Source: a virus. Taken from it: a stretch of 48,511 nt of DNA. The translations under genes were made by a program, and so were the position numbers. Of this stretch, positions 1-48,511 are shown in pieces. Under the pieces are notes generated by a model. The model worked only from the letters and a program-made list of their open reading frames with translations. It searched no databases and was not told the DNA's origin. How positions within the stretch are numbered: the stretch's first letter is position 1; every line of letters starts with the position of its first letter. The stretch lies in the IMG/VR virus record IMGVR_UViG_3300034024_000092, positions 1 to 48,511 of that record. One strand, written 5' to 3'.

Positions 1-1074
1 TTAGGTCGGCTGCATATCCCCTTCGGGGGGCGAAGTTTGCACGGGAGTTTGCAGATAATTCCGCTCCCACAGGCGCTCCGCGTTAGCGATGGCCGTCCGT
101 TTCGGGTCTCGATAGGCGGCTTGCCCGGAGCGATCCCCGGCGATCTTGTGGCCGGCGCAGAGGGCGACTTCCTCCGAAGTCCAGCCCGCCTCGATTCGTC
201 GGGTGACGAACGTGCCGCGCGCGTCGTGGAAGGTCAGGCCGGTGATCTCCGCATCTGCCCTGGCCTTCAGGAACGAGCTGCGGAAGCCGTTGCCCTTCTT
301 GTCGTAGGGCTTGCCGTTCTCCTGCGTGATGATGGTGTCGGCCGTCTTGGGCGCCGCATCGAGCATGGCCTTCAGCATCGGTGAGATTGGCGCCGCCACC
401 GGCTGGCCGGTCTTGCTGCGGATCGTGACGATGATGTTGCCCTGAACCGCCGACCACGGCAGCGTCAGGACATCCTTCTGCGCCAAGCCGGTTTCCGTCG
501 CCAGGATGAAGGCGCGCGCCACGGCGGGCGAGGCCTCCTTGAGCAGCTTCGCCTCGGCCTCCGGCGTCCATACCTTGTCGCGCCGGTCCCCGTGATAGAC
601 ATCCCCGACGCCCTTGGCCCGGTTGTTGTTCATCAGGCCGCGCTTGATGCACCAGGCCAGCATCGCGCCCAGGACCGAGATCGTGTAATCAGCCTGGCGC
701 GGTGAGGCTTCGGCCAACTGATCTCGCCATTTGAAGATCCGGTCGGACATCTCGCGCATCTCCATGATCGGGGTGCGGAGCTTGCCGAACTTGTTCTGGA
801 TGCGGTCGAGGTGCTTGCGGTAGTCGGCCTGGGTGCGCGGGGCCAGGGCAGCGAACTCCTTGGACGATCGGTAACGCCAGATCAGGTGTTCGAAGCGCCG
901 CTCGTCAGGCGCCCGGCGGATCGCCTCGGCCAGCCGGAAGTGGAAGTCTGCCGACCCCTCGCGCCCGAGGGGCACCGCGCCGTCTCCCCGCCCGAGGTAG
1001 CCGTATCGAACCACCTCCCCGCTCGACAGCACCTTGCGCTGAAACCAGACGCCTTTAGGCAGCGTCCTGGTCAC
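1..1074 (-). CDS. int: Tyrosine-type site-specific integrase
   Basis: A 357-aa tyrosine recombinase that would integrate and excise the prophage. The catalytic half shows K221, the H283-x-x-R286 box (FHDARGT), H309 (CAGHK) and the nucleophile Y321 (AAYRD). The box I arginine, normally the R of TGLR, reads TGLAQKD with Ala at 198, so one classical catalytic residue looks absent. The N-terminal part (about 60-150) fits a core-binding SAM-like domain. It starts at GTG 1074, overlaps the preceding small gene by 20 nt and is the last gene of the left operon. The window begins at its stop codon, so an attachment site beyond it cannot be seen. The family call is firm; the effect of the missing Arg is unknown. 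Confidence 0.93.
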   Translation of the reverse strand: MTRTLPKGVWFQRKVLSSGEVVRYGYLGRGDGAVPLGREGSADFHFRLAEAIRRAPDERRFEHLIWRYRSSKEFAALAPRTQADYRKHLDRIQNKFGKLRTPIMEMREMSDRIFKWRDQLAEASPRQADYTISVLGAMLAWCIKRGLMNNNRAKGVGDVYHGDRRDKVWTPEAEAKLLKEASPAVARAFILATETGLAQKDVLTLPWSAVQGNIIVTIRSKTGQPVAAPISPMLKAMLDAAPKTADTIITQENGKPYDKKGNGFRSSFLKARADAEITGLTFHDARGTFVTRRIEAGWTSEEVALCAGHKIAGDRSGQAAYRDPKRTAIANAERLWERNYLQTPVQTSPPEGDMQPT

Positions 1075-1252
1075 GATCCCACGCCTCCAGCTCGTCCAGC
1101 AGGTCCTGGGGCACGTCGTTGCCGTTCGCCGGCCGGACGCGGATCATGGGCGTTCCATCGGCCGCCATGATGACATCGAACGACTCCAGCCCGGCGGCCT
1201 TGGCGGCGCGAATCGCGCGGGTCACGTCGCTCTGTTTGAAAGCCGCGCTCAT
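1055..1252 (-). CDS. Small protein upstream of integrase
   Basis: A 65-aa protein with a basic helical N-terminus (AFKQSDVTRAIRAAKAAG) followed by a short beta-like segment (FDVIMAADGTPMIRV) and an acidic tail. It sits immediately before the integrase, overlapping it by 20 nt, and its start forms an ATGA overlap with the ASCH gene. Small genes at this position are often excisionase-like or of unknown function. I see no clear winged-helix Xis signature, so the function is left open. Confidence 0.75.
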   Translation of the reverse strand: MSAAFKQSDVTRAIRAAKAAGLESFDVIMAADGTPMIRVRPANGNDVPQDLLDELEAWDRDQDAA

Positions 1253-1728
1253 CCCGTCCCCTTCCGTTCAAGGGGGGTGGGGAACAGGTCGTGCTGGCTG
1301 TCGATCACGACGGCCTTTGGCACAATCAGCGGCTTATCGGCCGATGGCGAAAAGTCCGGTCGGAAGAAACCGAGCTGGCCACGGCAGGGACGGAAAGGAA
1401 GTGGGCGGGCGTTCCGGATAACAAACCCATACTCGCCTACGAACCAAGGCGACGTGCTGGCCGTCACGCAATCCACGATCTCGGCAACGCCGACGATGCC
1501 ACCTCGGTCAAAGGTCAGGCCCGCCTTGTCCAGATGCTCACCCGTAACGGGGTGAAGACCCGCGTCGAGGTCGTCTTGGGCATCGGCATCCCACTTTTTG
1601 CCGGCGTGGATCAGGACCGGACCCCGAAACCGCGTCGGCCAGCTTCGGTTCTCAATGTCCTTTCGACCGTGGACGATCAAGCCGGCCCATGGTTGCATGA
1701 TCGAGATGGCTACGGAAGCCTCACCCAT
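1249..1728 (-). CDS. ASCH-domain protein
   Basis: A 159-aa protein with an ASC-1 homology (ASCH) fold signature at its N-terminus: SIMQPWAGLIVHGRKDIENRSW, then FRGPVLIHAGKKW. ASCH domains are PUA-like beta barrels that bind RNA or nucleotides, and some act as nucleases or amidohydrolases. Phages often carry stand-alone copies near the integrase. The start ATG 1728 gives an 8-nt overlap (ATGGGTGA) with the previous gene. The domain call is strong; the biochemical role is inferred only. Confidence 0.85.
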   Translation of the reverse strand: MGEASVAISIMQPWAGLIVHGRKDIENRSWPTRFRGPVLIHAGKKWDADAQDDLDAGLHPVTGEHLDKAGLTFDRGGIVGVAEIVDCVTASTSPWFVGEYGFVIRNARPLPFRPCRGQLGFFRPDFSPSADKPLIVPKAVVIDSQHDLFPTPLERKGTG

Positions 1729-2209
1729 CGTTCCGGTCCTTCGTGTTCACTCCGCCAGAGGCGTCGTCCCCGTGCAGCGTGGGGCTGGGGGCGGTGGATG
1801 CCTTGGCGATGGCGGCGCGGGGTGGCGGCACGCATCTGTCCGCCTCGTATTTGTTGGGCTCCCTTGGGATGTCGCCCGGACGCGGGTGGGACACGCCGTA
1901 TTCCTTGTCGTCGCGGAGGACCAGATACATCGTCGGCTCGGGCACAACGCGCGCGATGTGCGCCTCGTCGATGTCGTCAGCCATGAGGTCCAGATGGCCA
2001 CCCTTGATCGTCGCCACGACTTGAGCGCGAGCATGGGCCTCGCTCTCCGCCTTGACAGTTTCCCGCACTCTGGCGCGCACGTCGATCCAGACGGAGAACA
2101 TGCCCTTCTGTTCGTCGCGCCACAGGGTCGCCAGATCAGGACCGGCGGGCCTATCCGTCTTCTCGGTAGGTATGAAGCCGCCCTCGGCGGCGGAATGCAC
2201 CTTATCCAT
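1721..2209 (-). CDS. Hypothetical phage protein
   Basis: A 162-aa protein. I chose ATG 2209 because GAGGGG lies 6 nt upstream and the start overlaps the previous stop (ATGGATAA); the frame stays open further upstream. The central part (FSVWIDVRARVRETVKAES, then ARAQVVATIKGGHLDLMADD) looks like an alternating beta/helix domain, followed by a Pro/Ala-rich tail with low-complexity features. No family recognised. Confidence 0.75.
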   Translation of the reverse strand: MDKVHSAAEGGFIPTEKTDRPAGPDLATLWRDEQKGMFSVWIDVRARVRETVKAESEAHARAQVVATIKGGHLDLMADDIDEAHIARVVPEPTMYLVLRDDKEYGVSHPRPGDIPREPNKYEADRCVPPPRAAIAKASTAPSPTLHGDDASGGVNTKDRNDG

Positions 2210-2588
2210 TGTTCCCCTCATGGGCTTGGAGGATGGCGCGGCATAGGGCCAGAGGAGCACTGCCGCTGTTGTCGAAGACATGGACGCCGTTGTCGGCGCT
2301 GGGGCTCTTCAGATGGTCATACAGGCGCGCTTGGGCTGGGTTGCCGAACCCGGACCTGCGGACCTCCCATGACCACCCCGGCAGCGCCCGTTCCGCCAGC
2401 GCCACAGCCGCGTCTAGGGAGGTGGTGAGCTTCGCTAGTTCGGCCCACATTCCGTTGCCGTAGGGCGTGTAGGGGCCGTCATCTTCGCCGAACGGAAAGG
2501 TCACGTCCTCGCCTGTCGTGGCGGTCCAGATCAGAGCATCCAGCTCCCGCCCCCCCACGCCACCTTCCAGGGCTTGTGATAGGGTCAT
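2202..2588 (-). CDS. Phage ABA-sandwich-like small protein
   Basis: A 128-aa protein. Features LTTSLDAAVALAERALPGW, a basic stretch with an aromatic centre (WSWEVRRSGFG) and the terminal SAPLALCRAILQAH are typical of the widespread short phage proteins that carry an alpha-beta-alpha sandwich domain and have no known function. Both ends overlap neighbours (ATGA at the start, 8 nt at the stop), consistent with translational coupling. Confidence 0.75.
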   Translation of the reverse strand: MTLSQALEGGVGGRELDALIWTATTGEDVTFPFGEDDGPYTPYGNGMWAELAKLTTSLDAAVALAERALPGWSWEVRRSGFGNPAQARLYDHLKSPSADNGVHVFDNSGSAPLALCRAILQAHEGNNG

Positions 2589-2941
2589 GCGTCCCCCCTC
2601 CCCATCGCGGCCAGGGTGCGGCGGGACAGCGCGGCGTTGGCGATCTCCGCAGCCTCTAGCCTTGCAGCGCGCGCGCCCTTGTCGAAGTCATCGCCACCCA
2701 CGACAGTGAGCGCGGCAAGGTCGGCGATTTCGCACAGCGCCTCGACCAGCCCCTCGATCACCTCAGCGGCTTGCGGGCCATCGGGGTTGAGCGGCGCGCC
2801 TTCGACCCAGATGCTCGTGCCGAAGCCGACGCGGGTTTTGCGCAACCGCTCCAGCAGGGCGGACAGCCGTTGCCCCTCCCCGCCAGCTTCATCACCGCCG
2901 GGGATGGAGGCCGAAGGCCGGAATGAACTATGATCGGTCAT
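2585..2941 (-). CDS. Hypothetical phage protein
   Basis: A 118-aa protein starting at ATG 2941, which overlaps the upstream stop as ATGA; a longer in-frame extension upstream is less likely. It is mostly helical and acidic, with a Ser/Gly-rich N-terminus, the segment QAAEVIEGLVEALCEIADLA and a C-terminal helix. No family recognised. Confidence 0.72.
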   Translation of the reverse strand: MTDHSSFRPSASIPGGDEAGGEGQRLSALLERLRKTRVGFGTSIWVEGAPLNPDGPQAAEVIEGLVEALCEIADLAALTVVGGDDFDKGARAARLEAAEIANAALSRRTLAAMGRGDA

Positions 2942-3051
2942 GGGCGGGGCTCCGTGATGACATCCTTCATCAAGATCGACTGCCAAAAGCAGACATCGGC
3001 TCGGCGCGCGGCTTCTATCGCGAGCAGCCGGGCTTTAAGGTTGGGGGTCAT
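2938..3051 (-). CDS. Very small hypothetical protein (37 aa)
   Basis: MTPNLKARLLAIEAARRADV begins a 37-aa amphipathic helix. It is supported by perfect ATGA overlaps at both ends (3048-3051 and 2938-2941) within the tightly coupled operon. No function can be assigned. Confidence 0.6.
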   Translation of the reverse strand: MTPNLKARLLAIEAARRADVCFWQSILMKDVITEPRP

Positions 3052-3515
3052 GGCTCCGAATCCCCAGAAACATCCACGAGGCGGGACACTGTATAGGCCT
3101 CGCGGATAGCGCCCGCCGTCGCGGTCACAGCCACCGCCTCGCGCCATGGCAGGTCTTCGACCTCCTCGAACCCAGCCGTCGTAGGCGCAAAGCGGGCCAG
3201 GGCGCCGGCCGCCAGGCGGTGGCGCTGCAGATGATGTTCGAGCAGGTCCAGGAGGCGGATCACGTCCGTGCCGACCATGCCCAGCGATCCGCCTCCGGCT
3301 TCTATGGCATGGCGACGGAGCTGGGCGCGGAAGGCCAGGCTTCCGCCGGGAAAGCCCGGCTTCCAGAGGTGTGGCGGATACTCCCCGATCTCCTTCATCC
3401 GCCGCCGCGCTTTTTTCTGCCGCTGCTCTCGTTTCTCCCGCGCTGTGCGCTCGCGGATAGTCTCCGTCGGAATATGCCAGTAGCCGGGCGGCTCATCTTT
3501 GCAATCCCCCATCAC
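3048..3515 (-). CDS. Hypothetical phage protein with basic N-terminal helix
   Basis: A 155-aa protein. Starts at 3515 (GTG) or 3512 (ATG) are both possible; GTG 3515 overlaps the preceding TGA. Residues about 20-42 form a strongly basic, charged helix (RERTAREKREQRQKKARRR). The rest is helical, with LDLLEHHLQRHRLAAGALAR. It could bind nucleic acid, but no family is recognised. Confidence 0.72.
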   Translation of the reverse strand: MMGDCKDEPPGYWHIPTETIRERTAREKREQRQKKARRRMKEIGEYPPHLWKPGFPGGSLAFRAQLRRHAIEAGGGSLGMVGTDVIRLLDLLEHHLQRHRLAAGALARFAPTTAGFEEVEDLPWREAVAVTATAGAIREAYTVSRLVDVSGDSEP

Positions 3516-4207
3516 CCACCCCCGTTGGACTGGAGGCGGTCGAGGATGGCGTCGGCGCGGCGGAAGTCATCGCCGTAAAGGATCAGGCTGGCCCGGTCGG
3601 CTGCGACGTGGCTCCTCAGCTCGATCTCGTCGTGTTCCCCGCCTTTCGTCATGATGTCGATCCATGACGGAGCCCCGCCCTCGTCGGGATAGCGAAGGCG
3701 GGCTAGAGCCGCGAACGGTTCCAATGCCTCGGCGATCTCCCTCCCCGCTGCGGATGGGGGGTGGCGGTAGAGGGGCTGGATCACCTTCAGCGCGCCGTTG
3801 CCGAGGTCTCCGGTCTCCGAATATTGCCAGGGCGGCGTCACAGACGGCGCGACGCCGAGAGCCTCATTCGTCCAGCGCCACCGCCAAGCCACCGCCTCCC
3901 CTCCCTCGGCAACAGGGGCGGGAGAGGATTGGGTGCATTCGCTGCGCTCATACCCGTCGAGCTTGTCGGAGGCGGCTTCGATGATCGGCAGAGAGCCGGA
4001 TGCCTCGTGTTCGTTTTCGAGGGCAGCGAGGATGCGCGTCACGCGAGGATCGTAACCCGGCAGCCTCCCGGCCAAAGCTGTAAGCAGCTTGCCAGAGCGC
4101 ATATCCTTGTCCCATCGGCCAAAGATTTCATCACACACCGACCGAAGATCGTCACGGACCGGCAGTCCTTCCGCCGAAGTCAGCGGGCCGGGGGTTGGGG
4201 TGGTCAT
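3512..4207 (-). CDS. Hypothetical phage protein
   Basis: A 231-aa protein starting at ATG 4207, an ATGA overlap. It has an N-terminal MTTPTPG segment, a helical part (RILAALENEHEASGSLPIIE), a middle region with WRWRWTNEALGV and a C-terminal acidic helical region. Its first seven residues, and the DNA encoding them, recur at the C-terminus of the 4536-4898 gene (see the direct repeats). No family recognised. Confidence 0.72.
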   Translation of the reverse strand: MTTPTPGPLTSAEGLPVRDDLRSVCDEIFGRWDKDMRSGKLLTALAGRLPGYDPRVTRILAALENEHEASGSLPIIEAASDKLDGYERSECTQSSPAPVAEGGEAVAWRWRWTNEALGVAPSVTPPWQYSETGDLGNGALKVIQPLYRHPPSAAGREIAEALEPFAALARLRYPDEGGAPSWIDIMTKGGEHDEIELRSHVAADRASLILYGDDFRRADAILDRLQSNGGG

Positions 4208-4583
4208 GGTGCGCTCCACAGGGCTTCTAGGGCGGGCAAGGCCACGTCGAGTTGTTCCGGCGTCAGATCGCCCCAGTTGATCTGGTCAGCGAGCTTGACG
4301 GCCCTCTGGCGGCGATTCCAAAGCGCGATCTCAGCGGCGTGGGCCTCGGTGAAGGGCTCAATCCGTGCCCTAGAGTTGGAACTGCGCTGCCGCCCGTCAC
4401 AGTCGTATTGCGCGTCCCCGATGATGGCGCGGCCGGACGGCGTAACGCGGTCAATCGTCAGCACACGGCCGGGCCAGTTGCCCCAGCCGAGCGACGGTTC
4501 AAAAACCTTCTGACCGGGCTCCCAGGTGTAATCGCTCATCCCTGCTCTCCCTTGGTGCGGCCGGGGGTTGGGGTGGTCATGGT
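4186..4583. repeat. 25-bp direct repeat pair (4186-4210 and 4559-4583)
   Basis: The same 25 bases (beginning GGCCGGGGGTTGG and ending TGGTCATGGT) occur at 4186-4210 and 4559-4583. The first copy covers a real start codon (MTTPTPG, gene at 3512-4207). The second copy lies in frame inside the tail of the 4536-4898 gene, which therefore ends with MTTPTPG plus RTKGEQG. It looks like a recombination scar. Confidence 0.9.
4204..4539 (-). CDS. Hypothetical phage protein, SH3-like N-terminus
   Basis: A 111-aa protein. The N-terminal half (YTWEPGQKVFEPSLGWG, VLTIDRVTPSGRAIIG) reads like a small beta-barrel of the kind seen in phage SH3-like proteins. The C-terminal half is helical (FTEAHAAEIALWNRRQRAVK). 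ATGA overlaps at both ends. It lies exactly between the two copies of the 25-bp repeat, as if inserted with it. Confidence 0.72.
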   Translation of the reverse strand: MSDYTWEPGQKVFEPSLGWGNWPGRVLTIDRVTPSGRAIIGDAQYDCDGRQRSSNSRARIEPFTEAHAAEIALWNRRQRAVKLADQINWGDLTPEQLDVALPALEALWSAP

Positions 4584-4919
4584 TGGGGCTCTGGCGTCGG
4601 CGTTGCGACGCTGGCGGTCTTGCCAGGCGAGGACGCGGCGCATCGCCGCTTCGTGTGCACCGTCCCGATCCATTCGGCGATATTCTCGGTCGCCAAGAAC
4701 GGCCGCCAACTCACACCACGACAATCCTCCCCGCGCCTTCAGCCGAGCGACTGATTGGCCGTGGTTCTTGAATGCTTGGGGTTCGTGCTCCAGAACGAGC
4801 AACATCGGCACTGTGTGATGCGCCTCCCCAGGCCTCGCGTAGCCGAGCCCCATGACAGGAAAACGATCATCAGGGCATTTCCAGTCTTCGCGGCTCATCC
4901 CTGCTCTCCCTTGGTGCGG
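4534..4919. repeat. 27-bp direct repeat pair (4534-4560 and 4893-4919)
   Basis: A 27-base sequence (GCTCATCCCTGCTCT through CTTGGTGCGG) occurs at 4534-4560 and 4893-4919. Each copy spans a gene junction: the start codon of one gene and the RTKGEQG tail of the gene upstream of it. Together with the adjacent 25-bp repeat this marks duplication of junction sequence during gene gain. Confidence 0.9.
4536..4898 (-). CDS. Hypothetical phage protein with chimeric tail
   Basis: A 120-aa protein with VMGLGYARPGEAHHTVPML, CELAAVLGDREYRRMDRDG and a basic helix (RRVLAWQDRQRRNADARAP). The last residues (MTTPTPGRTKGEQG) are a composite of the start of one neighbour and the end of the other, encoded by direct repeats. 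ATGA overlaps at both ends. Function unknown. Confidence 0.72.
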   Translation of the reverse strand: MSREDWKCPDDRFPVMGLGYARPGEAHHTVPMLLVLEHEPQAFKNHGQSVARLKARGGLSWCELAAVLGDREYRRMDRDGAHEAAMRRVLAWQDRQRRNADARAPTMTTPTPGRTKGEQG

Positions 4920-5179
4920 GAGAGGGCGGCGCGGGCGCGAACGCGAGAGGGACGAACCCGTATCTCGACTGCACCCAGCCCGTCCGCGTCGGCTGTGACT
5001 AGGGGCCAGCCCTCGCAGTCGCCTCTATAGGTGCAGCGGATATCTTGACCGTCCATGTCGTAGAACAGCAGATCGCCGACCTTGAAGGGCGCGGGTTTTC
5101 CCTCCAGCGCCTCCCGCAGCGCCTTGTTCTCCTCCAGGAGGGAGGCCACGCGCCGTTCCAGCTCTGTGGTGTCGATCAT
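4895..5179 (-). CDS. Hypothetical protein with N-terminal coiled coil
   Basis: A 94-aa protein starting at ATG 5179 (ATGA overlap with the next upstream gene). Residues 3-27 form a heptad-like helix (ELERRVASLLEENKALREAL). A compact beta domain follows (FKVGDLLFYDMDGQDIRC, then ADGLGAVEIRVRPS). It ends with RTKGEQG, shared with the adjacent gene through a 27-bp repeat. No function assigned. Confidence 0.72.
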   Translation of the reverse strand: MIDTTELERRVASLLEENKALREALEGKPAPFKVGDLLFYDMDGQDIRCTYRGDCEGWPLVTADADGLGAVEIRVRPSRVRARAALSRTKGEQG

Positions 5180-5391
5180 TGGGGGCGCTCCGTAAAACGG
5201 CGGATGAGGCGTTGCGCCAGTCGCTCTGCGGCCTGTGGACACAGCGCAGCCCAAAGCCTCAGAAGCAGTAGGAGCGGCCAGACCAGTCCGCCGATGGCGG
5301 AAAACAGAACCTCCAGGGGACTCCTGGCGACGATCATTTCGCTAAAAAAGAAGGCCGCCGCTATGAGCAGGTAAATCCACAGCGCGCTCAC
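5176..5391 (-). CDS. Small inner-membrane protein (two TM)
   Basis: A 71-aa protein with two hydrophobic segments, ALWIYLLIAAAFFFSEMIVA and VLFSAIGGLVWPLLLLLRLW, followed by an Arg-rich cytoplasmic tail. GTG start at 5391 in a GTGA overlap. It could be a superinfection-exclusion or accessory membrane protein, but nothing specific supports that. Confidence 0.75.
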   Translation of the reverse strand: MSALWIYLLIAAAFFFSEMIVARSPLEVLFSAIGGLVWPLLLLLRLWAALCPQAAERLAQRLIRRFTERPQ

Positions 5392-5567
5392 CGGCCCGCC
5401 TCCTGGGCCTTGGCGCGGGCCGCCATCATGGCGCGGGCATAGTGATAGGCCAGCTTGGCGTGATCGCCAGCGTATGCCTTCAAGGCCAACTCCCTGGCGC
5501 AGATGCCGGTCAGCGCAGCCATTGCGAACTGGTCCAGTAGGATTACTTCGCTTACGGGGTCAGACAT
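5388..5567 (-). CDS. Small hypothetical phage protein (59 aa)
   Basis: Begins MSDPVSEVILLDQFAMAAL and continues TGICARELALKAYAG, ending LAYHYARAMMAARAKAQEAG. It fills the gap between two operon genes, overlapping 8 nt upstream (ATGTCTGA) and 4 nt downstream (GTGA). The pattern AMAALTGI-C-...-YARAMMAAR matches a common class of short phage proteins of unknown role. Confidence 0.8.
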   Translation of the reverse strand: MSDPVSEVILLDQFAMAALTGICARELALKAYAGDHAKLAYHYARAMMAARAKAQEAGR

Positions 5568-6171
5568 CGGAGGGCTCCTTGGGGGACGGCAGCGAGGCGC
5601 GAAGAGCTGCGAGCCAGCGGTTCCGATCCTCGGTTCGGGCGATGACCTTGCTCCGCTCCACCTCGTGGTAGGCGATGTCGCGCGATGCGGACTCCATCTG
5701 CGCCGCTCGCCAGGCAGCCCCGGTCAAGCGGATCGGCGGCGGGATGTCGTAGGGCCGTCCGTCCCCGATGGATCGGCGGAGCTGGTCCAGCATGAACTCG
5801 CGGAGGCCCTCCGCTTCCGTGTGCCACGCCTCGACGCGCTCCAGCATGGCCTTGCAGCGCCTCATCCTTTCGGCTTCGTCCGAAAGGTAGGCGACGTGCT
5901 CCGCCATGGCCTTGTTGAAGGTGACCGCAGACCGCTCTTCGCCCTCTGTGTCGGTCATCACTGCCGCCGCCTCTAGGGCATCGCGCGCGGCAGCAAGCTT
6001 CTCATCGTGAAACTTGGTGTCGGGCTCAAACTGCTCAGGGACTGGCGCGTCAAAAGGCTCGTCGCGCATCATCACCAAGGCGCCCATTCCGCGAGCGCAT
6101 TGCATCGCGAAGTCGTGAAGGGTGGTCACCGTCCCGTCAGCGACAGGGTGCACATATCCAGTAGCCATCAT
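5560..6171 (-). CDS. Conserved phage protein of unknown function
   Basis: A 203-aa protein. The opening, MATGYVHPVADGTVTTLHDFA then MQCARGMGALVMMRDEPFD, is characteristic of a very widespread phage family with no known function. The remainder is a long helical, probably coiled-coil region with many charged residues. ATGA overlap at the start, where a second ATG lies 3 nt downstream. Confidence 0.82.
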   Translation of the reverse strand: MMATGYVHPVADGTVTTLHDFAMQCARGMGALVMMRDEPFDAPVPEQFEPDTKFHDEKLAAARDALEAAAVMTDTEGEERSAVTFNKAMAEHVAYLSDEAERMRRCKAMLERVEAWHTEAEGLREFMLDQLRRSIGDGRPYDIPPPIRLTGAAWRAAQMESASRDIAYHEVERSKVIARTEDRNRWLAALRASLPSPKEPSDV

Positions 6172-6335
6172 TTCCGATCTCCAGCTATCAGCCCGCAGAA
6201 AAACCCCGCGCCGACCAGGCTAAGCAGCAGCGGGAACACGGCCCATTCAGGAAGCTGGGCGGTCATCTTCACGATCCACCAAACACCCCCGCCAATCAGG
6301 GAGCCGACAAGGGATAGGGCGTGGGGGCGGGTCAT
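6168..6335 (-). CDS. Small membrane protein (55 aa, two TM)
   Basis: Starts at ATG 6335 in an ATGA overlap with the methyltransferase stop. Two hydrophobic segments, ALSLVGSLIGGGVWWIV and WAVFPLLLSLVGAGFFCGLI, are separated by KMTAQLPE. No specific function is suggested by sequence or context. Confidence 0.7.
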   Translation of the reverse strand: MTRPHALSLVGSLIGGGVWWIVKMTAQLPEWAVFPLLLSLVGAGFFCGLIAGDRK

Positions 6336-7102
6336 GCGGCGTCGTCCAGCAATGAGCCCTGCACCGCCTTGGGGGCGGGCTCGGCGAACAGGCGCGGCTG
6401 TTTGTGGGCCTGTTCGATGCGGCGGCAGGCGAGGTCGAACCAACGCTCGTTCTGCTCAATCCCGACGAAGCTGCGACCCAGCGCGAGACAGGCAACTCCC
6501 GTCGTTCCGCTCCCCATGAAGGGGTCGCCGATGACCTGACCCGGTTGGGTGAAGTCCGAAACCAGATCCATCATCAACGGAACCGGCTTCTCGGTCGGGT
6601 GCTCGCCTTGGCGCCCGGTGTTCACGCAGTGGGTATAGACGCCGCGCTTGCCGCCGCCATTCCACTTTCGGTAGCCGACACCGGCCCAGCAAGTGACGAA
6701 GCACTCAGCCCCGCGCGCCGGGCCTTGCCCGTTAAACCGGGGGCTGGCGTCCGGCTTGATCCAGAAGCAGGTCGTGTCCCACTTCGCTCCCGCCGTCTGA
6801 AGGTCGTCACGCCATGCGCGGACCCCTTCGGCAAGGGTGAAGAGGATGACCCAGCCAGACGAAGCCGCTACGCACGATGCGGCGATCTCGGCCCGCGTCG
6901 TGTTGATGCCCTCGAACCCGAGATCGCCGTGCATCTTGCGACCATCCGAGCGGATGATGCGCTGCTCCTTGGCGCCCGCGTGAAGCTCGTCTTCATAGGG
7001 AGGGTCACTCATCACATGATCGAGCGCGAGGCCCGGCAGTATCTCCCGGCAGTCCCCCAGATACAGGGTGCAATCTCCAATGATCTCGACGCGGCCACTC
7101 AT
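6332..7102 (-). CDS. DNA methyltransferase (N6-adenine/N4-cytosine, beta order)
   Basis: A 256-aa SAM-dependent DNA methyltransferase. Motif IV DPPY is at residues 33-36, followed by HPTEKP (168-173) and motif I DPFMGSGTTG (193-202). Motif IV before motif I is the beta-group order also seen in CcrM and many phage enzymes. No restriction partner is adjacent, so it is an orphan modifier, plausibly used to evade host restriction or alter regulation. ATG 7102 overlaps the HNH stop as ATGA. Target specificity cannot be read from the sequence. Confidence 0.9.
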   Translation of the reverse strand: MSGRVEIIGDCTLYLGDCREILPGLALDHVMSDPPYEDELHAGAKEQRIIRSDGRKMHGDLGFEGINTTRAEIAASCVAASSGWVILFTLAEGVRAWRDDLQTAGAKWDTTCFWIKPDASPRFNGQGPARGAECFVTCWAGVGYRKWNGGGKRGVYTHCVNTGRQGEHPTEKPVPLMMDLVSDFTQPGQVIGDPFMGSGTTGVACLALGRSFVGIEQNERWFDLACRRIEQAHKQPRLFAEPAPKAVQGSLLDDAA

Positions 7103-7473
7103 CCCTTCACCTCGCGGGGACGGACAAGGCCGTCGAAGCCCCGTTTCAATGTCGGATGGGTCAGGCCACGCCCCTTGGGCTTGAGGCCCAGGTGCTTTGA
7201 CCGCTTGCGATAGACGGCGGACTTCTCCGCTACGTCGGCGGCGGTCTTGGCCCGGTGTTTGTCGCGGAGGGCCGGGGCAAGGTTCGTTTCGCGGTTGGCC
7301 CCGCCGTTGATGATGGCCACGACGTGATCGCAGTCCCAAGGCTCTCCGGCCCTGATCTTGCGACCCGACAGATGGCACACCCCACCATGGGCTTCGAACA
7401 CCCGCAGCCTGACGCGGGGCGGGATCGGGGTGTCCGGCGTCTTGCCGATCCATTCTTCGACGGCGCGGGCCAT
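7099..7473 (-). CDS. HNH endonuclease
   Basis: A 124-aa protein with an HNH nuclease core: CHLSGRKIRAGEPWDCDHV, then IINGGANRETNLAPAL and RDKHRAKTA. The DCDH-type segment and the following Asn/His are the usual metal-binding ββα elements. The start overlaps the RecT-like stop by one base (TGATG). In phages such enzymes assist recombination, packaging or mobility; its place between recombination genes and the methyltransferase suggests DNA processing. Confidence 0.87.
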   Translation of the reverse strand: MARAVEEWIGKTPDTPIPPRVRLRVFEAHGGVCHLSGRKIRAGEPWDCDHVVAIINGGANRETNLAPALRDKHRAKTAADVAEKSAVYRKRSKHLGLKPKGRGLTHPTLKRGFDGLVRPREVKG

Positions 7474-8459
7474 CAGCCGAGCGCCTTCTTCCGCCGGACC
7501 ATCGCCGCTTCGATCTTCTGGGCGAGGGGCAGGTTCTCGACCTTCAGCTGGGCGAAGCGGGCAAGATCCAGCTCGCTCCCCTCCAGCGCTTCGAAAGCGT
7601 CCAGATCATAGCCCTCGACCGCCGTCAGCAGGTCGTTCGCCCAGATCAGGAGGTCGTCGGCAGCCGGACCCGTTCCGTCATCGGCGTGGGCCTCAGCGGG
7701 TCCGGCTGCGTCATCCTCGGTGGGTCTAACGTCACCGGGGAATGGGTCTTCGACGGTCGCGGCTTCGTCCGCCGGCGCGTCGAACTCGGGAATGTCGTCG
7801 TCGCCCAGGGGATGATGGGCGGTGAACCCCTCGGCCGGGCCGTCCTTGGGCGCTGCGAGGCGGGCGGCGATGTTCGGAGCCGCGCGGGGCGTGATGTCCC
7901 GCACCCCGAAGTCCTCGACCTCCTCGCGAACCTGAAAGCCGCGCAGCATGTCGGCGCATCCATCCCGGAGCGCCCAGGCCCTGGCCCGCATCTGGAGCAT
8001 GCGCTTCGGATAGGACTGCCACGGCCCGGCCTTGCCCCAGAGGCTGGCCTTCTTCGCGTCGGCGACCGTGAAGGTGCGAAGGATGACCTCGCCCGTATCG
8101 GGCCGGGTCACTTCGCAAGAGGCGCTGGCGCCGTCCCCCTCCCCTTCGATCCATTCCCGCGCGCGGATGCCCTGGGCGCGGGCCACCGCCATCAGGCCAT
8201 CGCCCCAGAGCGTGGGCCGGCCATTGACGACGGCGAAGGACTGCAGGGCTTGGAAGGGGGCGAGACCGAGCTCGGCTCCCGCCATGATCGCGACCATGAT
8301 CTGTTCGGGCTTGTCCAGCCCACGGGGGGCCAGACCCGAAGCAGCGATGGCCTGCGAGACGCGGAAGGCCTCGTCCAGCGACTGAGGAACCAGGGCCGCG
8401 ACTGAACCGCCAGCCATGATCGGCGGCTTCGGCTGCGTGGTGGCAAGGGCGTTGGTCAT
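7473..8459 (-). CDS. RecT-like single-strand annealing protein
   Basis: A 328-aa protein. The N-terminal 180 residues carry RecT-family features seen in alphaproteobacterial phages: LDEAFRVSQAIAASGLAP, KPEQIMVAIMAGAELGLAP, FQALQSFAVVNGRPTLWGDG and GKAGPWQSYPKRMLQMRARA. The C-terminal third is acidic and low-complexity. It should anneal single strands made by the exonuclease encoded one base upstream in the operon, giving a RecE/RecT-type recombination pair for phage replication or circularisation. Family assignment is good; activity is inferred. Confidence 0.85.
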   Translation of the reverse strand: MTNALATTQPKPPIMAGGSVAALVPQSLDEAFRVSQAIAASGLAPRGLDKPEQIMVAIMAGAELGLAPFQALQSFAVVNGRPTLWGDGLMAVARAQGIRAREWIEGEGDGASASCEVTRPDTGEVILRTFTVADAKKASLWGKAGPWQSYPKRMLQMRARAWALRDGCADMLRGFQVREEVEDFGVRDITPRAAPNIAARLAAPKDGPAEGFTAHHPLGDDDIPEFDAPADEAATVEDPFPGDVRPTEDDAAGPAEAHADDGTGPAADDLLIWANDLLTAVEGYDLDAFEALEGSELDLARFAQLKVENLPLAQKIEAAMVRRKKALG

Positions 8460-8460
8460 G

Positions 8461-9417
8461 TCAGGCAGCCTTCGAAGGGTTGGCGTTGTCGTTGGCCTCG
8501 GCGGCGATCACCTCGAGGCGCATGTCGATCTGCTTGGCCGCCCATGGCGGGAGCTGGAGGTATTCGGCGTCTCGCCTCGTGCCGCCCGGCCCCGGCCATT
8601 CGCCCGTCGCCACGCACTGGGCGAACTGGTCGATGGCGCTGCGGAGCTGCATGCGGCCCCGGTCCAGGTCTTCACCTGTCAGGACGGTGACGCGGACGCA
8701 GTGCGGCGGGGTCTTCTCGACCCAGACGAGCGCGAACTCTTCCATCGGGCGGCCGAGAACCGCGTCCATGCCCATGCCCACCAGTGCGGCCTGACAGTGG
8801 TAGCCGAAGGAGCCCAGCGACCGCTGAAGGTCATCGTCCGTGACGCTGGGGGTCGTCTTCAGATCGGCCACGATCCCATCAGCATTAGGCACCACGTCCG
8901 GCCGGCTCTTGAGCCAAACGCCCGTCTTGGCATCCCGCCAGATCAGCGACCGCTCCACAAAGCCGTCCAGGATGCCGGCCTGCACGAGCGGGTGGCGCGC
9001 GAGGCTTTCGGCCATGCCGGTCACTGCGACCAGATCGGCTTCGGTAATGACGGTGCGCCCGGCCAACACCTGTTCGTCGCGCCAGGTCTTGGCTTCCTTG
9101 GTGCGCCAGTCGGCCCAGCATTCAGGACGGGTGACGAACTCCGCCGCCAACCCTTCCGCACCCTCCAGCAGCAGCTTGTGCGCCAGCCGCCCGATGGCGA
9201 AGGCGGGCCGATCTTCCTGCGCCACGCGCTTGGGGTTCAGTGGGCTGTCCACGAAGTAGTGGGCCGAGCTCTGGCTCCAGATCGTGCGGAGGCCAGACGA
9301 GCTGATCGACGGCCCGTCGCAGCAGTCGGAATGATACTCCGCCATCGACAGCGCATAGACGCCGGGATCGGTGATCTTGCCGGTGGCGGGCATCGGAATG
9401 GGGTTGGCCAGGGTCAT
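8461..9417 (-). CDS. RecE-like PD-(D/E)XK exonuclease (DUF3799-type)
   Basis: A 318-aa nuclease. Visible motifs are GRLAHKLLLEG (His80), SRPD with Asp174, VADLKTT with Asp185 and Lys187, and YHCQAALV (Tyr206, Gln209), which together make the PD-(D/E)XK active site of the RecE/lambda-exo class. It would resect double-stranded DNA ends to load the RecT-like protein encoded directly downstream. The start ATG 9417 forms an ATGA overlap; the frame also runs further upstream without a comparable start. Confidence 0.87.
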   Translation of the reverse strand: MTLANPIPMPATGKITDPGVYALSMAEYHSDCCDGPSISSSGLRTIWSQSSAHYFVDSPLNPKRVAQEDRPAFAIGRLAHKLLLEGAEGLAAEFVTRPECWADWRTKEAKTWRDEQVLAGRTVITEADLVAVTGMAESLARHPLVQAGILDGFVERSLIWRDAKTGVWLKSRPDVVPNADGIVADLKTTPSVTDDDLQRSLGSFGYHCQAALVGMGMDAVLGRPMEEFALVWVEKTPPHCVRVTVLTGEDLDRGRMQLRSAIDQFAQCVATGEWPGPGGTRRDAEYLQLPPWAAKQIDMRLEVIAAEANDNANPSKAA

Positions 9418-9617
9418 GCCAAGCCCCCCGCCAACAAGACCGCGAAGCCCAGGCAGATGATCGCCCCCCAGATGATCGCGCCATCGGGGAAGGGTTCGTC
9501 GGCCAGGGGCGTGGGCTCTTCCGCCGCCGCCGGACCTTCGGACAGCTCGACGTAGCGATCCCAGACGCCATCCCACTCAGGATGCGACTGGACGCCCAGA
9601 GGGTGCGGGCGGCTCAT
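9414..9617 (-). CDS. Small C-terminally anchored membrane protein
   Basis: A 67-aa protein with a polar, acidic N-terminal part (AAAEEPTPLADEPFPDG) and one C-terminal TM segment (IIWGAIICLGFAVLLAGGLA). ATGA overlaps at both ends (9614-9617 and 9414-9417). Function unknown. Confidence 0.7.
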   Translation of the reverse strand: MSRPHPLGVQSHPEWDGVWDRYVELSEGPAAAEEPTPLADEPFPDGAIIWGAIICLGFAVLLAGGLA

Positions 9618-9760
9618 CGGCGCACCGGCTTGAAGATGTCGTAGGCCAGACGGGCCAGAACCCATGCAGAGGCCCCGGCAAGCGCACCGATGGCCAGCCA
9701 TGTGACCAGGGCCAGGGCGAAGCCGATCAGCTGCACCATGGCGTCGAGAAGCGCGCTCAT
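9614..9760 (-). CDS. Small membrane protein (48 aa)
   Basis: Begins MSALLDAMVQLIGFALALV, continues TWLAIGALAGASAWVLARL and ends AYDIFKPVRR. This gives one or two hydrophobic helices with a basic end. It fills the gap exactly and has ATGA overlaps at both ends, which supports a real gene despite its size. Confidence 0.7.
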   Translation of the reverse strand: MSALLDAMVQLIGFALALVTWLAIGALAGASAWVLARLAYDIFKPVRR

Positions 9761-9990
9761 GCCGCGATCCTCCCGATGCTGGATACGGCGCGATTGGCCG
9801 ACGCGATCAGGGTGCGGGCCTCGTCGTGGGTCATCACGGGGAACGAGGTCTCGACCTGATCCCAGCTTCCGTCGTCGCCGTAGAAGGCGATGCGGTAGCC
9901 AACGCCCGGCCCTGGATCGCAGTGCGACAGGCGGGTCGGGTTGGTTTGGGCGACCAGGGAGGCGCAGAGGGGGGAGCGAACGCCGGTCAT
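9757..9990 (-). CDS. Hypothetical phage protein (77 aa)
   Basis: Starts at ATG 9990 (ATGA overlap). It contains GYRIAFYGDDGSWDQVE and a C-terminal helix (THDEARTLIASANRAVSSI). The pattern suggests a small alpha/beta domain. No family recognised. Confidence 0.68.
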   Translation of the reverse strand: MTGVRSPLCASLVAQTNPTRLSHCDPGPGVGYRIAFYGDDGSWDQVETSFPVMTHDEARTLIASANRAVSSIGRIAA

Positions 9991-10214
9991 GCGAGCCTCC
10001 AAACGCGAAGCCCGCCCGGCACCTTGCGCACGGTCATTTTCATTCCGTGGCGAGTTCCCCACGCACCCGCACTTCTCCGCACGGTGTTGGGAGCGCGGCC
10101 AGAGTCGTCGGGGACAAGGAAGCTGTCGCCCGGCTCCATGGCAGCAAACGGGTAGACTGGGGCGCCGCGAGCTTCGGCCGCGACCGGCACATCCTTTTCG
10201 ATGGCGAACATCAC
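9987..10214 (-). CDS. Hypothetical phage protein (75 aa)
   Basis: GTG 10214 gives a GTGA overlap, and an ATG follows at 10211. Features are PFAAMEPGDSFLVPDDSG, then SAGAWGTRHGMKMTVRKV, then GGLRVWRL. This arrangement is common in short phage proteins near recombination genes and may fold as a small nucleic-acid-binding domain. Role unknown. Confidence 0.72.
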   Translation of the reverse strand: MMFAIEKDVPVAAEARGAPVYPFAAMEPGDSFLVPDDSGRAPNTVRRSAGAWGTRHGMKMTVRKVPGGLRVWRLA

Positions 10215-10846
10215 GCGGCCACCGCCAAGGGCTTACGCACGGCCGGGATCGGCGCGCCGGGAGCGTCGAAGCTGAAGGCCCCGATCAGCTTGCTGGTCCA
10301 GTAGGCGCCGGCCCAGCTTTCGCAGACCGCGCGGGCCGGGATGGCGTGGACGATCTTGGGCTCAGGCAGCGACTTGCCGGGCGCCATCGCCCAGGACAGT
10401 TCCTCGCCGGGAGCCGACAGGACCGCCACGTGAACCCCGCCCTGCGGCATGTCGAACAGCAGCGCGTCGCCCGGAGCCGCATGGCGAAGGCGAACCTCCG
10501 TCAGGCCCCATTGGGTCAGAACCTTGCGCGCCTCGGCCTCGGTCGGACCCCAGCCGGACGGCGGGCGCACCGCCTCGATGCAGTCCCGCTCCGTCGCATA
10601 GGTGGCGCAGCTCCTGGCCAGAGACCACGCGTCGAACCGACCAACCGGCCCGTTCCGATACGGCGTCCCGCGCGAGGCCAGCGCCGCCTCCAGCATCCGG
10701 TAGCGTTCAGTCCCCTCCTCCGGGGCCGTCCAGCCGCCGGCGTCGGCGATGGTCTGGATGATCGAGGCGCCCGTCCGATCCGCCATGCTGCGGTCCAGGC
10801 CGATGATGACGGCGCCTAGCGGTTCTGAGATGTGGTGGAGGCCCAT
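10211..10846 (-). CDS. NlpC/P60-like protein with substituted catalytic Cys
   Basis: A 211-aa protein starting at ATG 10846, which shares one base with the upstream stop (TGATG). The segment GRFDAWSLARSCATY (from residue 70) resembles the DCW nucleophile motif of NlpC/P60 peptidases but has Ala73 where Cys would be. APGDALLFDM followed by GGVHVAVLS (His139) matches the second half of the fold. It is encoded in the early operon rather than the tail module, and probably has a non-catalytic or unrelated role. Fold assignment is moderate. Confidence 0.55.
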   Translation of the reverse strand: MGLHHISEPLGAVIIGLDRSMADRTGASIIQTIADAGGWTAPEEGTERYRMLEAALASRGTPYRNGPVGRFDAWSLARSCATYATERDCIEAVRPPSGWGPTEAEARKVLTQWGLTEVRLRHAAPGDALLFDMPQGGVHVAVLSAPGEELSWAMAPGKSLPEPKIVHAIPARAVCESWAGAYWTSKLIGAFSFDAPGAPIPAVRKPLAVAA

Positions 10847-11133
10847 CAGTTGGCCGCCGGGTGCGAGAGGCGACCGACCGGCGTCCCCGCTCGGGTCCGG
10901 GCCGAAAGCTGCTGGTTTTCGACGCGGTATTTGCCACCGAAGTAGCCCATCAGCAGGGACTCGTCGCGGACCGCCCACTGCACTTCAATGGTGCTGGAAC
11001 CGTCCTTGTGGGCGGTCAGGACGCGGGCTTGAAACTCATGGTCCCCGCAGGTCGGGGTATAGACGACAGAGTCGCCCTTCGTGATCAGCGGCGCGGCGGC
11101 CGTGACGGGCTGGGGCTGGTGAGCGAGGGACAT
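10846..11133 (-). CDS. First gene of left operon, hypothetical (95 aa)
   Basis: Starts at ATG 11133 with a good ribosome binding site (GGAGAG at 11144-11139 on the minus strand). It contains LITKGDSVVYTPTCGDHEFQ and HKDGSSTIEVQWAVRD, which suggest a small beta-rich domain. As the first gene behind the repressed leftward promoter it would be made earliest after induction. No function recognised. Confidence 0.75.
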   Translation of the reverse strand: MSLAHQPQPVTAAAPLITKGDSVVYTPTCGDHEFQARVLTAHKDGSSTIEVQWAVRDESLLMGYFGGKYRVENQQLSARTRAGTPVGRLSHPAAN

Positions 11134-11156
11134 GCGTTCTCTCCGGGTGTGGAGAG

Positions 11157-11184
11157 ACCATACTACGGTATTCCGTAGGCGCAA
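11157..11184 (-). promoter_or_regulatory. Leftward early promoter with operator in its spacer
   Basis: On the minus strand, TTGCGC (11184-11179) and TATGGT (11162-11157) are separated by 16 bases that are exactly the palindrome CTACGGAATACCGTAG (11163-11178). The predicted start of transcription is near 11150, just ahead of the ribosome binding site of the first operon gene. Binding to this operator should block the promoter. Confidence 0.65.
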
Positions 11185-11191
11185 CACCTTT

Positions 11192-11207
11192 CTACGACAT
11201 TCCGTAT
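11192..11207. promoter_or_regulatory. Second left operator
   Basis: CTACGACATTCCGTAT matches 13 of 16 bases of the perfect operator at 11163-11178 and lies 29 bp away, so about three helical turns, compatible with cooperative binding. Confidence 0.6.
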
Positions 11208-11250
11208 TTCCTCTCGATGCGCCATACTCGGTCGCATAGGTTGGTGCCCG

Positions 11251-11280
11251 GACTCGACTCCGCTCGCGTCTCGGTGATTC
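11251..11280. promoter_or_regulatory. Cluster of three GANTC sites
   Basis: GACTC at 11251-11255 and 11256-11260, and GATTC at 11276-11280, lie 24-53 bp upstream of the 11304 gene. GANTC is the CcrM methylation target in Alphaproteobacteria, and GcrA recognises methylated GANTC in promoters. This phage encodes a GcrA-like protein. Regulation by this route is an inference. Confidence 0.5.
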
Positions 11281-11303
11281 GTTAACGGGAAGGGAGACAG
11301 CAG

Positions 11304-11564
11304 ATGGCCAGAAAGACGATCTACTGCGCTCAAGCGTTCTGGTTGCGAGGCGGCCGGCTAAAGGGTGGCGAGGTTCACCAGTTCCTAGACGCCGAGCGCG
11401 CTCGCGCAGGTGCCGAGGCTCTGATCACCGGCTCCGATGGCGTTGCCGTGTTCTCGGTCGAAGGTCATCCAGACGAAGATTTATGGGAGGAGCCGCGACT
11501 GATCGAGACGTTCGGAGCGGTGCCGGCGGTCCAGTCGGATCCGTGGCTGGATGACGTGGCCTGA
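11304..11564 (+). CDS. Hypothetical protein, moron-like
   Basis: An 86-aa protein with a good ribosome binding site (GGGAGAC) before ATG 11304. Features are IYCAQAFWLRGGRLKGGEV, ARAGAEALITGSDGVAVFSV and EDLWEEPRLIETFG. Similar small proteins are common in Caulobacterales and Sphingomonadales chromosomes and phages, with no known function. It is a single plus-strand gene between the left promoter and the convergent AlbA_2/HATPase gene, so it probably has its own promoter and could be expressed in the lysogen. Confidence 0.8.
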   Translation: MARKTIYCAQAFWLRGGRLKGGEVHQFLDAERARAGAEALITGSDGVAVFSVEGHPDEDLWEEPRLIETFGAVPAVQSDPWLDDVA

Positions 11565-11567
11565 CCG

Positions 11568-13052
11568 TCAGGGCTCATTTGCGGGGTTTTGCGGCCGGCG
11601 ATAGCAGGTGGTGAACTTTTCGGTGCCGGGAACCTGCTCGATCAGGCCGTTTTTGATCATGCGAGCGAAGATGCGCTTCATCACATAATCCGCCGTGATG
11701 TGCGTGACCTGGCGTGCCTGAGAATTCTTGATCGTCCCGTGCGCATCAACGAACTCAAGGATGGTTTCCTCCGGCGCGGCAAGGGGCTCGTGCTTGATCG
11801 TAACGAGAAAGCTGTTCTCTGATTGCTCGAGCACGGGCGCCTTTAGCCCGACCTCGTACATCCTTCGAAAGGCGGTGTTGAGGCCCTCGCCCACGTCCTT
11901 ATTCGGAGGGTCGGGGAACTTGTTGAGCATACGGACTATGGCACCGTTGCGGTGTGCCCGCTCTCGCAGCACATTGGCGAGCGTGACGTGCGCGGCGAGC
12001 CGACCGGGGCTTTGGACCTCTATACGGTTGTCGAAGATGCGAATGTGTACGTCGTCCGCGATGCTGTAGTCGCGGTGGATGAGGGCGTTGGTGACGATCT
12101 CGTGGATCGTCTCCTGCGGGTAGGTGATCGCCTCCAGTCCGCCATCAGTCATTCGAGGTATCTTCTCCACCTCTTCCACGGTCCGCGCGACGGCCTCGCG
12201 GATTTGCTCAATGAGCGGCCCCTCGACAGTGATCGGGTGGAAGGCGAGCGCGTCACGGAAGCCTTCAGCTTCTTTGGTTTTGTAACGATAAATCTTGACC
12301 CCGCAGTGCTTCGGCAGGTGTGCTTGGGGCAGATCACCAAAGAGCAGCAAGCCCGCAACTGTCGGCCTCCCGTCGCGAACAAGGGCCTGCTTGCGTAGCC
12401 AGTCCTCCGGCGCGGACTGCGGCACGACTTGCGACATAAACCGGCTGGTCACTTCGGATCCCGTGATCGTCGTCAGATCGATGTTCAGCAACTCTGTTTC
12501 GTAGGTTGCTACGCCCTTCGCGTACTCAAGCCTCCGCATGAGCTCCGGCGTGTTCTGAGCAATGGATTGGGCGCCGCGCCGAAGGTAGGCAGTCCCGTTC
12601 GAACAAACCGTCACCCGGTCGGTCTTGTTGATTATCGCGCGGAGCACCAGTCCGGGCTTGTTCGAACAGCTTAAGAATGCGTAGTCGAAGTAGGTCCCAA
12701 GCGGGAACGCCTGTTCGAACGCTTGGATGTGGCCGTTGGCGTCCTCCTGGCGCCTGAACCCGTCCCACTCGCGAGCGCCATCGCGATTCTCCGCAATGCC
12801 CACGTAGAGCTCGCCACCGTCAGCGTTCGCGAAGGCAGACAGGGTGCGCATGAGCTTGGCCGGCGCAACTTCGCGGCCTTTCAGCTCGTACGTCTGTGCT
12901 TCGTCCAACGCCATGATCAGAGCGGCTTCGTCGGGCGTGAGTTCGAACACCTCCAGCGAGGACTTAACACCATGTGTTCGAACAGGTCCGCTTGAAGCCT
13001 GTTCGAACACTTTTGCATCCGGGTGTTCGAACAGATCGGGCTGCTTGGTCAT
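11568..13052 (-). CDS. AlbA_2/Schlafen-type ATP-binding protein
   Basis: A 494-aa protein. Residues about 45-170 match the AlbA_2 (Schlafen-like, DNA/RNA-binding) domain: TYELKGREVAP then LSAFANADGGELYVGIAEN. Residues 307-350 carry an HATPase_c_4 signature: the N-box EIVTNALIHRDYS (Asn322) and FDNRIEVQSPGRL. About 434-490 look like a winged helix (TILEFVDAHGTIKNSQARQV). This is the COG2865 layout, known as predicted regulators, and related proteins occur among phage-defence candidates. It is third in the repressor operon, so probably lysogen-expressed. Its first 460 bp hold seven GTTCGAAC palindromes. Domain call strong; function unknown. Confidence 0.88.
   Translation of the reverse strand: MTKQPDLFEHPDAKVFEQASSGPVRTHGVKSSLEVFELTPDEAALIMALDEAQTYELKGREVAPAKLMRTLSAFANADGGELYVGIAENRDGAREWDGFRRQEDANGHIQAFEQAFPLGTYFDYAFLSCSNKPGLVLRAIINKTDRVTVCSNGTAYLRRGAQSIAQNTPELMRRLEYAKGVATYETELLNIDLTTITGSEVTSRFMSQVVPQSAPEDWLRKQALVRDGRPTVAGLLLFGDLPQAHLPKHCGVKIYRYKTKEAEGFRDALAFHPITVEGPLIEQIREAVARTVEEVEKIPRMTDGGLEAITYPQETIHEIVTNALIHRDYSIADDVHIRIFDNRIEVQSPGRLAAHVTLANVLRERAHRNGAIVRMLNKFPDPPNKDVGEGLNTAFRRMYEVGLKAPVLEQSENSFLVTIKHEPLAAPEETILEFVDAHGTIKNSQARQVTHITADYVMKRIFARMIKNGLIEQVPGTEKFTTCYRRPQNPANEP
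12597..13032. repeat. Seven dispersed GTTCGAAC palindromes
   Basis: Copies at 12597-12604, 12660-12667, 12713-12720, 12941-12948, 12976-12983, 13001-13008 and 13025-13032. Four are the full TGTTCGAACA. Relative to the codons they fall in three different frames (Phe-Glu four times, Cys-Ser-Asn twice, Val-Arg-Thr once), so the DNA and not the protein is conserved. I saw only two further copies in the whole window (17635-17642 and 18421-18428). Confidence 0.9.
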
Positions 13053-13071
13053 GGCTTCTCGAAATCGGCGC

Positions 13072-13473
13072 TCAGCGCGCCGCCGCTTGGCGCTCTAGCC
13101 GCGACAGCAGATCGCGCAACCCGTCCACGTGGGTCGAGACCATCTCGGCCGAATTTTCGATCTGCGCGGCACACTCGGCGACGGTGATGGGCCGGTTGCC
13201 CTGCTCCTGCGCAGCTTTGGCGAACAGCACCGACTCCACTCGCTGAGCCTCGGTCGTGAGGTGGTCCGCCCCAATGTCAGCGACGTCTTGGCGGGCCTTC
13301 AGCACATATGGATGCGCCGAGCCCCCGGGGTAGACCCGCGAGCAACGTCCAAGCGCCTCGGCCATGTCGCCGTAGCTGTCGATGATCCGGGTTAACTGCT
13401 GGTCGAGCAGCGCCTCAGCGTCTCTCTGGAGGGGCGTCTGCGTAGCGAGGACCAGAAGAAAAGCGAAGATCAC
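13072..13473 (-). CDS. Exported hypothetical protein
   Basis: A 133-aa protein with a short N-terminal hydrophobic stretch (MIFAFLLVLATQTPLQRDA), read as a signal peptide or anchor, followed by a helical domain with two cysteines (Cys44 in LGRCSRV, Cys101 in VAECAAQ) that could form a periplasmic disulfide. GTG start in a GTGA overlap with the repressor stop, so it is translated with the repressor in lysogens. A surface or superinfection role is possible but unproven. Confidence 0.72.
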   Translation of the reverse strand: MIFAFLLVLATQTPLQRDAEALLDQQLTRIIDSYGDMAEALGRCSRVYPGGSAHPYVLKARQDVADIGADHLTTEAQRVESVLFAKAAQEQGNRPITVAECAAQIENSAEMVSTHVDGLRDLLSRLERQAAAR

Positions 13474-13994
13474 GCGCGTTTCCTCTCTTTGACCGGGGTC
13501 GCAGAAGTCTCGAGTTTGGGTGTGGGTAACAGCGCCATATCGCGTCCGGCGGTATCCAGATCGTCAGGGGCATGATCAGAAACGAAACCCGTGCGGAGAC
13601 CCAATGCTGACGCAACCCGTCGGATCCATTTGTCGGACGGCGCGTCGGGCTGATTTTCCCAGAACTCTACCGTCGAGGCCGGCACTTCCAGGGCCTGTGC
13701 GAGCTCGTCAACAGTCTGCTCCCTGAACACTCGCCAAGCCTTAAGGTGGTTGGGCCGCGGCTCCGATCCAGGCGCTGCGCCAAATATATCTTCCACCGCA
13801 AGGTTGTAGGCGCCCGCGATCTTGGCTTCGTTCTCGCCACTCAGGCTGCCGGTGCGCTTACCCTTCGTCTCCACGACGTAAGAACGGATCGTATTGTAAT
13901 CGACCTTCGACGCCACGGCGACGAGGTTCATGTTGAGGCCGCTGGCTCTCATCCACGCGATGAAATTGTCGCGGCGTGCGTCTTGAAGTGACAT
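13470..13994 (-). CDS. Prophage repressor with two HTH domains
   Basis: A 174-aa protein. Residues about 9-72 form one XRE/CI-like HTH (FIAWMRASGLNMNLVAVASK, then YNTIRSYVV). Residues about 84-136 form a second (FREQTVDELAQALEVPASTV, then RRVASALGL). There is no C-terminal S24 peptidase domain, so the usual RecA-stimulated self-cleavage should not operate. I chose ATG 13994; the longer start at 14063 would place operators inside the gene. It has no clear ribosome binding site and may be leaderless, as lambda cI is from PRM. It heads an operon with two possible conversion genes. Confidence 0.83.
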   Translation of the reverse strand: MSLQDARRDNFIAWMRASGLNMNLVAVASKVDYNTIRSYVVETKGKRTGSLSGENEAKIAGAYNLAVEDIFGAAPGSEPRPNHLKAWRVFREQTVDELAQALEVPASTVEFWENQPDAPSDKWIRRVASALGLRTGFVSDHAPDDLDTAGRDMALLPTPKLETSATPVKERKRA

Positions 13995-14015
13995 CGCCGC
14001 GCATACTGAAGCGTG

Positions 14016-14079
14016 ATACGGATTCTCGTAACCGCGAAGTTCCGTAGTTCCCCTTGCCAGCATCTACGGAATATCGTAG
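14016..14079. promoter_or_regulatory. Right operator region (three sites)
   Basis: The best site, CTACGGAATATCGTAG (14064-14079), matches the left operator at 15 of 16 bases in reverse orientation. Two weaker sites lie at 14032-14047 (right half TTCCGTAG, 11/16) and 14016-14031 (TACG-N6-CGTA, 10/16). They fill the gap between the divergent repressor and cro-like genes. A GANTC (GATTC, 14021-14025) lies in the last site. Confidence 0.7.
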
Positions 14080-14082
14080 TGC
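14054..14082 (+). promoter_or_regulatory. Rightward promoter for the cro-like gene
   Basis: TTGCCA (14054-14059), a 17-bp spacer and TAGTGC (14077-14082); the spacer and part of the -10 are covered by the operator at 14064-14079. Transcription would start near 14089, at the cro ATG, which has no ribosome binding site. A leaderless message is therefore likely. The -10 is weak. Confidence 0.45.
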
Positions 14083-14088
14083 TGGCGA

Positions 14089-14301
14089 ATGGACGTCGAC
14101 AGCATCATCAGGGCCATCGAACAAGCCGCCGACGAGCAGGGGCTTCCTGAGCTCTCGAAACGGTCGGGGATCCCGTACACAACGTTGATGGACTGGCGTC
14201 GACACGGTTGGCGCCCTCGCGCCGTGCAGGTGTTGGAGCGCCTGGCCGAGGCCGCCAAGCCGGCCAACGACGACCCCCTTCCCCATTCGGAGGCGGCGTA
14301 G
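14089..14301 (+). CDS. Cro-like HTH regulator
   Basis: A 70-aa protein with a YdaS/Cro-type HTH: IIRAIEQAADEQGLPELSKR then IPYTTLMDWRRHGWRPRAV. It diverges from the repressor across the operator region, the classical place for Cro, and should repress the lysogenic promoter during lytic growth. The start at ATG 14089 lacks a ribosome binding site, consistent with a leaderless transcript. Confidence 0.83.
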   Translation: MDVDSIIRAIEQAADEQGLPELSKRSGIPYTTLMDWRRHGWRPRAVQVLERLAEAAKPANDDPLPHSEAA

Positions 14302-14354
14302 GCCATGCCTCTGACCCCCCTGCCGCGACGGACTGAAAACCACGGCGCGGCGGC

Positions 14355-14396
14355 CTCTGCCGGGTGCGTCAGGCCCCCCCAGCGCACCCGGCAGAG
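14355..14396 (+). terminator. Perfect 14-bp hairpin after cro
   Basis: Arms CTCTGCCGGGTGCG (14355-14368) and CGCACCCGGCAGAG (14383-14396) pair perfectly around a 14-nt C-rich loop. There is no T-run, so it may be an attenuator, an antitermination target or a factor-dependent terminator between cro and the right operon. The rest of 14302-14419 holds no gene that I can see. Confidence 0.7.
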
Positions 14397-14419
14397 CGTG
14401 TCTCTCACCGGAGGCCCCG

Positions 14420-14686
14420 ATGTCTCTGTGTGAGACCGTCATCGTGGCTTCCGAAGAGTTGGCGGACCTTCTGCTGGCTGCCGACAACGCGGAGGACGAC
14501 GGGGACAACCTGCGGCTTCTGAGGCGCGCGATCGACGCCGCCCACGCCGTCAAGGTCGTGAACCATGGCGCACGGGCACTGCTTGCGGCCGCAACAGCCG
14601 ACATCGCCCAGCTGCACCCTGACGCTCTTCAAGCCGCGAATGATCACGGCGCCCTCCCTCTTCAACCCGACCCCATCATCGCGTGA
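14420..14686 (+). CDS. Hypothetical early protein (88 aa)
   Basis: A strong ribosome binding site (GGAGG, 14410-14414) precedes ATG 14420. The protein is helical and acidic, with SEELADLLLAADNAEDDGD and ALLAAATADIAQLHPDALQA. It is followed by a GTGA overlap with the CII-like gene. Function unknown; the position is reminiscent of small regulators next to cro. Confidence 0.72.
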   Translation: MSLCETVIVASEELADLLLAADNAEDDGDNLRLLRRAIDAAHAVKVVNHGARALLAAATADIAQLHPDALQAANDHGALPLQPDPIIA

Positions 14687-15180
14687 CGGCAATCGCCGTT
14701 CACCCAAAGAAAGCAGCCGAACAAATGGGAGTTGCCACGCACCGCCCCGCCATCAGCAGCAGAGAGCATGCGCGCCTGGCGGGTGACCTGATCGAGGCCT
14801 GCGGCGGGCTGCTGGAGTCCTCGCGCGCTTGCCGGGTGAGCGAGGGCGTTCTCTCGACCTACCAGAACCCGAACCGGCCGGAGTGCAACATGCCGGCCGA
14901 TGTCATGGCCGATCTGGAGAAGCATGCCGGACGGGCGATCTACTCCAGCTTCATCCGCCGCAATCTCGGCCAACAGGTCGAGCCCGGGTGTCTGCGCGAC
15001 CTCGGCTGCCTGCTGACCGAGGAGGGTGCCGACTTCCAGTCCTACATCCGCCGCGCCCTGGCTGACGGCCGGCTGAGCGCCAACGAGATCGACGAAGCCC
15101 GCCGCGAGCTGGCCCAGGCCGAGTCCGTGCTGATCCGCTGCCGGGCCTCCCTTGATGCCGCCGAGCAGACTTTTCCCTGA
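14683..15180 (+). CDS. CII/CP76-like phage regulator
   Basis: A 165-aa protein. The segment HARLAGDLIEACGGLLESS, then VLSTYQNPNRPECNMPADV and EKHAGRAIYSS, resembles the Phage_CP76 family of CII-like regulators, which bind DNA through an HTH and control the lysis/lysogeny decision. The helical C-terminus (ALADGRLSANEIDEARREL) fits oligomerisation. Start GTG 14683 (GTGA overlap); ATG 14725 is an alternative. Family call moderate. Confidence 0.62.
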   Translation: MTAIAVHPKKAAEQMGVATHRPAISSREHARLAGDLIEACGGLLESSRACRVSEGVLSTYQNPNRPECNMPADVMADLEKHAGRAIYSSFIRRNLGQQVEPGCLRDLGCLLTEEGADFQSYIRRALADGRLSANEIDEARRELAQAESVLIRCRASLDAAEQTFP

Positions 15181-15228
15181 CCACCACGGGACTGGCCGCC
15201 CCGTTGAGCGGTCGTGAAGGAGGGCCAG

Positions 15229-15843
15229 ATGGCCAAGACACTAACCAGCAAGGCGGAGGCCCCGGAAGCGGGATCATCCCCCGCTATCCCCAACCGCAAC
15301 GAGGAAGCTGTCTTCCTGTCGCACCTGAACAAGCTGCGCATCCAGGAAGCGAAGAAGGCGATCGCCAAGGCTGCTTACGACACCGAGGCCAACGCGCTCA
15401 CCGACCTGTTCCGGGAGGCCAAGACGGACGGTTTCACCCGCAAGGAACTCCAGGCGATCCTGGACGACGGCAAGGCCAGCCGCCGCGATCTGACGGCCGA
15501 GGAAGAGCGTCGGGCGCAGCTGCGATCCTGGGCGGGTCTGCCGGCCGGAACACAGGCCGATCTGTTCGCCTCGCCCTCCCCGGCGCAGGACGAACTGCAT
15601 GCGGAGGGCCAGGGCTATACGGCCGGCCTTCGCGGCGACGACAGCACCATGCCCGACAACTTCGCGCCGCATCACGCGCCGGCGTTCCTTCGCGGGTGGC
15701 ATGCCGGCCAGGAGAAGCTGGCATGGGCGATGTCGGAAGCCGGTCATAACCCTGAGAAGGCGGACAGCGGAGTTAAGCTGGCTGGGCCGGTCCTGGTCGC
15801 CGACAACGACGCGACCGACGCCAAGAAGCCGGACGCCGCCTGA
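15229..15843 (+). CDS. Hypothetical protein, RMF/GapR-like segments
   Basis: A 204-aa protein with AAGGAGG (15217-15223) before ATG 15229. Residues about 28-75 are a charged helical region ending DGFTRKELQAIL, loosely reminiscent of GapR-type proteins. The later segment EGQGYTAGLRGDDSTMPDN then PAFLRGWHAGQEKL resembles the Gly-Trp pattern of ribosome modulation factor. Both resemblances are weak. It sits in the early right operon ahead of the HNH-AP2 gene. Confidence 0.65.
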   Translation: MAKTLTSKAEAPEAGSSPAIPNRNEEAVFLSHLNKLRIQEAKKAIAKAAYDTEANALTDLFREAKTDGFTRKELQAILDDGKASRRDLTAEEERRAQLRSWAGLPAGTQADLFASPSPAQDELHAEGQGYTAGLRGDDSTMPDNFAPHHAPAFLRGWHAGQEKLAWAMSEAGHNPEKADSGVKLAGPVLVADNDATDAKKPDAA

Positions 15844-16394
15844 TGCCCGGCAAGCCGATGAGCGCAGGCCTGCTTGGCGCGAGCAAGAGCAATCCCGTCA
15901 CCAACCTGACGGCTGAGCAGGCACGCGCGCTGTGGACCTACGAACCAGAAACCGGCCTTCTCCGTTGGCGTGTCACAACGTCGACCCGTTACAAGGCAGG
16001 GTCGGTCGCCGGCTACATCCAGCCGAAAGGCTATGTGGTCGTCGGCTACGGCTACCGTCTCTGGTCCGCTCATCGGCTCGCATGGCTCATCGTAACGGGC
16101 GAGTGGCCGTTCGGAGAGATTGACCACATCGACGCCGACAAGGCGAACAACCGATGGTCCAATCTACGCGATGTTCCCAAGTCGCTGAATGGCGCCAACG
16201 TCCCCGCGCGGCGCAGCAATACGAGCGGGTTCAAGGGCGTCTCTTGGCACAAGCACCATGGCCGCTGGTCGGCCGCTATCCAGAAGGACGGACGGCAGCG
16301 CCACCTGGGATACTTCGATGATCCGGAACAGGCACACGCCGCTTATGCGACCGCCGCCAACGATCTGTTTGGTGACTGTGCGAGGGCCGCGTGA
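15843..16394 (+). CDS. HNH-AP2 homing-type endonuclease
   Basis: A 183-aa protein with an HNH_3 core (SAHRLAWLIVTGEWPFGEI, DHIDADKANNRWSNLRDV) and a C-terminal AP2 DNA-binding domain (SGFKGVSWHKHHGRWSAAI, then HLGYFDDPEQAHAAY). This pairing is typical of free-standing homing endonucleases in phages. The start overlaps the preceding stop (TGATG). It may be a mobile passenger inserted before the resolvase gene. Confidence 0.9.
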   Translation: MPGKPMSAGLLGASKSNPVTNLTAEQARALWTYEPETGLLRWRVTTSTRYKAGSVAGYIQPKGYVVVGYGYRLWSAHRLAWLIVTGEWPFGEIDHIDADKANNRWSNLRDVPKSLNGANVPARRSNTSGFKGVSWHKHHGRWSAAIQKDGRQRHLGYFDDPEQAHAAYATAANDLFGDCARAA

Positions 16395-16900
16395 TGTTCT
16401 TGGCTCTCGATTTGGCAACCTGCACGGGCTTCTGCTTCGGCCCCGCCGATACAGGCGAGGTGCCGACGCTCGGCCATGTCCGCATGCCCTCGACCGGACC
16501 CGACGTGGGCCGGTTCCTGTGCGCATGGCAGGACTGGCTGGAGCCCAAGGTGCGCGAGGTCGAGCCGACGCTGATCGTGTTTGAAGCCCCGATCCTGGCC
16601 GGACAGACGCAGATCGCCACCACCCGGAAGCTCCAGGGCATGGCCGGCGTCACCGAAATGGTCGGACACCGGCTGGGGATCGAGGTCGCTGAGGTCTCGA
16701 CCAGCCATGTGAAGAAAGCCCTCACCGGGCATGGGCGAGCGGAGAAGCCTCAGATGATGGCCGCTGCCCGCCACTACGGCTTCGACCCCCAGGTCTCCGA
16801 TGAAGCGGACGCATTCGGCATCTGGCTTTGCGCGCTGCGGCTGCGCCACCCGGAGCAGGCGGGGCGCTGGGATCCAATGAATTTCGGGAGGGCAGGATGA
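16391..16900 (+). CDS. RuvC-like Holliday junction resolvase
   Basis: A 169-aa RNase H-fold nuclease with acidic residues in the expected places: Asp7 (FLALDLATCTGF), Glu65 (IVFEAPILAG) and Asp137/Asp140 (VSDEADAFGIW). It would resolve branched replication or recombination intermediates, complementing the RecE/RecT-like pair. Start GTG 16391 (GTGA overlap) or ATG 16394. Confidence 0.87.
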   Translation: MMFLALDLATCTGFCFGPADTGEVPTLGHVRMPSTGPDVGRFLCAWQDWLEPKVREVEPTLIVFEAPILAGQTQIATTRKLQGMAGVTEMVGHRLGIEVAEVSTSHVKKALTGHGRAEKPQMMAAARHYGFDPQVSDEADAFGIWLCALRLRHPEQAGRWDPMNFGRAG

Positions 16901-17439
16901 GCGCTCTGTGGACTGAGGCGGAAGACAATCTGATCCGGCGGCTGAGCGCGGAGGGCGTAACCGGGTCTGCCATATCGCGGCAGCTCACCGGTCGATCACG
17001 GACGGCGGTGCTCGCGCGGCTTTGGCGGAAGGGTTGGGTCCGGGAGAAGAGCGGGCCGCCTAAAGTGGCCAGCTGCAAGCCGCTAGAGCGCATCGTCGTC
17101 GCCCCTCCGGTGAAGCGCGACCTCCAGGCCGGGGCGATCAACGCTCGGAAGGGACGGCCGGCCCCAGCAGCGCCGATGCCGCCTCGCCTGACGCTGGTCG
17201 AGCCCGCTGGCGCGATCCGCCTGATGGACCGCCGACGCCTCCAATGCGCTTGGCCGATGGGAACGCCGGACCGCCCCGCAAACCAGATGTGCTGCGGCGA
17301 ACCCGTCCCCGAGGGCGCGAACATCACCGTGGCGGCTTACTGCCCTCGCCATGCCGACAAGGCCGCCGCCCGCGATCTGACACGCGCCCCTCTGGCGGCG
17401 AAGGCCTACGAGCGCACCCTTCGGAGGTTCACCGGATGA
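16897..17439 (+). CDS. gcrA-like: GcrA-like cell-cycle regulator, phage encoded
   Basis: A 180-aa protein. The N-terminal HTH (ALWTEAEDNLIRRLSAEG, ISRQLTGRSRTAVLARL) and the C-terminal Cys/His region (LQCAWPMGTPDRP, Cys132-Cys133, AYCPRHADKAA) match GcrA, a sigma70-associated factor that acts at CcrM-methylated GANTC promoters in Alphaproteobacteria. The linker is Ala/Pro-rich. A phage copy could redirect host cell-cycle genes or drive phage promoters containing GANTC. ATG 16897 forms an ATGA overlap. Family call strong; targets unknown. Confidence 0.87.
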   Translation: MSALWTEAEDNLIRRLSAEGVTGSAISRQLTGRSRTAVLARLWRKGWVREKSGPPKVASCKPLERIVVAPPVKRDLQAGAINARKGRPAPAAPMPPRLTLVEPAGAIRLMDRRRLQCAWPMGTPDRPANQMCCGEPVPEGANITVAAYCPRHADKAAARDLTRAPLAAKAYERTLRRFTG

Positions 17440-17627
17440 GCCCCGATCAAGCCATCAACGCCATGCGGCAGCGGTCCGACACCATCATGGCCGAGGCGAC
17501 CCGGATCGAAGGTTCGTTGCGGGTGATCCACGACCTGGCCGGCTTCGGCGCGGCGAAGGCTGCGGTTGATCGCGCGATCCAGCGCCTGCCCCGGTCCGAC
17601 AACGATAACGACGGGTGGATTCGATGA
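17436..17627 (+). CDS. Hypothetical early protein (63 aa)
   Basis: MSPDQAINAMRQRSDTIMAE starts a helical protein ending in a polar DNDNDGW tail. ATGA overlaps at both ends. No function recognised. Confidence 0.7.
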   Translation: MSPDQAINAMRQRSDTIMAEATRIEGSLRVIHDLAGFGAAKAAVDRAIQRLPRSDNDNDGWIR

Positions 17628-17797
17628 CCAGACTGTTCGAACCCGTCCGTTACGCCGTGGCCCGCTGGCGTCTGCGCCGGGTCATGCGCCCAATCGACCG
17701 GCAGATCAGCGCTGCCCGCCGGAAGCACAAGCCGGTTGCGCACCTGATGGCGGCGAAGCGCGCCGTGATCCACTCTGCTTTGGCGAGCCGACCATGA
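17624..17797 (+). CDS. Small very basic protein (57 aa)
   Basis: MTRLFEPVRYAVARWRLRR starts a 57-aa protein very rich in Arg and Lys, with VMRPIDRQISAARRKHKPV. Possibly nucleic-acid binding. ATGA overlaps at both ends. A GTTCGAAC palindrome (17635-17642) lies at codons 4-7. Confidence 0.7.
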   Translation: MTRLFEPVRYAVARWRLRRVMRPIDRQISAARRKHKPVAHLMAAKRAVIHSALASRP

Positions 17798-18153
17798 GGG
17801 GCCGCGAAACCTATCTCGTCGAGCGCATTGATCGGAGCCGCGAAGCCCCGGCTGCGAAGGCGGCTCGCGCCTCCCGGGCGATGTTCCTGCGCATGACTGC
17901 CCGCCGCTCCGTCGCAGGCCTCCTGGCTGATCTGGAGGATCCTGAAGAGCGCGCCGCCATCCTGGGCGATCTGATCGACATCGCAGCCGAGCATCGGTTC
18001 CCCATCATCGGCCGGGTCGAAACGGCCACCGCCCTGAACAAGGTCGCGGCCGACGTATGCGCGGTGTTCCGCCTGCCCAGGGCGATCAAGAGCGCGGCGG
18101 CAGAGCATGCTTTCGCACGGCTGACTGCGGCGAATGATCGGGGGGAAGCATGA
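17794..18153 (+). CDS. Hypothetical early protein (119 aa)
   Basis: A helical protein with SVAGLLADLEDPEERAAIL and VETATALNKVAADVCAVFRL. ATG 17794 makes an ATGA overlap, and so does its stop with the following gene. Located just upstream of the replication genes; no family recognised. Confidence 0.72.
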   Translation: MRGRETYLVERIDRSREAPAAKAARASRAMFLRMTARRSVAGLLADLEDPEERAAILGDLIDIAAEHRFPIIGRVETATALNKVAADVCAVFRLPRAIKSAAAEHAFARLTAANDRGEA

Positions 18154-18332
18154 ACCGCCGCGATCTCGTCGCCCTGGAGCAGCACTACGCCGGCATGCTC
18201 CGCCGTGAAGCGAAGGCGCGGGCCAAGCGGTATCCAAAGGCCGCAGAGCAGTTCCTCCGCTGGGCCGACGCCGCCGATGCGCGGGCCGAGGTGATCCGGT
18301 GCGGCCCCTTGTTCGATGAGGAGCGGGCATGA
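18150..18332 (+). CDS. Small hypothetical protein (60 aa)
   Basis: MNRRDLVALEQHYAGMLRR then YPKAAEQFLRWADAADARA: a single charged helical domain. ATGA overlaps with both neighbours, directly before the helicase gene. Confidence 0.72.
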   Translation: MNRRDLVALEQHYAGMLRREAKARAKRYPKAAEQFLRWADAADARAEVIRCGPLFDEERA

Positions 18333-19807
18333 TGGAGCCGGAAGCCGAAGCCCCCTCGCTGCCCCATAACCTTGAAGCCGAGCAGGCCCTGCTGGGCGCG
18401 CTGATGTTCGACAACGCCGTGTTCGAACGCCTGCCCGACCGGTTGCGCGGCGCCCACTTCTACGAGCCGTTCCATCAGCGCCTGTTCGACCAGATCGCCG
18501 GGTCGATCACCAAGGGCATGATCGCCGAGCCGATGCTGCTGCGCGACGCCTTCGGCGAGGACCCGGCCTTCGAAGCTTTCGGGGGGTCGGTCTACTTGTT
18601 CGATCTCGTGGACCGGGCGCCGCCTTCCCGCAATGCGCCCGACTATGGCCGGGCCATCTACGACCAGGCGATCCGCCGCGACCTGATCCGCATCAGCGGG
18701 GACATCATCAAGGATGCGACCGATCCGACCATCACCGGCATGGAGCACGTCGGGAAGGCGGAGGCGGCGCTGTTCACCCTCGCTGAAACCGGTGAGCAGA
18801 CAAAGGCCGTGGCGACCTTCTCCGAAGCGCTGGAGGGCGCCCTGGCCCAGGCGGAGGCCGCTTACCGCCGGGATGGGCAACTCACCGGCCTGGCGAGCAA
18901 ACTGACGGACCTGGACCAGAAGCTGGGCGGTCTGCACCCCTCCGACCTCCTGATCGTCGCGGGACGGCCTTCCATGGGCAAGACTGCGCTGGCGACGAAC
19001 ATCGCCTTCAACGTCGCCAAGGCATGGCATGGCGAACCCGATCCCGACGCGCCGGGCGGCATGCGGACCATCGCCGGCGGCCGGGTATTTTTCGGCTCGC
19101 TTGAGATGTCCAAAGAGCAGCTGGCGCTCCGCATCATCTCGGACGCTGCGAGCGTGTCGAACGACCGTATCCGCAAAGGGCTGATCGACGGAGCCGAGTT
19201 CCGGCGCATGAAGGACGCCCAGGCCGAGCTCCAGTCGATCCCCCTGCATATCGACGAGACCGGCGGCATCCACATCGCCAAGCTCTGCGCCCGCGCTAGG
19301 CGCCACCACAGGAAGCACGGTCTCGATCTGATCGTGGTGGATTACCTCCAGCTCATCACCACGGATGGCGGAAAGGGCTCCAATCGCGTCCAGGAGGTCA
19401 GCCAGATCACCGGGGCGCTCAAGGCCCTGGCCAAGGAGCTGAACGTCCCGATCCTCGCGCTTTCTCAGCTCAGCCGGCAGGTCGAGAGCCGGGACGACAA
19501 GCGGCCGATGCTGTCCGACCTGCGAGAGTCCGGCTCAATCGAGCAGGACGCCGACTGCGTCATGTTCGTCTACCGCGAGAGCTACTACCTCAGCCGCACC
19601 GAGCCCAAACCCGGCACTGACGCTCACCTGAAGTGGATCGAGGCCATGCAGGCCTGCCAGGGCCAGGCCGAGGTCATCATCGGAAAGCAGCGCCACGGCC
19701 CCATCGGCACAGTGCGCCTGTCCTTTCATGAAGACACCACCCGCTTCGGCAACTTGGCCCGCGACAGCGACTATCCCGAGGCCCGTCTTCCCTATGGTGA
19801 CGCATGA
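18329..19807 (+). CDS. dnaB: Replicative DNA helicase (DnaB family)
   Basis: A 492-aa helicase. The N-terminal domain (about 1-110) begins LPHNLEAEQALLGALMFDN, as in DnaB. The RecA-like domain has Walker A GRPSMGKT (212-219), the SLEMSKEQLALR motif and Walker B LIVVDYLQLI (Asp338). SQLSRQVESRDDKRP and DLRESGSIEQDADCVMF are further DnaB motifs. It would unwind the phage replication fork and needs loading, perhaps by the DUF1376 protein encoded next. Two ATGs (18329, 18332) are possible; the first makes an ATGA overlap. Confidence 0.96.
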   Translation: MMEPEAEAPSLPHNLEAEQALLGALMFDNAVFERLPDRLRGAHFYEPFHQRLFDQIAGSITKGMIAEPMLLRDAFGEDPAFEAFGGSVYLFDLVDRAPPSRNAPDYGRAIYDQAIRRDLIRISGDIIKDATDPTITGMEHVGKAEAALFTLAETGEQTKAVATFSEALEGALAQAEAAYRRDGQLTGLASKLTDLDQKLGGLHPSDLLIVAGRPSMGKTALATNIAFNVAKAWHGEPDPDAPGGMRTIAGGRVFFGSLEMSKEQLALRIISDAASVSNDRIRKGLIDGAEFRRMKDAQAELQSIPLHIDETGGIHIAKLCARARRHHRKHGLDLIVVDYLQLITTDGGKGSNRVQEVSQITGALKALAKELNVPILALSQLSRQVESRDDKRPMLSDLRESGSIEQDADCVMFVYRESYYLSRTEPKPGTDAHLKWIEAMQACQGQAEVIIGKQRHGPIGTVRLSFHEDTTRFGNLARDSDYPEARLPYGDA

Positions 19808-20919
19808 CAGAGCCCCTGACACCGCCCGATTGCGATCTTCAGGACTTCCCGTTCATGCCGCTGCACGTCGCCCGATTGCGAGACAGCGACCTCGCGGCCG
19901 AGGAGAGGCCAGAAGCCTGCTGGTATGCCGTGCTCCTTTGGGCGGCAGCATGGCATCAACTTCCGGCCGGCTCGTTGCCTGACAACGATGCGGTGCTCAC
20001 CAAGCTGATCGGTCTCGGCCGAGACACCCGCACCTTCAAGAAGCACCGCGATGGCGCATTGCGCGGCTTCGTGAAGTGCGATGACGGCCGCCTCTATCAC
20101 CCGATCGTCGCCGAACAGGTGTTGGCCGCGTGGGAGAGCAAGAAGCAGCAGCGCTGGCGTTCGGAGTGTGCCCGGATCAAGAAGGCCAATCAGCGCAACG
20201 GGACTGAAAATCCGAGCCCCACATACGAAGAGTTTCTAGCAGGGGTGTCCCCTGCCCAACCAGTTCCCCGTCCCGCCTCCGTCCCCGAGGACACGCCGCG
20301 ATGTCCCTCGGGACATTTGCTCCAAGGGACAGGGACAGGGACAGGGATATCTAAGAAGGAAGCTAACGCTTCCTCTGTCGCCGAAGCGACGCCGAAGCCG
20401 AGGGATCGATCGTATCCGGAGGCCTTCGAGGCTGCCTGGAAAGCCTACCCCCACCACAAGGGCCGATCATCGAAGCCTAACGCGGTGGCGGCGTGGAAGC
20501 GCCTGCCGGATGCCGAACGGGCTGGTCTGGTGGGAGCGATCCAGCGGTTCACGCCCAACGTCGCTGAAACCTGCGGCGGCAAAGGCGCGCCTGACATGGC
20601 GGTCTGGCTCAAGGACGGGAAGCACCTGAACTGGGGCGACGAAGAGCCGACCGCTGGTGGCACCCCCTCCTTCGCCGGTCCGCCCGAGCTTCGCGCCACC
20701 GTCGTAGCCGAGAAAGACGAGGACTTCGCCCGCCGTTGGCTGGACCCCTACTGCACCTGGCGGGGCTCCGATCGGACGCTCATCGCCAGAAACGCCTTCG
20801 TGCGGGACCGCCTCGCGTCCGAGCTCGCCAGCTGGGCGCAGCGGATGAAGGTTCACTTCGATGTCGAAGCGGCCAACGATGCCCCGTCCCTGCTCGACCA
20901 GACTGGAGTAGCCGCATGA
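19804..20919 (+). CDS. DUF1376-type replication protein
   Basis: A 371-aa protein. The N-terminal 120 residues (FPFMPLHVARLRDSDLAAEE, CWYAVLLWAAAWHQLPAGSL, FKKHRDGALRGFVKCDDGRL) match the DUF1376 winged-helix domain of phage replication initiators and helicase partners. A low-complexity linker (GTGTGTG and Pro-rich) leads to a C-terminal domain with FEAAWKAYPHHKGRSSKPNA. ATGA overlap with dnaB. Role inferred from family and context; an origin could lie inside this gene. Confidence 0.85.
   Translation: MTEPLTPPDCDLQDFPFMPLHVARLRDSDLAAEERPEACWYAVLLWAAAWHQLPAGSLPDNDAVLTKLIGLGRDTRTFKKHRDGALRGFVKCDDGRLYHPIVAEQVLAAWESKKQQRWRSECARIKKANQRNGTENPSPTYEEFLAGVSPAQPVPRPASVPEDTPRCPSGHLLQGTGTGTGISKKEANASSVAEATPKPRDRSYPEAFEAAWKAYPHHKGRSSKPNAVAAWKRLPDAERAGLVGAIQRFTPNVAETCGGKGAPDMAVWLKDGKHLNWGDEEPTAGGTPSFAGPPELRATVVAEKDEDFARRWLDPYCTWRGSDRTLIARNAFVRDRLASELASWAQRMKVHFDVEAANDAPSLLDQTGVAA
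20326..20347 (+). repeat. Hexamer tandem repeat GGGACA (3.7 copies)
   Basis: GGGACAGGGACAGGGACAGG plus two bases in the DUF1376 gene, coding Gly-Thr repeats. A six-base unit changes protein length without a frameshift. It marks the linker between the two domains. Confidence 0.85.
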
Positions 20920-21878
20920 CCTCCGCCCGCATCCGCAAGAAGCGCGACCGGCGCCAGAAGCAGCATGCCCAGCCGTCAGCCCCGCGCCAGATCGGGGCGA
21001 ACGACAACGCGCCCATACTGGCGAACGACAACGAGGCGTCGAGCCATGACCTCAGGGTGAAGGAGACACCCGGTCAGCGCATCTTCCGCCAGATGCAGCG
21101 GCGGGCGCTCGACGAGGCCTCGCAGCCTCGGCCAACCTATGATCCGGCCTTGCTGACGATCGACCAGGCGAAGCGAGCGCGGCGGGCCGATGATCGGCTC
21201 AAGTCCGACGATCCCAAGAAGCGAGCGGCGGCGATAGCCGAGCTCCTCGCCATCGGTGAGGAAGTCAGCCGGCGGGTCGAGGCCTACCGAAAGGCCAACG
21301 ACAACGCGGAGCTGGAGCACCTGGAGGGGCTACGCGGCGGGGTGTTCGCCGAGCCCAAACGCCAAGAGCCCCAGGACCGCAAGCGGATCGCCAGCCGTGA
21401 CGGGCTGGAGACCCTGCTCACCGCCCATTCGATCACGATCACCCAACATGCGGCCGGGCTTCGCTACCGCGCCGACTACGAGCTGCTGGATCCCGAGAAG
21501 GGCCTCACCCCGCCCGCAATCGACCAAACCCGGAAGATCGTGCGAGGCGGAGACGGCTGGGCGCAGAAGCGGCTGGAGCGCGAGCTGTTCGTCCGCGACC
21601 TCGAGGCCATGATCCAGGACGAGGATCGGTCCTTCCGAGGCGCCAACGGCCGGAGCGCTGTCGAGAAGGTGGGGCGCGCCGTCTGGGCGCTTAGGGAGGT
21701 GGCGGGCAAGGGGTCAAACCTGCTCACCTTGTCGAGCAGTGGATCGGTGCGGGCCTCAATGTCGGCCGCCCTGATCCTTGCTCTTGACTGCGCTGCCATT
21801 GCCTATGGGCTGGAGCGACGCCAACCACCACATCTTGACGACGGACAGGTAGTGTGCGCACAAGGCCAAACGCGCTAG
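20916..21878 (+). CDS. Hypothetical protein, last gene of right operon
   Basis: A 320-aa protein starting at ATG 20916 (ATGA overlap). The basic N-terminus (RIRKKRDRRQKQHAQPSAPR) and repeated NDNAPILANDNE are low-complexity. The C-terminal region (AAGLRYRADYELLDP, RSAVEKVGRAVWALREVAGK) resembles the DUF6456-type domain of alphaproteobacterial regulators. The location before the late genes would suit an antiterminator or late regulator; that is inference only. Confidence 0.68.
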   Translation: MTSARIRKKRDRRQKQHAQPSAPRQIGANDNAPILANDNEASSHDLRVKETPGQRIFRQMQRRALDEASQPRPTYDPALLTIDQAKRARRADDRLKSDDPKKRAAAIAELLAIGEEVSRRVEAYRKANDNAELEHLEGLRGGVFAEPKRQEPQDRKRIASRDGLETLLTAHSITITQHAAGLRYRADYELLDPEKGLTPPAIDQTRKIVRGGDGWAQKRLERELFVRDLEAMIQDEDRSFRGANGRSAVEKVGRAVWALREVAGKGSNLLTLSSSGSVRASMSAALILALDCAAIAYGLERRQPPHLDDGQVVCAQGQTR

Positions 21879-21890
21879 ACGCGCCTGACC

Positions 21891-21920
21891 AGCCCCAGCC
21901 CTCGCGGCCGGGGCTTTTTC
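21891..21920 (+). terminator. Rho-independent terminator of right operon
   Basis: AGCCCCAGCC, loop CTCGC, GGCCGGGGCT followed by TTTTTC. One mismatch in a 10-bp stem and a T-run make a convincing intrinsic terminator 12 bp after the last early gene. Confidence 0.85.
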
Positions 21921-21963
21921 GTTCCCGCTCTCGACCATGTTCCGCGCTACGGCAACGGCTGGA

Positions 21964-22248
21964 TCAGAGCAGCTCCACCTCGTCTTCGCGTCCTAAGCGC
22001 TCCTCGACGACCAGCATGATCTGCGTATGGCTCGCCTCTGGGCGGAAGTAGCGCTCGGCCACCTTGTAGAAGGTGCGCTTGCTTGGTGTGGCAAAATCAC
22101 TCTTTTCGGAGGGAGCCGGAAGGCCTGGGTCGATGATCGTATCGCCGATGGCGGGGCATACGCCCCCCAGTTCGTCCGGCGTCCAACTCTCATCCCACCG
22201 CACCAACTCTCCGCCCTTACGGATGAAGACGTGGATGTAGGTTTCCAT
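21964..22248 (-). CDS. Minus-strand hypothetical protein (94 aa)
   Basis: ATG 22248 has a good ribosome binding site (AGGAG). The protein starts METYIHVFIRKGGELVRWDE and contains PEASHTQIMLVVEERLGRED: a small alpha/beta protein. It faces against the early and late operons between them, so it has its own promoter in the 84-bp gap shared with the terminase gene. Moron candidate; function unknown. Confidence 0.75.
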   Translation of the reverse strand: METYIHVFIRKGGELVRWDESWTPDELGGVCPAIGDTIIDPGLPAPSEKSDFATPSKRTFYKVAERYFRPEASHTQIMLVVEERLGREDEVELL

Positions 22249-22332
22249 GGCAGTTCTCCTGTTTCGCTGAGCGTGACAGAATCGATCCGTCCTTCAACGC
22301 ACCGGCGGCAATCAGTCCACAGGAGGCGCGAT
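22249..22332. promoter_or_regulatory. Divergent gap between minus-strand gene and terminase
   Basis: An 84-bp gap that should carry the late promoter and the promoter of the 22248 gene. It holds one GANTC (GAATC, 22279-22283) and a strong AGGAGG (22321-22326) 6 nt before the TTG at 22333. No convincing -35/-10 pair can be named. Confidence 0.45.
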
Positions 22333-22770
22333 TTGCCCGCCCTCGAAAACGCTCGCCACGAACGGTTCGCCCAGGAGTTGGCGAAGGGCTCAAGCCAGTC
22401 AGAAGCCTATCGCACCGCAGGCTACAGCGGCGTCAGTTCAGTACTGGAAGCTGGCGCCTCGCGCTTGGTCAGAAATGTTAAGGTCGCCGACCGTGTCGCT
22501 GACCTGAAGGCGCGGGCGGCAGAACGGGCTGAGATCAGCGTCGCCAGCGTGACCAAGCGCCTCCTCGCAATCGCCACCAAGGCTGAGGCGAAGGAGGACG
22601 CGCCTATGCTCCAAGTGGCACGAGCGAGCCTAATGGACGCGGCAAACCTGAACGGCCTCGTCATCGAGAAGGGCGAGTACGACTTCAAGCACACCGTCCT
22701 CGGCGTCACCTACGTCGCGCCGACCGAACCGGCCGAGCCGAGCGACGAGGACTACGAGACGCAGGGATGA
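22333..22770 (+). CDS. terS: Terminase small subunit (TTG start)
   Basis: A 145-aa protein. ARHERFAQELAKGSSQSEA, AYRTAGYSGVSSVLEAGA and LVRNVKVADRVADLKARAAE are the HTH and helical core of Terminase_2 small subunits, which recognise phage DNA for packaging. No ATG or GTG lies near the expected start; TTG 22333 has a strong AGGAGG 6 nt upstream. ATGA overlap with the large subunit gene. Confidence 0.87.
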   Translation: MPALENARHERFAQELAKGSSQSEAYRTAGYSGVSSVLEAGASRLVRNVKVADRVADLKARAAERAEISVASVTKRLLAIATKAEAKEDAPMLQVARASLMDAANLNGLVIEKGEYDFKHTVLGVTYVAPTEPAEPSDEDYETQG

Positions 22771-24005
22771 TCTTCGAGCCGATCGCGGCCTTCCGGTTCC
22801 TGACCGAGAAGCCGCTGGGCTCATACCGCTACCGGGCGGCCTTCGGGGGGCGCGGCTCTGCGAAGTCGTGGGAGTTCGTGAACGCGGCCATCTTCCACGC
22901 CGTGACCACGCCGCGGCTTCGGGTCGTCTTCCTCCGGGAAATCATGGCGAACCTGAAGGAGTCGTCGCTGGAGTTGGTCCGCAACAGGCTTGAGCACTAC
23001 GGGCTCCTCGGCACCTACTTCCGCGAGGTCGACGGCACTTTCCTTGGCCTCGGCGGCCAGAAGATCATGTTCATCGGCCTTTGGAAGAGCGGCAAGCCCG
23101 AGGGGATCAAGTCTCTGGAGGGCGCAGGTCTCACCATCCTTGAGGAAGCGCAGGAAGCCCGGCAGGCCTCGTTGGACGTGCTGATGCCGACCATTCTCCG
23201 CACCGCCATCTCGGAGCTCTGGGCCATCTGGAACCCCAAGCTGGCGACCGACCCGATCGATGTGTTCTTCCGCGGCCCGGTGAAGCCAAAGGGCGCCGTC
23301 GTCAGGAAGATCAACTACGATCAGAACCCGCACTTCCCGGAGGCTCTCCGGGAGCTGATGGCTCTGGACTATCTGAAGGACAAGCTGCGGGCCGCGTGGA
23401 TATGGCTTGGCGGCTACATGCCGTCGGTTCAAGGCGCGATCTGGAACCGCGCCAACCTCGATGAAGCCTGGCGACAAGGCCGAATGGCCAGCGAGGGCGA
23501 CTTGAAGCGGGTCGTGATCGGCGTCGACCCATCCGGCGGCGGAGATGACGTCGGGATTGTCGTGGCGGCCGAGTACGGCGACGGCGCGATCATCCTTGAG
23601 GACGCGACCTGCCCGGCCACTAGCCCTATGGCATGGGCTACCGAGGTCGCTAAAGCCGCAGATCGTTGGAACGCGGACTGCGTCGTTGCCGAGAAGAACT
23701 TCGGCGGCGACATGGTCGAGAGCACCCTTCGGGCGGCTGGCGTCAAGACACGCGTGGTCATGGTGACTGCCAGCCGGGGCAAGTCCGTCCGGGCCGAACC
23801 CGTGGCGGCCCTCTACGACCAGAACCGCATCCGCCACCGCGAGCAGTTCCCGCTAATGGAGGCCGAGATGCTCAGCACGACACCGGCCGGCTATCAGGGC
23901 GATGAATCGCCGAACCGCATGGACGCCCTCGTCTGGGCTGTGACTGAGCTGAAGCTGGGCGAGGAATCCACCGTCGCCATGTTCCTGAAGAGCCGGCACC
24001 GCTGA
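22767..24005 (+). CDS. terL: Terminase large subunit (PBSX-like)
   Basis: A 412-aa packaging motor and nuclease. Walker A GGRGSAKS (27-34), Walker B LTILEEA (Glu126-127), and nuclease acidic residues Asp254 (IGVDPSGGGDD), Glu309 (VVAEKNF) and Asp386 (NRMDALVWA). Length and motifs fit the PBSX family terminases. It cuts and translocates DNA into the prohead through the portal encoded next. Confidence 0.96.
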   Translation: MIFEPIAAFRFLTEKPLGSYRYRAAFGGRGSAKSWEFVNAAIFHAVTTPRLRVVFLREIMANLKESSLELVRNRLEHYGLLGTYFREVDGTFLGLGGQKIMFIGLWKSGKPEGIKSLEGAGLTILEEAQEARQASLDVLMPTILRTAISELWAIWNPKLATDPIDVFFRGPVKPKGAVVRKINYDQNPHFPEALRELMALDYLKDKLRAAWIWLGGYMPSVQGAIWNRANLDEAWRQGRMASEGDLKRVVIGVDPSGGGDDVGIVVAAEYGDGAIILEDATCPATSPMAWATEVAKAADRWNADCVVAEKNFGGDMVESTLRAAGVKTRVVMVTASRGKSVRAEPVAALYDQNRIRHREQFPLMEAEMLSTTPAGYQGDESPNRMDALVWAVTELKLGEESTVAMFLKSRHR

Positions 24006-25387
24006 TGAGCGCGCGCCAAGGGCTGCTGAACCGGGCCACCCGAACGCTGGTCGGGATGTTCCCTGGCTTCTTCCCGGGCGCGAAACACAACCATGCAGCC
24101 GACTTCGGCTACCCGGACACCGTCGATTTCGGCACCGCCTTTCATGCCTACTGCCGCTATCCTCTGGCCACAGCAGCGGTGGACAAGACGATCGGCAAGA
24201 CGTGGGAGGACAACCCCTTCCTGCAGGAGTTCCAGCGGGACGGGACTGTCTCTGGCGACCAAGGTGAGACGAAGCTTGAGGCAGAGATCCGCAAGCGCTT
24301 TGCTGACCTGCGGGTCTGGCAGCACATGGCGGAGGCGGACGGCCGTTCGCTGGTCGGCTCCTACTCCGGTCTCATCTTGCGCCTCGCAGACGATCAGCCG
24401 TTCAGCGCGCCGGTCACGACGGTTCGCGGCGGACTCCTCGGACTGGTCGAGGTCATCCCTGCCTGGGAAGGCCAGCTTTCGGTCAGCGAGTGGGATCAGG
24501 ACCAGCGGTCCGAGACCTACGGCCGGCCGAAGATGTATGCCTTCGCCGAGTCGGCAGTCGGCGACAGCAAGGCCCCGCGACAGTTCAACGTCCACCCCGA
24601 CCGCGTCATCATCTGGTCGGCCGACGGCACCCTGAACGGCCGGTCCGCGCTGGAGCCCGGTTACAACGCCCTCCTCGACATGGAAAAGATCAGGGGCGGC
24701 GGTGGCGAGGGCTTCTGGAAGAACGCCAAGTCGGGCCTGAGCCTCCAGATCGACAAGGACGCCAAGATCGATGACATGGCCCGCGCCATGAACATTCCGG
24801 TGGCCGAGGTGGTCGATAAGATCGATGAGCAGGTGAAGGACTTCAACGCCGGCTTCGACGCCTCGATGCTGCTGCAGGGCATCACCGCCACGCCTATGCA
24901 AGTCACCCTGCCCTCGCCCGAGCACTTCTTCGCCGTGGCCCTCCAATCGTTCGCGGCCACCTTCTCGGCCCCTCTGAAGATCCTCGTCGGCTCCCAGACA
25001 GGAGAGCGCGCCTCGACCGAGGACGCCGCCGAGTGGAACAAGGTCAACATGGGGCGGCGCACCAACCGCGTGATCCCGACCATCATGACGTTCGTCCAGC
25101 GGCTGGAGCGTTTCGGCATCCTGAAGCCGGCGGACTGGTTCGTAAGCTGGTCTGACCTGACCGAAGCCTCCATGGGCGACAAGATCGACCGGGCCGTGAA
25201 GATGGCCGACGTCAACTCCAAGATGGGTGAGGAGATCGTCTTCACCGGAGACGACATTCGAAGCGCCGTCGGCATGGAGCCGCTGTCCGACGCCGAGCGG
25301 TATCGCGACGACCCCGACGAAGACGAAGAGACCGACGCCATGGGCGACGTGGTCGAGACCGAGGTCGAGCCGGCGAAAGCCGCCTGA
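24005..25387 (+). CDS. Portal protein (DUF1073 type)
   Basis: A 460-aa portal, the dodecameric channel at the capsid vertex. DUF1073-family features are FGTAFHAYCRYPLATAAVD, WQHMAEADGRSLVGSYSGLI, HPDRVIIWSADGTLNG, ALQSFAATFSAPLKILVGSQ and GERASTEDAAEWNKV. The acidic C-terminus is typical. The start overlaps the terminase stop (TGATG). Pfam has renamed this domain after an anti-CBASS protein; nothing here suggests that second function. Confidence 0.92.
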   Translation: MSARQGLLNRATRTLVGMFPGFFPGAKHNHAADFGYPDTVDFGTAFHAYCRYPLATAAVDKTIGKTWEDNPFLQEFQRDGTVSGDQGETKLEAEIRKRFADLRVWQHMAEADGRSLVGSYSGLILRLADDQPFSAPVTTVRGGLLGLVEVIPAWEGQLSVSEWDQDQRSETYGRPKMYAFAESAVGDSKAPRQFNVHPDRVIIWSADGTLNGRSALEPGYNALLDMEKIRGGGGEGFWKNAKSGLSLQIDKDAKIDDMARAMNIPVAEVVDKIDEQVKDFNAGFDASMLLQGITATPMQVTLPSPEHFFAVALQSFAATFSAPLKILVGSQTGERASTEDAAEWNKVNMGRRTNRVIPTIMTFVQRLERFGILKPADWFVSWSDLTEASMGDKIDRAVKMADVNSKMGEEIVFTGDDIRSAVGMEPLSDAERYRDDPDEDEETDAMGDVVETEVEPAKAA

Positions 25388-25416
25388 TCCACCCCAACAA
25401 TCGAAGGAGGCCGCCC

Positions 25417-26604
25417 ATGCTCGATTGCATGAACGCCCGCACGTTCGTCGTGAACAAGGGCGTGGCCGCTGGCGACCAGGTCCGGGTAAACATCCGGACC
25501 CTGGCCAACTCGGCAGCGATCCGGCGGGAGAAGCGCAACGGCCGCGACGTGGTCATCGTCCCCTCGGCCACCCTCCCTGACGATGTTGTGATGAATGACA
25601 TCCTCTACCCGGCCACTGAGATCGCGAAGTCCTTCAAGACCCTTGAGCGCACCCCGGCCCCGCTCGGCCATCCCAGGATCAACGGCAAGTTCCTGTCCGC
25701 CCGCGACCCCGAGGGCATCAACGGCCATTACATCGGGGCGTGGAACGAGAACGTCCGCCAAGAGAAGGGCCGCGTCCTTCTCGACAAGGTCATCGACATC
25801 GAGTTCGCCAATCAGTCGGAAGGCGGCAAGCGCGTCCTCGCGGCCATTGAGGCCTCTTCCCCGATCCACACATCAACCGGCCTATTGGCCGTCATGGACG
25901 CCGCGAATGGCGACGTTCCCTACAAATTCACCGCTCGCGACATCGAGTTCGACCACGACGCCATACTGCTTGACGAGGATGGCGCGGCCACTCCCGATCA
26001 GGGCGTCGGCATGATGGTCAACTCTGCGGGCAAAGAGATCGGCGTCATCAACAGCACCCTCACCGAGGATGCTGAACGTGGGGTCGATTGGGCGCTGGAT
26101 CACCTCGCCCAGGCTCTGGACCGGCGCGAACGTGCGTCGTGGCTGGAGCGCGTCAAAACCGCCCTTATCGAGGCCCTGAAAGGCTCCGAGCGGGTCCCCT
26201 CTGAACAGCAAAACAAGGACGCTGACATGACTGTCTCGAAAGAACAGTTCGATGCGCTGTCCGGCGAGGTGAAGACCCTCTCGGAAAGCGTTGCGAACAT
26301 CGGCACGACCATCGGCACTTCGGTGGCCGAAGCCGTCGCCAATGCCCTGAAGCCGGTCACCGACCAGCTGACGGCCAACGCCGCCGACCAGAAGGCCAAG
26401 GACGACGCCGAACAGGCCGAGTTGGTCGGCAAGGTCGTCGCCGCCAACCTCCTGGACGAAGACACCGCCAAGGAGCTCACGCTCAACGCCCTGCGCAAGC
26501 TGGCCCCGAAGGGTGAGCCCGGCAAGGCGGCCCCGCTGGCCAACGCCTTCCGTCCCGGCGACCAGAAGCCTTCCTTCCAACTGCCCAAGGCGGAGGTGAA
26601 GTAA
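25417..26604 (+). CDS. Prohead protease/scaffold (DUF2213-like)
   Basis: A 395-aa protein with AAGGAGG 6 nt before ATG 25417. The N-terminal two thirds (TLPDDVVMNDILYPATEIAK, RTPAPLGHPRINGKFLSARD, SSPIHTSTGLLAVMDAANGD, ARDIEFDHDAILLDEDG) match the DUF2213/prohead protease type with His and Ser residues fit for a serine protease. The C-terminal part from about residue 271 is a helical scaffold-like region (SKEQFDALSGEVKTLSESV). An internal start may make the scaffold alone. Confidence 0.85.
   Translation: MLDCMNARTFVVNKGVAAGDQVRVNIRTLANSAAIRREKRNGRDVVIVPSATLPDDVVMNDILYPATEIAKSFKTLERTPAPLGHPRINGKFLSARDPEGINGHYIGAWNENVRQEKGRVLLDKVIDIEFANQSEGGKRVLAAIEASSPIHTSTGLLAVMDAANGDVPYKFTARDIEFDHDAILLDEDGAATPDQGVGMMVNSAGKEIGVINSTLTEDAERGVDWALDHLAQALDRRERASWLERVKTALIEALKGSERVPSEQQNKDADMTVSKEQFDALSGEVKTLSESVANIGTTIGTSVAEAVANALKPVTDQLTANAADQKAKDDAEQAELVGKVVAANLLDEDTAKELTLNALRKLAPKGEPGKAAPLANAFRPGDQKPSFQLPKAEVK
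26227..26604 (+). other. Possible nested scaffold (internal start)
   Basis: ATG 26227 has AAGGA at 26215-26219 and opens exactly at the scaffold-like region (MTVSKEQFDALSGEVKTL). This is the arrangement of lambda C and Nu3. It would give a 125-aa coiled-coil scaffold. Confidence 0.45.
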
Positions 26605-26605
26605 G

Positions 26606-27067
26606 ATGGCCCGCTTCAACAAGATTTTTGCCGGCCCGGTGACGCAGGTCACCCCGCAGGTCCGCGAGGCCCCCGCCGCCGATGGCAACATCAAGCCCGG
26701 CAACCTCATCGTTCTGTCCTCGGGCAACTTCACCCGCGCCGGCGCCTCGACCATTGGCAAGGTCTGGATCGCGCAGGACAACTATCTGGCCGGCAAGGGC
26801 ACCGATGACGCCTACGCCTCTGGTGATGTCGTGATCGGGATGGAGCTGCTCGACGAGCAGTTCTTCAACGGCCGCGTCGCCACCGGCGTGAACATCTCCG
26901 CCGTGGGCACCGCCCTGACCCCGGGCGCCAACGGCACCTTGGCCATCGCCTCCACCTCGGACCTGGTGATCGGGTACGCCGAGGAAATCTACAACAACGC
27001 CTCTGGCAGCGATCAACTCGTGCGGTTCCGTGCCGCCACGAACGGTCAGCTGACCGCCGCCTCGTAA
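26606..27067 (+). CDS. Capsid decoration protein
   Basis: A 153-aa protein between protease/scaffold and capsid genes. It has a Gly/Thr-rich beta pattern (GNLIVLSSGNFTRAGAST, GKGTDDAYASGDVVIGMELL) like lambda gpD-type or bacteriophage head-stabilising proteins. Position and length fit; the family is inferred mostly from context. Confidence 0.75.
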   Translation: MARFNKIFAGPVTQVTPQVREAPAADGNIKPGNLIVLSSGNFTRAGASTIGKVWIAQDNYLAGKGTDDAYASGDVVIGMELLDEQFFNGRVATGVNISAVGTALTPGANGTLAIASTSDLVIGYAEEIYNNASGSDQLVRFRAATNGQLTAAS

Positions 27068-27080
27068 GGGAGATCAGACG

Positions 27081-28157
27081 ATGCGCTATTTCGACGATCA
27101 GCTCGTCGCCAACTCCCGTCCTCACCAGCAATGGTGGGGCGAGGTCAGCATGGCGCGTGAGCATTTCCACCGCACCGAAGACGCCCATGCGGCGCTCTAC
27201 GGCAACGTCTCCGGTGTGGCCGTCAACGCCTCGATACTGCCGCGCGATGCGTGGTTGGATCTGGACACCATCACCCGCACCGTCCTCCGGGACGACGGCG
27301 GGGAGGTGTTCATGGCTGACCTGATGGCGCTGGCCAAGCCGGTCAATATCGGCAAGCTGGTCCACATGACCCGCGTGGCCTCGGACGCCAACAACCCCGT
27401 CATCCGCTCGATGACCGGTCAGGTCGCTGTTCCCATGGATAAGGTGACTTACGACTATCGCGGCGCTCCGGTCCCGATCTTCTCGGCCGGCTACGGGCGT
27501 GAGTGGCGGGAGTGGAACACCCTTCGCTCCGAAAACTTCGACGCCCTGGCCGACGATCAGGAGGCCGCGCTGGACAAGCTCAAGCGCAACCAGGCCGACT
27601 ATGTGCTGGACGGAGACGCGGCCATCACCTTCCAGGGCTATGGCGCGAAGGGCATCCGCACCTCCACCTACTCCAAGGCGATCAACCTGGGGACGGCCGG
27701 CGGCGGCGCGAACATCGACCTTACCTCGGCGGCGACCACGTCCGATGCGATCGATGCGTTCTTCACCCAGACCCTAGGCGCCATGCTCGACGCCAACCTG
27801 GTGACGGGCAAGGTCAACATCTACGTGTCGCCCGAGATCGGCCGGAACCTGGACCGCCCCTATTCGGGCGCCAGCGGGTTCAAGAACGGAACCCTGCTGC
27901 AACACCTGCTGACGAACCGCCGCATCGGCAAGATCGATGTGACGTTCAAGCTGTCGGGCAACCAGTTCTTCGGCTTCGTGCCTCGGCCCGAGTTCATCCG
28001 GCCGATCGTCGGCATGGCTGTGAACACCACGGCCATGGCTCGCCCCAACCCCACGGACAACTATCAGTTCCTGGTGATGGGCGCGCTCGGCATCGACATC
28101 CGGGCCGACGTGAACGGCAAGTCGGGCGTGTTCTACAGCACCGACATCGACAGCTAA
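27081..28157 (+). CDS. Major capsid protein
   Basis: A 358-aa protein following the decoration gene. ALAKPVNIGKLVHMTRVASD, VPIFSAGYGREWREWNTLR, DYVLDGDAAITFQGYGAKGI and NPTDNYQFLVMGALGIDIRA fit the HK97-fold capsid proteins paired with DUF1073 portals (DUF6260-like). A strong hairpin follows the gene. Expected to be the most abundant virion protein. Confidence 0.88.
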   Translation: MRYFDDQLVANSRPHQQWWGEVSMAREHFHRTEDAHAALYGNVSGVAVNASILPRDAWLDLDTITRTVLRDDGGEVFMADLMALAKPVNIGKLVHMTRVASDANNPVIRSMTGQVAVPMDKVTYDYRGAPVPIFSAGYGREWREWNTLRSENFDALADDQEAALDKLKRNQADYVLDGDAAITFQGYGAKGIRTSTYSKAINLGTAGGGANIDLTSAATTSDAIDAFFTQTLGAMLDANLVTGKVNIYVSPEIGRNLDRPYSGASGFKNGTLLQHLLTNRRIGKIDVTFKLSGNQFFGFVPRPEFIRPIVGMAVNTTAMARPNPTDNYQFLVMGALGIDIRADVNGKSGVFYSTDIDS

Positions 28158-28165
28158 CCGGCGGG

Positions 28166-28196
28166 GGCCTCGGCTTCGGCCGAGGCCTTCTCCTCT
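28166..28196 (+). terminator. UUCG-loop hairpin after capsid gene
   Basis: GGCCTCGGC, loop TTCG, GCCGAGGCC (28166-28187) followed by TTCTCCTCTT. A perfect 9-bp GC-rich stem with a UUCG tetraloop and a mixed T tail. It may end some capsid transcripts or protect their 3' ends. Confidence 0.75.
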
Positions 28197-28212
28197 TGAG
28201 AAGGAGCGCACC

Positions 28213-28533
28213 ATGCGCATCGAAATCACCGCCGGCGGGATCTACGACTCCAACGGCAAGGAAATCCCCGTCGGCACCGAGCTGACGGTCAAGGAAGAGC
28301 CGGTAGCCTGGTCGGGCCGCTATCGCGTGGTCTCGTCCGGCAAGGGCAAGACCGCCGTCACCAACCCCGCTGACGGCGCTCTGAAGGCCGAGCATCACGG
28401 CGGCGGCAAGTTCAACATCACTAAGGGCGAGGAAGTGCTGCTGAGCGGTATGACCAAGGCTGACGCCGACGCCTTCAATGATCTGTCGGACGAGGACAAA
28501 GCCGCGTTTGTGGCCGATCAGAAGAAGGCCTGA
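28213..28533 (+). CDS. Hypothetical head-module protein (106 aa)
   Basis: GAAGGAG precedes ATG 28213. IEITAGGIYDSNGKEIPVGT then VAWSGRYRVVSSGKGKTAV suggest a beta-rich N-terminal domain; the C-terminus (SGMTKADADAFNDLSDED) is helical and acidic. Located between capsid and connector genes. No family recognised. Confidence 0.72.
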   Translation: MRIEITAGGIYDSNGKEIPVGTELTVKEEPVAWSGRYRVVSSGKGKTAVTNPADGALKAEHHGGGKFNITKGEEVLLSGMTKADADAFNDLSDEDKAAFVADQKKA

Positions 28534-28537
28534 TCCG

Positions 28538-28957
28538 GTGGCCCGAGGGAGCGATGAAGGCTACGAGGCATGGATGACCCTCCGGGGTCACGCCCTGCCC
28601 ACCGGCGCTCCCTCGGCAGCCATCCTGCGCCGGCGCGCGACCGACTACATCGACGCGACCTACGGAGCGCGCCTGATCGGCGACCAGACGACCGATCCTC
28701 TGCTCACGGCGCTGGAGACGGCGACATACGCCGCAGCCTGGCACGAAGCGCACAACCCCAGCTCGCTGTCCGTGGCCGTGGCGCAGGCCGGGGCGGTGAA
28801 GCGGAAAAAGATCGAGGGGCTGGAGAAGGAGTTCTTCGAGGGGACAGGAGACGCTGTGGCCGACGCTACCGTGCGTCTGACGTTGGTCGAGGGTCTGCTT
28901 GCCCCGTACCTGCGGCCCATGACCTCGTCTGGCCCCTATCTCTGGGCGGTTGGCTGA
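28538..28957 (+). CDS. Head-tail connector, DnaT_2-like
   Basis: A 139-aa protein. GTG 28538 is chosen because the frame has no other suitable start and AGAAGG lies upstream. GAPSAAILRRRATDYIDATY, LLTALETATYAAAWHEAH and KRKKIEGLEKEFFEG are typical of the head-tail connector family annotated as DnaT-like. It should close the portal ring after packaging. Confidence 0.78.
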   Translation: MARGSDEGYEAWMTLRGHALPTGAPSAAILRRRATDYIDATYGARLIGDQTTDPLLTALETATYAAAWHEAHNPSSLSVAVAQAGAVKRKKIEGLEKEFFEGTGDAVADATVRLTLVEGLLAPYLRPMTSSGPYLWAVG

Positions 28958-28958
28958 C

Positions 28959-29216
28959 ATGAACGCCTGTGTCATCCTTCAGCCCGTGAGCGACGCCCCT
29001 AATCCGCGCCTGACCGCGCACCGGATGCCGATGGCGCTCGCCAACGAGACGTTCAGCGACATGATCACGTCTGCCGAACTGCTCCAGAAGGCGGTCATCA
29101 ACGACCAGCCAGAGACTGAGCTCCAGCGGCTACGCGACACCGCCAAGGCGCAGTTCGAGGCCTATCTGGACCTCATGGAAATGGCTGCGGTCCACGTCCG
29201 AGCTCTGAAGCCCTAG
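28959..29216 (+). CDS. Hypothetical head-module protein (85 aa)
   Basis: ATG 28959 preferred; TTG 28950 would overlap the connector stop by 8 nt. The protein is mostly helical (ITSAELLQKAVINDQPETEL, AQFEAYLDLMEMAAVHVRAL). No family recognised. Confidence 0.7.
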   Translation: MNACVILQPVSDAPNPRLTAHRMPMALANETFSDMITSAELLQKAVINDQPETELQRLRDTAKAQFEAYLDLMEMAAVHVRALKP

Positions 29217-29220
29217 ACCG

Positions 29221-30243
29221 ATGGCAATCCGACCGGACCAGCGGCGGCTCTTCCGGGAGCTGGCGGCGAAGTTCGGCCCCGAGGTCGCCAGAGCCTTCAT
29301 TCAGGCCATCAACGAACTGAAGGCAGGCGTAGAGCTCCAGCGGTTGGAGAACGCCGTCCGTCGCGGCGATCTGCAGGACGCCATCGACGCTCTGCACATC
29401 GACCGAGCGGCCTTCCTCCCGCTGGAGAACAAGATCATCGAGGCCTATGAGGCTGGCGGACAAGGGGCTGCGGCATCCATGCCGAGGTCCGTATCGGTTG
29501 GCTATCGCTTCGACCCCGGCAATCAGCGCGCCGCGTCATGGATCCAGCGCCACGCCGCGACACTGATCACGGGCCTGTTTGAAAATGAGGTCGCCCAGGC
29601 CCGAACACATCTTGCCGCTGGCATGGCCCGAGGGGCTTCCCCACGCGCCGTCGCGTTGGACCTGGTCGGGCGGATCAGTCGAGTCACCGGCAGCCGGGAG
29701 GGCGGACTGATCGGCCTGTCCGGGCCGCAGCGGGAGGCGGTGGAGGCCGCGCGGGCGGAAATCGCATCCGGCGACCCTGCCGGCCTTCGAAACTACCTGA
29801 CACGCAAACGCCGCGACCGGCGTTTCGACAAGACCGTTCAGACGGCCATCAAGCAGGGCGGCAGCATCCCCGCTGACACCGCCCGGAACATGATCACCCG
29901 CTACACCGCAAGGTTGGTCCAGCTCCGAGGCGAGGTCATCGCCCGCACGGAGGGGCTGCCGGCCATCCGGGCGGCCAAGCGCGAGGCCTATCAGCAGTTG
30001 GTGGACGACGGTCGGATCGACGGACGCTCCATCGTCAGGGGATGGCACACCATTCGTGACGGCCGCGAACGGGACACGCACGGCGACATGAACGGGCAGA
30101 GGGTGCGCGGGCTCGACCAGCCGTTCACCAGCCCCAGCGGGGCGCGGATGCGCTACCCGGGTGACACGAGCCTCGGGGCGCCGGCGTCAGAGACCATCTC
30201 CTGCCGATGCGACGAGAGCATCTACATCCGGCCCGTGGAGTGA
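29221..30243 (+). CDS. Minor head protein (SPP1 gp7/Mu F-like)
   Basis: A 340-aa protein with the phage head morphogenesis signature: VIARTEGLPAIRAAKREAY, GWHTIRDGRERDTHGDMNG, YPGDTSLGAPASETISCRC. The N-terminal half is helical. These proteins bind the portal in the prohead and help DNA packaging or ejection. Confidence 0.88.
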   Translation: MAIRPDQRRLFRELAAKFGPEVARAFIQAINELKAGVELQRLENAVRRGDLQDAIDALHIDRAAFLPLENKIIEAYEAGGQGAAASMPRSVSVGYRFDPGNQRAASWIQRHAATLITGLFENEVAQARTHLAAGMARGASPRAVALDLVGRISRVTGSREGGLIGLSGPQREAVEAARAEIASGDPAGLRNYLTRKRRDRRFDKTVQTAIKQGGSIPADTARNMITRYTARLVQLRGEVIARTEGLPAIRAAKREAYQQLVDDGRIDGRSIVRGWHTIRDGRERDTHGDMNGQRVRGLDQPFTSPSGARMRYPGDTSLGAPASETISCRCDESIYIRPVE

Positions 30244-30246
30244 TTG

Positions 30247-30621
30247 ATGAGCATCATCACGGGCGTCGCCGCTGAGGCGCTGGCGGACTTCGGAGACGAT
30301 TTCGAAGAGGGCATCCTGATCATACGCAGTGACCGCATCCCAGATGGTCAAGGCGGCTACACCTACGACAGTTTGGCTGAGCACCCCTGCAAGGTGCTGG
30401 TGACAAACTACAGCGACCTCCGCCGCCAAGCTCTCGGTATCCCAGCCACAGACCGGCTGGTGCTGGTTTTAGGGGCGAGCCTTCCGGCTGGGGTCATCCC
30501 CGCCAACGGGCATAAGATTACAGCCTCTGACCCAGCCAAGGCTTTGGCGCCCGCCACCTTCGACGTGATCGCCATCACAGGAGACCCGGCAGCAGCTATC
30601 TACAAGCTTCAGGCCCGCTAG
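30247..30621 (+). CDS. Head completion/head-tail joining protein
   Basis: A 125-aa or slightly shorter protein (ATG 30247; TTG 30244 possible). Features are RSDRIPDGQGGYTYDSLAEH, CKVLVTNYSDLRRQALGIPA and PATFDVIAITGDPAAAIYKL. Context between minor head and HK97-gp10-like genes suggests a head-tail joining role. Its end overlaps a convergent minus-strand gene by 4 nt. Confidence 0.7.
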   Translation: MSIITGVAAEALADFGDDFEEGILIIRSDRIPDGQGGYTYDSLAEHPCKVLVTNYSDLRRQALGIPATDRLVLVLGASLPAGVIPANGHKITASDPAKALAPATFDVIAITGDPAAAIYKLQAR

Positions 30622-30890
30622 ACTCCAGCGACCCGTTTCGCGATGTTATCGAACCGCCGATTGAGCGCGTCCACAGCGTGGCCCCAAATCCGATCTGATA
30701 CCTCGTCTATCGGCCGATCAACGTTTTGAAGCGACCCCAACACAGTGGCTCGCATTCGGCGCACCCTATCGACCGGATCAACAGGGTCTGCATTCAGGGC
30801 AGCTATCGTCAAAAGCCCAGTCACTAGCTCCTCAAGCGCGATTATACGCCCCTGCAAGAGCTCAAGATGTTCTTCGGTGGCCTTGTCCAT
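30618..30890 (-). CDS. Minus-strand hypothetical gene within late operon
   Basis: A 90-aa helical protein (ATEEHLELLQGRIIALEELV, VGLRRMRATV-like basic middle, HAVDALNRRFDNIAKRVAG). It runs against the late genes, filling an otherwise gene-free gap of 295 bp, and the DNA looks less GC-rich than its neighbours. No clear ribosome binding site. A moron or regulatory insertion is likely; an antisense RNA is an alternative. Confidence 0.6.
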   Translation of the reverse strand: MDKATEEHLELLQGRIIALEELVTGLLTIAALNADPVDPVDRVRRMRATVLGSLQNVDRPIDEVSDRIWGHAVDALNRRFDNIAKRVAGV

Positions 30891-30916
30891 GTGCTGAGCA
30901 TAGCAGGAGCAGACCC

Positions 30917-31315
30917 GTGGCCAAGGTTACTCTCGACATCGGTGCCATCGAACGGCTGACAGGACGCAAGGCTGAAGACGGACTGCGATCCGCACTCGGC
31001 GAATATGAGAAGATACTGAAGGAAGACGTGCTGAACCGACCGGGCTCCGGTCGGACCTACGGAAAGCACCAAGCTTCGGCCCCCGGAAGTCCTCCCGCCC
31101 CTGATCTCGGCAACCTGAAGGCCAATACAAACGCCGACCCGACACTCGATCAGGACGGAGATGACGTGGTCGGCAGGGTGGTGGCGAATGCGGCTTACGC
31201 CTCAGCCCTCCACTCCGGCACTGAGCGGGTCGCCGCCCGTCCATTCATGGACCTGCCGGCGAAGGAGCATGCCCAACGGCTGACGGATGCCTTCGCCCAG
31301 GGGGCCAAAGGATGA
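30917..31315 (+). CDS. HK97 gp10-like head-tail protein
   Basis: A 132-aa protein with GTG 30917 and AGGAG upstream. GSGRTYGKHQASAPGSPPAP then DVVGRVVANAAYASALHSGT and RPFMDLPAKEH are typical of the HK97-gp10 family of tail completion proteins. ATGA overlap with the next gene. Confidence 0.85.
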   Translation: MAKVTLDIGAIERLTGRKAEDGLRSALGEYEKILKEDVLNRPGSGRTYGKHQASAPGSPPAPDLGNLKANTNADPTLDQDGDDVVGRVVANAAYASALHSGTERVAARPFMDLPAKEHAQRLTDAFAQGAKG

Positions 31316-31740
31316 ACTCGACGGCCGTCATCTTCTACCGCCTGACAGGGGATGCCGGCGTAGGCTTCCGCCTGGCTGAGTTCGAAGGTGAGCCGGCGAT
31401 TTTCAACGACCGTGCGCCCGACAGTTTTCAGTTCGATGCAGGATTCGCTGTAGTCATCGCTGCGCCTTCCTCCGACGAAGACGCCAGCACCTTCAGCGAG
31501 ACCATCCGCGCCATCACGCAGGAAGTGCGGATCTACGCCAAGGACACCGGTTCGACGGCCGAAATCGATGATCTGGCCCGAGCGATCCGTGACCTCTTCC
31601 ACCTACAGGCTGACGCCCTGATCGTCGGTGGCGGCAAGGTGAACACCGCCACCGCCACCGGCCCTGTGGCCGCCCCCACGACAGACCCATCCCTCATCGG
31701 CCGACGCGTCATGCTCCGGCTGGAACTTCAGGAGACCTGA
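31312..31740 (+). CDS. Tail terminator-like protein
   Basis: A 142-aa protein beginning MNSTAVIFYRLTGDAGVGFR. DIDDLARAIRDLF-type helix and long beta segments (FAVVIAAPSS, RRVMLRLELQE) fit a tail terminator/completion fold; position between gp10-like and tail tube supports it. Family not certain. Confidence 0.7.
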   Translation: MNSTAVIFYRLTGDAGVGFRLAEFEGEPAIFNDRAPDSFQFDAGFAVVIAAPSSDEDASTFSETIRAITQEVRIYAKDTGSTAEIDDLARAIRDLFHLQADALIVGGGKVNTATATGPVAAPTTDPSLIGRRVMLRLELQET

Positions 31741-31742
31741 CC

Positions 31743-31940
31743 ATGGTGACCATGAAAGCCCTCGTCGGCTTCAGCGACCGCGACCTTGCCGGTGATGACC
31801 GTCCGCAGGGTGGTGTCGCCGCCAGCGCGACATTCCGCGCGCCCTCGGCTGAGATCGCCTCTCGCCTAGAAGCGGCCGGCCTGGCTGAGCGCGTGAAGGC
31901 CCCTGCCACCGCCCCTGCCACCGCCCCTTCCAAGGCCTGA
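31743..31940 (+). CDS. Small hypothetical protein (65 aa)
   Basis: MVTMKALVGFSDRDLAGDD begins a short protein ending in the low-complexity PATAPATAPSKA. It sits between tail terminator and tail tube genes. Similar small proteins occur at this position in many phages; role unknown. Confidence 0.68.
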   Translation: MVTMKALVGFSDRDLAGDDRPQGGVAASATFRAPSAEIASRLEAAGLAERVKAPATAPATAPSKA

Positions 31941-31968
31941 TCCTCAGGCACACCCAGGAGAATTGAAC

Positions 31969-32388
31969 ATGGCCGTGCTTGCCCAAGGCTTTATGAAGCT
32001 GGAGATCGACACCTCCGAGACCGATACCCCGTCGTATGTGACCGTGCCCGGCGTGACTAACGTCGCCGGCGGCGGAAGGCCGGCGAACGATATCGATGCG
32101 ACTGATTTCGACACCCCAGCCGGCGAGACCGAGACCATTCCTGGCCCGCGCGGTAACAGCCCCTTCACGGCGGACCTTCACTACGAGCCGGGGAATGCGA
32201 CCCAGGAACTGCTGTTCGCCGCCGAGGCCGCCAACACGGCCAAGAAGTTTCGCATTCGGGCCGGCACCAAGGGCACGACCTTCAGCGCCGTACCGGCCCT
32301 GTCACTGGCCGCTCCGGTCGCCGGCAAGGTGACCTACAGCCTTAGCCTAACGCCGATGGCGGCGGCTGCCCGGGCTACGATCAGCTGA
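31969..32388 (+). CDS. Major tail tube protein
   Basis: A 139-aa protein; ATG 31969 with AGGAG 8 nt upstream. YVTVPGVTNVAGGGRPAND, IDATDFDTPAGETETIPGPR and ELLFAAEAANTAKKFRIRAG match lambda gpV-like tail tube proteins. It polymerises to form the non-contractile tail. Confidence 0.87.
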   Translation: MAVLAQGFMKLEIDTSETDTPSYVTVPGVTNVAGGGRPANDIDATDFDTPAGETETIPGPRGNSPFTADLHYEPGNATQELLFAAEAANTAKKFRIRAGTKGTTFSAVPALSLAAPVAGKVTYSLSLTPMAAAARATIS

Positions 32389-32762
32389 TGAGCGACGAAC
32401 GGCGAGGGATAGTGCAGCTGTCTTATGACGGCCGGACGATCCCGATCCGCTTCACGTGGGCAGCAATCGATAGCCTGGGCCGCTCCGGCGTCACCGAACT
32501 TCTGGAGAAGGCGGGCTCTGGCGAGCAGGGTGACATGGCTGCCCTTGCTTCTCTCCTTGAAGCGGCCTCGGCCGGCGAGTTGAAGGCCCCGATCCTGCTC
32601 GCAGACGACTCCCTGCCCTTCACCGAGGCGTATGTGTGCGTAATCAAGGCCTGGTCCGCCGCCGCGCGCCGTCCCCAAGGGGTTGAGCGTGGCGCAAACC
32701 CTCTGAACCGCCTCCGGATGTGGTTGAAAGCGCTCTGGAGGCGGCTCTCGCAGCAGGACTGA
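32388..32762 (+). CDS. Tail assembly chaperone 1 (G-like)
   Basis: A 124-aa protein directly after the tail tube gene (stop/start TGATGA overlap). IVQLSYDGRTIPIRFTWAAI and AAIDSLGRSGVTELLEKAG are typical of tail chaperones. The end overlaps an open frame in the -1 register that carries the second chaperone domain, as with lambda G and GT. Confidence 0.83.
   Translation: MSDERRGIVQLSYDGRTIPIRFTWAAIDSLGRSGVTELLEKAGSGEQGDMAALASLLEAASAGELKAPILLADDSLPFTEAYVCVIKAWSAAARRPQGVERGANPLNRLRMWLKALWRRLSQQD
32696..32702 (+). promoter_or_regulatory. Slippery heptamer A_AAC_CCT (-1 frameshift)
   Basis: AAACCCT in the zero frame reads GCA AAC CCT, the X_XXY_YYZ form. Both frames are open from 32687 to 32762, and a -1 slip leads into TCT GAA CCG and the second chaperone domain. 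The fusion would be about 224 aa (105 + 119). Confidence 0.65.
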
Positions 32763-33061
32763 CCGAAGGCCAGTTCTGGGGCTCGACACCCTATCTGACC
32801 CACCTCGCTATGAGGGCCAGCGCAAAACGCGAGCTCGGTCAGGCGGTAATAACAGGCTGGATGGGTGAGCGACTTGCCCGAGAACAACGGCTCCAGGGCC
32901 TGAAGCACTACATGAGCGAGTTCCTCAACCCCGCTCTGGCTGAGGATGTGTCGGTCGCCATGGCCGAGGCCGAACTAGCCCGGATGGCGGCGGGGTGGGG
33001 CCTCTCGATCGAAGATGTGGACGAAGAAGCCGAGCCCTCCTACTCTGCCGCCCCAACGTGA
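32702..33061 (+). CDS. Tail assembly chaperone 2 domain (T-like)
   Basis: About 119 residues (VVESALEAALAAGLTEGQF, WGSTPYLTHLAMRASAKREL, ending in acidic DVDEEAEPS). A separate start at GTG 32720 is possible but has no good ribosome binding site. The segment AAGLTEGQFW and its position before the tape measure are typical of the T part of a G-GT fusion made by -1 frameshift. Confidence 0.75.
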   Translation, partial: SEPPPDVVESALEAALAAGLTEGQFWGSTPYLTHLAMRASAKRELGQAVITGWMGERLAREQRLQGLKHYMSEFLNPALAEDVSVAMAEAELARMAAGWGLSIEDVDEEAEPSYSAAPT

Positions 33062-33070
33062 GGGGCAAGG

Positions 33071-33319
33071 ATGAAGCGGCTCGGTATTGCACTGATTATC
33101 GTGGGCGCAGGGCTCATGGTCTTCGCGCTCTTCATGACTGTAGGCGTTTCGGCTCCTGACTACGTCACCACGGATCCGGCTCTTCAGTCCGGCATGGTGG
33201 CCAACGTGGACATGATCGGGCAGCGGGAGGTGATCGCCACTGTTGGCGGTTCTGCCTTCATCTCAGGGTGGCTCGCCCTCATCGCCTCGTACCTCCGAAC
33301 GCAACGACCGCCCGAATAA
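33071..33319 (+). CDS. Small membrane protein (82 aa, two TM)
   Basis: TM1 GIALIIVGAGLMVFALFMTV, a polar loop, then TM2 ATVGGSAFISGWLALIASYL. It lies between chaperones and tape measure, with a terminator right after it. A moron or superinfection protein is possible; no family recognised. Confidence 0.72.
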   Translation: MKRLGIALIIVGAGLMVFALFMTVGVSAPDYVTTDPALQSGMVANVDMIGQREVIATVGGSAFISGWLALIASYLRTQRPPE

Positions 33320-33344
33320 CCGGGCCAGACCGATAAGCATCAAA

Positions 33345-33369
33345 AGGCTCGCCGTTGGCGGGCCTTTTT
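33345..33369 (+). terminator. Intrinsic terminator before tape measure gene
   Basis: AGGCTCGCC, loop GTT, GGCGGGCCT (one G-T pair) followed by TTTTTC. A good Rho-independent terminator lying 18 bp before the tape measure start, which would require read-through or antitermination for tail gene expression. Confidence 0.75.
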
Positions 33370-33386
33370 CTTTGGCGGGGTGACGC

Positions 33387-35927
33387 ATGGCTGACGTGAT
33401 CGGCTCTGCCGAAATCGAAATCCGCGCCACTCGTCGGCAGTTGAAGTCAGACCTGGCACAGGCGGAGCGGGAGACGGCGGCAGAGCTCAAAAAGGTCGAA
33501 GCTGCTGCGAAGGGCGCCCAGCGAGAACTGCAACGCGCCTTCTCCGAAGTCGGCCAGGATGAGTTCGAGCGGTCGATGCGGGTGATCCGCAACGCGAGCG
33601 AGCACACCGAACAAGAAGTCAGGGACGCCGCCGATCGCGTCGCCAAAGACTTGAAAGGGCGCTATCGCGACTTGGGCGCAGATATTGGCCAGACGCTCAT
33701 GGGCGTCTCTCGAACTGCTCAGGTCGCCTTCGCAGCGATCACGGCCTACTCCTTGAAGCTCGCGTCGGACGCTGGGGAGATCGAGTCGGCCTTCAAGGTT
33801 GCCTTCGGGTCCGCCGAGGCCGGCGCGCGTTCCTTCTCCGACACCCTTGCTGACACTGTTGGCCGTGATGCTGTGGTGCTCCGAGAGCAGATGACCCGGC
33901 TTCAGCTGGTGCTGACCGGAACTGGCGTAGCGGCCGACACGGCAGCGAAGATGGTGGAGGCGCTTACCACATCGGGTGTTGATGCGGGCTCACTGTTCAA
34001 CACGTCAGACGCCGAATCTCTCCAGAAGATCATCTCCGGTCTGACTGGCGAAACGGAGCCCCTGAAGGCGTTTGGCGTCGTCATCTCACAGGCCGCCGTC
34101 GAGGCCGAGCTCTTGCGCCTCGGGTTCAAGGGCAATGCCGCAGAGGCCAGTGAGGCTGCGAAGTCCATCGCCCGAGCCAACCTCATCATAAAGGGGCTCT
34201 CGGTCGCCCAAGGGGACGCAACGCGTACTGCCGACAGTGCGGCAAACGTCACCAAGAGGATGACAGCAGAGTTCAACACCGCTGCCCGAGACCTCGGCAC
34301 ACAACTTCTGCCCGCCATGACGAAGCTTTTTGGGGCGACGACCGATGTTCTGAGGGCGTTTAACGACCTGCCCGGCGGTGTTCAGGTTGCAGGCCTGGCC
34401 TTCTTGGGGCTGATCGCTGCCGGCGGACCGATCGCAGGCCTACTCGCCAACCTGGGCAGGGTCATTTCGCTCGCGCGTCAAACTCGCGCGGCGCTAATCG
34501 CTGCCGGGGCCGCTGGTGCCGGTGCTGGGGCGGCGGCCGGAGCGGGAGGCGCAGCGGCGGCTGCTGGGCGCATGCTTCCGGGTGTCAGCACGGCAGCAGC
34601 CGTCCTGTCCCTCAAAGGTGACACCGGCCCCCTGGATCTGGATGCGCTCATTCGTTCGCGGCAGCGCGAGGTCGAGCGATCTTCCACGGGCAACAGGGCG
34701 GCGTTGGAGCGCAGCCTTCAAGAGCTCTATCGCTTGCGCGCCCAGCAAAATGCGGGTCTCGAAGCGGCTGCTGCGGCAGCTGTGGTCGGGCAGGCGCGGG
34801 AAGCGGGGATCACGCCCGGCCGAAACACAGAAGCGACCGTGGCTGGCGGCTTCACCCTGCCGTCAGGGTTGCGGACGGGGAGCGGTTCGACTGCGGGTTC
34901 TCGACGGGCGGCGACGGGACCGACGGCCGCTGAGCTGGCGGCGATGCGGGAGGCGCTCGACCTTCAAAACCAGATTGATGTCGCCCGAACGGCTGGTGAC
35001 GCCAAGGCAGTCCGAGCTCTTGAGGACCGGCAGGCGCTGGTTCGCCTGACCGCCGATTTCGAACGTGCGGGCTACGAAGACGCCGCCAACCGTGCGCAAG
35101 CCCAGGTCACTGCGTTGAGTGAGGCGCGGACCAAGGCCGAACAGATGGCAGAGCTGATTAAGCAAAGCGACGCCTTCTGGGAACAGCTTGGCGAGAACGC
35201 CGACAAGGCCGCCGACGCAGCGGCATTGCTGACAGACCAGACCCTTGACCGCCTCGGCTATGAACTTGAGCTTGCTCGCCTGGGGGGTTCTGAAGGGACG
35301 ATCAAAGACGCCGAACGTCGCCTCTTCATTGAGACCCGGATGCTTGAAATCATGCGGCTCAAGCTTGCCGCCACCGAGGCGGAAGCTCGCGCCATGGCGG
35401 GGGGAGAGTTCGCCACGATCGACGCCGCGACGGAGGGGCGAGAGATGGCGGAAAGCGTCGTGTCGTTGCTCCGCTCTGACGACATTTGGGAGGAGGCCGG
35501 TCGGCGGTTCAAAGACGCGGCTTGGGATGGGGTAGAGAACCTGCTCGCCCAGCTTTTCAGCAATATGAACTTGGGCGGAAAAGACGGTGGCTCAGGATGG
35601 GTGGGCGCCATCGCCAGCCTATTCGGCAAGGTTAAAATCCCCGGCTTCGCTTCTGGCGTGACCAACTTCTCCGGCGGCCTCGCCTACGTTCACCAGGGGG
35701 AGGTGCTAGCCAACCTGGCCCCGGGCACCGACGTGATCCCGGCCCATGCTGTGGGAAAGGGGTCATCGCAGCCCATCCACTTCGACCTCCGGGGGGCGGT
35801 GATGACGGCTGATCTGCTTCAACAGATGGAGGGGATGGCTACACAGGCCGGAATGGCCGCCTACGGTGCGGCGACCAAGGCGATCCCGGCCGCGTTGGCG
35901 CGCCGGGGGCGTCAGCAGTTCCGATGA
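33387..35927 (+). CDS. Tape measure protein
   Basis: An 846-aa protein that sets tail length. The N-terminal coiled-coil (QLKSDLAQAERETAAELKKV, REVRDAADRVAK-like) is followed by hydrophobic segments near residue 320-400 (VQVAGLAFLGLIAAGGPIAG) and an Ala/Gly-rich stretch, as in other siphovirus tape measures. The C-terminal FASGVTNFSGGLAYVHQGEV then VIPAHAVGKGSSQ is common in this family. ATGA overlap with the next tail gene. Confidence 0.93.
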   Translation: MADVIGSAEIEIRATRRQLKSDLAQAERETAAELKKVEAAAKGAQRELQRAFSEVGQDEFERSMRVIRNASEHTEQEVRDAADRVAKDLKGRYRDLGADIGQTLMGVSRTAQVAFAAITAYSLKLASDAGEIESAFKVAFGSAEAGARSFSDTLADTVGRDAVVLREQMTRLQLVLTGTGVAADTAAKMVEALTTSGVDAGSLFNTSDAESLQKIISGLTGETEPLKAFGVVISQAAVEAELLRLGFKGNAAEASEAAKSIARANLIIKGLSVAQGDATRTADSAANVTKRMTAEFNTAARDLGTQLLPAMTKLFGATTDVLRAFNDLPGGVQVAGLAFLGLIAAGGPIAGLLANLGRVISLARQTRAALIAAGAAGAGAGAAAGAGGAAAAAGRMLPGVSTAAAVLSLKGDTGPLDLDALIRSRQREVERSSTGNRAALERSLQELYRLRAQQNAGLEAAAAAAVVGQAREAGITPGRNTEATVAGGFTLPSGLRTGSGSTAGSRRAATGPTAAELAAMREALDLQNQIDVARTAGDAKAVRALEDRQALVRLTADFERAGYEDAANRAQAQVTALSEARTKAEQMAELIKQSDAFWEQLGENADKAADAAALLTDQTLDRLGYELELARLGGSEGTIKDAERRLFIETRMLEIMRLKLAATEAEARAMAGGEFATIDAATEGREMAESVVSLLRSDDIWEEAGRRFKDAAWDGVENLLAQLFSNMNLGGKDGGSGWVGAIASLFGKVKIPGFASGVTNFSGGLAYVHQGEVLANLAPGTDVIPAHAVGKGSSQPIHFDLRGAVMTADLLQQMEGMATQAGMAAYGAATKAIPAALARRGRQQFR

Positions 35928-36511
35928 GCATCACGCTCCCGGCCTCCCCTGCGCCTCGGTCCGTCACGCTGCGCCTGAACTCGCGCCGCGCCGACATGGA
36001 GCCGCTGTTGGGCGGCCCGACGACACGCATCCAGCGCCTCGGCTCCCGCTGGTCGATGGATGTCGAGCTGCCGCCGATGAGCTACCTCGACGCCATGGCC
36101 TGGGTCGCCGCCCTGACCAAGGCCGAGGCCGACACCGTGGTGATGGCCATCCCGCAGCCGGGGTTCGATACCGGCGCGCCCGGAACGCCTCTGGTCAACG
36201 GCTCCAGCCAACTCGGCAAGACGCTCGTGATCGACGGGCTGGGCGCCTACACCTTCAAGGCCGGTCAGATGATCAGCCTGATCACCAGTTCGCGGCGCTA
36301 TGTGCACCAGGTCAGCGCGGACACGGCGGCGGTTTCGGGCGGGGCCTCCCTGCCGATCGAGCCGATGATCCGCAAGGCGCCGTCGAACAACGCCGTGGTC
36401 GAGGTCGCTGCGCCCAAGATCGAAGGCTATCTGGCCGGCCGCGACCAGGGCTGGACCGTAGATGTGGCCCGCCTCGTCGGCCTCGCCTTCACCATCACCG
36501 AACGCGAGTAA
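35924..36511 (+). CDS. Distal tail protein
   Basis: A 195-aa protein. PLLGGPTTRIQRLGSRWSMD then VELPPMSYLDAMAWVAALTK and FKAGQMISLITSSRRYVHQ are typical of small tail-tip proteins found after the tape measure. It likely forms a ring at the end of the tail tube. Confidence 0.78.
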   Translation: MSITLPASPAPRSVTLRLNSRRADMEPLLGGPTTRIQRLGSRWSMDVELPPMSYLDAMAWVAALTKAEADTVVMAIPQPGFDTGAPGTPLVNGSSQLGKTLVIDGLGAYTFKAGQMISLITSSRRYVHQVSADTAAVSGGASLPIEPMIRKAPSNNAVVEVAAPKIEGYLAGRDQGWTVDVARLVGLAFTITERE

Positions 36512-36514
36512 TCC

Positions 36515-37189
36515 ATGGCCCTGAACGCGACGCTTGACGCCGCCCTTCAGGGGCCGGCGCCGCTGGTCTGTTGCCTGCTGAAGATCGAACTGCCGGCGGC
36601 GACGCTGCGGATCGTGGACGGGGCCGGCCATGTGACGTTCGGCGGTGAGACCTATTCGGGCGACGATCCTGTCTATGGCGTTCTCGGCTCGATCGAGACG
36701 GTCGATGAAGCCATCGGGACCGAGGCGCCGCGAACCCGGTTCGTCTTCCTGCCCTCCAGCCTGACGGCGCTGGCGGAGATCACCGCGCCCACGGTGCAGG
36801 GGTCGCCCGTCCGGTTGTGGTTCGCCGCGATCGATCCGGCGACGGGGTTGATCCTGGGCGAGCCGGAGCTGTTGTTCCTGGGCGAGATCGACACGGCCGA
36901 AGTCGATTACTCCAGCGAGGGGACGGCGATCACCTTCGACGTGGCCTCGGCGTGGGAGCGGCTGTTCGAAGCCAACGAAGGCGCGCGGCTGAACAACGCC
37001 TTTCACCAGTCGGTCTGGCCTGGGGAGAAGGGCTTCGAGTTCGTGACCCAGATCCAGCGTCAGGAGCCGTGGGGCTACGACGCGCCCCGGCCGGCTGTGG
37101 TGTCCGATGTGGTGCGCAGCGGGGGCGGCTCTGGCGGCGGGTTCGTCGGCGGCGGCTTCGGCGGCCTTGATGGTCTGAGCGGTTTCTGA
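36515..37189 (+). CDS. Tail tip/baseplate hub-associated protein
   Basis: A 224-aa protein. LLKIELPAATLRIVDGAGHV, FGGETYSGDDPVYGVLGSIE and PELLFLGEIDTAEVDYSSEG, then FDVASAWERLFEANEGARL, match a family in the tail module of alphaproteobacterial phages and GTA-like elements (DUF2163-like). The Gly-rich C-terminus is flexible. Next gene start overlaps its stop (TGATG). Confidence 0.8.
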   Translation: MALNATLDAALQGPAPLVCCLLKIELPAATLRIVDGAGHVTFGGETYSGDDPVYGVLGSIETVDEAIGTEAPRTRFVFLPSSLTALAEITAPTVQGSPVRLWFAAIDPATGLILGEPELLFLGEIDTAEVDYSSEGTAITFDVASAWERLFEANEGARLNNAFHQSVWPGEKGFEFVTQIQRQEPWGYDAPRPAVVSDVVRSGGGSGGGFVGGGFGGLDGLSGF

Positions 37190-37608
37190 TGAGCCCGCTC
37201 CAGCGCCGCGTGGAGGCGGTCGAGGCGACCATCGCCCGGTTCAAGGATCGGCCCCTGTCCTACGGCCGCGACGATTGCGCCCGCATGGCGGCTTTCTGCC
37301 TGCGTCGGCTGGGGGTGAAGGCGCCTCTGCTGAAGGGCGGTTCCTACAGTTCCAAGCTGGGGGCAGCGCGGGCGTTGAAGGCCATCGGGGCCGAGACCCT
37401 GGCGGATGCGGTGGACGGGGTTGGTCTGCCCCGTATCGCGCCAGCCATGTGCCTGCCGGGCGACATTCTGGCCCTTCCTGCTCACGACGAGACGGTGGCT
37501 TTGATGATCGCGGTCGGGAACGGGCGGGCCTTCGGCTACTTCGACGGCAAGTTCCAAGTCGGTCAGCCGCTTCTCTACGTCGCCGCCTGGAGGTCGATCG
37601 ATGGCTGA
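37189..37608 (+). CDS. DUF6950/NlpC-P60-like tail protein
   Basis: A 139-aa protein. YGRDDCARMAAFCLRRLG places Cys30 as nucleophile of an NlpC/P60-like fold; PGDILALPAHDETVALMIA follows, and GRAFGYFDGKFQVGQPLL. This is the usual tail-tip peptidase-like gene before the J-like protein and may cut cell wall during DNA entry. Confidence 0.8.
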   Translation: MSPLQRRVEAVEATIARFKDRPLSYGRDDCARMAAFCLRRLGVKAPLLKGGSYSSKLGAARALKAIGAETLADAVDGVGLPRIAPAMCLPGDILALPAHDETVALMIAVGNGRAFGYFDGKFQVGQPLLYVAAWRSIDG

Positions 37609-40600
37609 TCCGATCTCCGCCGCGATCATGGCCGTTGTCTCCTACGTCGGGGCCGCAGGCACGGCCGTGGCGGCAGGCACAGCCACGCTGGCCCAGATCG
37701 CAACCGTGGCGGCCGTCAACATCGGAACGTCTCTCGCGGTCTCCGCCACCGCGTCCCTGCTTCAGCCGAAGGTGGGCGCCGGCGGCTCCCCGACCGCCTT
37801 CAAGGCCGATCCGAACGCGCCGATCCGGGGCGTGATGGGCTATATCGGCGTCGGCGGGACGCAGATGCACATGCGGTCGTGGGGCAAGGAAAACGTCTTC
37901 CTGTCGATCGCCACGGTCCTGTCGCTGGGGCCGATTGCTTCGATCGACGGCTTCACCGCAAACGGCAACGCGGTCTCCTTCCCCGGCTCGCAAGGCATAG
38001 CCACGTCGGGTCCGTTCGTGGACAAGATGTGGCAGACCTCCAAGCTGGGGCTGCCGACCGACGCCGCCCTCGGCCCGCCGACCGGCCAGCCGCAGGGCAG
38101 CCCCGCCATGAGCGAGTGGACCTCGCTCCACAAGTCGTCGGGTCACGCTGGCGTCTTCTGGACGATGCGGACCAACTCCAAGCGGGCCTCCTACGAGACC
38201 GGCGTCCCCATGCCCCAGTGGACCGGGCACTGGATGAGGCTGTGGGATCCCCGATACGACAGCACCTACCCCGGCGGGTCGGGGTCGCAGCGCCGCAATG
38301 ACTGGCGGACATGGGCGTGGACCGAGAACCCCTACATCCACGCCCTGGCCTGGGTCCGTGGCCACTTCAAGCTGACCTCCGGCGGCGTGATCGACGGGTC
38401 GAAGCGCCTGGCGGGCATCGGTGCGCCTGACGACGCGATCGACATCGCCGCCTTCTGCGAAGGGGCCAATGTCGCGCATGTGAACAACTGGCCCATCGCG
38501 GGCGAGTGGACGACGGCCGACGATAAATGGTCGGTGCTGGCGGCGATGCTGCAGGCCGGCGGCGGGGTTCCCCTGAACCGGGGGGCGCAGATCAGCTGCA
38601 TGGTCAACACCCCGCGCGTGTCGATCTATGACTACGACCGCGAAGACCTGGTCGGGGCGGCAAACCTGAAGGTCATGGCCTCGCGCCGCGACCGGATCAA
38701 CACGATCATCCCGCGCTATCGGTCCGGCGACCACAAGTGGGAGATCGTCTCGGCCGGGCCAGTGACGGCCTCGACCTATGTCGCAGAAGACGGGGGCGAA
38801 CCGCGCACCCGCGAGGTCGAATACGCCTATGCCTGTCGCGCCAAGCAGGCGGCCGAGCTGGCGGCCTATGACATCACCAATGCGCGGGAGAGCCTGACCG
38901 GCTCCCTGCCCTCCAAGCCGCACCTGCTGGGCCTGCGTGCGGGCGACGCCTTCACCGTTACGGAAGCGGAGCTCGGTCTGGACGGGCAGAAGTTCGTGGT
39001 GGTGCGTCGCACGTTCGACCCTTCCAGCGCGACCGTCACCCTGGAGGTCCGGTCGGAGACGGACGGCAAGCACGACTTCGCCCTGGGACAGGCTGAGAAC
39101 CCGCCGCCGACCCCTTCCCTGACGGCCGTCGATCCGATCCCGGCCGCGCCCGAGGCCGAGGCCTGGACCGTGACCGTGCGCCCAGCTGACACCGGCGGGA
39201 CGCAGCAGCCCGGCCTGGTCATCACCGGAGAGGTCGAGAACGAACGGGCGGCGGCCGTGGTGTTCGAGCACGGACCGACCGACGAAGGCCCCTGGACGCA
39301 AGCCTACGACGGCCCCGCGACGACCGAACTGGTCGAGATCAACGGGCTGGAGCCGGCGCAGAGCTACTACGTGGCCGCCACCTATCGGTCGATCCGGGGC
39401 GTCCCCAGCGAGCGCACCGTCTGGGGGCCGTTCACCGCGCCTGGGCTGATCTCCGCGCCCGACGCAGCGGTCTATGCGACCCTGACCCGCCTCCAGTCCG
39501 ACAACTGGTTGACGGCGGGCGAGAAGCCGGAGGTGATCCGCTACTGGCAGGGGATCGTCGCAGAGTATCCGGGGATCAGCGCGAACGCCTTGACGGCCGG
39601 GGCGACGACGCAGCGGACGGCCCTGATCGCAGCCTATGACGCGCTCTCGACCTATCTGAGCGGCCTGTCGCCCGCCTACGACAGCGTCGCCACGGACACG
39701 GTGATCGTGGGCGCCACGTTCAGGGCGAAGTTCCTCGACTACTTCACCACCAAGCAGGCCGCGCTGGACGCGACGGTCGCCGCGAACCGGCTGGTGGCGA
39801 CGACGGCGGCGGCCAACGCCTCGACGGCCCTGAACCGGCTGAACAGCATCGCCGCCGACAATGAGCTTGCCCGCGAGGAGAAGCCCCAGGTCATCCGGGA
39901 ATGGGCGGAGATCGTCGCTGAATACGCCGGTCTCAGCGCCCAGGCCCTGAGCGTCGGGGCCACATCCCAACGCACAACCTTCATCGCCGCCTATGACGCC
40001 CTGTCGTCATATCTGTCGGCGCTCACGCCCGCCTATAACGACCTGAACCAGAACACGACCGTCGTCGCGGCCACCTTCAACGCCAGGTTCACCGACTACT
40101 ACACCGCGCGCCAGGCGGTGCTGAACGCCATGATCGGCATCGTGGATGCGGACGCCTCTCAGGCGCTGGCCACCATCGCCATCATCCAGTCGGATGGCTA
40201 CCTCTCGGCCAATGAGAAGCCGGAGCTGATCCGCACCTGGGGCCGCATCGTCGCTGAGTATCCGGGGCTGTCGGCCGAGGCTCTGACGCGCGGGGCGACC
40301 AGCCAACGCACCGCTCTGATCGCAGCCTACAACGCCCTGAGCACCTATCTGAGCGGGCTCTCCCCCGCCTACAACGACGCCACCCAGAACACTGTGATCG
40401 TGCCCGCGACCTTCACGGCCAAGTTCACCGATTACTATGCGGCTGCGGAGGCGACGCGGAACGCCATCACCTCGATCGTCGGCACAGATGCGACGACCGC
40501 CCTCGCGCGGCTGACGATCATCCAGTCTGACGGCTACCTGTCACGCGACGAGAAGCCCGAGGTCATGCGCCACTGGGCGCGGATCGTGATCGAGTATCCG

Positions 40601-41890
40601 ACCCTGTCGGCCGACGCGCTGGCGCAGGGGGCGACGACCCAGCGCACGACGATGATCGCGGCCTACACGGCGCTGAGCAGCTATCTGTCGGGCCTGTCGC
40701 CTGCCTATGACGACACCAGCCAGGACACGGTCATCGTCGCCGCGACCTTCTCGTCGAAGTTCACGGACTATTACGCCGCAGCCGAGGCGGTGCGGGCGGC
40801 GATCAACGGCATCATCGGCGGCAACGCCACGGCGGCCCTGGCGCGGCTGAACAACATCGCGTCGGATAATGTGCTGGCGCGGGAGGAAAAGCCCCAGCTG
40901 GTCACCGACTGGGCCGCCATAGTGGGGGAGAAGCCCGGCCTCTCGACCGAGGCGGCGAACCGGGGCGTGACGACGGAGCTGACGACCTTCAACAGCGCCT
41001 ACACCGCTCTGTCGTCCTACCTCTCAGGCTTGAGCCCCGCCTACAACGACCTCACGCAGGACACGGTGATTGTCGGGACCACCTTCCGGTCCAAGTTCAC
41101 CGACTATTTCACGGCCAGGGCCGCGCTCCAGAACCGCATCAACGCGATCATCGGCACAGATGCGACCACAGCGCTTGGCCGGCTGAACAACATCAGCAGC
41201 GACAACATGCTGGCCCGCGAAGAGAAGCCGCAGGTCGTGCGCGAATACACGGCGATCTACGGCGAGGCGTTCGGCATCCAGGCGCGAGCGGTTGAGCTGG
41301 GCATCACGACCGAGCGGGTGACCTTCGAGAACGCCTTCAATGCCCTGGTGACCTACGTCACCGGCCTGTCGCCCGCCTACACAGACCTGACCCAGGACAC
41401 CGTCATCGTCGGCACGACCTTTCGGGCCAAGTTCAGCGACTACTACGTCGCCAAGTCAGCGCTTCAGAACGCCATGGCAGGCGGCGGCGGTGGAGGCGGC
41501 GGAGGCAATGGCGACTTCCAGGGCTTTGGGGAGTTCGACGGCTCGATCTCCGGATCGTCGTGGCAGACCGTCAAGACGTTCAGCGTCCTGGGCGTCGTGG
41601 CCGGGTCGCAGATGCAGGTTCAGGTCAGCTGCATCGGCAGCACGACGGACGGCGGCGTCACCTATTCCGGACAAGCTCGGCTGATCCAGACGGCGAACAA
41701 TGCGGTCGTGGCCGGGCCGGAAGCCTTCTCGATCTACAACCTGAGCACGGGTCCGAACGAGGACATCACCATGCTGGGCGAGACCGTGCTGAGCGGGACC
41801 GTCGAGTATGCGCTCCAGATCGGCGGCGCGGCCGGCACGGTGGATGACCTGAACGGCCAGTGCACCGTCACGATCATCCCGACGATCTGA
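37601..41890 (+). CDS. Tail tip attachment protein (J-like) with repeats
   Basis: A 1429-aa host-specificity protein. Hydrophobic N-terminus (ADPISAAIMAVVSYVGAAGT), then a J-like region (GVMGYIGVGGTQMHMRSWG, NAREPTYVAEDGGEPRTRE-type beta). Around 560-620 a fibronectin-type stretch (GLEPAQSYYVAATYRSIRGV). From residue about 625 to 1303 six repeats of about 112 aa occur, each with EKPxVI-W-IVAEYPGLSAxAL, YLSGLSPAYND and TFxxKFTDYY. A Gly-run (about 1296-1304) links to a C-terminal beta domain. It overlaps the previous gene by 8 nt. Confidence 0.88.
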   Translation: MADPISAAIMAVVSYVGAAGTAVAAGTATLAQIATVAAVNIGTSLAVSATASLLQPKVGAGGSPTAFKADPNAPIRGVMGYIGVGGTQMHMRSWGKENVFLSIATVLSLGPIASIDGFTANGNAVSFPGSQGIATSGPFVDKMWQTSKLGLPTDAALGPPTGQPQGSPAMSEWTSLHKSSGHAGVFWTMRTNSKRASYETGVPMPQWTGHWMRLWDPRYDSTYPGGSGSQRRNDWRTWAWTENPYIHALAWVRGHFKLTSGGVIDGSKRLAGIGAPDDAIDIAAFCEGANVAHVNNWPIAGEWTTADDKWSVLAAMLQAGGGVPLNRGAQISCMVNTPRVSIYDYDREDLVGAANLKVMASRRDRINTIIPRYRSGDHKWEIVSAGPVTASTYVAEDGGEPRTREVEYAYACRAKQAAELAAYDITNARESLTGSLPSKPHLLGLRAGDAFTVTEAELGLDGQKFVVVRRTFDPSSATVTLEVRSETDGKHDFALGQAENPPPTPSLTAVDPIPAAPEAEAWTVTVRPADTGGTQQPGLVITGEVENERAAAVVFEHGPTDEGPWTQAYDGPATTELVEINGLEPAQSYYVAATYRSIRGVPSERTVWGPFTAPGLISAPDAAVYATLTRLQSDNWLTAGEKPEVIRYWQGIVAEYPGISANALTAGATTQRTALIAAYDALSTYLSGLSPAYDSVATDTVIVGATFRAKFLDYFTTKQAALDATVAANRLVATTAAANASTALNRLNSIAADNELAREEKPQVIREWAEIVAEYAGLSAQALSVGATSQRTTFIAAYDALSSYLSALTPAYNDLNQNTTVVAATFNARFTDYYTARQAVLNAMIGIVDADASQALATIAIIQSDGYLSANEKPELIRTWGRIVAEYPGLSAEALTRGATSQRTALIAAYNALSTYLSGLSPAYNDATQNTVIVPATFTAKFTDYYAAAEATRNAITSIVGTDATTALARLTIIQSDGYLSRDEKPEVMRHWARIVIEYPTLSADALAQGATTQRTTMIAAYTALSSYLSGLSPAYDDTSQDTVIVAATFSSKFTDYYAAAEAVRAAINGIIGGNATAALARLNNIASDNVLAREEKPQLVTDWAAIVGEKPGLSTEAANRGVTTELTTFNSAYTALSSYLSGLSPAYNDLTQDTVIVGTTFRSKFTDYFTARAALQNRINAIIGTDATTALGRLNNISSDNMLAREEKPQVVREYTAIYGEAFGIQARAVELGITTERVTFENAFNALVTYVTGLSPAYTDLTQDTVIVGTTFRAKFSDYYVAKSALQNAMAGGGGGGGGGNGDFQGFGEFDGSISGSSWQTVKTFSVLGVVAGSQMQVQVSCIGSTTDGGVTYSGQARLIQTANNAVVAGPEAFSIYNLSTGPNEDITMLGETVLSGTVEYALQIGGAAGTVDDLNGQCTVTIIPTI
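39473..41509 (+). repeat. Six tandem 112-aa repeats in the tip protein
   Basis: Unit starts at 39473, 39830, 40166, 40502, 40838 and 41174. Units 2-6 are exactly 336 bp apart; the first is 357 bp. Shared residues: SD or ADN, EKPxxI, AYxALSxYLSGLSPAY and DTVIV. Units 3 and 4 share TIIQSDGYLS and 5-6 share RLNNI-SDN, showing stepwise duplication. Confidence 0.95.
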
Positions 41891-41915
41891 CCACCCTCAC
41901 AATCAGGAGACGACC

Positions 41916-42263
41916 ATGTCGGCTTTCCAGTCGAGCCTGATCCGTGGCGAGACCTATTCTCTCGCGCTGGAGGCGACCGAGGGCGACCTGACGGGCGCCA
42001 CGGCGCGGGCCGACCTGAAGCGGGCGGTCTCCGGAAAGGAACCGGGCGACGCGGCGCTGGTCGCGGCCGCCTTCGCTGTGGAGGCGGTCGCTGAGGTGAC
42101 GCCGGACGGCGGGCCGGGCTGGATATTCACCCTGACGCCGGTCCAGACCGCAGCCCTGGCGACCGGCCTCTATGTCATGGACGCCCGCGTGACGCTGGCC
42201 AGCGGCTTCGTCGATCAGGTCGAGGGCGTGAAGATCACCGTCAAGGAACGGGTGACGGCGTGA
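41916..42263 (+). CDS. Tail-associated beta-rich protein
   Basis: A 115-aa protein with AGGAG before ATG 41916. FQSSLIRGETYSLALEATEG then LATGLYVMDARVTLASGFVD: beta-rich, similar to small baseplate/fibre accessory proteins found between tip and fibre genes. GTGA overlap with the next gene. Confidence 0.72.
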   Translation: MSAFQSSLIRGETYSLALEATEGDLTGATARADLKRAVSGKEPGDAALVAAAFAVEAVAEVTPDGGPGWIFTLTPVQTAALATGLYVMDARVTLASGFVDQVEGVKITVKERVTA

Positions 42264-42589
42264 TCGTTCTGCGGTGGCGTGAGATCGCGCTGGTCCGCTG
42301 GCGCTGGATTGGCCCGTCCGACCAGGCTGCGCCGCTCAAGACGCCGGGGGTCGGGGCGGCGGCGGCGATCATCGGCCCGCCCGGCCCAGCCGGTCAGCCC
42401 GCCTACATCCACACCCAGGCCAGCGCCTCGGCCGAGTGGGTCGTGAACCACAACCTGGGTGTCCGGCCCTTGATCGTCGTGCTCTCGCCCGGCGGCGTCG
42501 AGGTCGAGGCGCATCCCATCCACATGAGCACGAACCAGGTCCGCATCCACTTCGCCGCGCCCGCCACGGGTTCGGTCCGCTGCATCTGA
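42260..42589 (+). CDS. Tail fibre-associated protein with collagen-like stretch
   Basis: A 109-aa protein from GTG 42260. It has a short collagen-like IIGPPGPAGQPAYIHTQAS, then WVVNHNLGVRPLIVVLSPGG, a pattern shared with the end of the next gene's fibre (THNLGTRDVQVVV). Likely a fibre or chaperone component. Confidence 0.72.
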   Translation: MIVLRWREIALVRWRWIGPSDQAAPLKTPGVGAAAAIIGPPGPAGQPAYIHTQASASAEWVVNHNLGVRPLIVVLSPGGVEVEAHPIHMSTNQVRIHFAAPATGSVRCI

Positions 42590-42602
42590 AAAGGAGCACC
42601 CC

Positions 42603-43397
42603 ATGGGCAAGCCCATTCTCTCGAACTTCGACTTCATCGGCGGCGCCAAGATCACCGGCCTGCCGCAGGCCTCGGCGGACGGCGAGCCCGTCACCCTGGA
42701 GCAGCTGCGCGCGCTTCAGGAGGGATTGGCGTGGAAGGACGACGTGCGCGTCGCCTCGACCGCCAACATCAACCTGTCGGCTCCGGGCGCCTCGATCGAC
42801 GGCGTGTCCATGGCCACCAACGACCGCTTCCTGGCCAAGAACCAGACCACGGGTTCCGAGAACGGGATTTACATCTGGAACGGGGCTGCGGTGGCGGCCA
42901 CGCGCGCGGCGGACATGAGCGCCTCGGCCGAGTTCAACGCCGCCGTCGTGCCTGTGCGCGAGGGCACGTCGAACGCGAACACCGCGTGGCGCCAGACCGC
43001 CGCCGATCCGACCGTGGGGACCACGGGCATCGTCTTCTCCTCCTTCGCCTCCGGCGCCGGCGCGGCGTCGGAAACCAGCGCGGGCATCGCGGAGATCGCC
43101 ACCCAGTCGGAGACCGACGCCGGGTCCGACGACGCCCGGTTCGTGACGCCCGCCAAGCTGGCCAACTATTCCGGCCGATCGAAGCGATACGCCGCCGACG
43201 TGGGCGACGGGTCGAACACCTCGATCACCGTGACGCACAATCTGGGCACCCGCGATGTCCAGGTCGTCGTGCGCCGCAACTCTGGCGCCTATGAAGAGGT
43301 GCTGGTGGATTGGGGGGCCACGACCACCAACACCGTGACCCTGACGTTCGCGACCGCGCCGTCGTCGGCGCAGTTCCGCGTCATCGTGATCGCCTAA
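42603..43397 (+). CDS. Tail fibre protein
   Basis: A 264-aa protein with AAGGAG before ATG 42603. FIGGAKITGLPQASADGEP is a common fibre N-terminus; LAWKDDVRVASTANINLSAP, NGIYIWNGAAVAATRAADM and the motif IATQSETDAGSDDARFVTP-AKLANY are typical of tail fibres. C-terminal THNLGTRDVQVVVRRNSGAY is a beta tip. Determines host binding. Confidence 0.85.
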   Translation: MGKPILSNFDFIGGAKITGLPQASADGEPVTLEQLRALQEGLAWKDDVRVASTANINLSAPGASIDGVSMATNDRFLAKNQTTGSENGIYIWNGAAVAATRAADMSASAEFNAAVVPVREGTSNANTAWRQTAADPTVGTTGIVFSSFASGAGAASETSAGIAEIATQSETDAGSDDARFVTPAKLANYSGRSKRYAADVGDGSNTSITVTHNLGTRDVQVVVRRNSGAYEEVLVDWGATTTNTVTLTFATAPSSAQFRVIVIA

Positions 43398-43400
43398 GCC

Positions 43401-43985
43401 GTGCAGTTCCTCGGGCCTGCGCTGACCAACGGGGCGGGGGCGGAGGCTTTCTCCGCCTTCTCCCCCGTTTACAAGACGGGCGCCTACACGGCCGCGTCAG
43501 GCGAGTGGGTGAACGCCAACACCACGTCGGCCGCCTTCACCGTGACCCTGCCGGCCTCGCCTGCGGTCGGGGCCATGGTCCGGATCACCGACGCGGCCAA
43601 GACCTTCGCCACCAACAACCTGACGGTCGGACGCAACAGTCAGACCATCGACGGCGTGGCGGCCAACTTCGTGATGAACGGTGCGGGCTGGGATGTCGTC
43701 TTCTTCTTCAACGGTCTGACCTGGGCGCTGCTCTCCAGCGGGATCAAGTCCGTCCAGAGGGGCGTGAAGACCCTGAGCGTGTCCGGCCTTACCGACACAG
43801 TGACTGTCTCCGCCGTGAACATGAACCGGGCGGTGCTGTCGATGTCGGCCAAAAAGGCGACCGACAATTCGCTGGAAGAAGTGCTCGTCCAGGGCGTTCT
43901 GACCAACAGCACCACGATCACCTTCACGCGCGGCAACTATGGCGCGGCCGCCGCGGTCGCCTGGCAACTGGTGGAGTGGTGGTGA
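43401..43985 (+). CDS. Tail fibre/spike-like protein
   Basis: A 194-aa protein from GTG 43401. AASGEWVNANTTSAAFTVTL and TFATNNLTVGRNSQTIDGVA then FVMNGAGWDVVFFFNGLTWA are the beta-rich pattern of fibre distal domains. Stop overlaps the next ATG (TGATG). Confidence 0.78.
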   Translation: MQFLGPALTNGAGAEAFSAFSPVYKTGAYTAASGEWVNANTTSAAFTVTLPASPAVGAMVRITDAAKTFATNNLTVGRNSQTIDGVAANFVMNGAGWDVVFFFNGLTWALLSSGIKSVQRGVKTLSVSGLTDTVTVSAVNMNRAVLSMSAKKATDNSLEEVLVQGVLTNSTTITFTRGNYGAAAAVAWQLVEWW

Positions 43986-44152
43986 TGCGATACCTCCAGA
44001 TCAACGAAGCCTCCGTCGTCACCGACGACATGACCAGCTCCAGCACCATCGACGCGCCGCACTGCATCCCCGTGGCTGACGACGACCCCGCCACCCTCGG
44101 CTGGACCTGGGATGGCGAGACGTTCGCGCCGCCTCCCGCTCCCGCCGCCTGA
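43985..44152 (+). CDS. Small fibre-module protein (55 aa)
   Basis: MRYLQINEASVVTDDMTSSS through LGWTWDGETFAPPPAPAA. Short proteins with a WxWDG-x-F and Pro-rich end often follow fibre genes, where they can act as assembly chaperones. ATG overlaps the previous stop. Confidence 0.75.
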   Translation: MRYLQINEASVVTDDMTSSSTIDAPHCIPVADDDPATLGWTWDGETFAPPPAPAA

Positions 44153-44190
44153 CCCCTTTCTTCAACCACCACCCACCACAGGAGCCTGAC

Positions 44191-44466
44191 ATGGCCGAGA
44201 AGTCGTTTGAGCAGCTGGAGGCCGACAAGGCCGCCATCGAACGCGCGCAGAACAAGATGCGCGCCGAACCCCTGAAGGCGATGTTGGACGCTTTCGACGC
44301 CCCGGAAGTGGCCAAGGCCCGCGACCTGGCGCTGATCGCCGCCGCGCGGCTGGAGCCCGACGACCGGGCGCAGGCGCAGCACATCGTCAGCGTTCTGACG
44401 GGCTCGCTCGATTACCTGCGCACCCGCCACGATCAGATGGTGCGCGCCAGCGAGGCCAGCGGCTGA
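44191..44466 (+). CDS. Hypothetical protein after fibre genes (91 aa)
   Basis: CACAGGAG precedes ATG 44191. A charged helical protein (FEQLEADKAAIERAQNKM, AQAQHIVSVLTGSLDYLRTR). Its stop codon lies within a decamer tandem repeat. No family recognised. Confidence 0.72.
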   Translation: MAEKSFEQLEADKAAIERAQNKMRAEPLKAMLDAFDAPEVAKARDLALIAAARLEPDDRAQAQHIVSVLTGSLDYLRTRHDQMVRASEASG

Positions 44467-44492
44467 CAGCGGCTGACAGCGGCTGACAGCGG
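44458..44492 (+). repeat. Tandem decamer AGCGGCTGAC (3.5 copies)
   Basis: AGCGGCTGAC three times, then AGCGG. Each unit carries TGA; the first is the stop of the 44191-44466 gene. With 10-bp units copy number changes would not lengthen the protein because the first TGA is always read first. Confidence 0.92.
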
Positions 44493-44528
44493 GAACGATC
44501 CGGCGGTCGTCGAACTTGCAATGTCACC

Positions 44529-44804
44529 ATGACCACATACCGCTTCACGAGCGACATCAACGGCGACCGCAGCGGGGAAGACCTCGTCGAGCTGGCGACC
44601 GATGACGAGGTCAAGGCCGAGGCCGTGAAGCGGATGTGCGAGCTGCTCAAGACCAGCGGTCGCGAGGCGCTCTGGTCCACGGGAGCCCTGGTGATGACCG
44701 CCAGCAATGCCGACGGTCTGGTGGTGTTCAGGCTGGACCTCCACGCAACGCTCGCGCCCGCCTGGTCAGATCGACAACCGAAACCCGGCCGCGCCGGCCG
44801 CTAG
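44529..44804 (+). CDS. DUF6894-like small protein
   Basis: A 91-aa protein, TYRFTSDINGDRSGEDLVEL then DEVKAEAVKRMCELLKTSGR and GLVVFRLDLHATLAP. The pattern resembles the DUF6894 family common in Alphaproteobacteria. It converges on, and overlaps by 4 nt, the minus-strand gene at 44801-44989. Confidence 0.7.
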   Translation: MTTYRFTSDINGDRSGEDLVELATDDEVKAEAVKRMCELLKTSGREALWSTGALVMTASNADGLVVFRLDLHATLAPAWSDRQPKPGRAGR

Positions 44805-44989
44805 TCGTCGTCGAACAGCACTGTGTCCACCCGCTCGTCCTGGTGGAAGATGTGGGCGGCGACCGGGCGGCGGTGACTGCGCGCGATTTGGCGGGCCATG
44901 ACCCGCGCCGCCATCAGGTTGTCGACGGCCATCGGCTCCATGTGCGGGACTTTGCTGGTCTCTGTTTCGACGAAACAAAAGTAGGTCAT
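44801..44989 (-). CDS. Minus-strand hypothetical protein (62 aa)
   Basis: Starts at ATG 44989 with GGGTGG upstream. MTYFCFVETETSKVPHMEPM then LMAARVMARQIARSHRRPVA. Alternating strand/helix, similar to small conserved Caulobacterales proteins with no known role. Opposite orientation to the fibre genes suggests a moron. Confidence 0.7.
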   Translation of the reverse strand: MTYFCFVETETSKVPHMEPMAVDNLMAARVMARQIARSHRRPVAAHIFHQDERVDTVLFDDD

Positions 44990-45130
44990 CGGACCACCCG
45001 TGAGATCGCGCGCTGCCCCCTGCTGACACAGGCGGTCACCCTTCCACTGACGCTTATAGCCCAGACTCCCCAAGCGGGCGAATCGGGCCGCTAGGACGTC
45101 CAATCAATGTCTCTGGCGGGGAGTATCGCC

Positions 45131-45559
45131 ATGCCCGAGCGTACGCGCGAGATCGTGGAGCTGCTGGCCGCCGGCGTCGGCGGGGCCGCCGTCTCCGGCT
45201 TTTGGGGCTGGGTGACGCGCCGGACCAGCAATCCGGCCGAGAACCGCACGGGCGAGGCCGCCGTGTTGATGGCGGCGACCAAGCTGCAGGAGGTTATGAA
45301 CGAGGCCGTCGAGCGCGCCTCTGATCGACTGAACGCCGAGATGGACGACCTGCGCCTCGACAACATCAAGCTCCGCGAACGGATCGAGAAGCTCGAGGGC
45401 GACAATCGCAACCTGGTCCAGATCCGCGAAAGCTTACAAGCGATCCTCGTCAGGGCAGGGATCGACTGGGAACAGGCGACCCAACCCGGCGCCGTGCTGG
45501 TGGTCGAAGGCGGGACCGCGACCGTAACGCCGCCCCGGCGGCGGGGGAGGAAATCATGA
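45131..45559 (+). CDS. Membrane-anchored coiled-coil protein, lysis module
   Basis: A 142-aa protein; ATG 45131 has GGGGAG 8 nt upstream, better than ATG 45107. A hydrophobic N-terminal helix (LLAAGVGGAAVSGFWGWV) is followed by a long coiled coil (RLNAEMDDLRLDNIKLRERI). Located before the holin with an ATGA overlap. It resembles i-spanin-like or structural lysis accessory proteins. Confidence 0.7.
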   Translation: MPERTREIVELLAAGVGGAAVSGFWGWVTRRTSNPAENRTGEAAVLMAATKLQEVMNEAVERASDRLNAEMDDLRLDNIKLRERIEKLEGDNRNLVQIRESLQAILVRAGIDWEQATQPGAVLVVEGGTATVTPPRRRGRKS

Positions 45560-45876
45560 CCGACACGCCCGTCAACCCACGCGAGCAGCCGCCCGTGCCG
45601 CGCTCCGAGATGCTCAAGGCCTTCATCGGCGATCTGGCGCGGCCCTTCGCCATCATCGCCACCTCGTTCGCGGCCAGCTGGGCCACCATCGTGATCGCCT
45701 ACAAGGTCGAGAACGGCAACGACGGCGCGATCTTCGCCGGCGCCTACTTCCTGGGCGTCGGCACCCTGTTTCTGGGCAAGGCCGTGGAGGCCATCAACGC
45801 CGGGCGTCACAAGCGAGACGTGGACGTGGCCCAGGTGAACGCCGGAGCCACGACTGACACGACGCTGGCGAGCTGA
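45556..45876 (+). CDS. Putative holin
   Basis: A 106-aa protein with two predicted TM segments (FAIIATSFAASWATIVIAY and AIFAGAYFLGVGTLFLGKA) joined by a short polar loop (KVENGND) and ending in a charged tail. Size, topology and position before the endolysin, which has no signal peptide, make a holin likely. Confidence 0.75.
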   Translation: MTDTPVNPREQPPVPRSEMLKAFIGDLARPFAIIATSFAASWATIVIAYKVENGNDGAIFAGAYFLGVGTLFLGKAVEAINAGRHKRDVDVAQVNAGATTDTTLAS

Positions 45877-45903
45877 TCGGCCCGTGCTAGGCTGACGGCG
45901 TGG

Positions 45904-45973
45904 GGCTCCCGAGAGGGAAGGCCGCACAGAGCGGCCCGCAAGGTTCCCCCCAAGGCTGCCTGGCGGGCCGCTC
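45904..45973. other. Structured non-coding segment with competing stems
   Basis: Between holin stop (45876) and 45983. It has a TCCC/GGGA hairpin with a GAGA (GNRA) loop (45907-45918), GGCCGC-ACAGA-GCGGCC (45920-45936), and an 11-bp long-range stem GAGCGGCCCGC (45929-45939) with GCGGGCCGCTC (45963-45973) that competes with it. Could be a bidirectional terminator or a structured RNA. Confidence 0.55.
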
Positions 45974-45982
45974 ACCCCGCGC

Positions 45983-46087
45983 CTAGACCAGGCCGAGGGT
46001 GCGCAGCAGCGCCCAGAGGTTGAAGGCCAGCCCGGTCAGGGCGAGGGCCGCCAGCACGGCGATCATCAACCGGCCGCGCGGCTTCAT
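45983..46087 (-). CDS. Tiny membrane peptide (34 aa)
   Basis: MKPRGRLMIAVLAALALTG then LAFNLWALLRTLGLV: basic N-terminus and one TM helix. ATGA overlap with the preceding small secreted-protein gene supports coupling. Function unknown; it may be membrane-active or interact with the lysis system. Confidence 0.58.
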   Translation of the reverse strand: MKPRGRLMIAVLAALALTGLAFNLWALLRTLGLV

Positions 46088-46236
46088 TCGCCCAGCGCCA
46101 CGAGCCGATCCTCGCACGTCCAGTCGTCATCCCCCGCCGTGACCATGCACAGGTCATAGAGCCGGTCGTGCACCCACGCGGCCTCGCCGTTGGGCGGGAG
46201 CCAGAACAGCACCGTCAGGATCACGAGCCGAGCCAT
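46084..46236 (-). CDS. Small secreted protein (50 aa)
   Basis: MARLVILTVLFWLPPNGEA reads as a signal peptide ending before AWVHDRLYDLCMVTAGDDD and DWTCEDRLVALGE; the two Cys may form a disulfide in a mature peptide of about 31 residues. Start 46236; 46254 possible. It diverges from the endolysin gene across about 37 bp. Confidence 0.58.
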   Translation of the reverse strand: MARLVILTVLFWLPPNGEAAWVHDRLYDLCMVTAGDDDWTCEDRLVALGE

Positions 46237-46273
46237 CGGCCGATCCTGCCCCATCACAGAACCGGAGACCACC

Positions 46274-46846
46274 ATGAGCAAGGCTCTGTTCGACGCCGTG
46301 CGCGTCATCAAAGGCGCTGCCCTCACGCAGGCCGATGTGGATCGCATCAACGCCGCGCTGGCGCCTGACGATGGCGCAGAGCCTCCTCTTGGCGTCCTGA
46401 CCCCCAGCCCGGCCGGGATCAAGCTGATGCACGAGTTCGAGGGCTGCCGCCTGGCGGCCTATCCCGACCCCGGCTCGCGCGATGGCCACCCCTGGACGAT
46501 CGGCTGGGGCTCGACCGGCCCCGGCATCGCCAAGGGCGTGACGTGGACCCAGCAAGAGGCGGATGAGCGGTTCGCCGCCGACCTGGCCCGGTTCGCCGGC
46601 AAGGTCCGCGATCTGCTGGGCGGCGCCCCGACGACGCAGGGCCAGTTCGATGCGCTGGTCGCGTTTTCGTACAATGTGGGGGTGACGGGCTTCGCCAACT
46701 CTACCCTTCTGCGGAGGCACAAAGCGGGCGACTACGGCGGCGCGGCCGACGAGTTTCTTCGCTGGAACAAAAACGACGGGAAAATCTTGCCGGGCCTGAC
46801 GAGGCGCCGTCAGGCGGAACGCGCGCTTTATCTGTCGGATAAGTAG
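46274..46846 (+). CDS. Endolysin, GH24 lysozyme
   Basis: A 190-aa lysozyme; ATG 46274 with GGAGA upstream. Residues about 46-190 show HEFEGCRLAAYPDPGS with catalytic Glu56 and Asp65 and WTIGWGST (Thr75), then QGQFDALVAFSYNVG and LTRRRQAERALYL, all typical of T4-type GH24 muramidases. The N-terminal 40 residues (LTQADVDRINAALA) are an extra helical part. No signal peptide, so release depends on the holin. Confidence 0.95.
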   Translation: MSKALFDAVRVIKGAALTQADVDRINAALAPDDGAEPPLGVLTPSPAGIKLMHEFEGCRLAAYPDPGSRDGHPWTIGWGSTGPGIAKGVTWTQQEADERFAADLARFAGKVRDLLGGAPTTQGQFDALVAFSYNVGVTGFANSTLLRRHKAGDYGGAADEFLRWNKNDGKILPGLTRRRQAERALYLSDK

Positions 46847-47481
46847 GTCCATGCGCGCCGCTTTCGGATCGCGCTCACCAATCCCATCGACACTCCATAC
46901 CTCTCAGCGAGCATTTTTCCGCTGCCGTGTCCTGTCGGTGCCTGCAAGATAGCCACCACGTCCGCTTCGGCCAGCTTCGAGGTTCCGACACTTTCGCCGC
47001 GCGGAATAATCTCGGGGCGGAGCCGCTTAGGGTGGTTGTCGCCACGCGCTACGCGTTCAGGGTGTCGGCGGGTCCAATGATTGTCTCCGCGAGTCTGTTT
47101 CTCCGGATGCAATCTTGCACCACTGGCATCCCCGCGAGGGGTGCGCCCGTGCCGCTCGCGGTCATCCGCGTTTTCCTGAGCTGTCGCCCAGTAGAGGTTG
47201 CCCGGCGTGTTGTTCGTTCGGTCACCGTCTCGGTGGGCGCAATGGCTCTTGTCGGGCGGGCAAGGTCCGTTGAACGCCTCGCATACCAGCCTGTGCACCT
47301 TGCGGGTGATCTTCCCGTCGTCGGTGCAAAGCGTGTGACCCGCATAGCCCCGCAGATTGCTCGGGCGCAGGACACGGCCAAGGTATTTGCCCTGCCAGTC
47401 AGGGACAACGCGGCGCACCCGTCCCTGATCTGACACCTCATAATCGGGGGCCTCAGCAATCGTCTTCCAAGCCTCGGTCAT
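46828..47481 (-). CDS. NUMOD4-HNH homing endonuclease
   Basis: A 217-aa protein starting at ATG 47481. EAWKTIAEAPDYEVSDQGRV is a NUMOD4 motif; VHRLVCEAFNGPCPPDKSHC, AHRDGDRTNNTPGNLYWATA is HNH_3. A repetitive linker (RLHPEKQTRGDNHWTRRHPE) leads to a C-terminal HTH (LAERYGVSMGLVSAIRKRRA). It is antisense to the lysis genes, overlaps the endolysin 3' end by 19 bp, and separates the endolysin from the spanins: a mobile insertion. Confidence 0.92.
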   Translation of the reverse strand: MTEAWKTIAEAPDYEVSDQGRVRRVVPDWQGKYLGRVLRPSNLRGYAGHTLCTDDGKITRKVHRLVCEAFNGPCPPDKSHCAHRDGDRTNNTPGNLYWATAQENADDRERHGRTPRGDASGARLHPEKQTRGDNHWTRRHPERVARGDNHPKRLRPEIIPRGESVGTSKLAEADVVAILQAPTGHGSGKMLAERYGVSMGLVSAIRKRRAWTYLSDR

Positions 47482-47548
47482 GAGGAGATTCTGCCATGCT
47501 TCGCCTACAAGAACAAACTGCGCCCGCCCTCTATGGGGCCGCCTCGTG

Positions 47549-47929
47549 ATGCCCCGGTTCAACACCTTCTCCCCCATCGCCTGGGCTCTCTGCCTGACCC
47601 TGCTGGCCATCCTGCTCATGCTGGGGTGGTGCGCCGTGACCGAGCCCGGCCGCCAAGCCGCCAAGGCTGAGAAGGCCCGCGCCGGTCAGATCGTGGCGGA
47701 GGGCGGTCAGGCCGCCGCCGTCGATGCCCTGAATGCCTCAGAGAAGGCCGCTGAGGCCTCTCGCCAATCCGAAGCCCTCACAGGAGCCAACCATGCTGAA
47801 ATCGTCTCCACGCCCGGCGCTGACGCTTCTGTCGGTGCTGTTGATGCCGCTGGTCGCCGGGGGCTGTGTCGCCGGGCCGCGTATTTCCACCGTCCTGAGT
47901 GCCGTGCGCTGCGGGCCGCTGGTTCCTGA
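47549..47929 (+). CDS. Rz: Rz-like inner-membrane spanin
   Basis: A 126-aa protein; ATG 47549. One N-terminal TM (IAWALCLTLLAILLMLGWCA) followed by a periplasmic helical domain (AKAEKARAGQIVAEGGQAAA, NASEKAAEASRQSEAL), then a short Cys-containing end (GLCRRAAYFHRPECRALRA). The gene for the Rz1-like lipoprotein starts inside it in another frame. Together they would fuse inner and outer membranes. Confidence 0.85.
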   Translation: MPRFNTFSPIAWALCLTLLAILLMLGWCAVTEPGRQAAKAEKARAGQIVAEGGQAAAVDALNASEKAAEASRQSEALTGANHAEIVSTPGADASVGAVDAAGRRGLCRRAAYFHRPECRALRAAGS

Positions 47930-48146
47930 GAGCCTTCGCCGCGATGTTCCGGGCACCGATCTCCCGGCAGACGATACGGTCGGCGCATGGGTTGCGTTCG
48001 GCGATGCCCAGACCGGCCGCCTCGACACCGCCAACGCCAACAAGGCGGCCGTGGTGGAGATCGTGGACGCCTGCGACCGGCAGGCCGAGGCGATCCGGGA
48101 GGCGCTGAAGCCGAGGCCCTGGTATCGACGATTGCTGCCCGGCTAG
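47793..48146 (+). CDS. Rz1: Rz1-like outer-membrane lipoprotein spanin
   Basis: A 117-aa protein; ATG 47793 with AGGAG 7 nt upstream, inside the Rz-like gene (+1 frame). Signal LTLLSVLLMPLVAGGC gives a lipobox (VAGG-Cys) for lipidation. The mature part (ANKAAVVEIVDACDRQAEAI, REALKPRPWYRRLLPG) is Pro/Arg-ended. Longer than lambda Rz1, but overlapping arrangement and lipobox are diagnostic. Confidence 0.85.
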   Translation: MLKSSPRPALTLLSVLLMPLVAGGCVAGPRISTVLSAVRCGPLVPESLRRDVPGTDLPADDTVGAWVAFGDAQTGRLDTANANKAAVVEIVDACDRQAEAIREALKPRPWYRRLLPG

Positions 48147-48190
48147 ACCGGCTCCAGCATGCCCGCATCACGCCCCCATGAGGCGTTCAG

Positions 48191-48233
48191 GCCCGGTCAT
48201 CCCCTCGCGGGGGTGGCCGGGCTTTCGTCGTTT
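48191..48233 (+). terminator. Terminator after spanin genes
   Basis: GCCCGGTCATCCCC, loop TCGC, GGGGGTGGCCGGGC (with two G-T pairs) followed by TTTCGTCGTTT. It ends the late/lysis operon just before the convergent minus-strand gene. Confidence 0.8.
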
Positions 48234-48511
48234 CAGGACATCAGGATCGGCCCATCGGCGCGTGTCGGCTGCGTGACGAACACCATGTGGCCGAAGCACA
48301 GACGCCGGCGGCACTGGACCGTCCGGCCCCACAGGACGAAGTCGCCGCCCTTTGCCGCGATGACCGTGTCGAGGTGGACCGTCATCTCCAGCATGCACCG
48401 CTGACAGACGGCGTAGGTCGGCCAGCCCTCGCGCTTCATGTGTGCGACCGTTGGCGCCCGGCTTTGCCACTCGGCTGGCCCCCAAGTCGTGTAGCGCGGG
48501 TTCATGCCCAT
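48233..48511 (-). CDS. Hypothetical protein with Cys motifs (edge of window)
   Basis: At least 92 aa; the first visible ATG is 48511, the last base of the window, with another Met at 48505, so the true start could lie outside. PTYAVCQRCMLEMTVHLDTV and TVQCRRRLCFGHMV show two Cys pairs fit for a zinc ribbon. It is convergent with the lysis operon. Similar short Cys-rich proteins occur in alphaproteobacterial phages; role unknown. Confidence 0.7.
   Translation of the reverse strand: MGMNPRYTTWGPAEWQSRAPTVAHMKREGWPTYAVCQRCMLEMTVHLDTVIAAKGGDFVLWGRTVQCRRRLCFGHMVFVTQPTRADGPILMS

Follow-up and report, generated by a model that had tools for sequence, protein, structure and literature searches.

The viral DNA analysed here (the window, i.e., the whole stretch of 48,511 nucleotides) contains a gene for a 494-aa SLFN_AlbA_2/HATPase_c_4 protein (11568..13052, - strand), within which seven copies of the 8-bp palindrome GTTCGAAC are clustered in 436 bp. 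As judged by shuffling of both the window and the codons of the gene, this cluster is unexplained by base composition, codon usage or the encoded protein. The palindromes are most likely a regulator-binding array for which the gene's own product is the likeliest ligand, and we consider it reasonably probable that they form an operator array through which the gene is autoregulated.

Palindromes within the AlbA_2/HATPase gene

Nine exact copies of GTTCGAAC were found in the window, as compared with 0.65 on average, and three at most, in dinucleotide-shuffled versions of it. Seven of these, at 12597, 12660, 12713, 12941, 12976, 13001 and 13025, lie inside the AlbA_2/HATPase ORF, with four falling in its first 112 bp. 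The other two are located at 17635 and 18421, the latter in a DnaB-like ORF with many F-D/F-E codons, where it looks like a product of coding chance. The extended 10-mer TGTTCGAACA occurs four times in the record, each time within the AlbA_2/HATPase gene. On the gene strand, the TTCGAA cores start at +21, +45, +70, +105, +333, +386 and +449 from the ATG and are read, from the ATG to the end, as FE, FE, VRT, FE, FE, CSN and CSN, i.e., in three codon phases (FE in four copies, CSN in two and VRT in one). When the gene was subjected to synonymous-codon shuffling with the protein kept, a mean of 0.6 and a maximum of four copies were obtained, and seven were reached in none of 5000 trials. A preliminary description of this DNA had reported a palindrome expected about once in the window but present seven times in 436 bp, in the extended form in four cases, in three codon phases and with four copies crowding the first 112 bp of the gene. 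All of these statements were borne out by our shuffles, counts and ORF coordinates.

The seven sites differ in their flanks and in their conservation in the nearest homologue, which is encoded by a related phage (L001). Site 1 (13024..13033; TGTTCGAACA, in DLFEHP codons), site 2 (13000..13009; TGTTCGAACA, VFEQ codons), which lies 24 bp from site 1, and site 3 (12975..12984; TGTTCGAACA, VRT codons, hence in another phase), which lies 25 bp from site 2, make up the core array. All three are kept in L001, where the counterpart of site 1 is at 5020-5029. Site 4 (12940..12949; AGTTCGAACA, VFEL codons), 35 bp from site 3, is absent from L001, as are site 6 (12659..12668; TGTTCGAACA, CSN codons) and site 7 (12596..12605; CGTTCGAACA, CSN codons). 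Site 5 (12712..12721; TGTTCGAACG, QAFEQAF codons) has a counterpart at L001 5336.

The encoded protein is a member of the SLFN_AlbA_2/HATPase_c_4 family, with matches to Pfam PF04326 (SLFN_AlbA_2) at residues 51-164 (E=4e-10; 40.7 bits against a gathering cut-off of 25.3) and PF13749 (HATPase_c_4) at residues 334-419 (E=1e-14; 54.3 bits against a gathering cut-off of 26). To our knowledge, proteins of the AlbA_2/HATPase type are found in phages as well as in numerous bacterial phyla, with their function largely unassigned. In an AlphaFold2 model (mean pLDDT 83), residues 1-32 had pLDDT values below 50 and are predicted to be disordered. This N-terminal leader (12957..13052, - strand), which is missing from most homologues (alignment A3), is the part of the protein whose codons hold sites 1-3, an arrangement that speaks for autoregulation. 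At the C-terminus, residues ~427-485 (11598..11774, - strand) follow the helix-strand-helix-helix-strand order typical of a winged helix; from the model and from conservation in A3, this predicted domain is the candidate DNA-binding part. The top Foldseek match was 3lmm (DIP2311; E=5.7e-20 over 508 columns), which has the same Pfam domains and was also ranked first by sequence search; the whole-chain TM-score of 0.41 leaves the domain arrangement uncertain. Further fold matches were to Schlafen domains (SLFN11/13/14) and GHKL kinases. PADLOC matched the protein only to pAgo/SIR2-type models, via shared domains.

Conservation and distribution of the array

The L001 protein is 75% identical to that of the window, and the two phages have many genes in common at 34-74% identity; because the source phages are thus related, their agreement is counted as one lineage and not two. 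Four copies of GTTCGAAC are present in the L001 gene, i.e., the counterparts of sites 1-3 and site 5, with the first three at +21, +45 and +70 and so at the same 24/25-bp spacing. The leader peptide around them is MAKQPDLFEHPGKRVFEQKGAEVVRT in L001 and MTKQPDLFEHPDAKVFEQASSGPVRT in the window, such that, beyond the first eleven residues, the part in common is almost only that encoded by the sites. Indeed, because the linkers have diverged, the local nucleotide alignment of the two genes ends before the array. The four conserved 8-mers show no base changes, whereas codons for identical residues elsewhere in the gene match in 142 of 343 cases, and in synonymous-codon shuffles of the L001 gene its four copies were reached in none of 5000 trials. 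The earlier proposal that selection acts on the DNA itself is therefore supported both by the codon shuffles and by the unchanged 8-mers. The expectation that a close homologue would have copies at the same places held for the three copies at 24/25 bp and for that at 12713, but not for the other three of the seven. Since the nearest homologue keeps only the three start-proximal copies plus 12713, the functional core probably spans 12975-13033 and not the full 436 bp.

The array is also found in other phage contexts. In L087, an unrelated phage with a 52% identical protein, it lies in front of the gene and not inside it: CTGTTCGAACA, CTGTTCGAACAG, CCGTTCGAGCA and CCTGTTCGAACAGG, three exact copies and one degenerate variant, are placed 25, 24 and 23 bp apart, from 242 to 170 nt before the ATG, in a stretch covered by short ORFs that they occupy in several frames. 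The gene for a 55% homologue, L002, has, around its probable start, four A/T-flanked TTCGAA cores (ATTCGAAT, TTTCGAAC, TTTCGAAG and TTTCGAAT) that show 23- and 24-bp spacings and fall in codons other than those used in the window; four such cores within 117 bp occurred in one of 20000 simulated 1-kb stretches. These comparisons of L001, L087 and L002 indicate that the array is a DNA element travelling with the AlbA_2 gene, the conserved core of which would be three copies and not seven.

They also bear on whether the motif reflects a peptide repeat (e.g., LFEQ), coding chance or codon preference. Four of the seven window copies do encode F-E, for which TTC GAA is a natural codon pair. However, this origin is scarcely credible and is refuted as the main cause by the use of three codon phases, by the codon shuffles and by the L087 copies, which precede the gene and are spread over several frames of short ORFs; moreover, the leader that the core sites encode is predicted to be disordered and is lacking in most homologues. 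Alternatively, the copies might act at the RNA level, by pairing within the transcript into hairpins downstream of the start codon, which AlbA_2 would read or which would affect translation. Neighbouring GTTCGAAC copies pair as 12-13-bp inverted repeats, the RNA folds are stronger than those of shuffled sequences in the window (z -2.5), L001 (z -3.5) and L087 (z -3.8), and the Schlafen-type AlbA_2 folds to which the model is structurally similar act on RNA. Yet any set of repeated palindromes folds well, stems require neither identical palindromes nor a fixed sequence, and L002 showed no excess (z -1.1); we regard RNA-level control as quite improbable. Two other identities for the motif were rejected. 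Although GTTCGAAC resembles the TpsiC loop, and AlbA_2 is Schlafen-like, inspection showed that a tRNA T-loop mimic would lack its T stem, which the flanking T and A are unable to form, and in the LexA box of Actinobacteria/Firmicutes the half-sites are in the opposite order, i.e., CGAAC-N4-GTTCG (PMC2248561).

In a phylogenetic tree, the window, L001, L002 and L125 (a Brevundimonas strain) cluster together with good support (100/99), and a second group (100/100) joins L087 to L126 (Paraburkholderia) and to viral L154, which is nearly identical to L126. Exact TGTTCGAACA was present between -300 and +1550 of the gene at four of the six loci of this clade and at none of 33 other homologues (Fisher p=0.00018, an optimistic value given phylogenetic relatedness, mainly that of the window and L001). 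Several observations within and beyond the clade count against autoregulation through the array. The 59% homologue in L125 has no array, and L126 has a single perfect 16-bp palindrome, CACTGTTCGAACAGTG, at the wrong (3') end of the gene (5376-5391), where L154 has the 10-bp core of CACTGTTCGAACAGTG. In addition, the 24-bp period does not place the sites on one face of the helix. Most homologues are without a palindrome array, so that such autoregulation is not general in the family; none was seen in ~30 further AlbA_2 homologues. A homologue search of sampled Alphaproteobacteria and of the family of the Paraburkholderia genome yielded one new distant member only, and all homologue matches in named phage and plasmid records were below 40% identity.

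A second clade of homologues (L140-L143, from Herminiimonas, Stenotrophomonas, a Gammaproteobacterium and Caenimonas) lacks the TGTTCGAACA motif and has conserved dyads of its own. In the last ~110 nt before these genes (L140 3935-4032, L141 3905-3995, L142 3885-3985, L143 1785-1890), ACACCGGTTA is followed after 8-9 nt by TAAnCGGTGT, and a second upstream element consists of ACACCGGTTAA, ~10 nt and AACGGGTGT. Some half-sites are degenerate in single members, and the flanks are otherwise unalike. These double dyads are likely to be clade-specific operators. The recognition-helix region reads ADY/ADH in the TGTTCGAACA clade versus SEN in L140-L143 (alignment A3), which fits each AlbA_2 clade reading its own operator, a pattern that phylogeny alone could also give.

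Close pairs of the motif are rare. Among 2.9 million viral contigs, TGTTCGAACA pairs 6-36 bp apart were found at 10 loci, two of which are at an AlbA_2 gene. Other scans of viral contigs, for GTTCGAAC pairs, GTTCGAAC triples and TTCGAA triples, returned mostly unrelated repeats, and the only AlbA_2 locus among 91 TTCGAA triples was on the contig of L001. We also asked whether the motif is equally dense in host genes. There were 13 single copies of TGTTCGAACA in the 3-Mb Brevundimonas genome, and no close pair was detected in 390 genomes of the Caulobacteraceae, the family to which strain L125 belongs; a general host motif was accordingly discarded. Neither this count nor the comparison with L001, both put forward in the preliminary description as possible refutations, went against its reading. 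In addition, a 24-bp tandem repeat, CTGTTCGAACGCGACGTGCGCGAC, was observed at both ends of one viral contig (L083 11240-11405 and L066 1-85); it is probably one array split by the contig ends and unrelated to the AlbA_2 gene.

The same core, in arrays of similar spacing, can also serve other systems, as is seen at some of the remaining loci with close pairs. In three contigs (L161 6432-6520, L097 1545-1625 and L164 860-940), CTATGTTCGAACATAG and its variants stand four in a row, 22-23 bp apart, just upstream of a RepL/HTH_36-like replication-protein gene. At a fourth locus (L112 4441-4472), a TGTTCGAACA pair and a degenerate third copy lie inside a DUF1376 gene adjoining a DnaB-like gene, and this array is possibly an intragenic origin. 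The lambda origin lies inside the O gene. The window array resembles replication iterons (those of the lambda O gene and of RepL-type plasmids) in its tandem, similarly spaced sites, which are sometimes within a coding region, and it has the same core as the arrays before the RepL-type genes. The palindromes might thus be origin iterons or a centromere-like partition site that lies in the gene by chance. In contrast to iterons, however, the array is linked to the AlbA_2 gene and not to replication genes in the window, L001, L087 and L002; the DnaB-like gene of the window (18329-19807) is more than 5 kb away and has no array, and no initiator role is known for the AlbA_2 protein. A replication or partition element is accordingly very improbable.

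Gene context and the candidate ligand

The AlbA_2 gene is the third of three ORFs on the same strand, behind an HTH repressor-like protein of 197 aa (13470..14063, - strand), the first gene of the apparent operon, and an ORF of 133 aa that has no family match (13072..13473, - strand). A small divergent HTH protein of 70 aa occupies a Cro-like position (14089..14301, + strand). Further into the early region is an HNH endonuclease gene (15843-16394; phrog_99, E=3e-65). From this gene order, the AlbA_2 gene appears to be the last in a lysogenic repressor operon. In two viral contigs (L172 3115-3921 and L174 3074-3919), an AlbA_2/HATPase homologue follows ~80 nt behind a CI-type (HTH + S24-like) repressor gene, suggesting that these genes are habitually placed in the lysogenic operon. 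The position in the repressor operon makes a role of the protein in the lysogen likely. Given that promoter prediction near the gene found none in the window, L001 or L087, it is gene order alone that underlies both the operon structure and the roadblock action proposed below.

The same context raises the question of whether the array is bound by another phage or host regulator, e.g., by the immunity repressor at stoperator-like sites, with the AlbA_2 gene merely the target. The window gene sits in a repressor operon, the L172 and L174 homologues come directly after a CI-type repressor, and elongation-stopping sites of phage repressors are known in the form of stoperators (PMC9283540). However, L001, which keeps the array, had no match to the window repressor, to the 133-aa ORF or to the Cro-like ORF. 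The repressor has thus been exchanged without loss of the array, and the comparison indicates that the immunity region was swapped right up to the gene while the array remained with it. This makes the neighbouring repressor an unlikely ligand. Furthermore, no site with up to two mismatches was found in 13409-16659, which includes the repressor/Cro intergenic region; L087, an unrelated phage, still carries the array; and a host protein would need to be common to the hosts of all these phages. Binding by another regulator is, on these grounds, unlikely.

We infer that the ligand is instead the product of the gene itself, because the AlbA_2 gene is the only one constantly present with the array, its protein has a predicted DNA-binding domain, and the sites have twofold symmetry. 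GHKL domains form dimers, which suits this symmetry. The 10-bp palindrome TGTTCGAACA would be occupied by a symmetric dimer of the 494-aa protein, and adjacent dimers would be packed at intervals of 24-25 bp shortly downstream of the start codon. In both the window and L001, protein seated on the intragenic sites would stop elongating RNA polymerase as a roadblock and in this way limit the level of the AlbA_2 protein, leaving the repressor upstream untouched. The sites may be placed inside the gene because it is distal in the repressor operon: its transcription apparently starts at the repressor promoter, and an intragenic site would limit only that gene.

Comparison with known systems and significance

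The preliminary description knew of no described case of this kind, a statement that goes too far: C.Kpn2I binds DNA inside the gene that encodes it and is reported to restrict its own mRNA by acting there as a roadblock to elongation (PMC6237814). The window gene is like that of C.Kpn2I in having symmetric sites within a putative regulator's own coding region, and in that these sites are under selection at the DNA level beyond coding (0/5000 codon shuffles; 8-mers unchanged). The two differ in that C.Kpn2I is a restriction-modification controller, whereas the window protein is a 494-aa AlbA_2/GHKL/winged-helix protein for which the proposed roadblock would be an analogue and not a sign of membership in the group; there are, moreover, three to seven copies in the window gene, where the roadblock is one that we only infer. 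A second comparison is with the stoperators of cluster A mycobacteriophages, i.e., 13-bp asymmetric sites that are distributed genome-wide, bound by the immunity repressor as a monomer and thought to stop transcription elongation in lysogens (PMC9283540). Like stoperators, the window array consists of repeated sites in phage DNA; unlike them, its sites are 10-bp palindromes, and seven of the nine copies are in one gene rather than spread across the genome.

Literature searches returned no DNA target for the SLFN_AlbA_2/HATPase_c_4 family, nor did they find this operator or an autoregulated AlbA_2 protein. The finding is best filed as a candidate autoregulatory operator array of the intragenic type, from a family without a DNA target in the literature searched. 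A more far-reaching version, which we consider improbable, is that the array is the first sequence-specific DNA target of the AlbA_2/GHKL family, that each clade of the family has docking arrays of its own type within or ahead of the genes encoding its members, and that the array-bound protein is a switch working by ATP-gated assembly, a possible AlbA_2 nuclease or defence activity being silenced in the lysogen until the protein is displaced.

With a 10-bp candidate target, a conserved spacing and a natural array-less control clade, DNA binding by AlbA_2/HATPase proteins becomes directly testable. The locus is also a clear case of a putative regulatory array written in disordered N-terminal codons, the nearest relative having retained the sites despite changes to most of the linker peptide. 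The presumed logic, in which the last gene of a repressor operon is limited and the repressor spared, could extend to other prophage genes placed likewise.

What the first reader, a model, noticed from the sequence alone, without database searches (positions are those of the whole stretch)
11568..13473. Lysogen-expressed pair behind the repressor: exported protein plus AlbA_2/HATPase protein
Repressor, signal-peptide protein and Schlafen-like ATPase are in one minus-strand operon. Genes expressed with the repressor commonly protect the lysogen. AlbA_2 plus HATPase proteins are known as predicted regulators and appear among defence candidates. The pairing with a small periplasmic protein could be a new two-part exclusion system.
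Basis: inference. Interest (0 to 1): 0.75.

Follow-up and report, generated by a model that had tools for sequence, protein, structure and literature searches.

The report
Prophage antiviral-type nuclease carrying own switch
A dormant virus of bacteria carries, right behind its repressor gene, a gene for a Schlafen-type RNA-cutting protein that probably guards the host cell against other viruses; the start of that gene is studded with seven copies of one short palindrome that look like a built-in DNA on/off or self-recognition element.

Summary
Repressor (13470-14063), a small exported-type protein (13072-13473, start overlapping the repressor stop) and an AlbA_2/HATPase/winged-helix protein (11568-13052) form one minus-strand operon. 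They lie between matching repressor operators (14064-14079; 11163-11178 and 11192-11207), the position of lambda rexAB. The large protein is a bacterial Schlafen: both Pfam domains, conserved acidic triad, fold matches to SLFN11/13/14. Viral relatives sit behind a repressor in six of eight contexts, so lysogen expression and abortive infection are plausible. The 'two-part exclusion system' is not supported: no relative of the exported protein was found, and relatives of the Schlafen have other neighbours or none. In related Caulobacteraceae prophages the repressor is repeatedly coupled to an unrelated exported protein, without any Schlafen. The two genes look like stacked cargo. It follows this gene into phages with other repressors and operators. 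I read it as a binding array for the protein itself: autoregulation, or self-immunity as in BstA-aba. Function is inferred, not shown.

The parts
11568..13052 (-). Schlafen-type protein, 494 aa: disordered tail (res 1-31), AlbA_2 (51-164), GHKL/HATPase_c_4 (334-419), winged helix (about 427-486)
   Evidence: Pfam; PHROG 12156 E 4e-69; AlphaFold2; Foldseek to 3lmm, SLFN11, SLFN13, SLFN14; E51, D/E56 and K58 in 37/37 homologues, E/D88 in 34/37
12940..13033 (.). Primary palindrome array: four GTTCGAAC cores at 13025, 13001, 12976, 12941 (three are full TGTTCGAACA); spacing 24, 25, 35 bp; codons 7-38 of the Schlafen gene
   Evidence: first three sites identical in L001 (30/30 bases inside, 13/40 outside)
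12596..12721 (.). Three further GTTCGAAC cores at 12713, 12660, 12597 inside the AlbA_2-coding part
   Evidence: the 12713 site is also in L001 at +335
13072..13473 (-). Small protein, 133 aa, hydrophobic N-terminus then helices, two cysteines; probably exported; translationally coupled to the repressor by a GTGA overlap
   Evidence: no homologue found; no Pfam family above its cut-off
13470..14063 (-). Phage repressor, probably starting at ATG 13994 (174 aa); second HTH domain is related to repressors of Caulobacteraceae prophages
14064..14079 (.). OR-type operator CTACGGAATATCGTAG between the repressor and the divergent Cro-like gene
11163..11178 (.). OL-type operator CTACGGAATACCGTAG (minus strand), upstream of leftward genes
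11192..11207 (.). Second OL-type operator (ATACGGAATGTCGTAG)
14089..14301 (+). Cro-like HTH protein, 70 aa, divergent from the repressor
   Evidence: (weak HTH matches), position
11304..11564 (+). Conserved 86-aa ORF, convergent with the Schlafen gene; marks the end of the cargo slot in related prophages
   Evidence: related ORFs in L001 (8665-9033), L123, L124, L129; no Pfam family

Best explanation
The operon is a lysogen-expressed cargo slot in the position of lambda rexAB. Its main effector is a bacterial Schlafen: an RNase-type AlbA_2 domain coupled to a GHKL ATPase module and a DNA-binding winged helix. It is normally held inactive; infection by another phage triggers RNA (probably tRNA) cleavage and stops the infection. 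The GTTCGAAC array at the start of its gene is most likely the binding site of the protein's own winged helix. Bound there, the protein limits its own expression and/or is held inactive by replicating copies of its own prophage. The exported protein is a separate, second cargo gene of the repressor operon, most likely acting at the envelope. Shown here: operon layout, operators, domains, conserved acidic residues, recurrent position behind repressors, DNA-level conservation of the array. Inferred: RNase activity, trigger, binding of the array by this protein, defence.
For: Operon and operators. Schlafen class; triad spacing E51-x4-E56 as in rat SLFN13 E205/E210 (PMC5862951). Position behind repressors: L001 with its own operators, L084-L087. 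Defence role of the class: PMC12839542; growth-arresting TrlG of the same architecture, PMC7554251. Array: 7 copies against 0.65 expected in the window; none of 20,000 protein-preserving shuffles reached 7, and 4 of 20,000 reached L001's four. It is kept where repressor, operators and partner were exchanged. In L034 it lies 241-169 bases upstream of the gene, in another genome region. A scan for palindrome pairs in 2.9 million viral contigs gave 30 stretches, two of which are Schlafen loci; the other 28 held no relative.
Against: Most relatives lack this palindrome: the cellular ones, the repressor-adjacent viral ones L084-L087, and L036, the closest relative of L034. In window and L001 the array is inside the coding sequence, an unusual place for an operator. 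RNase activity, infection trigger and binding of the array by the protein are untested. The defence result for bacterial Schlafens was read only through a paper that cites a preprint.
Confidence: 0.5

Rival explanations
1. The protein is a transcription regulator rather than a defence nuclease. The winged helix binds the palindromes, ATP binding switches it, and the array is an ordinary autoregulatory operator.
For: The class was long annotated as a predicted regulator (own knowledge). In a beta/gamma-proteobacterial subgroup (L053-L056) ACCGGT-type inverted sites lie around the promoter region of the gene, and in L034 the GTTCGAAC sites are in the upstream intergenic region.
Against: The acidic triad is kept in nearly all relatives, which a pure regulator would not need. 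In window and L001 the sites lie inside the coding sequence of a gene that probably has no promoter of its own (in the window, a 19 bp gap to the gene upstream).
Confidence: 0.22
2. Exported protein and Schlafen form one dedicated two-part exclusion system: a periplasmic sensor and a cytoplasmic effector.
For: They are adjacent in one operon. L001 also has two small membrane-type ORFs between repressor and Schlafen.
Against: L001's ORFs are unrelated to the window's protein; L084-L087 have none. Exported proteins coupled to repressors occur without a Schlafen in L124, L125, L128, L129, L143.
Confidence: 0.08
3. The array is a site for another protein (host or phage), or works as RNA through hairpins between neighbouring palindromes in the mRNA.
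For: Neighbouring copies pair over 12-13 bp, and in L001 the flanks of sites 2 and 3 changed together. The 5' region folds better than shuffles (z -3.2 window, -3.4 L001, -2.3 L034).
Against: Palindromes give hairpins in any case. All copies keep the same 8-bp core, which pairing alone would not require, and some are 50-230 bases apart.
Confidence: 0.2

Closest known systems
Bacterial Schlafen proteins (AlbA_2 + minimal histidine-kinase-like ATPase + wHTH; PMC12839542, citing bioRxiv 10.1101/2025.07.24.666596)
   Same: Same domain order and acidic triad; related fold to animal SLFN11/13/14 nuclease domains
   Different: Lies in a prophage repressor operon and carries a palindrome array within its own coding sequence
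BstA with its aba element (PMC8585504)
   Same: Prophage gene behind the repressor; a short repeat-bearing DNA element at the very start of the gene
   Different: BstA is a KilA-N-type protein; aba is 63 bp with CCCGCC direct repeats; no self-immunity has been shown here
Lambda RexA/RexB and the RexAB-type system of Pseudomonas putida (PMC12894663)
   Same: Operon position between repressor and OL (lambda); one soluble and one envelope-type protein
   Different: No sequence relation found; the exported protein has one short N-terminal hydrophobic stretch, not a multi-pass membrane protein
Sie2009/Ltp-type lysogeny-module exclusion proteins (own knowledge)
   Same: Small exported protein gene next to the repressor
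   Different: No lipobox in the window's protein; sequence relation not tested directly; function unknown
TrlG of Photorhabdus (PMC7554251)
   Same: AlbA_2 + HATPase_c_4 protein whose loss relieves growth restriction at high temperature
   Different: Chromosomal three-gene operon, not a prophage repressor operon

Membership tests
Bacterial Schlafen (AlbA_2-GHKL-wHTH) | SLFN_AlbA_2 and HATPase_c_4 domains | tested here: met
   both above Pfam cut-offs
Bacterial Schlafen (AlbA_2-GHKL-wHTH) | C-terminal winged helix | tested here: met
   helices 427-438, 443-450, 455-467 and a strand 483-485 in the model; not confirmed by a separate domain hit
Bacterial Schlafen (AlbA_2-GHKL-wHTH) | Acidic catalytic triad of Schlafen nucleases | tested here: met
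   E51 37/37, D/E56 37/37, E/D88 34/37; spacing of the first two compared with PMC5862951; the third position is my assignment from sequence
Bacterial Schlafen (AlbA_2-GHKL-wHTH) | RNA cleavage and anti-phage activity | not testable with these tools
   needs the bench
BstA-aba | KilA-N-like domain | tested here: not met
   one search gives only AlbA_2 and HATPase_c_4
BstA-aba | Gene behind a prophage repressor | tested here: met
   also L084-L087
BstA-aba | DNA element at the gene start giving self-immunity | tested here: inconclusive
   repeat-bearing DNA-level element present; immunity not testable
Lambda RexAB | Between cI/OR and OL, expressed with the repressor | tested here: met
   (position only; expression not tested)
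Lambda RexAB | RexA and RexB sequence families | tested here: not met
   no such match in Pfam or PHROGs
Lysogeny-module exclusion lipoproteins (Ltp/Sie2009) | Signal peptide with lipobox or membrane anchor | tested here: not met
   no cysteine near the end of the hydrophobic stretch (sequence)

The most novel reading that the evidence does not exclude
The GTTCGAAC array is a self-recognition element: when the prophage replicates, its many copies of the array bind the Schlafen's winged helix and keep the RNase off, so the phage escapes its own abortive-infection protein. This would be a second, unrelated invention of the BstA-aba principle, built from a Schlafen nuclease.
Probability: 0.22. 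Interest if true: 0.82.

Novelty: new variant of a known kind. Interest (0 to 1): 0.6.

Why it matters
How bacterial Schlafens are kept silent and triggered is, as far as I know, open, and so, beyond BstA, is how a prophage survives its own abortive-infection gene. A conserved DNA array inside the gene gives a direct, cheap test of both: binding by the protein, and loss of control when the palindromes are changed synonymously. The wider pattern, Schlafens in the rex position of several phage groups and a coupled, ever-changing exported protein behind the repressor in Caulobacteraceae prophages, points to a cargo slot worth mining for defence genes.

Tried and rejected
T-arm mimicry: GTTCGAAC equals tRNA positions 53-60, tempting for a tRNase, but none of the seven copies is followed by the C that would close the T stem (sequence). 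Repressor operator: the repressor's sites are a different motif, and in L001 the operators are different again while the array stays. Genome-wide word: only two more exact copies in the window, 17635 and 18421. Structural relatives of the exported protein: none credible in the PDB. A common operator in all relatives: no, only in four viral members (window, L001, L034; core TTCGAA only in L002), and a different ACCGGT type in L053-L056; a per-genome test on 6-mer palindromes near the start was mostly not significant. The direct repeats CTGAAGA near the start of L085 are not kept in L086, so no second array is claimed. Sigma-70-type promoters: none found, the host may use another type.

Full report
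What is there. The window is an IMG/VR virus record. The repressor stop and the GTG start of the 133-aa protein overlap by four bases; 19 bp separate that gene from the 494-aa gene. A palindrome of the type CTACGGAATAYCGTAG occurs at 14064-14079, between repressor and a divergent Cro-like gene, and at 11163-11178 and 11192-11207, upstream of leftward genes that include a RecT-like annealing protein and an exonuclease VIII relative. These are the only places in 48.5 kb (0.07 matches expected). The operon therefore lies between OR- and OL-like sites, where lambda has rexAB.

The large protein. Pfam finds SLFN_AlbA_2 (residues 51-164) and HATPase_c_4 (334-419), both above cut-off. A 35-sequence AlphaFold2 model (mean pLDDT 86) shows a disordered tail of 31 residues and a C-terminal winged-helix-like region. 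Foldseek finds 3lmm, a bacterial protein, then SLFN11, SLFN14 and SLFN13 among the next matches. E51, D/E56 and K58 are kept in 37 of 37 sequences and E/D88 in 34; the first two have the five-residue step of the E205/E210 pair essential in rat SLFN13 (PMC5862951). [quoted passage not shown] TrlG of the same architecture restricts growth at high temperature (PMC7554251).

Context of relatives. Nine viral records, the window included, held such a gene. Of the eight with a readable upstream region, six have it behind a phage repressor: window, L001, L084, L085, L086, L087. L085, L086 and L087 carry closely related Schlafens behind different repressors, so they are not fully independent. In L001 the repressor and its operators (GTTTGCATATGCCGAACAT, three at OR and two at OL) are different from the window's, and two unrelated small membrane-type ORFs separate repressor and Schlafen. 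In L084-L087 nothing does. L034 has the gene near what look like late genes and L002 behind a transposase. Cellular relatives mostly sit beside unrelated chromosomal genes.

The exported protein. No relative was found in phage records, viral contigs or 299 genomes. Prophages related to the window's early region are common in the family of Brevundimonas denitrificans (26 of 388 genomes), which makes Caulobacteraceae the likely host family. In twelve such regions read, the slot behind the repressor is variable. In L124, L125, L128, L129 and, from a second batch, L143, an exported protein or lipoprotein starts inside the repressor's stop codon exactly as in the window. The four compared (L124, L125, L129, L143) share no significant similarity with the window's protein, although the window's repressor is related to those of L124 and L128 (41-43% over the second HTH domain) and of L129 (33%). 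One region carries a SocA/Panacea-domain gene (L128). No Schlafen was seen in the slots read. The coupling of repressor and exported protein is thus a recurrent feature of its own, and pairing with the Schlafen looks incidental.

The palindrome array. GTTCGAAC occurs nine times in the window, seven of them within 12597-13032, the first 456 bases of the Schlafen gene; 0.65 were expected in the whole window and no shuffle reached nine. The copies lie in all three codon frames. Shuffling synonymous codons while keeping the protein never gave seven in 20,000 trials; L001's four copies were reached in 4 of 20,000. The first three sites, at +20, +44 and +69, are identical in L001 over 30 of 30 bases while the spacers match at 13 of 40. 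They lie in codons of the disordered tail, where the protein can bear them. L034, only 52% identical, has the same core three times, plus one near match, at -241 to -169, spaced 22-25 bp. L002 has core TTCGAA at -5, +18, +83 and +107; three in the first 120 coding bases were reached in 49 of 20,000 shuffles. These four lie in one supported set of nine rows (97/88), but L035 and L036 in that set lack arrays. A blind scan of viral contigs for palindrome pairs returned 30 stretches, two of them Schlafen loci and the rest without any relative.

Mechanism. The array goes with the Schlafen gene and not with the repressor, so the simplest binder is the Schlafen's own winged helix. Two uses fit: autoregulation, and self-immunity as with aba, a 63-bp DNA element at the start of bstA, another abortive-infection gene behind prophage repressors (PMC8585504). 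An RNA-level role is not excluded. The evidence does not decide among these, and nothing here tests activity.

Verdict. Observation confirmed; interpretation partly supported. New variant of a known kind: a Schlafen in the rex position with an intragenic palindrome array.

Noticed in passing
L124, L125, L126, L128, L129, L143; window 13470-13473: In Caulobacteraceae prophages the repressor stop codon repeatedly overlaps the start of a gene for an exported protein or lipoprotein of mostly unrelated sequence; these repressors often end in (R/K)TGT(D/E/N)G.
   Followed up: partly
L053-L056, about -95 to +40 of the gene: Beta/gamma-proteobacterial relatives have ACCGGT-type inverted sites around the promoter region of the Schlafen gene, a possible second operator type in this family.
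   Followed up: partly
window 17635-17642 and 18421-18428: Two further exact GTTCGAAC copies, each single; near chance level.
   Followed up: no
window 11304-11564: Conserved small ORF of unknown function, convergent with the cargo, marks the end of the slot in related prophages.
   Followed up: partly
L128 2869-3923 (oriented as the window): SocA/Panacea-domain antitoxin-like gene and a 123-aa neighbour in the same cargo slot behind the repressor.
   Followed up: partly
L088 (Gordonia phage Nymphadora gp38), L089 (Mycobacterium phage Squirty gp31): Distant Schlafens (27-28% identity) annotated as DNA helicase lie a few kb from the immunity repressor, next to the integrase region.
   Followed up: partly
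L085 about +22 to +68 of the gene: Three CTGAAGA direct repeats near the gene start, partly kept in L087, not in L086; unexplained.
   Followed up: no
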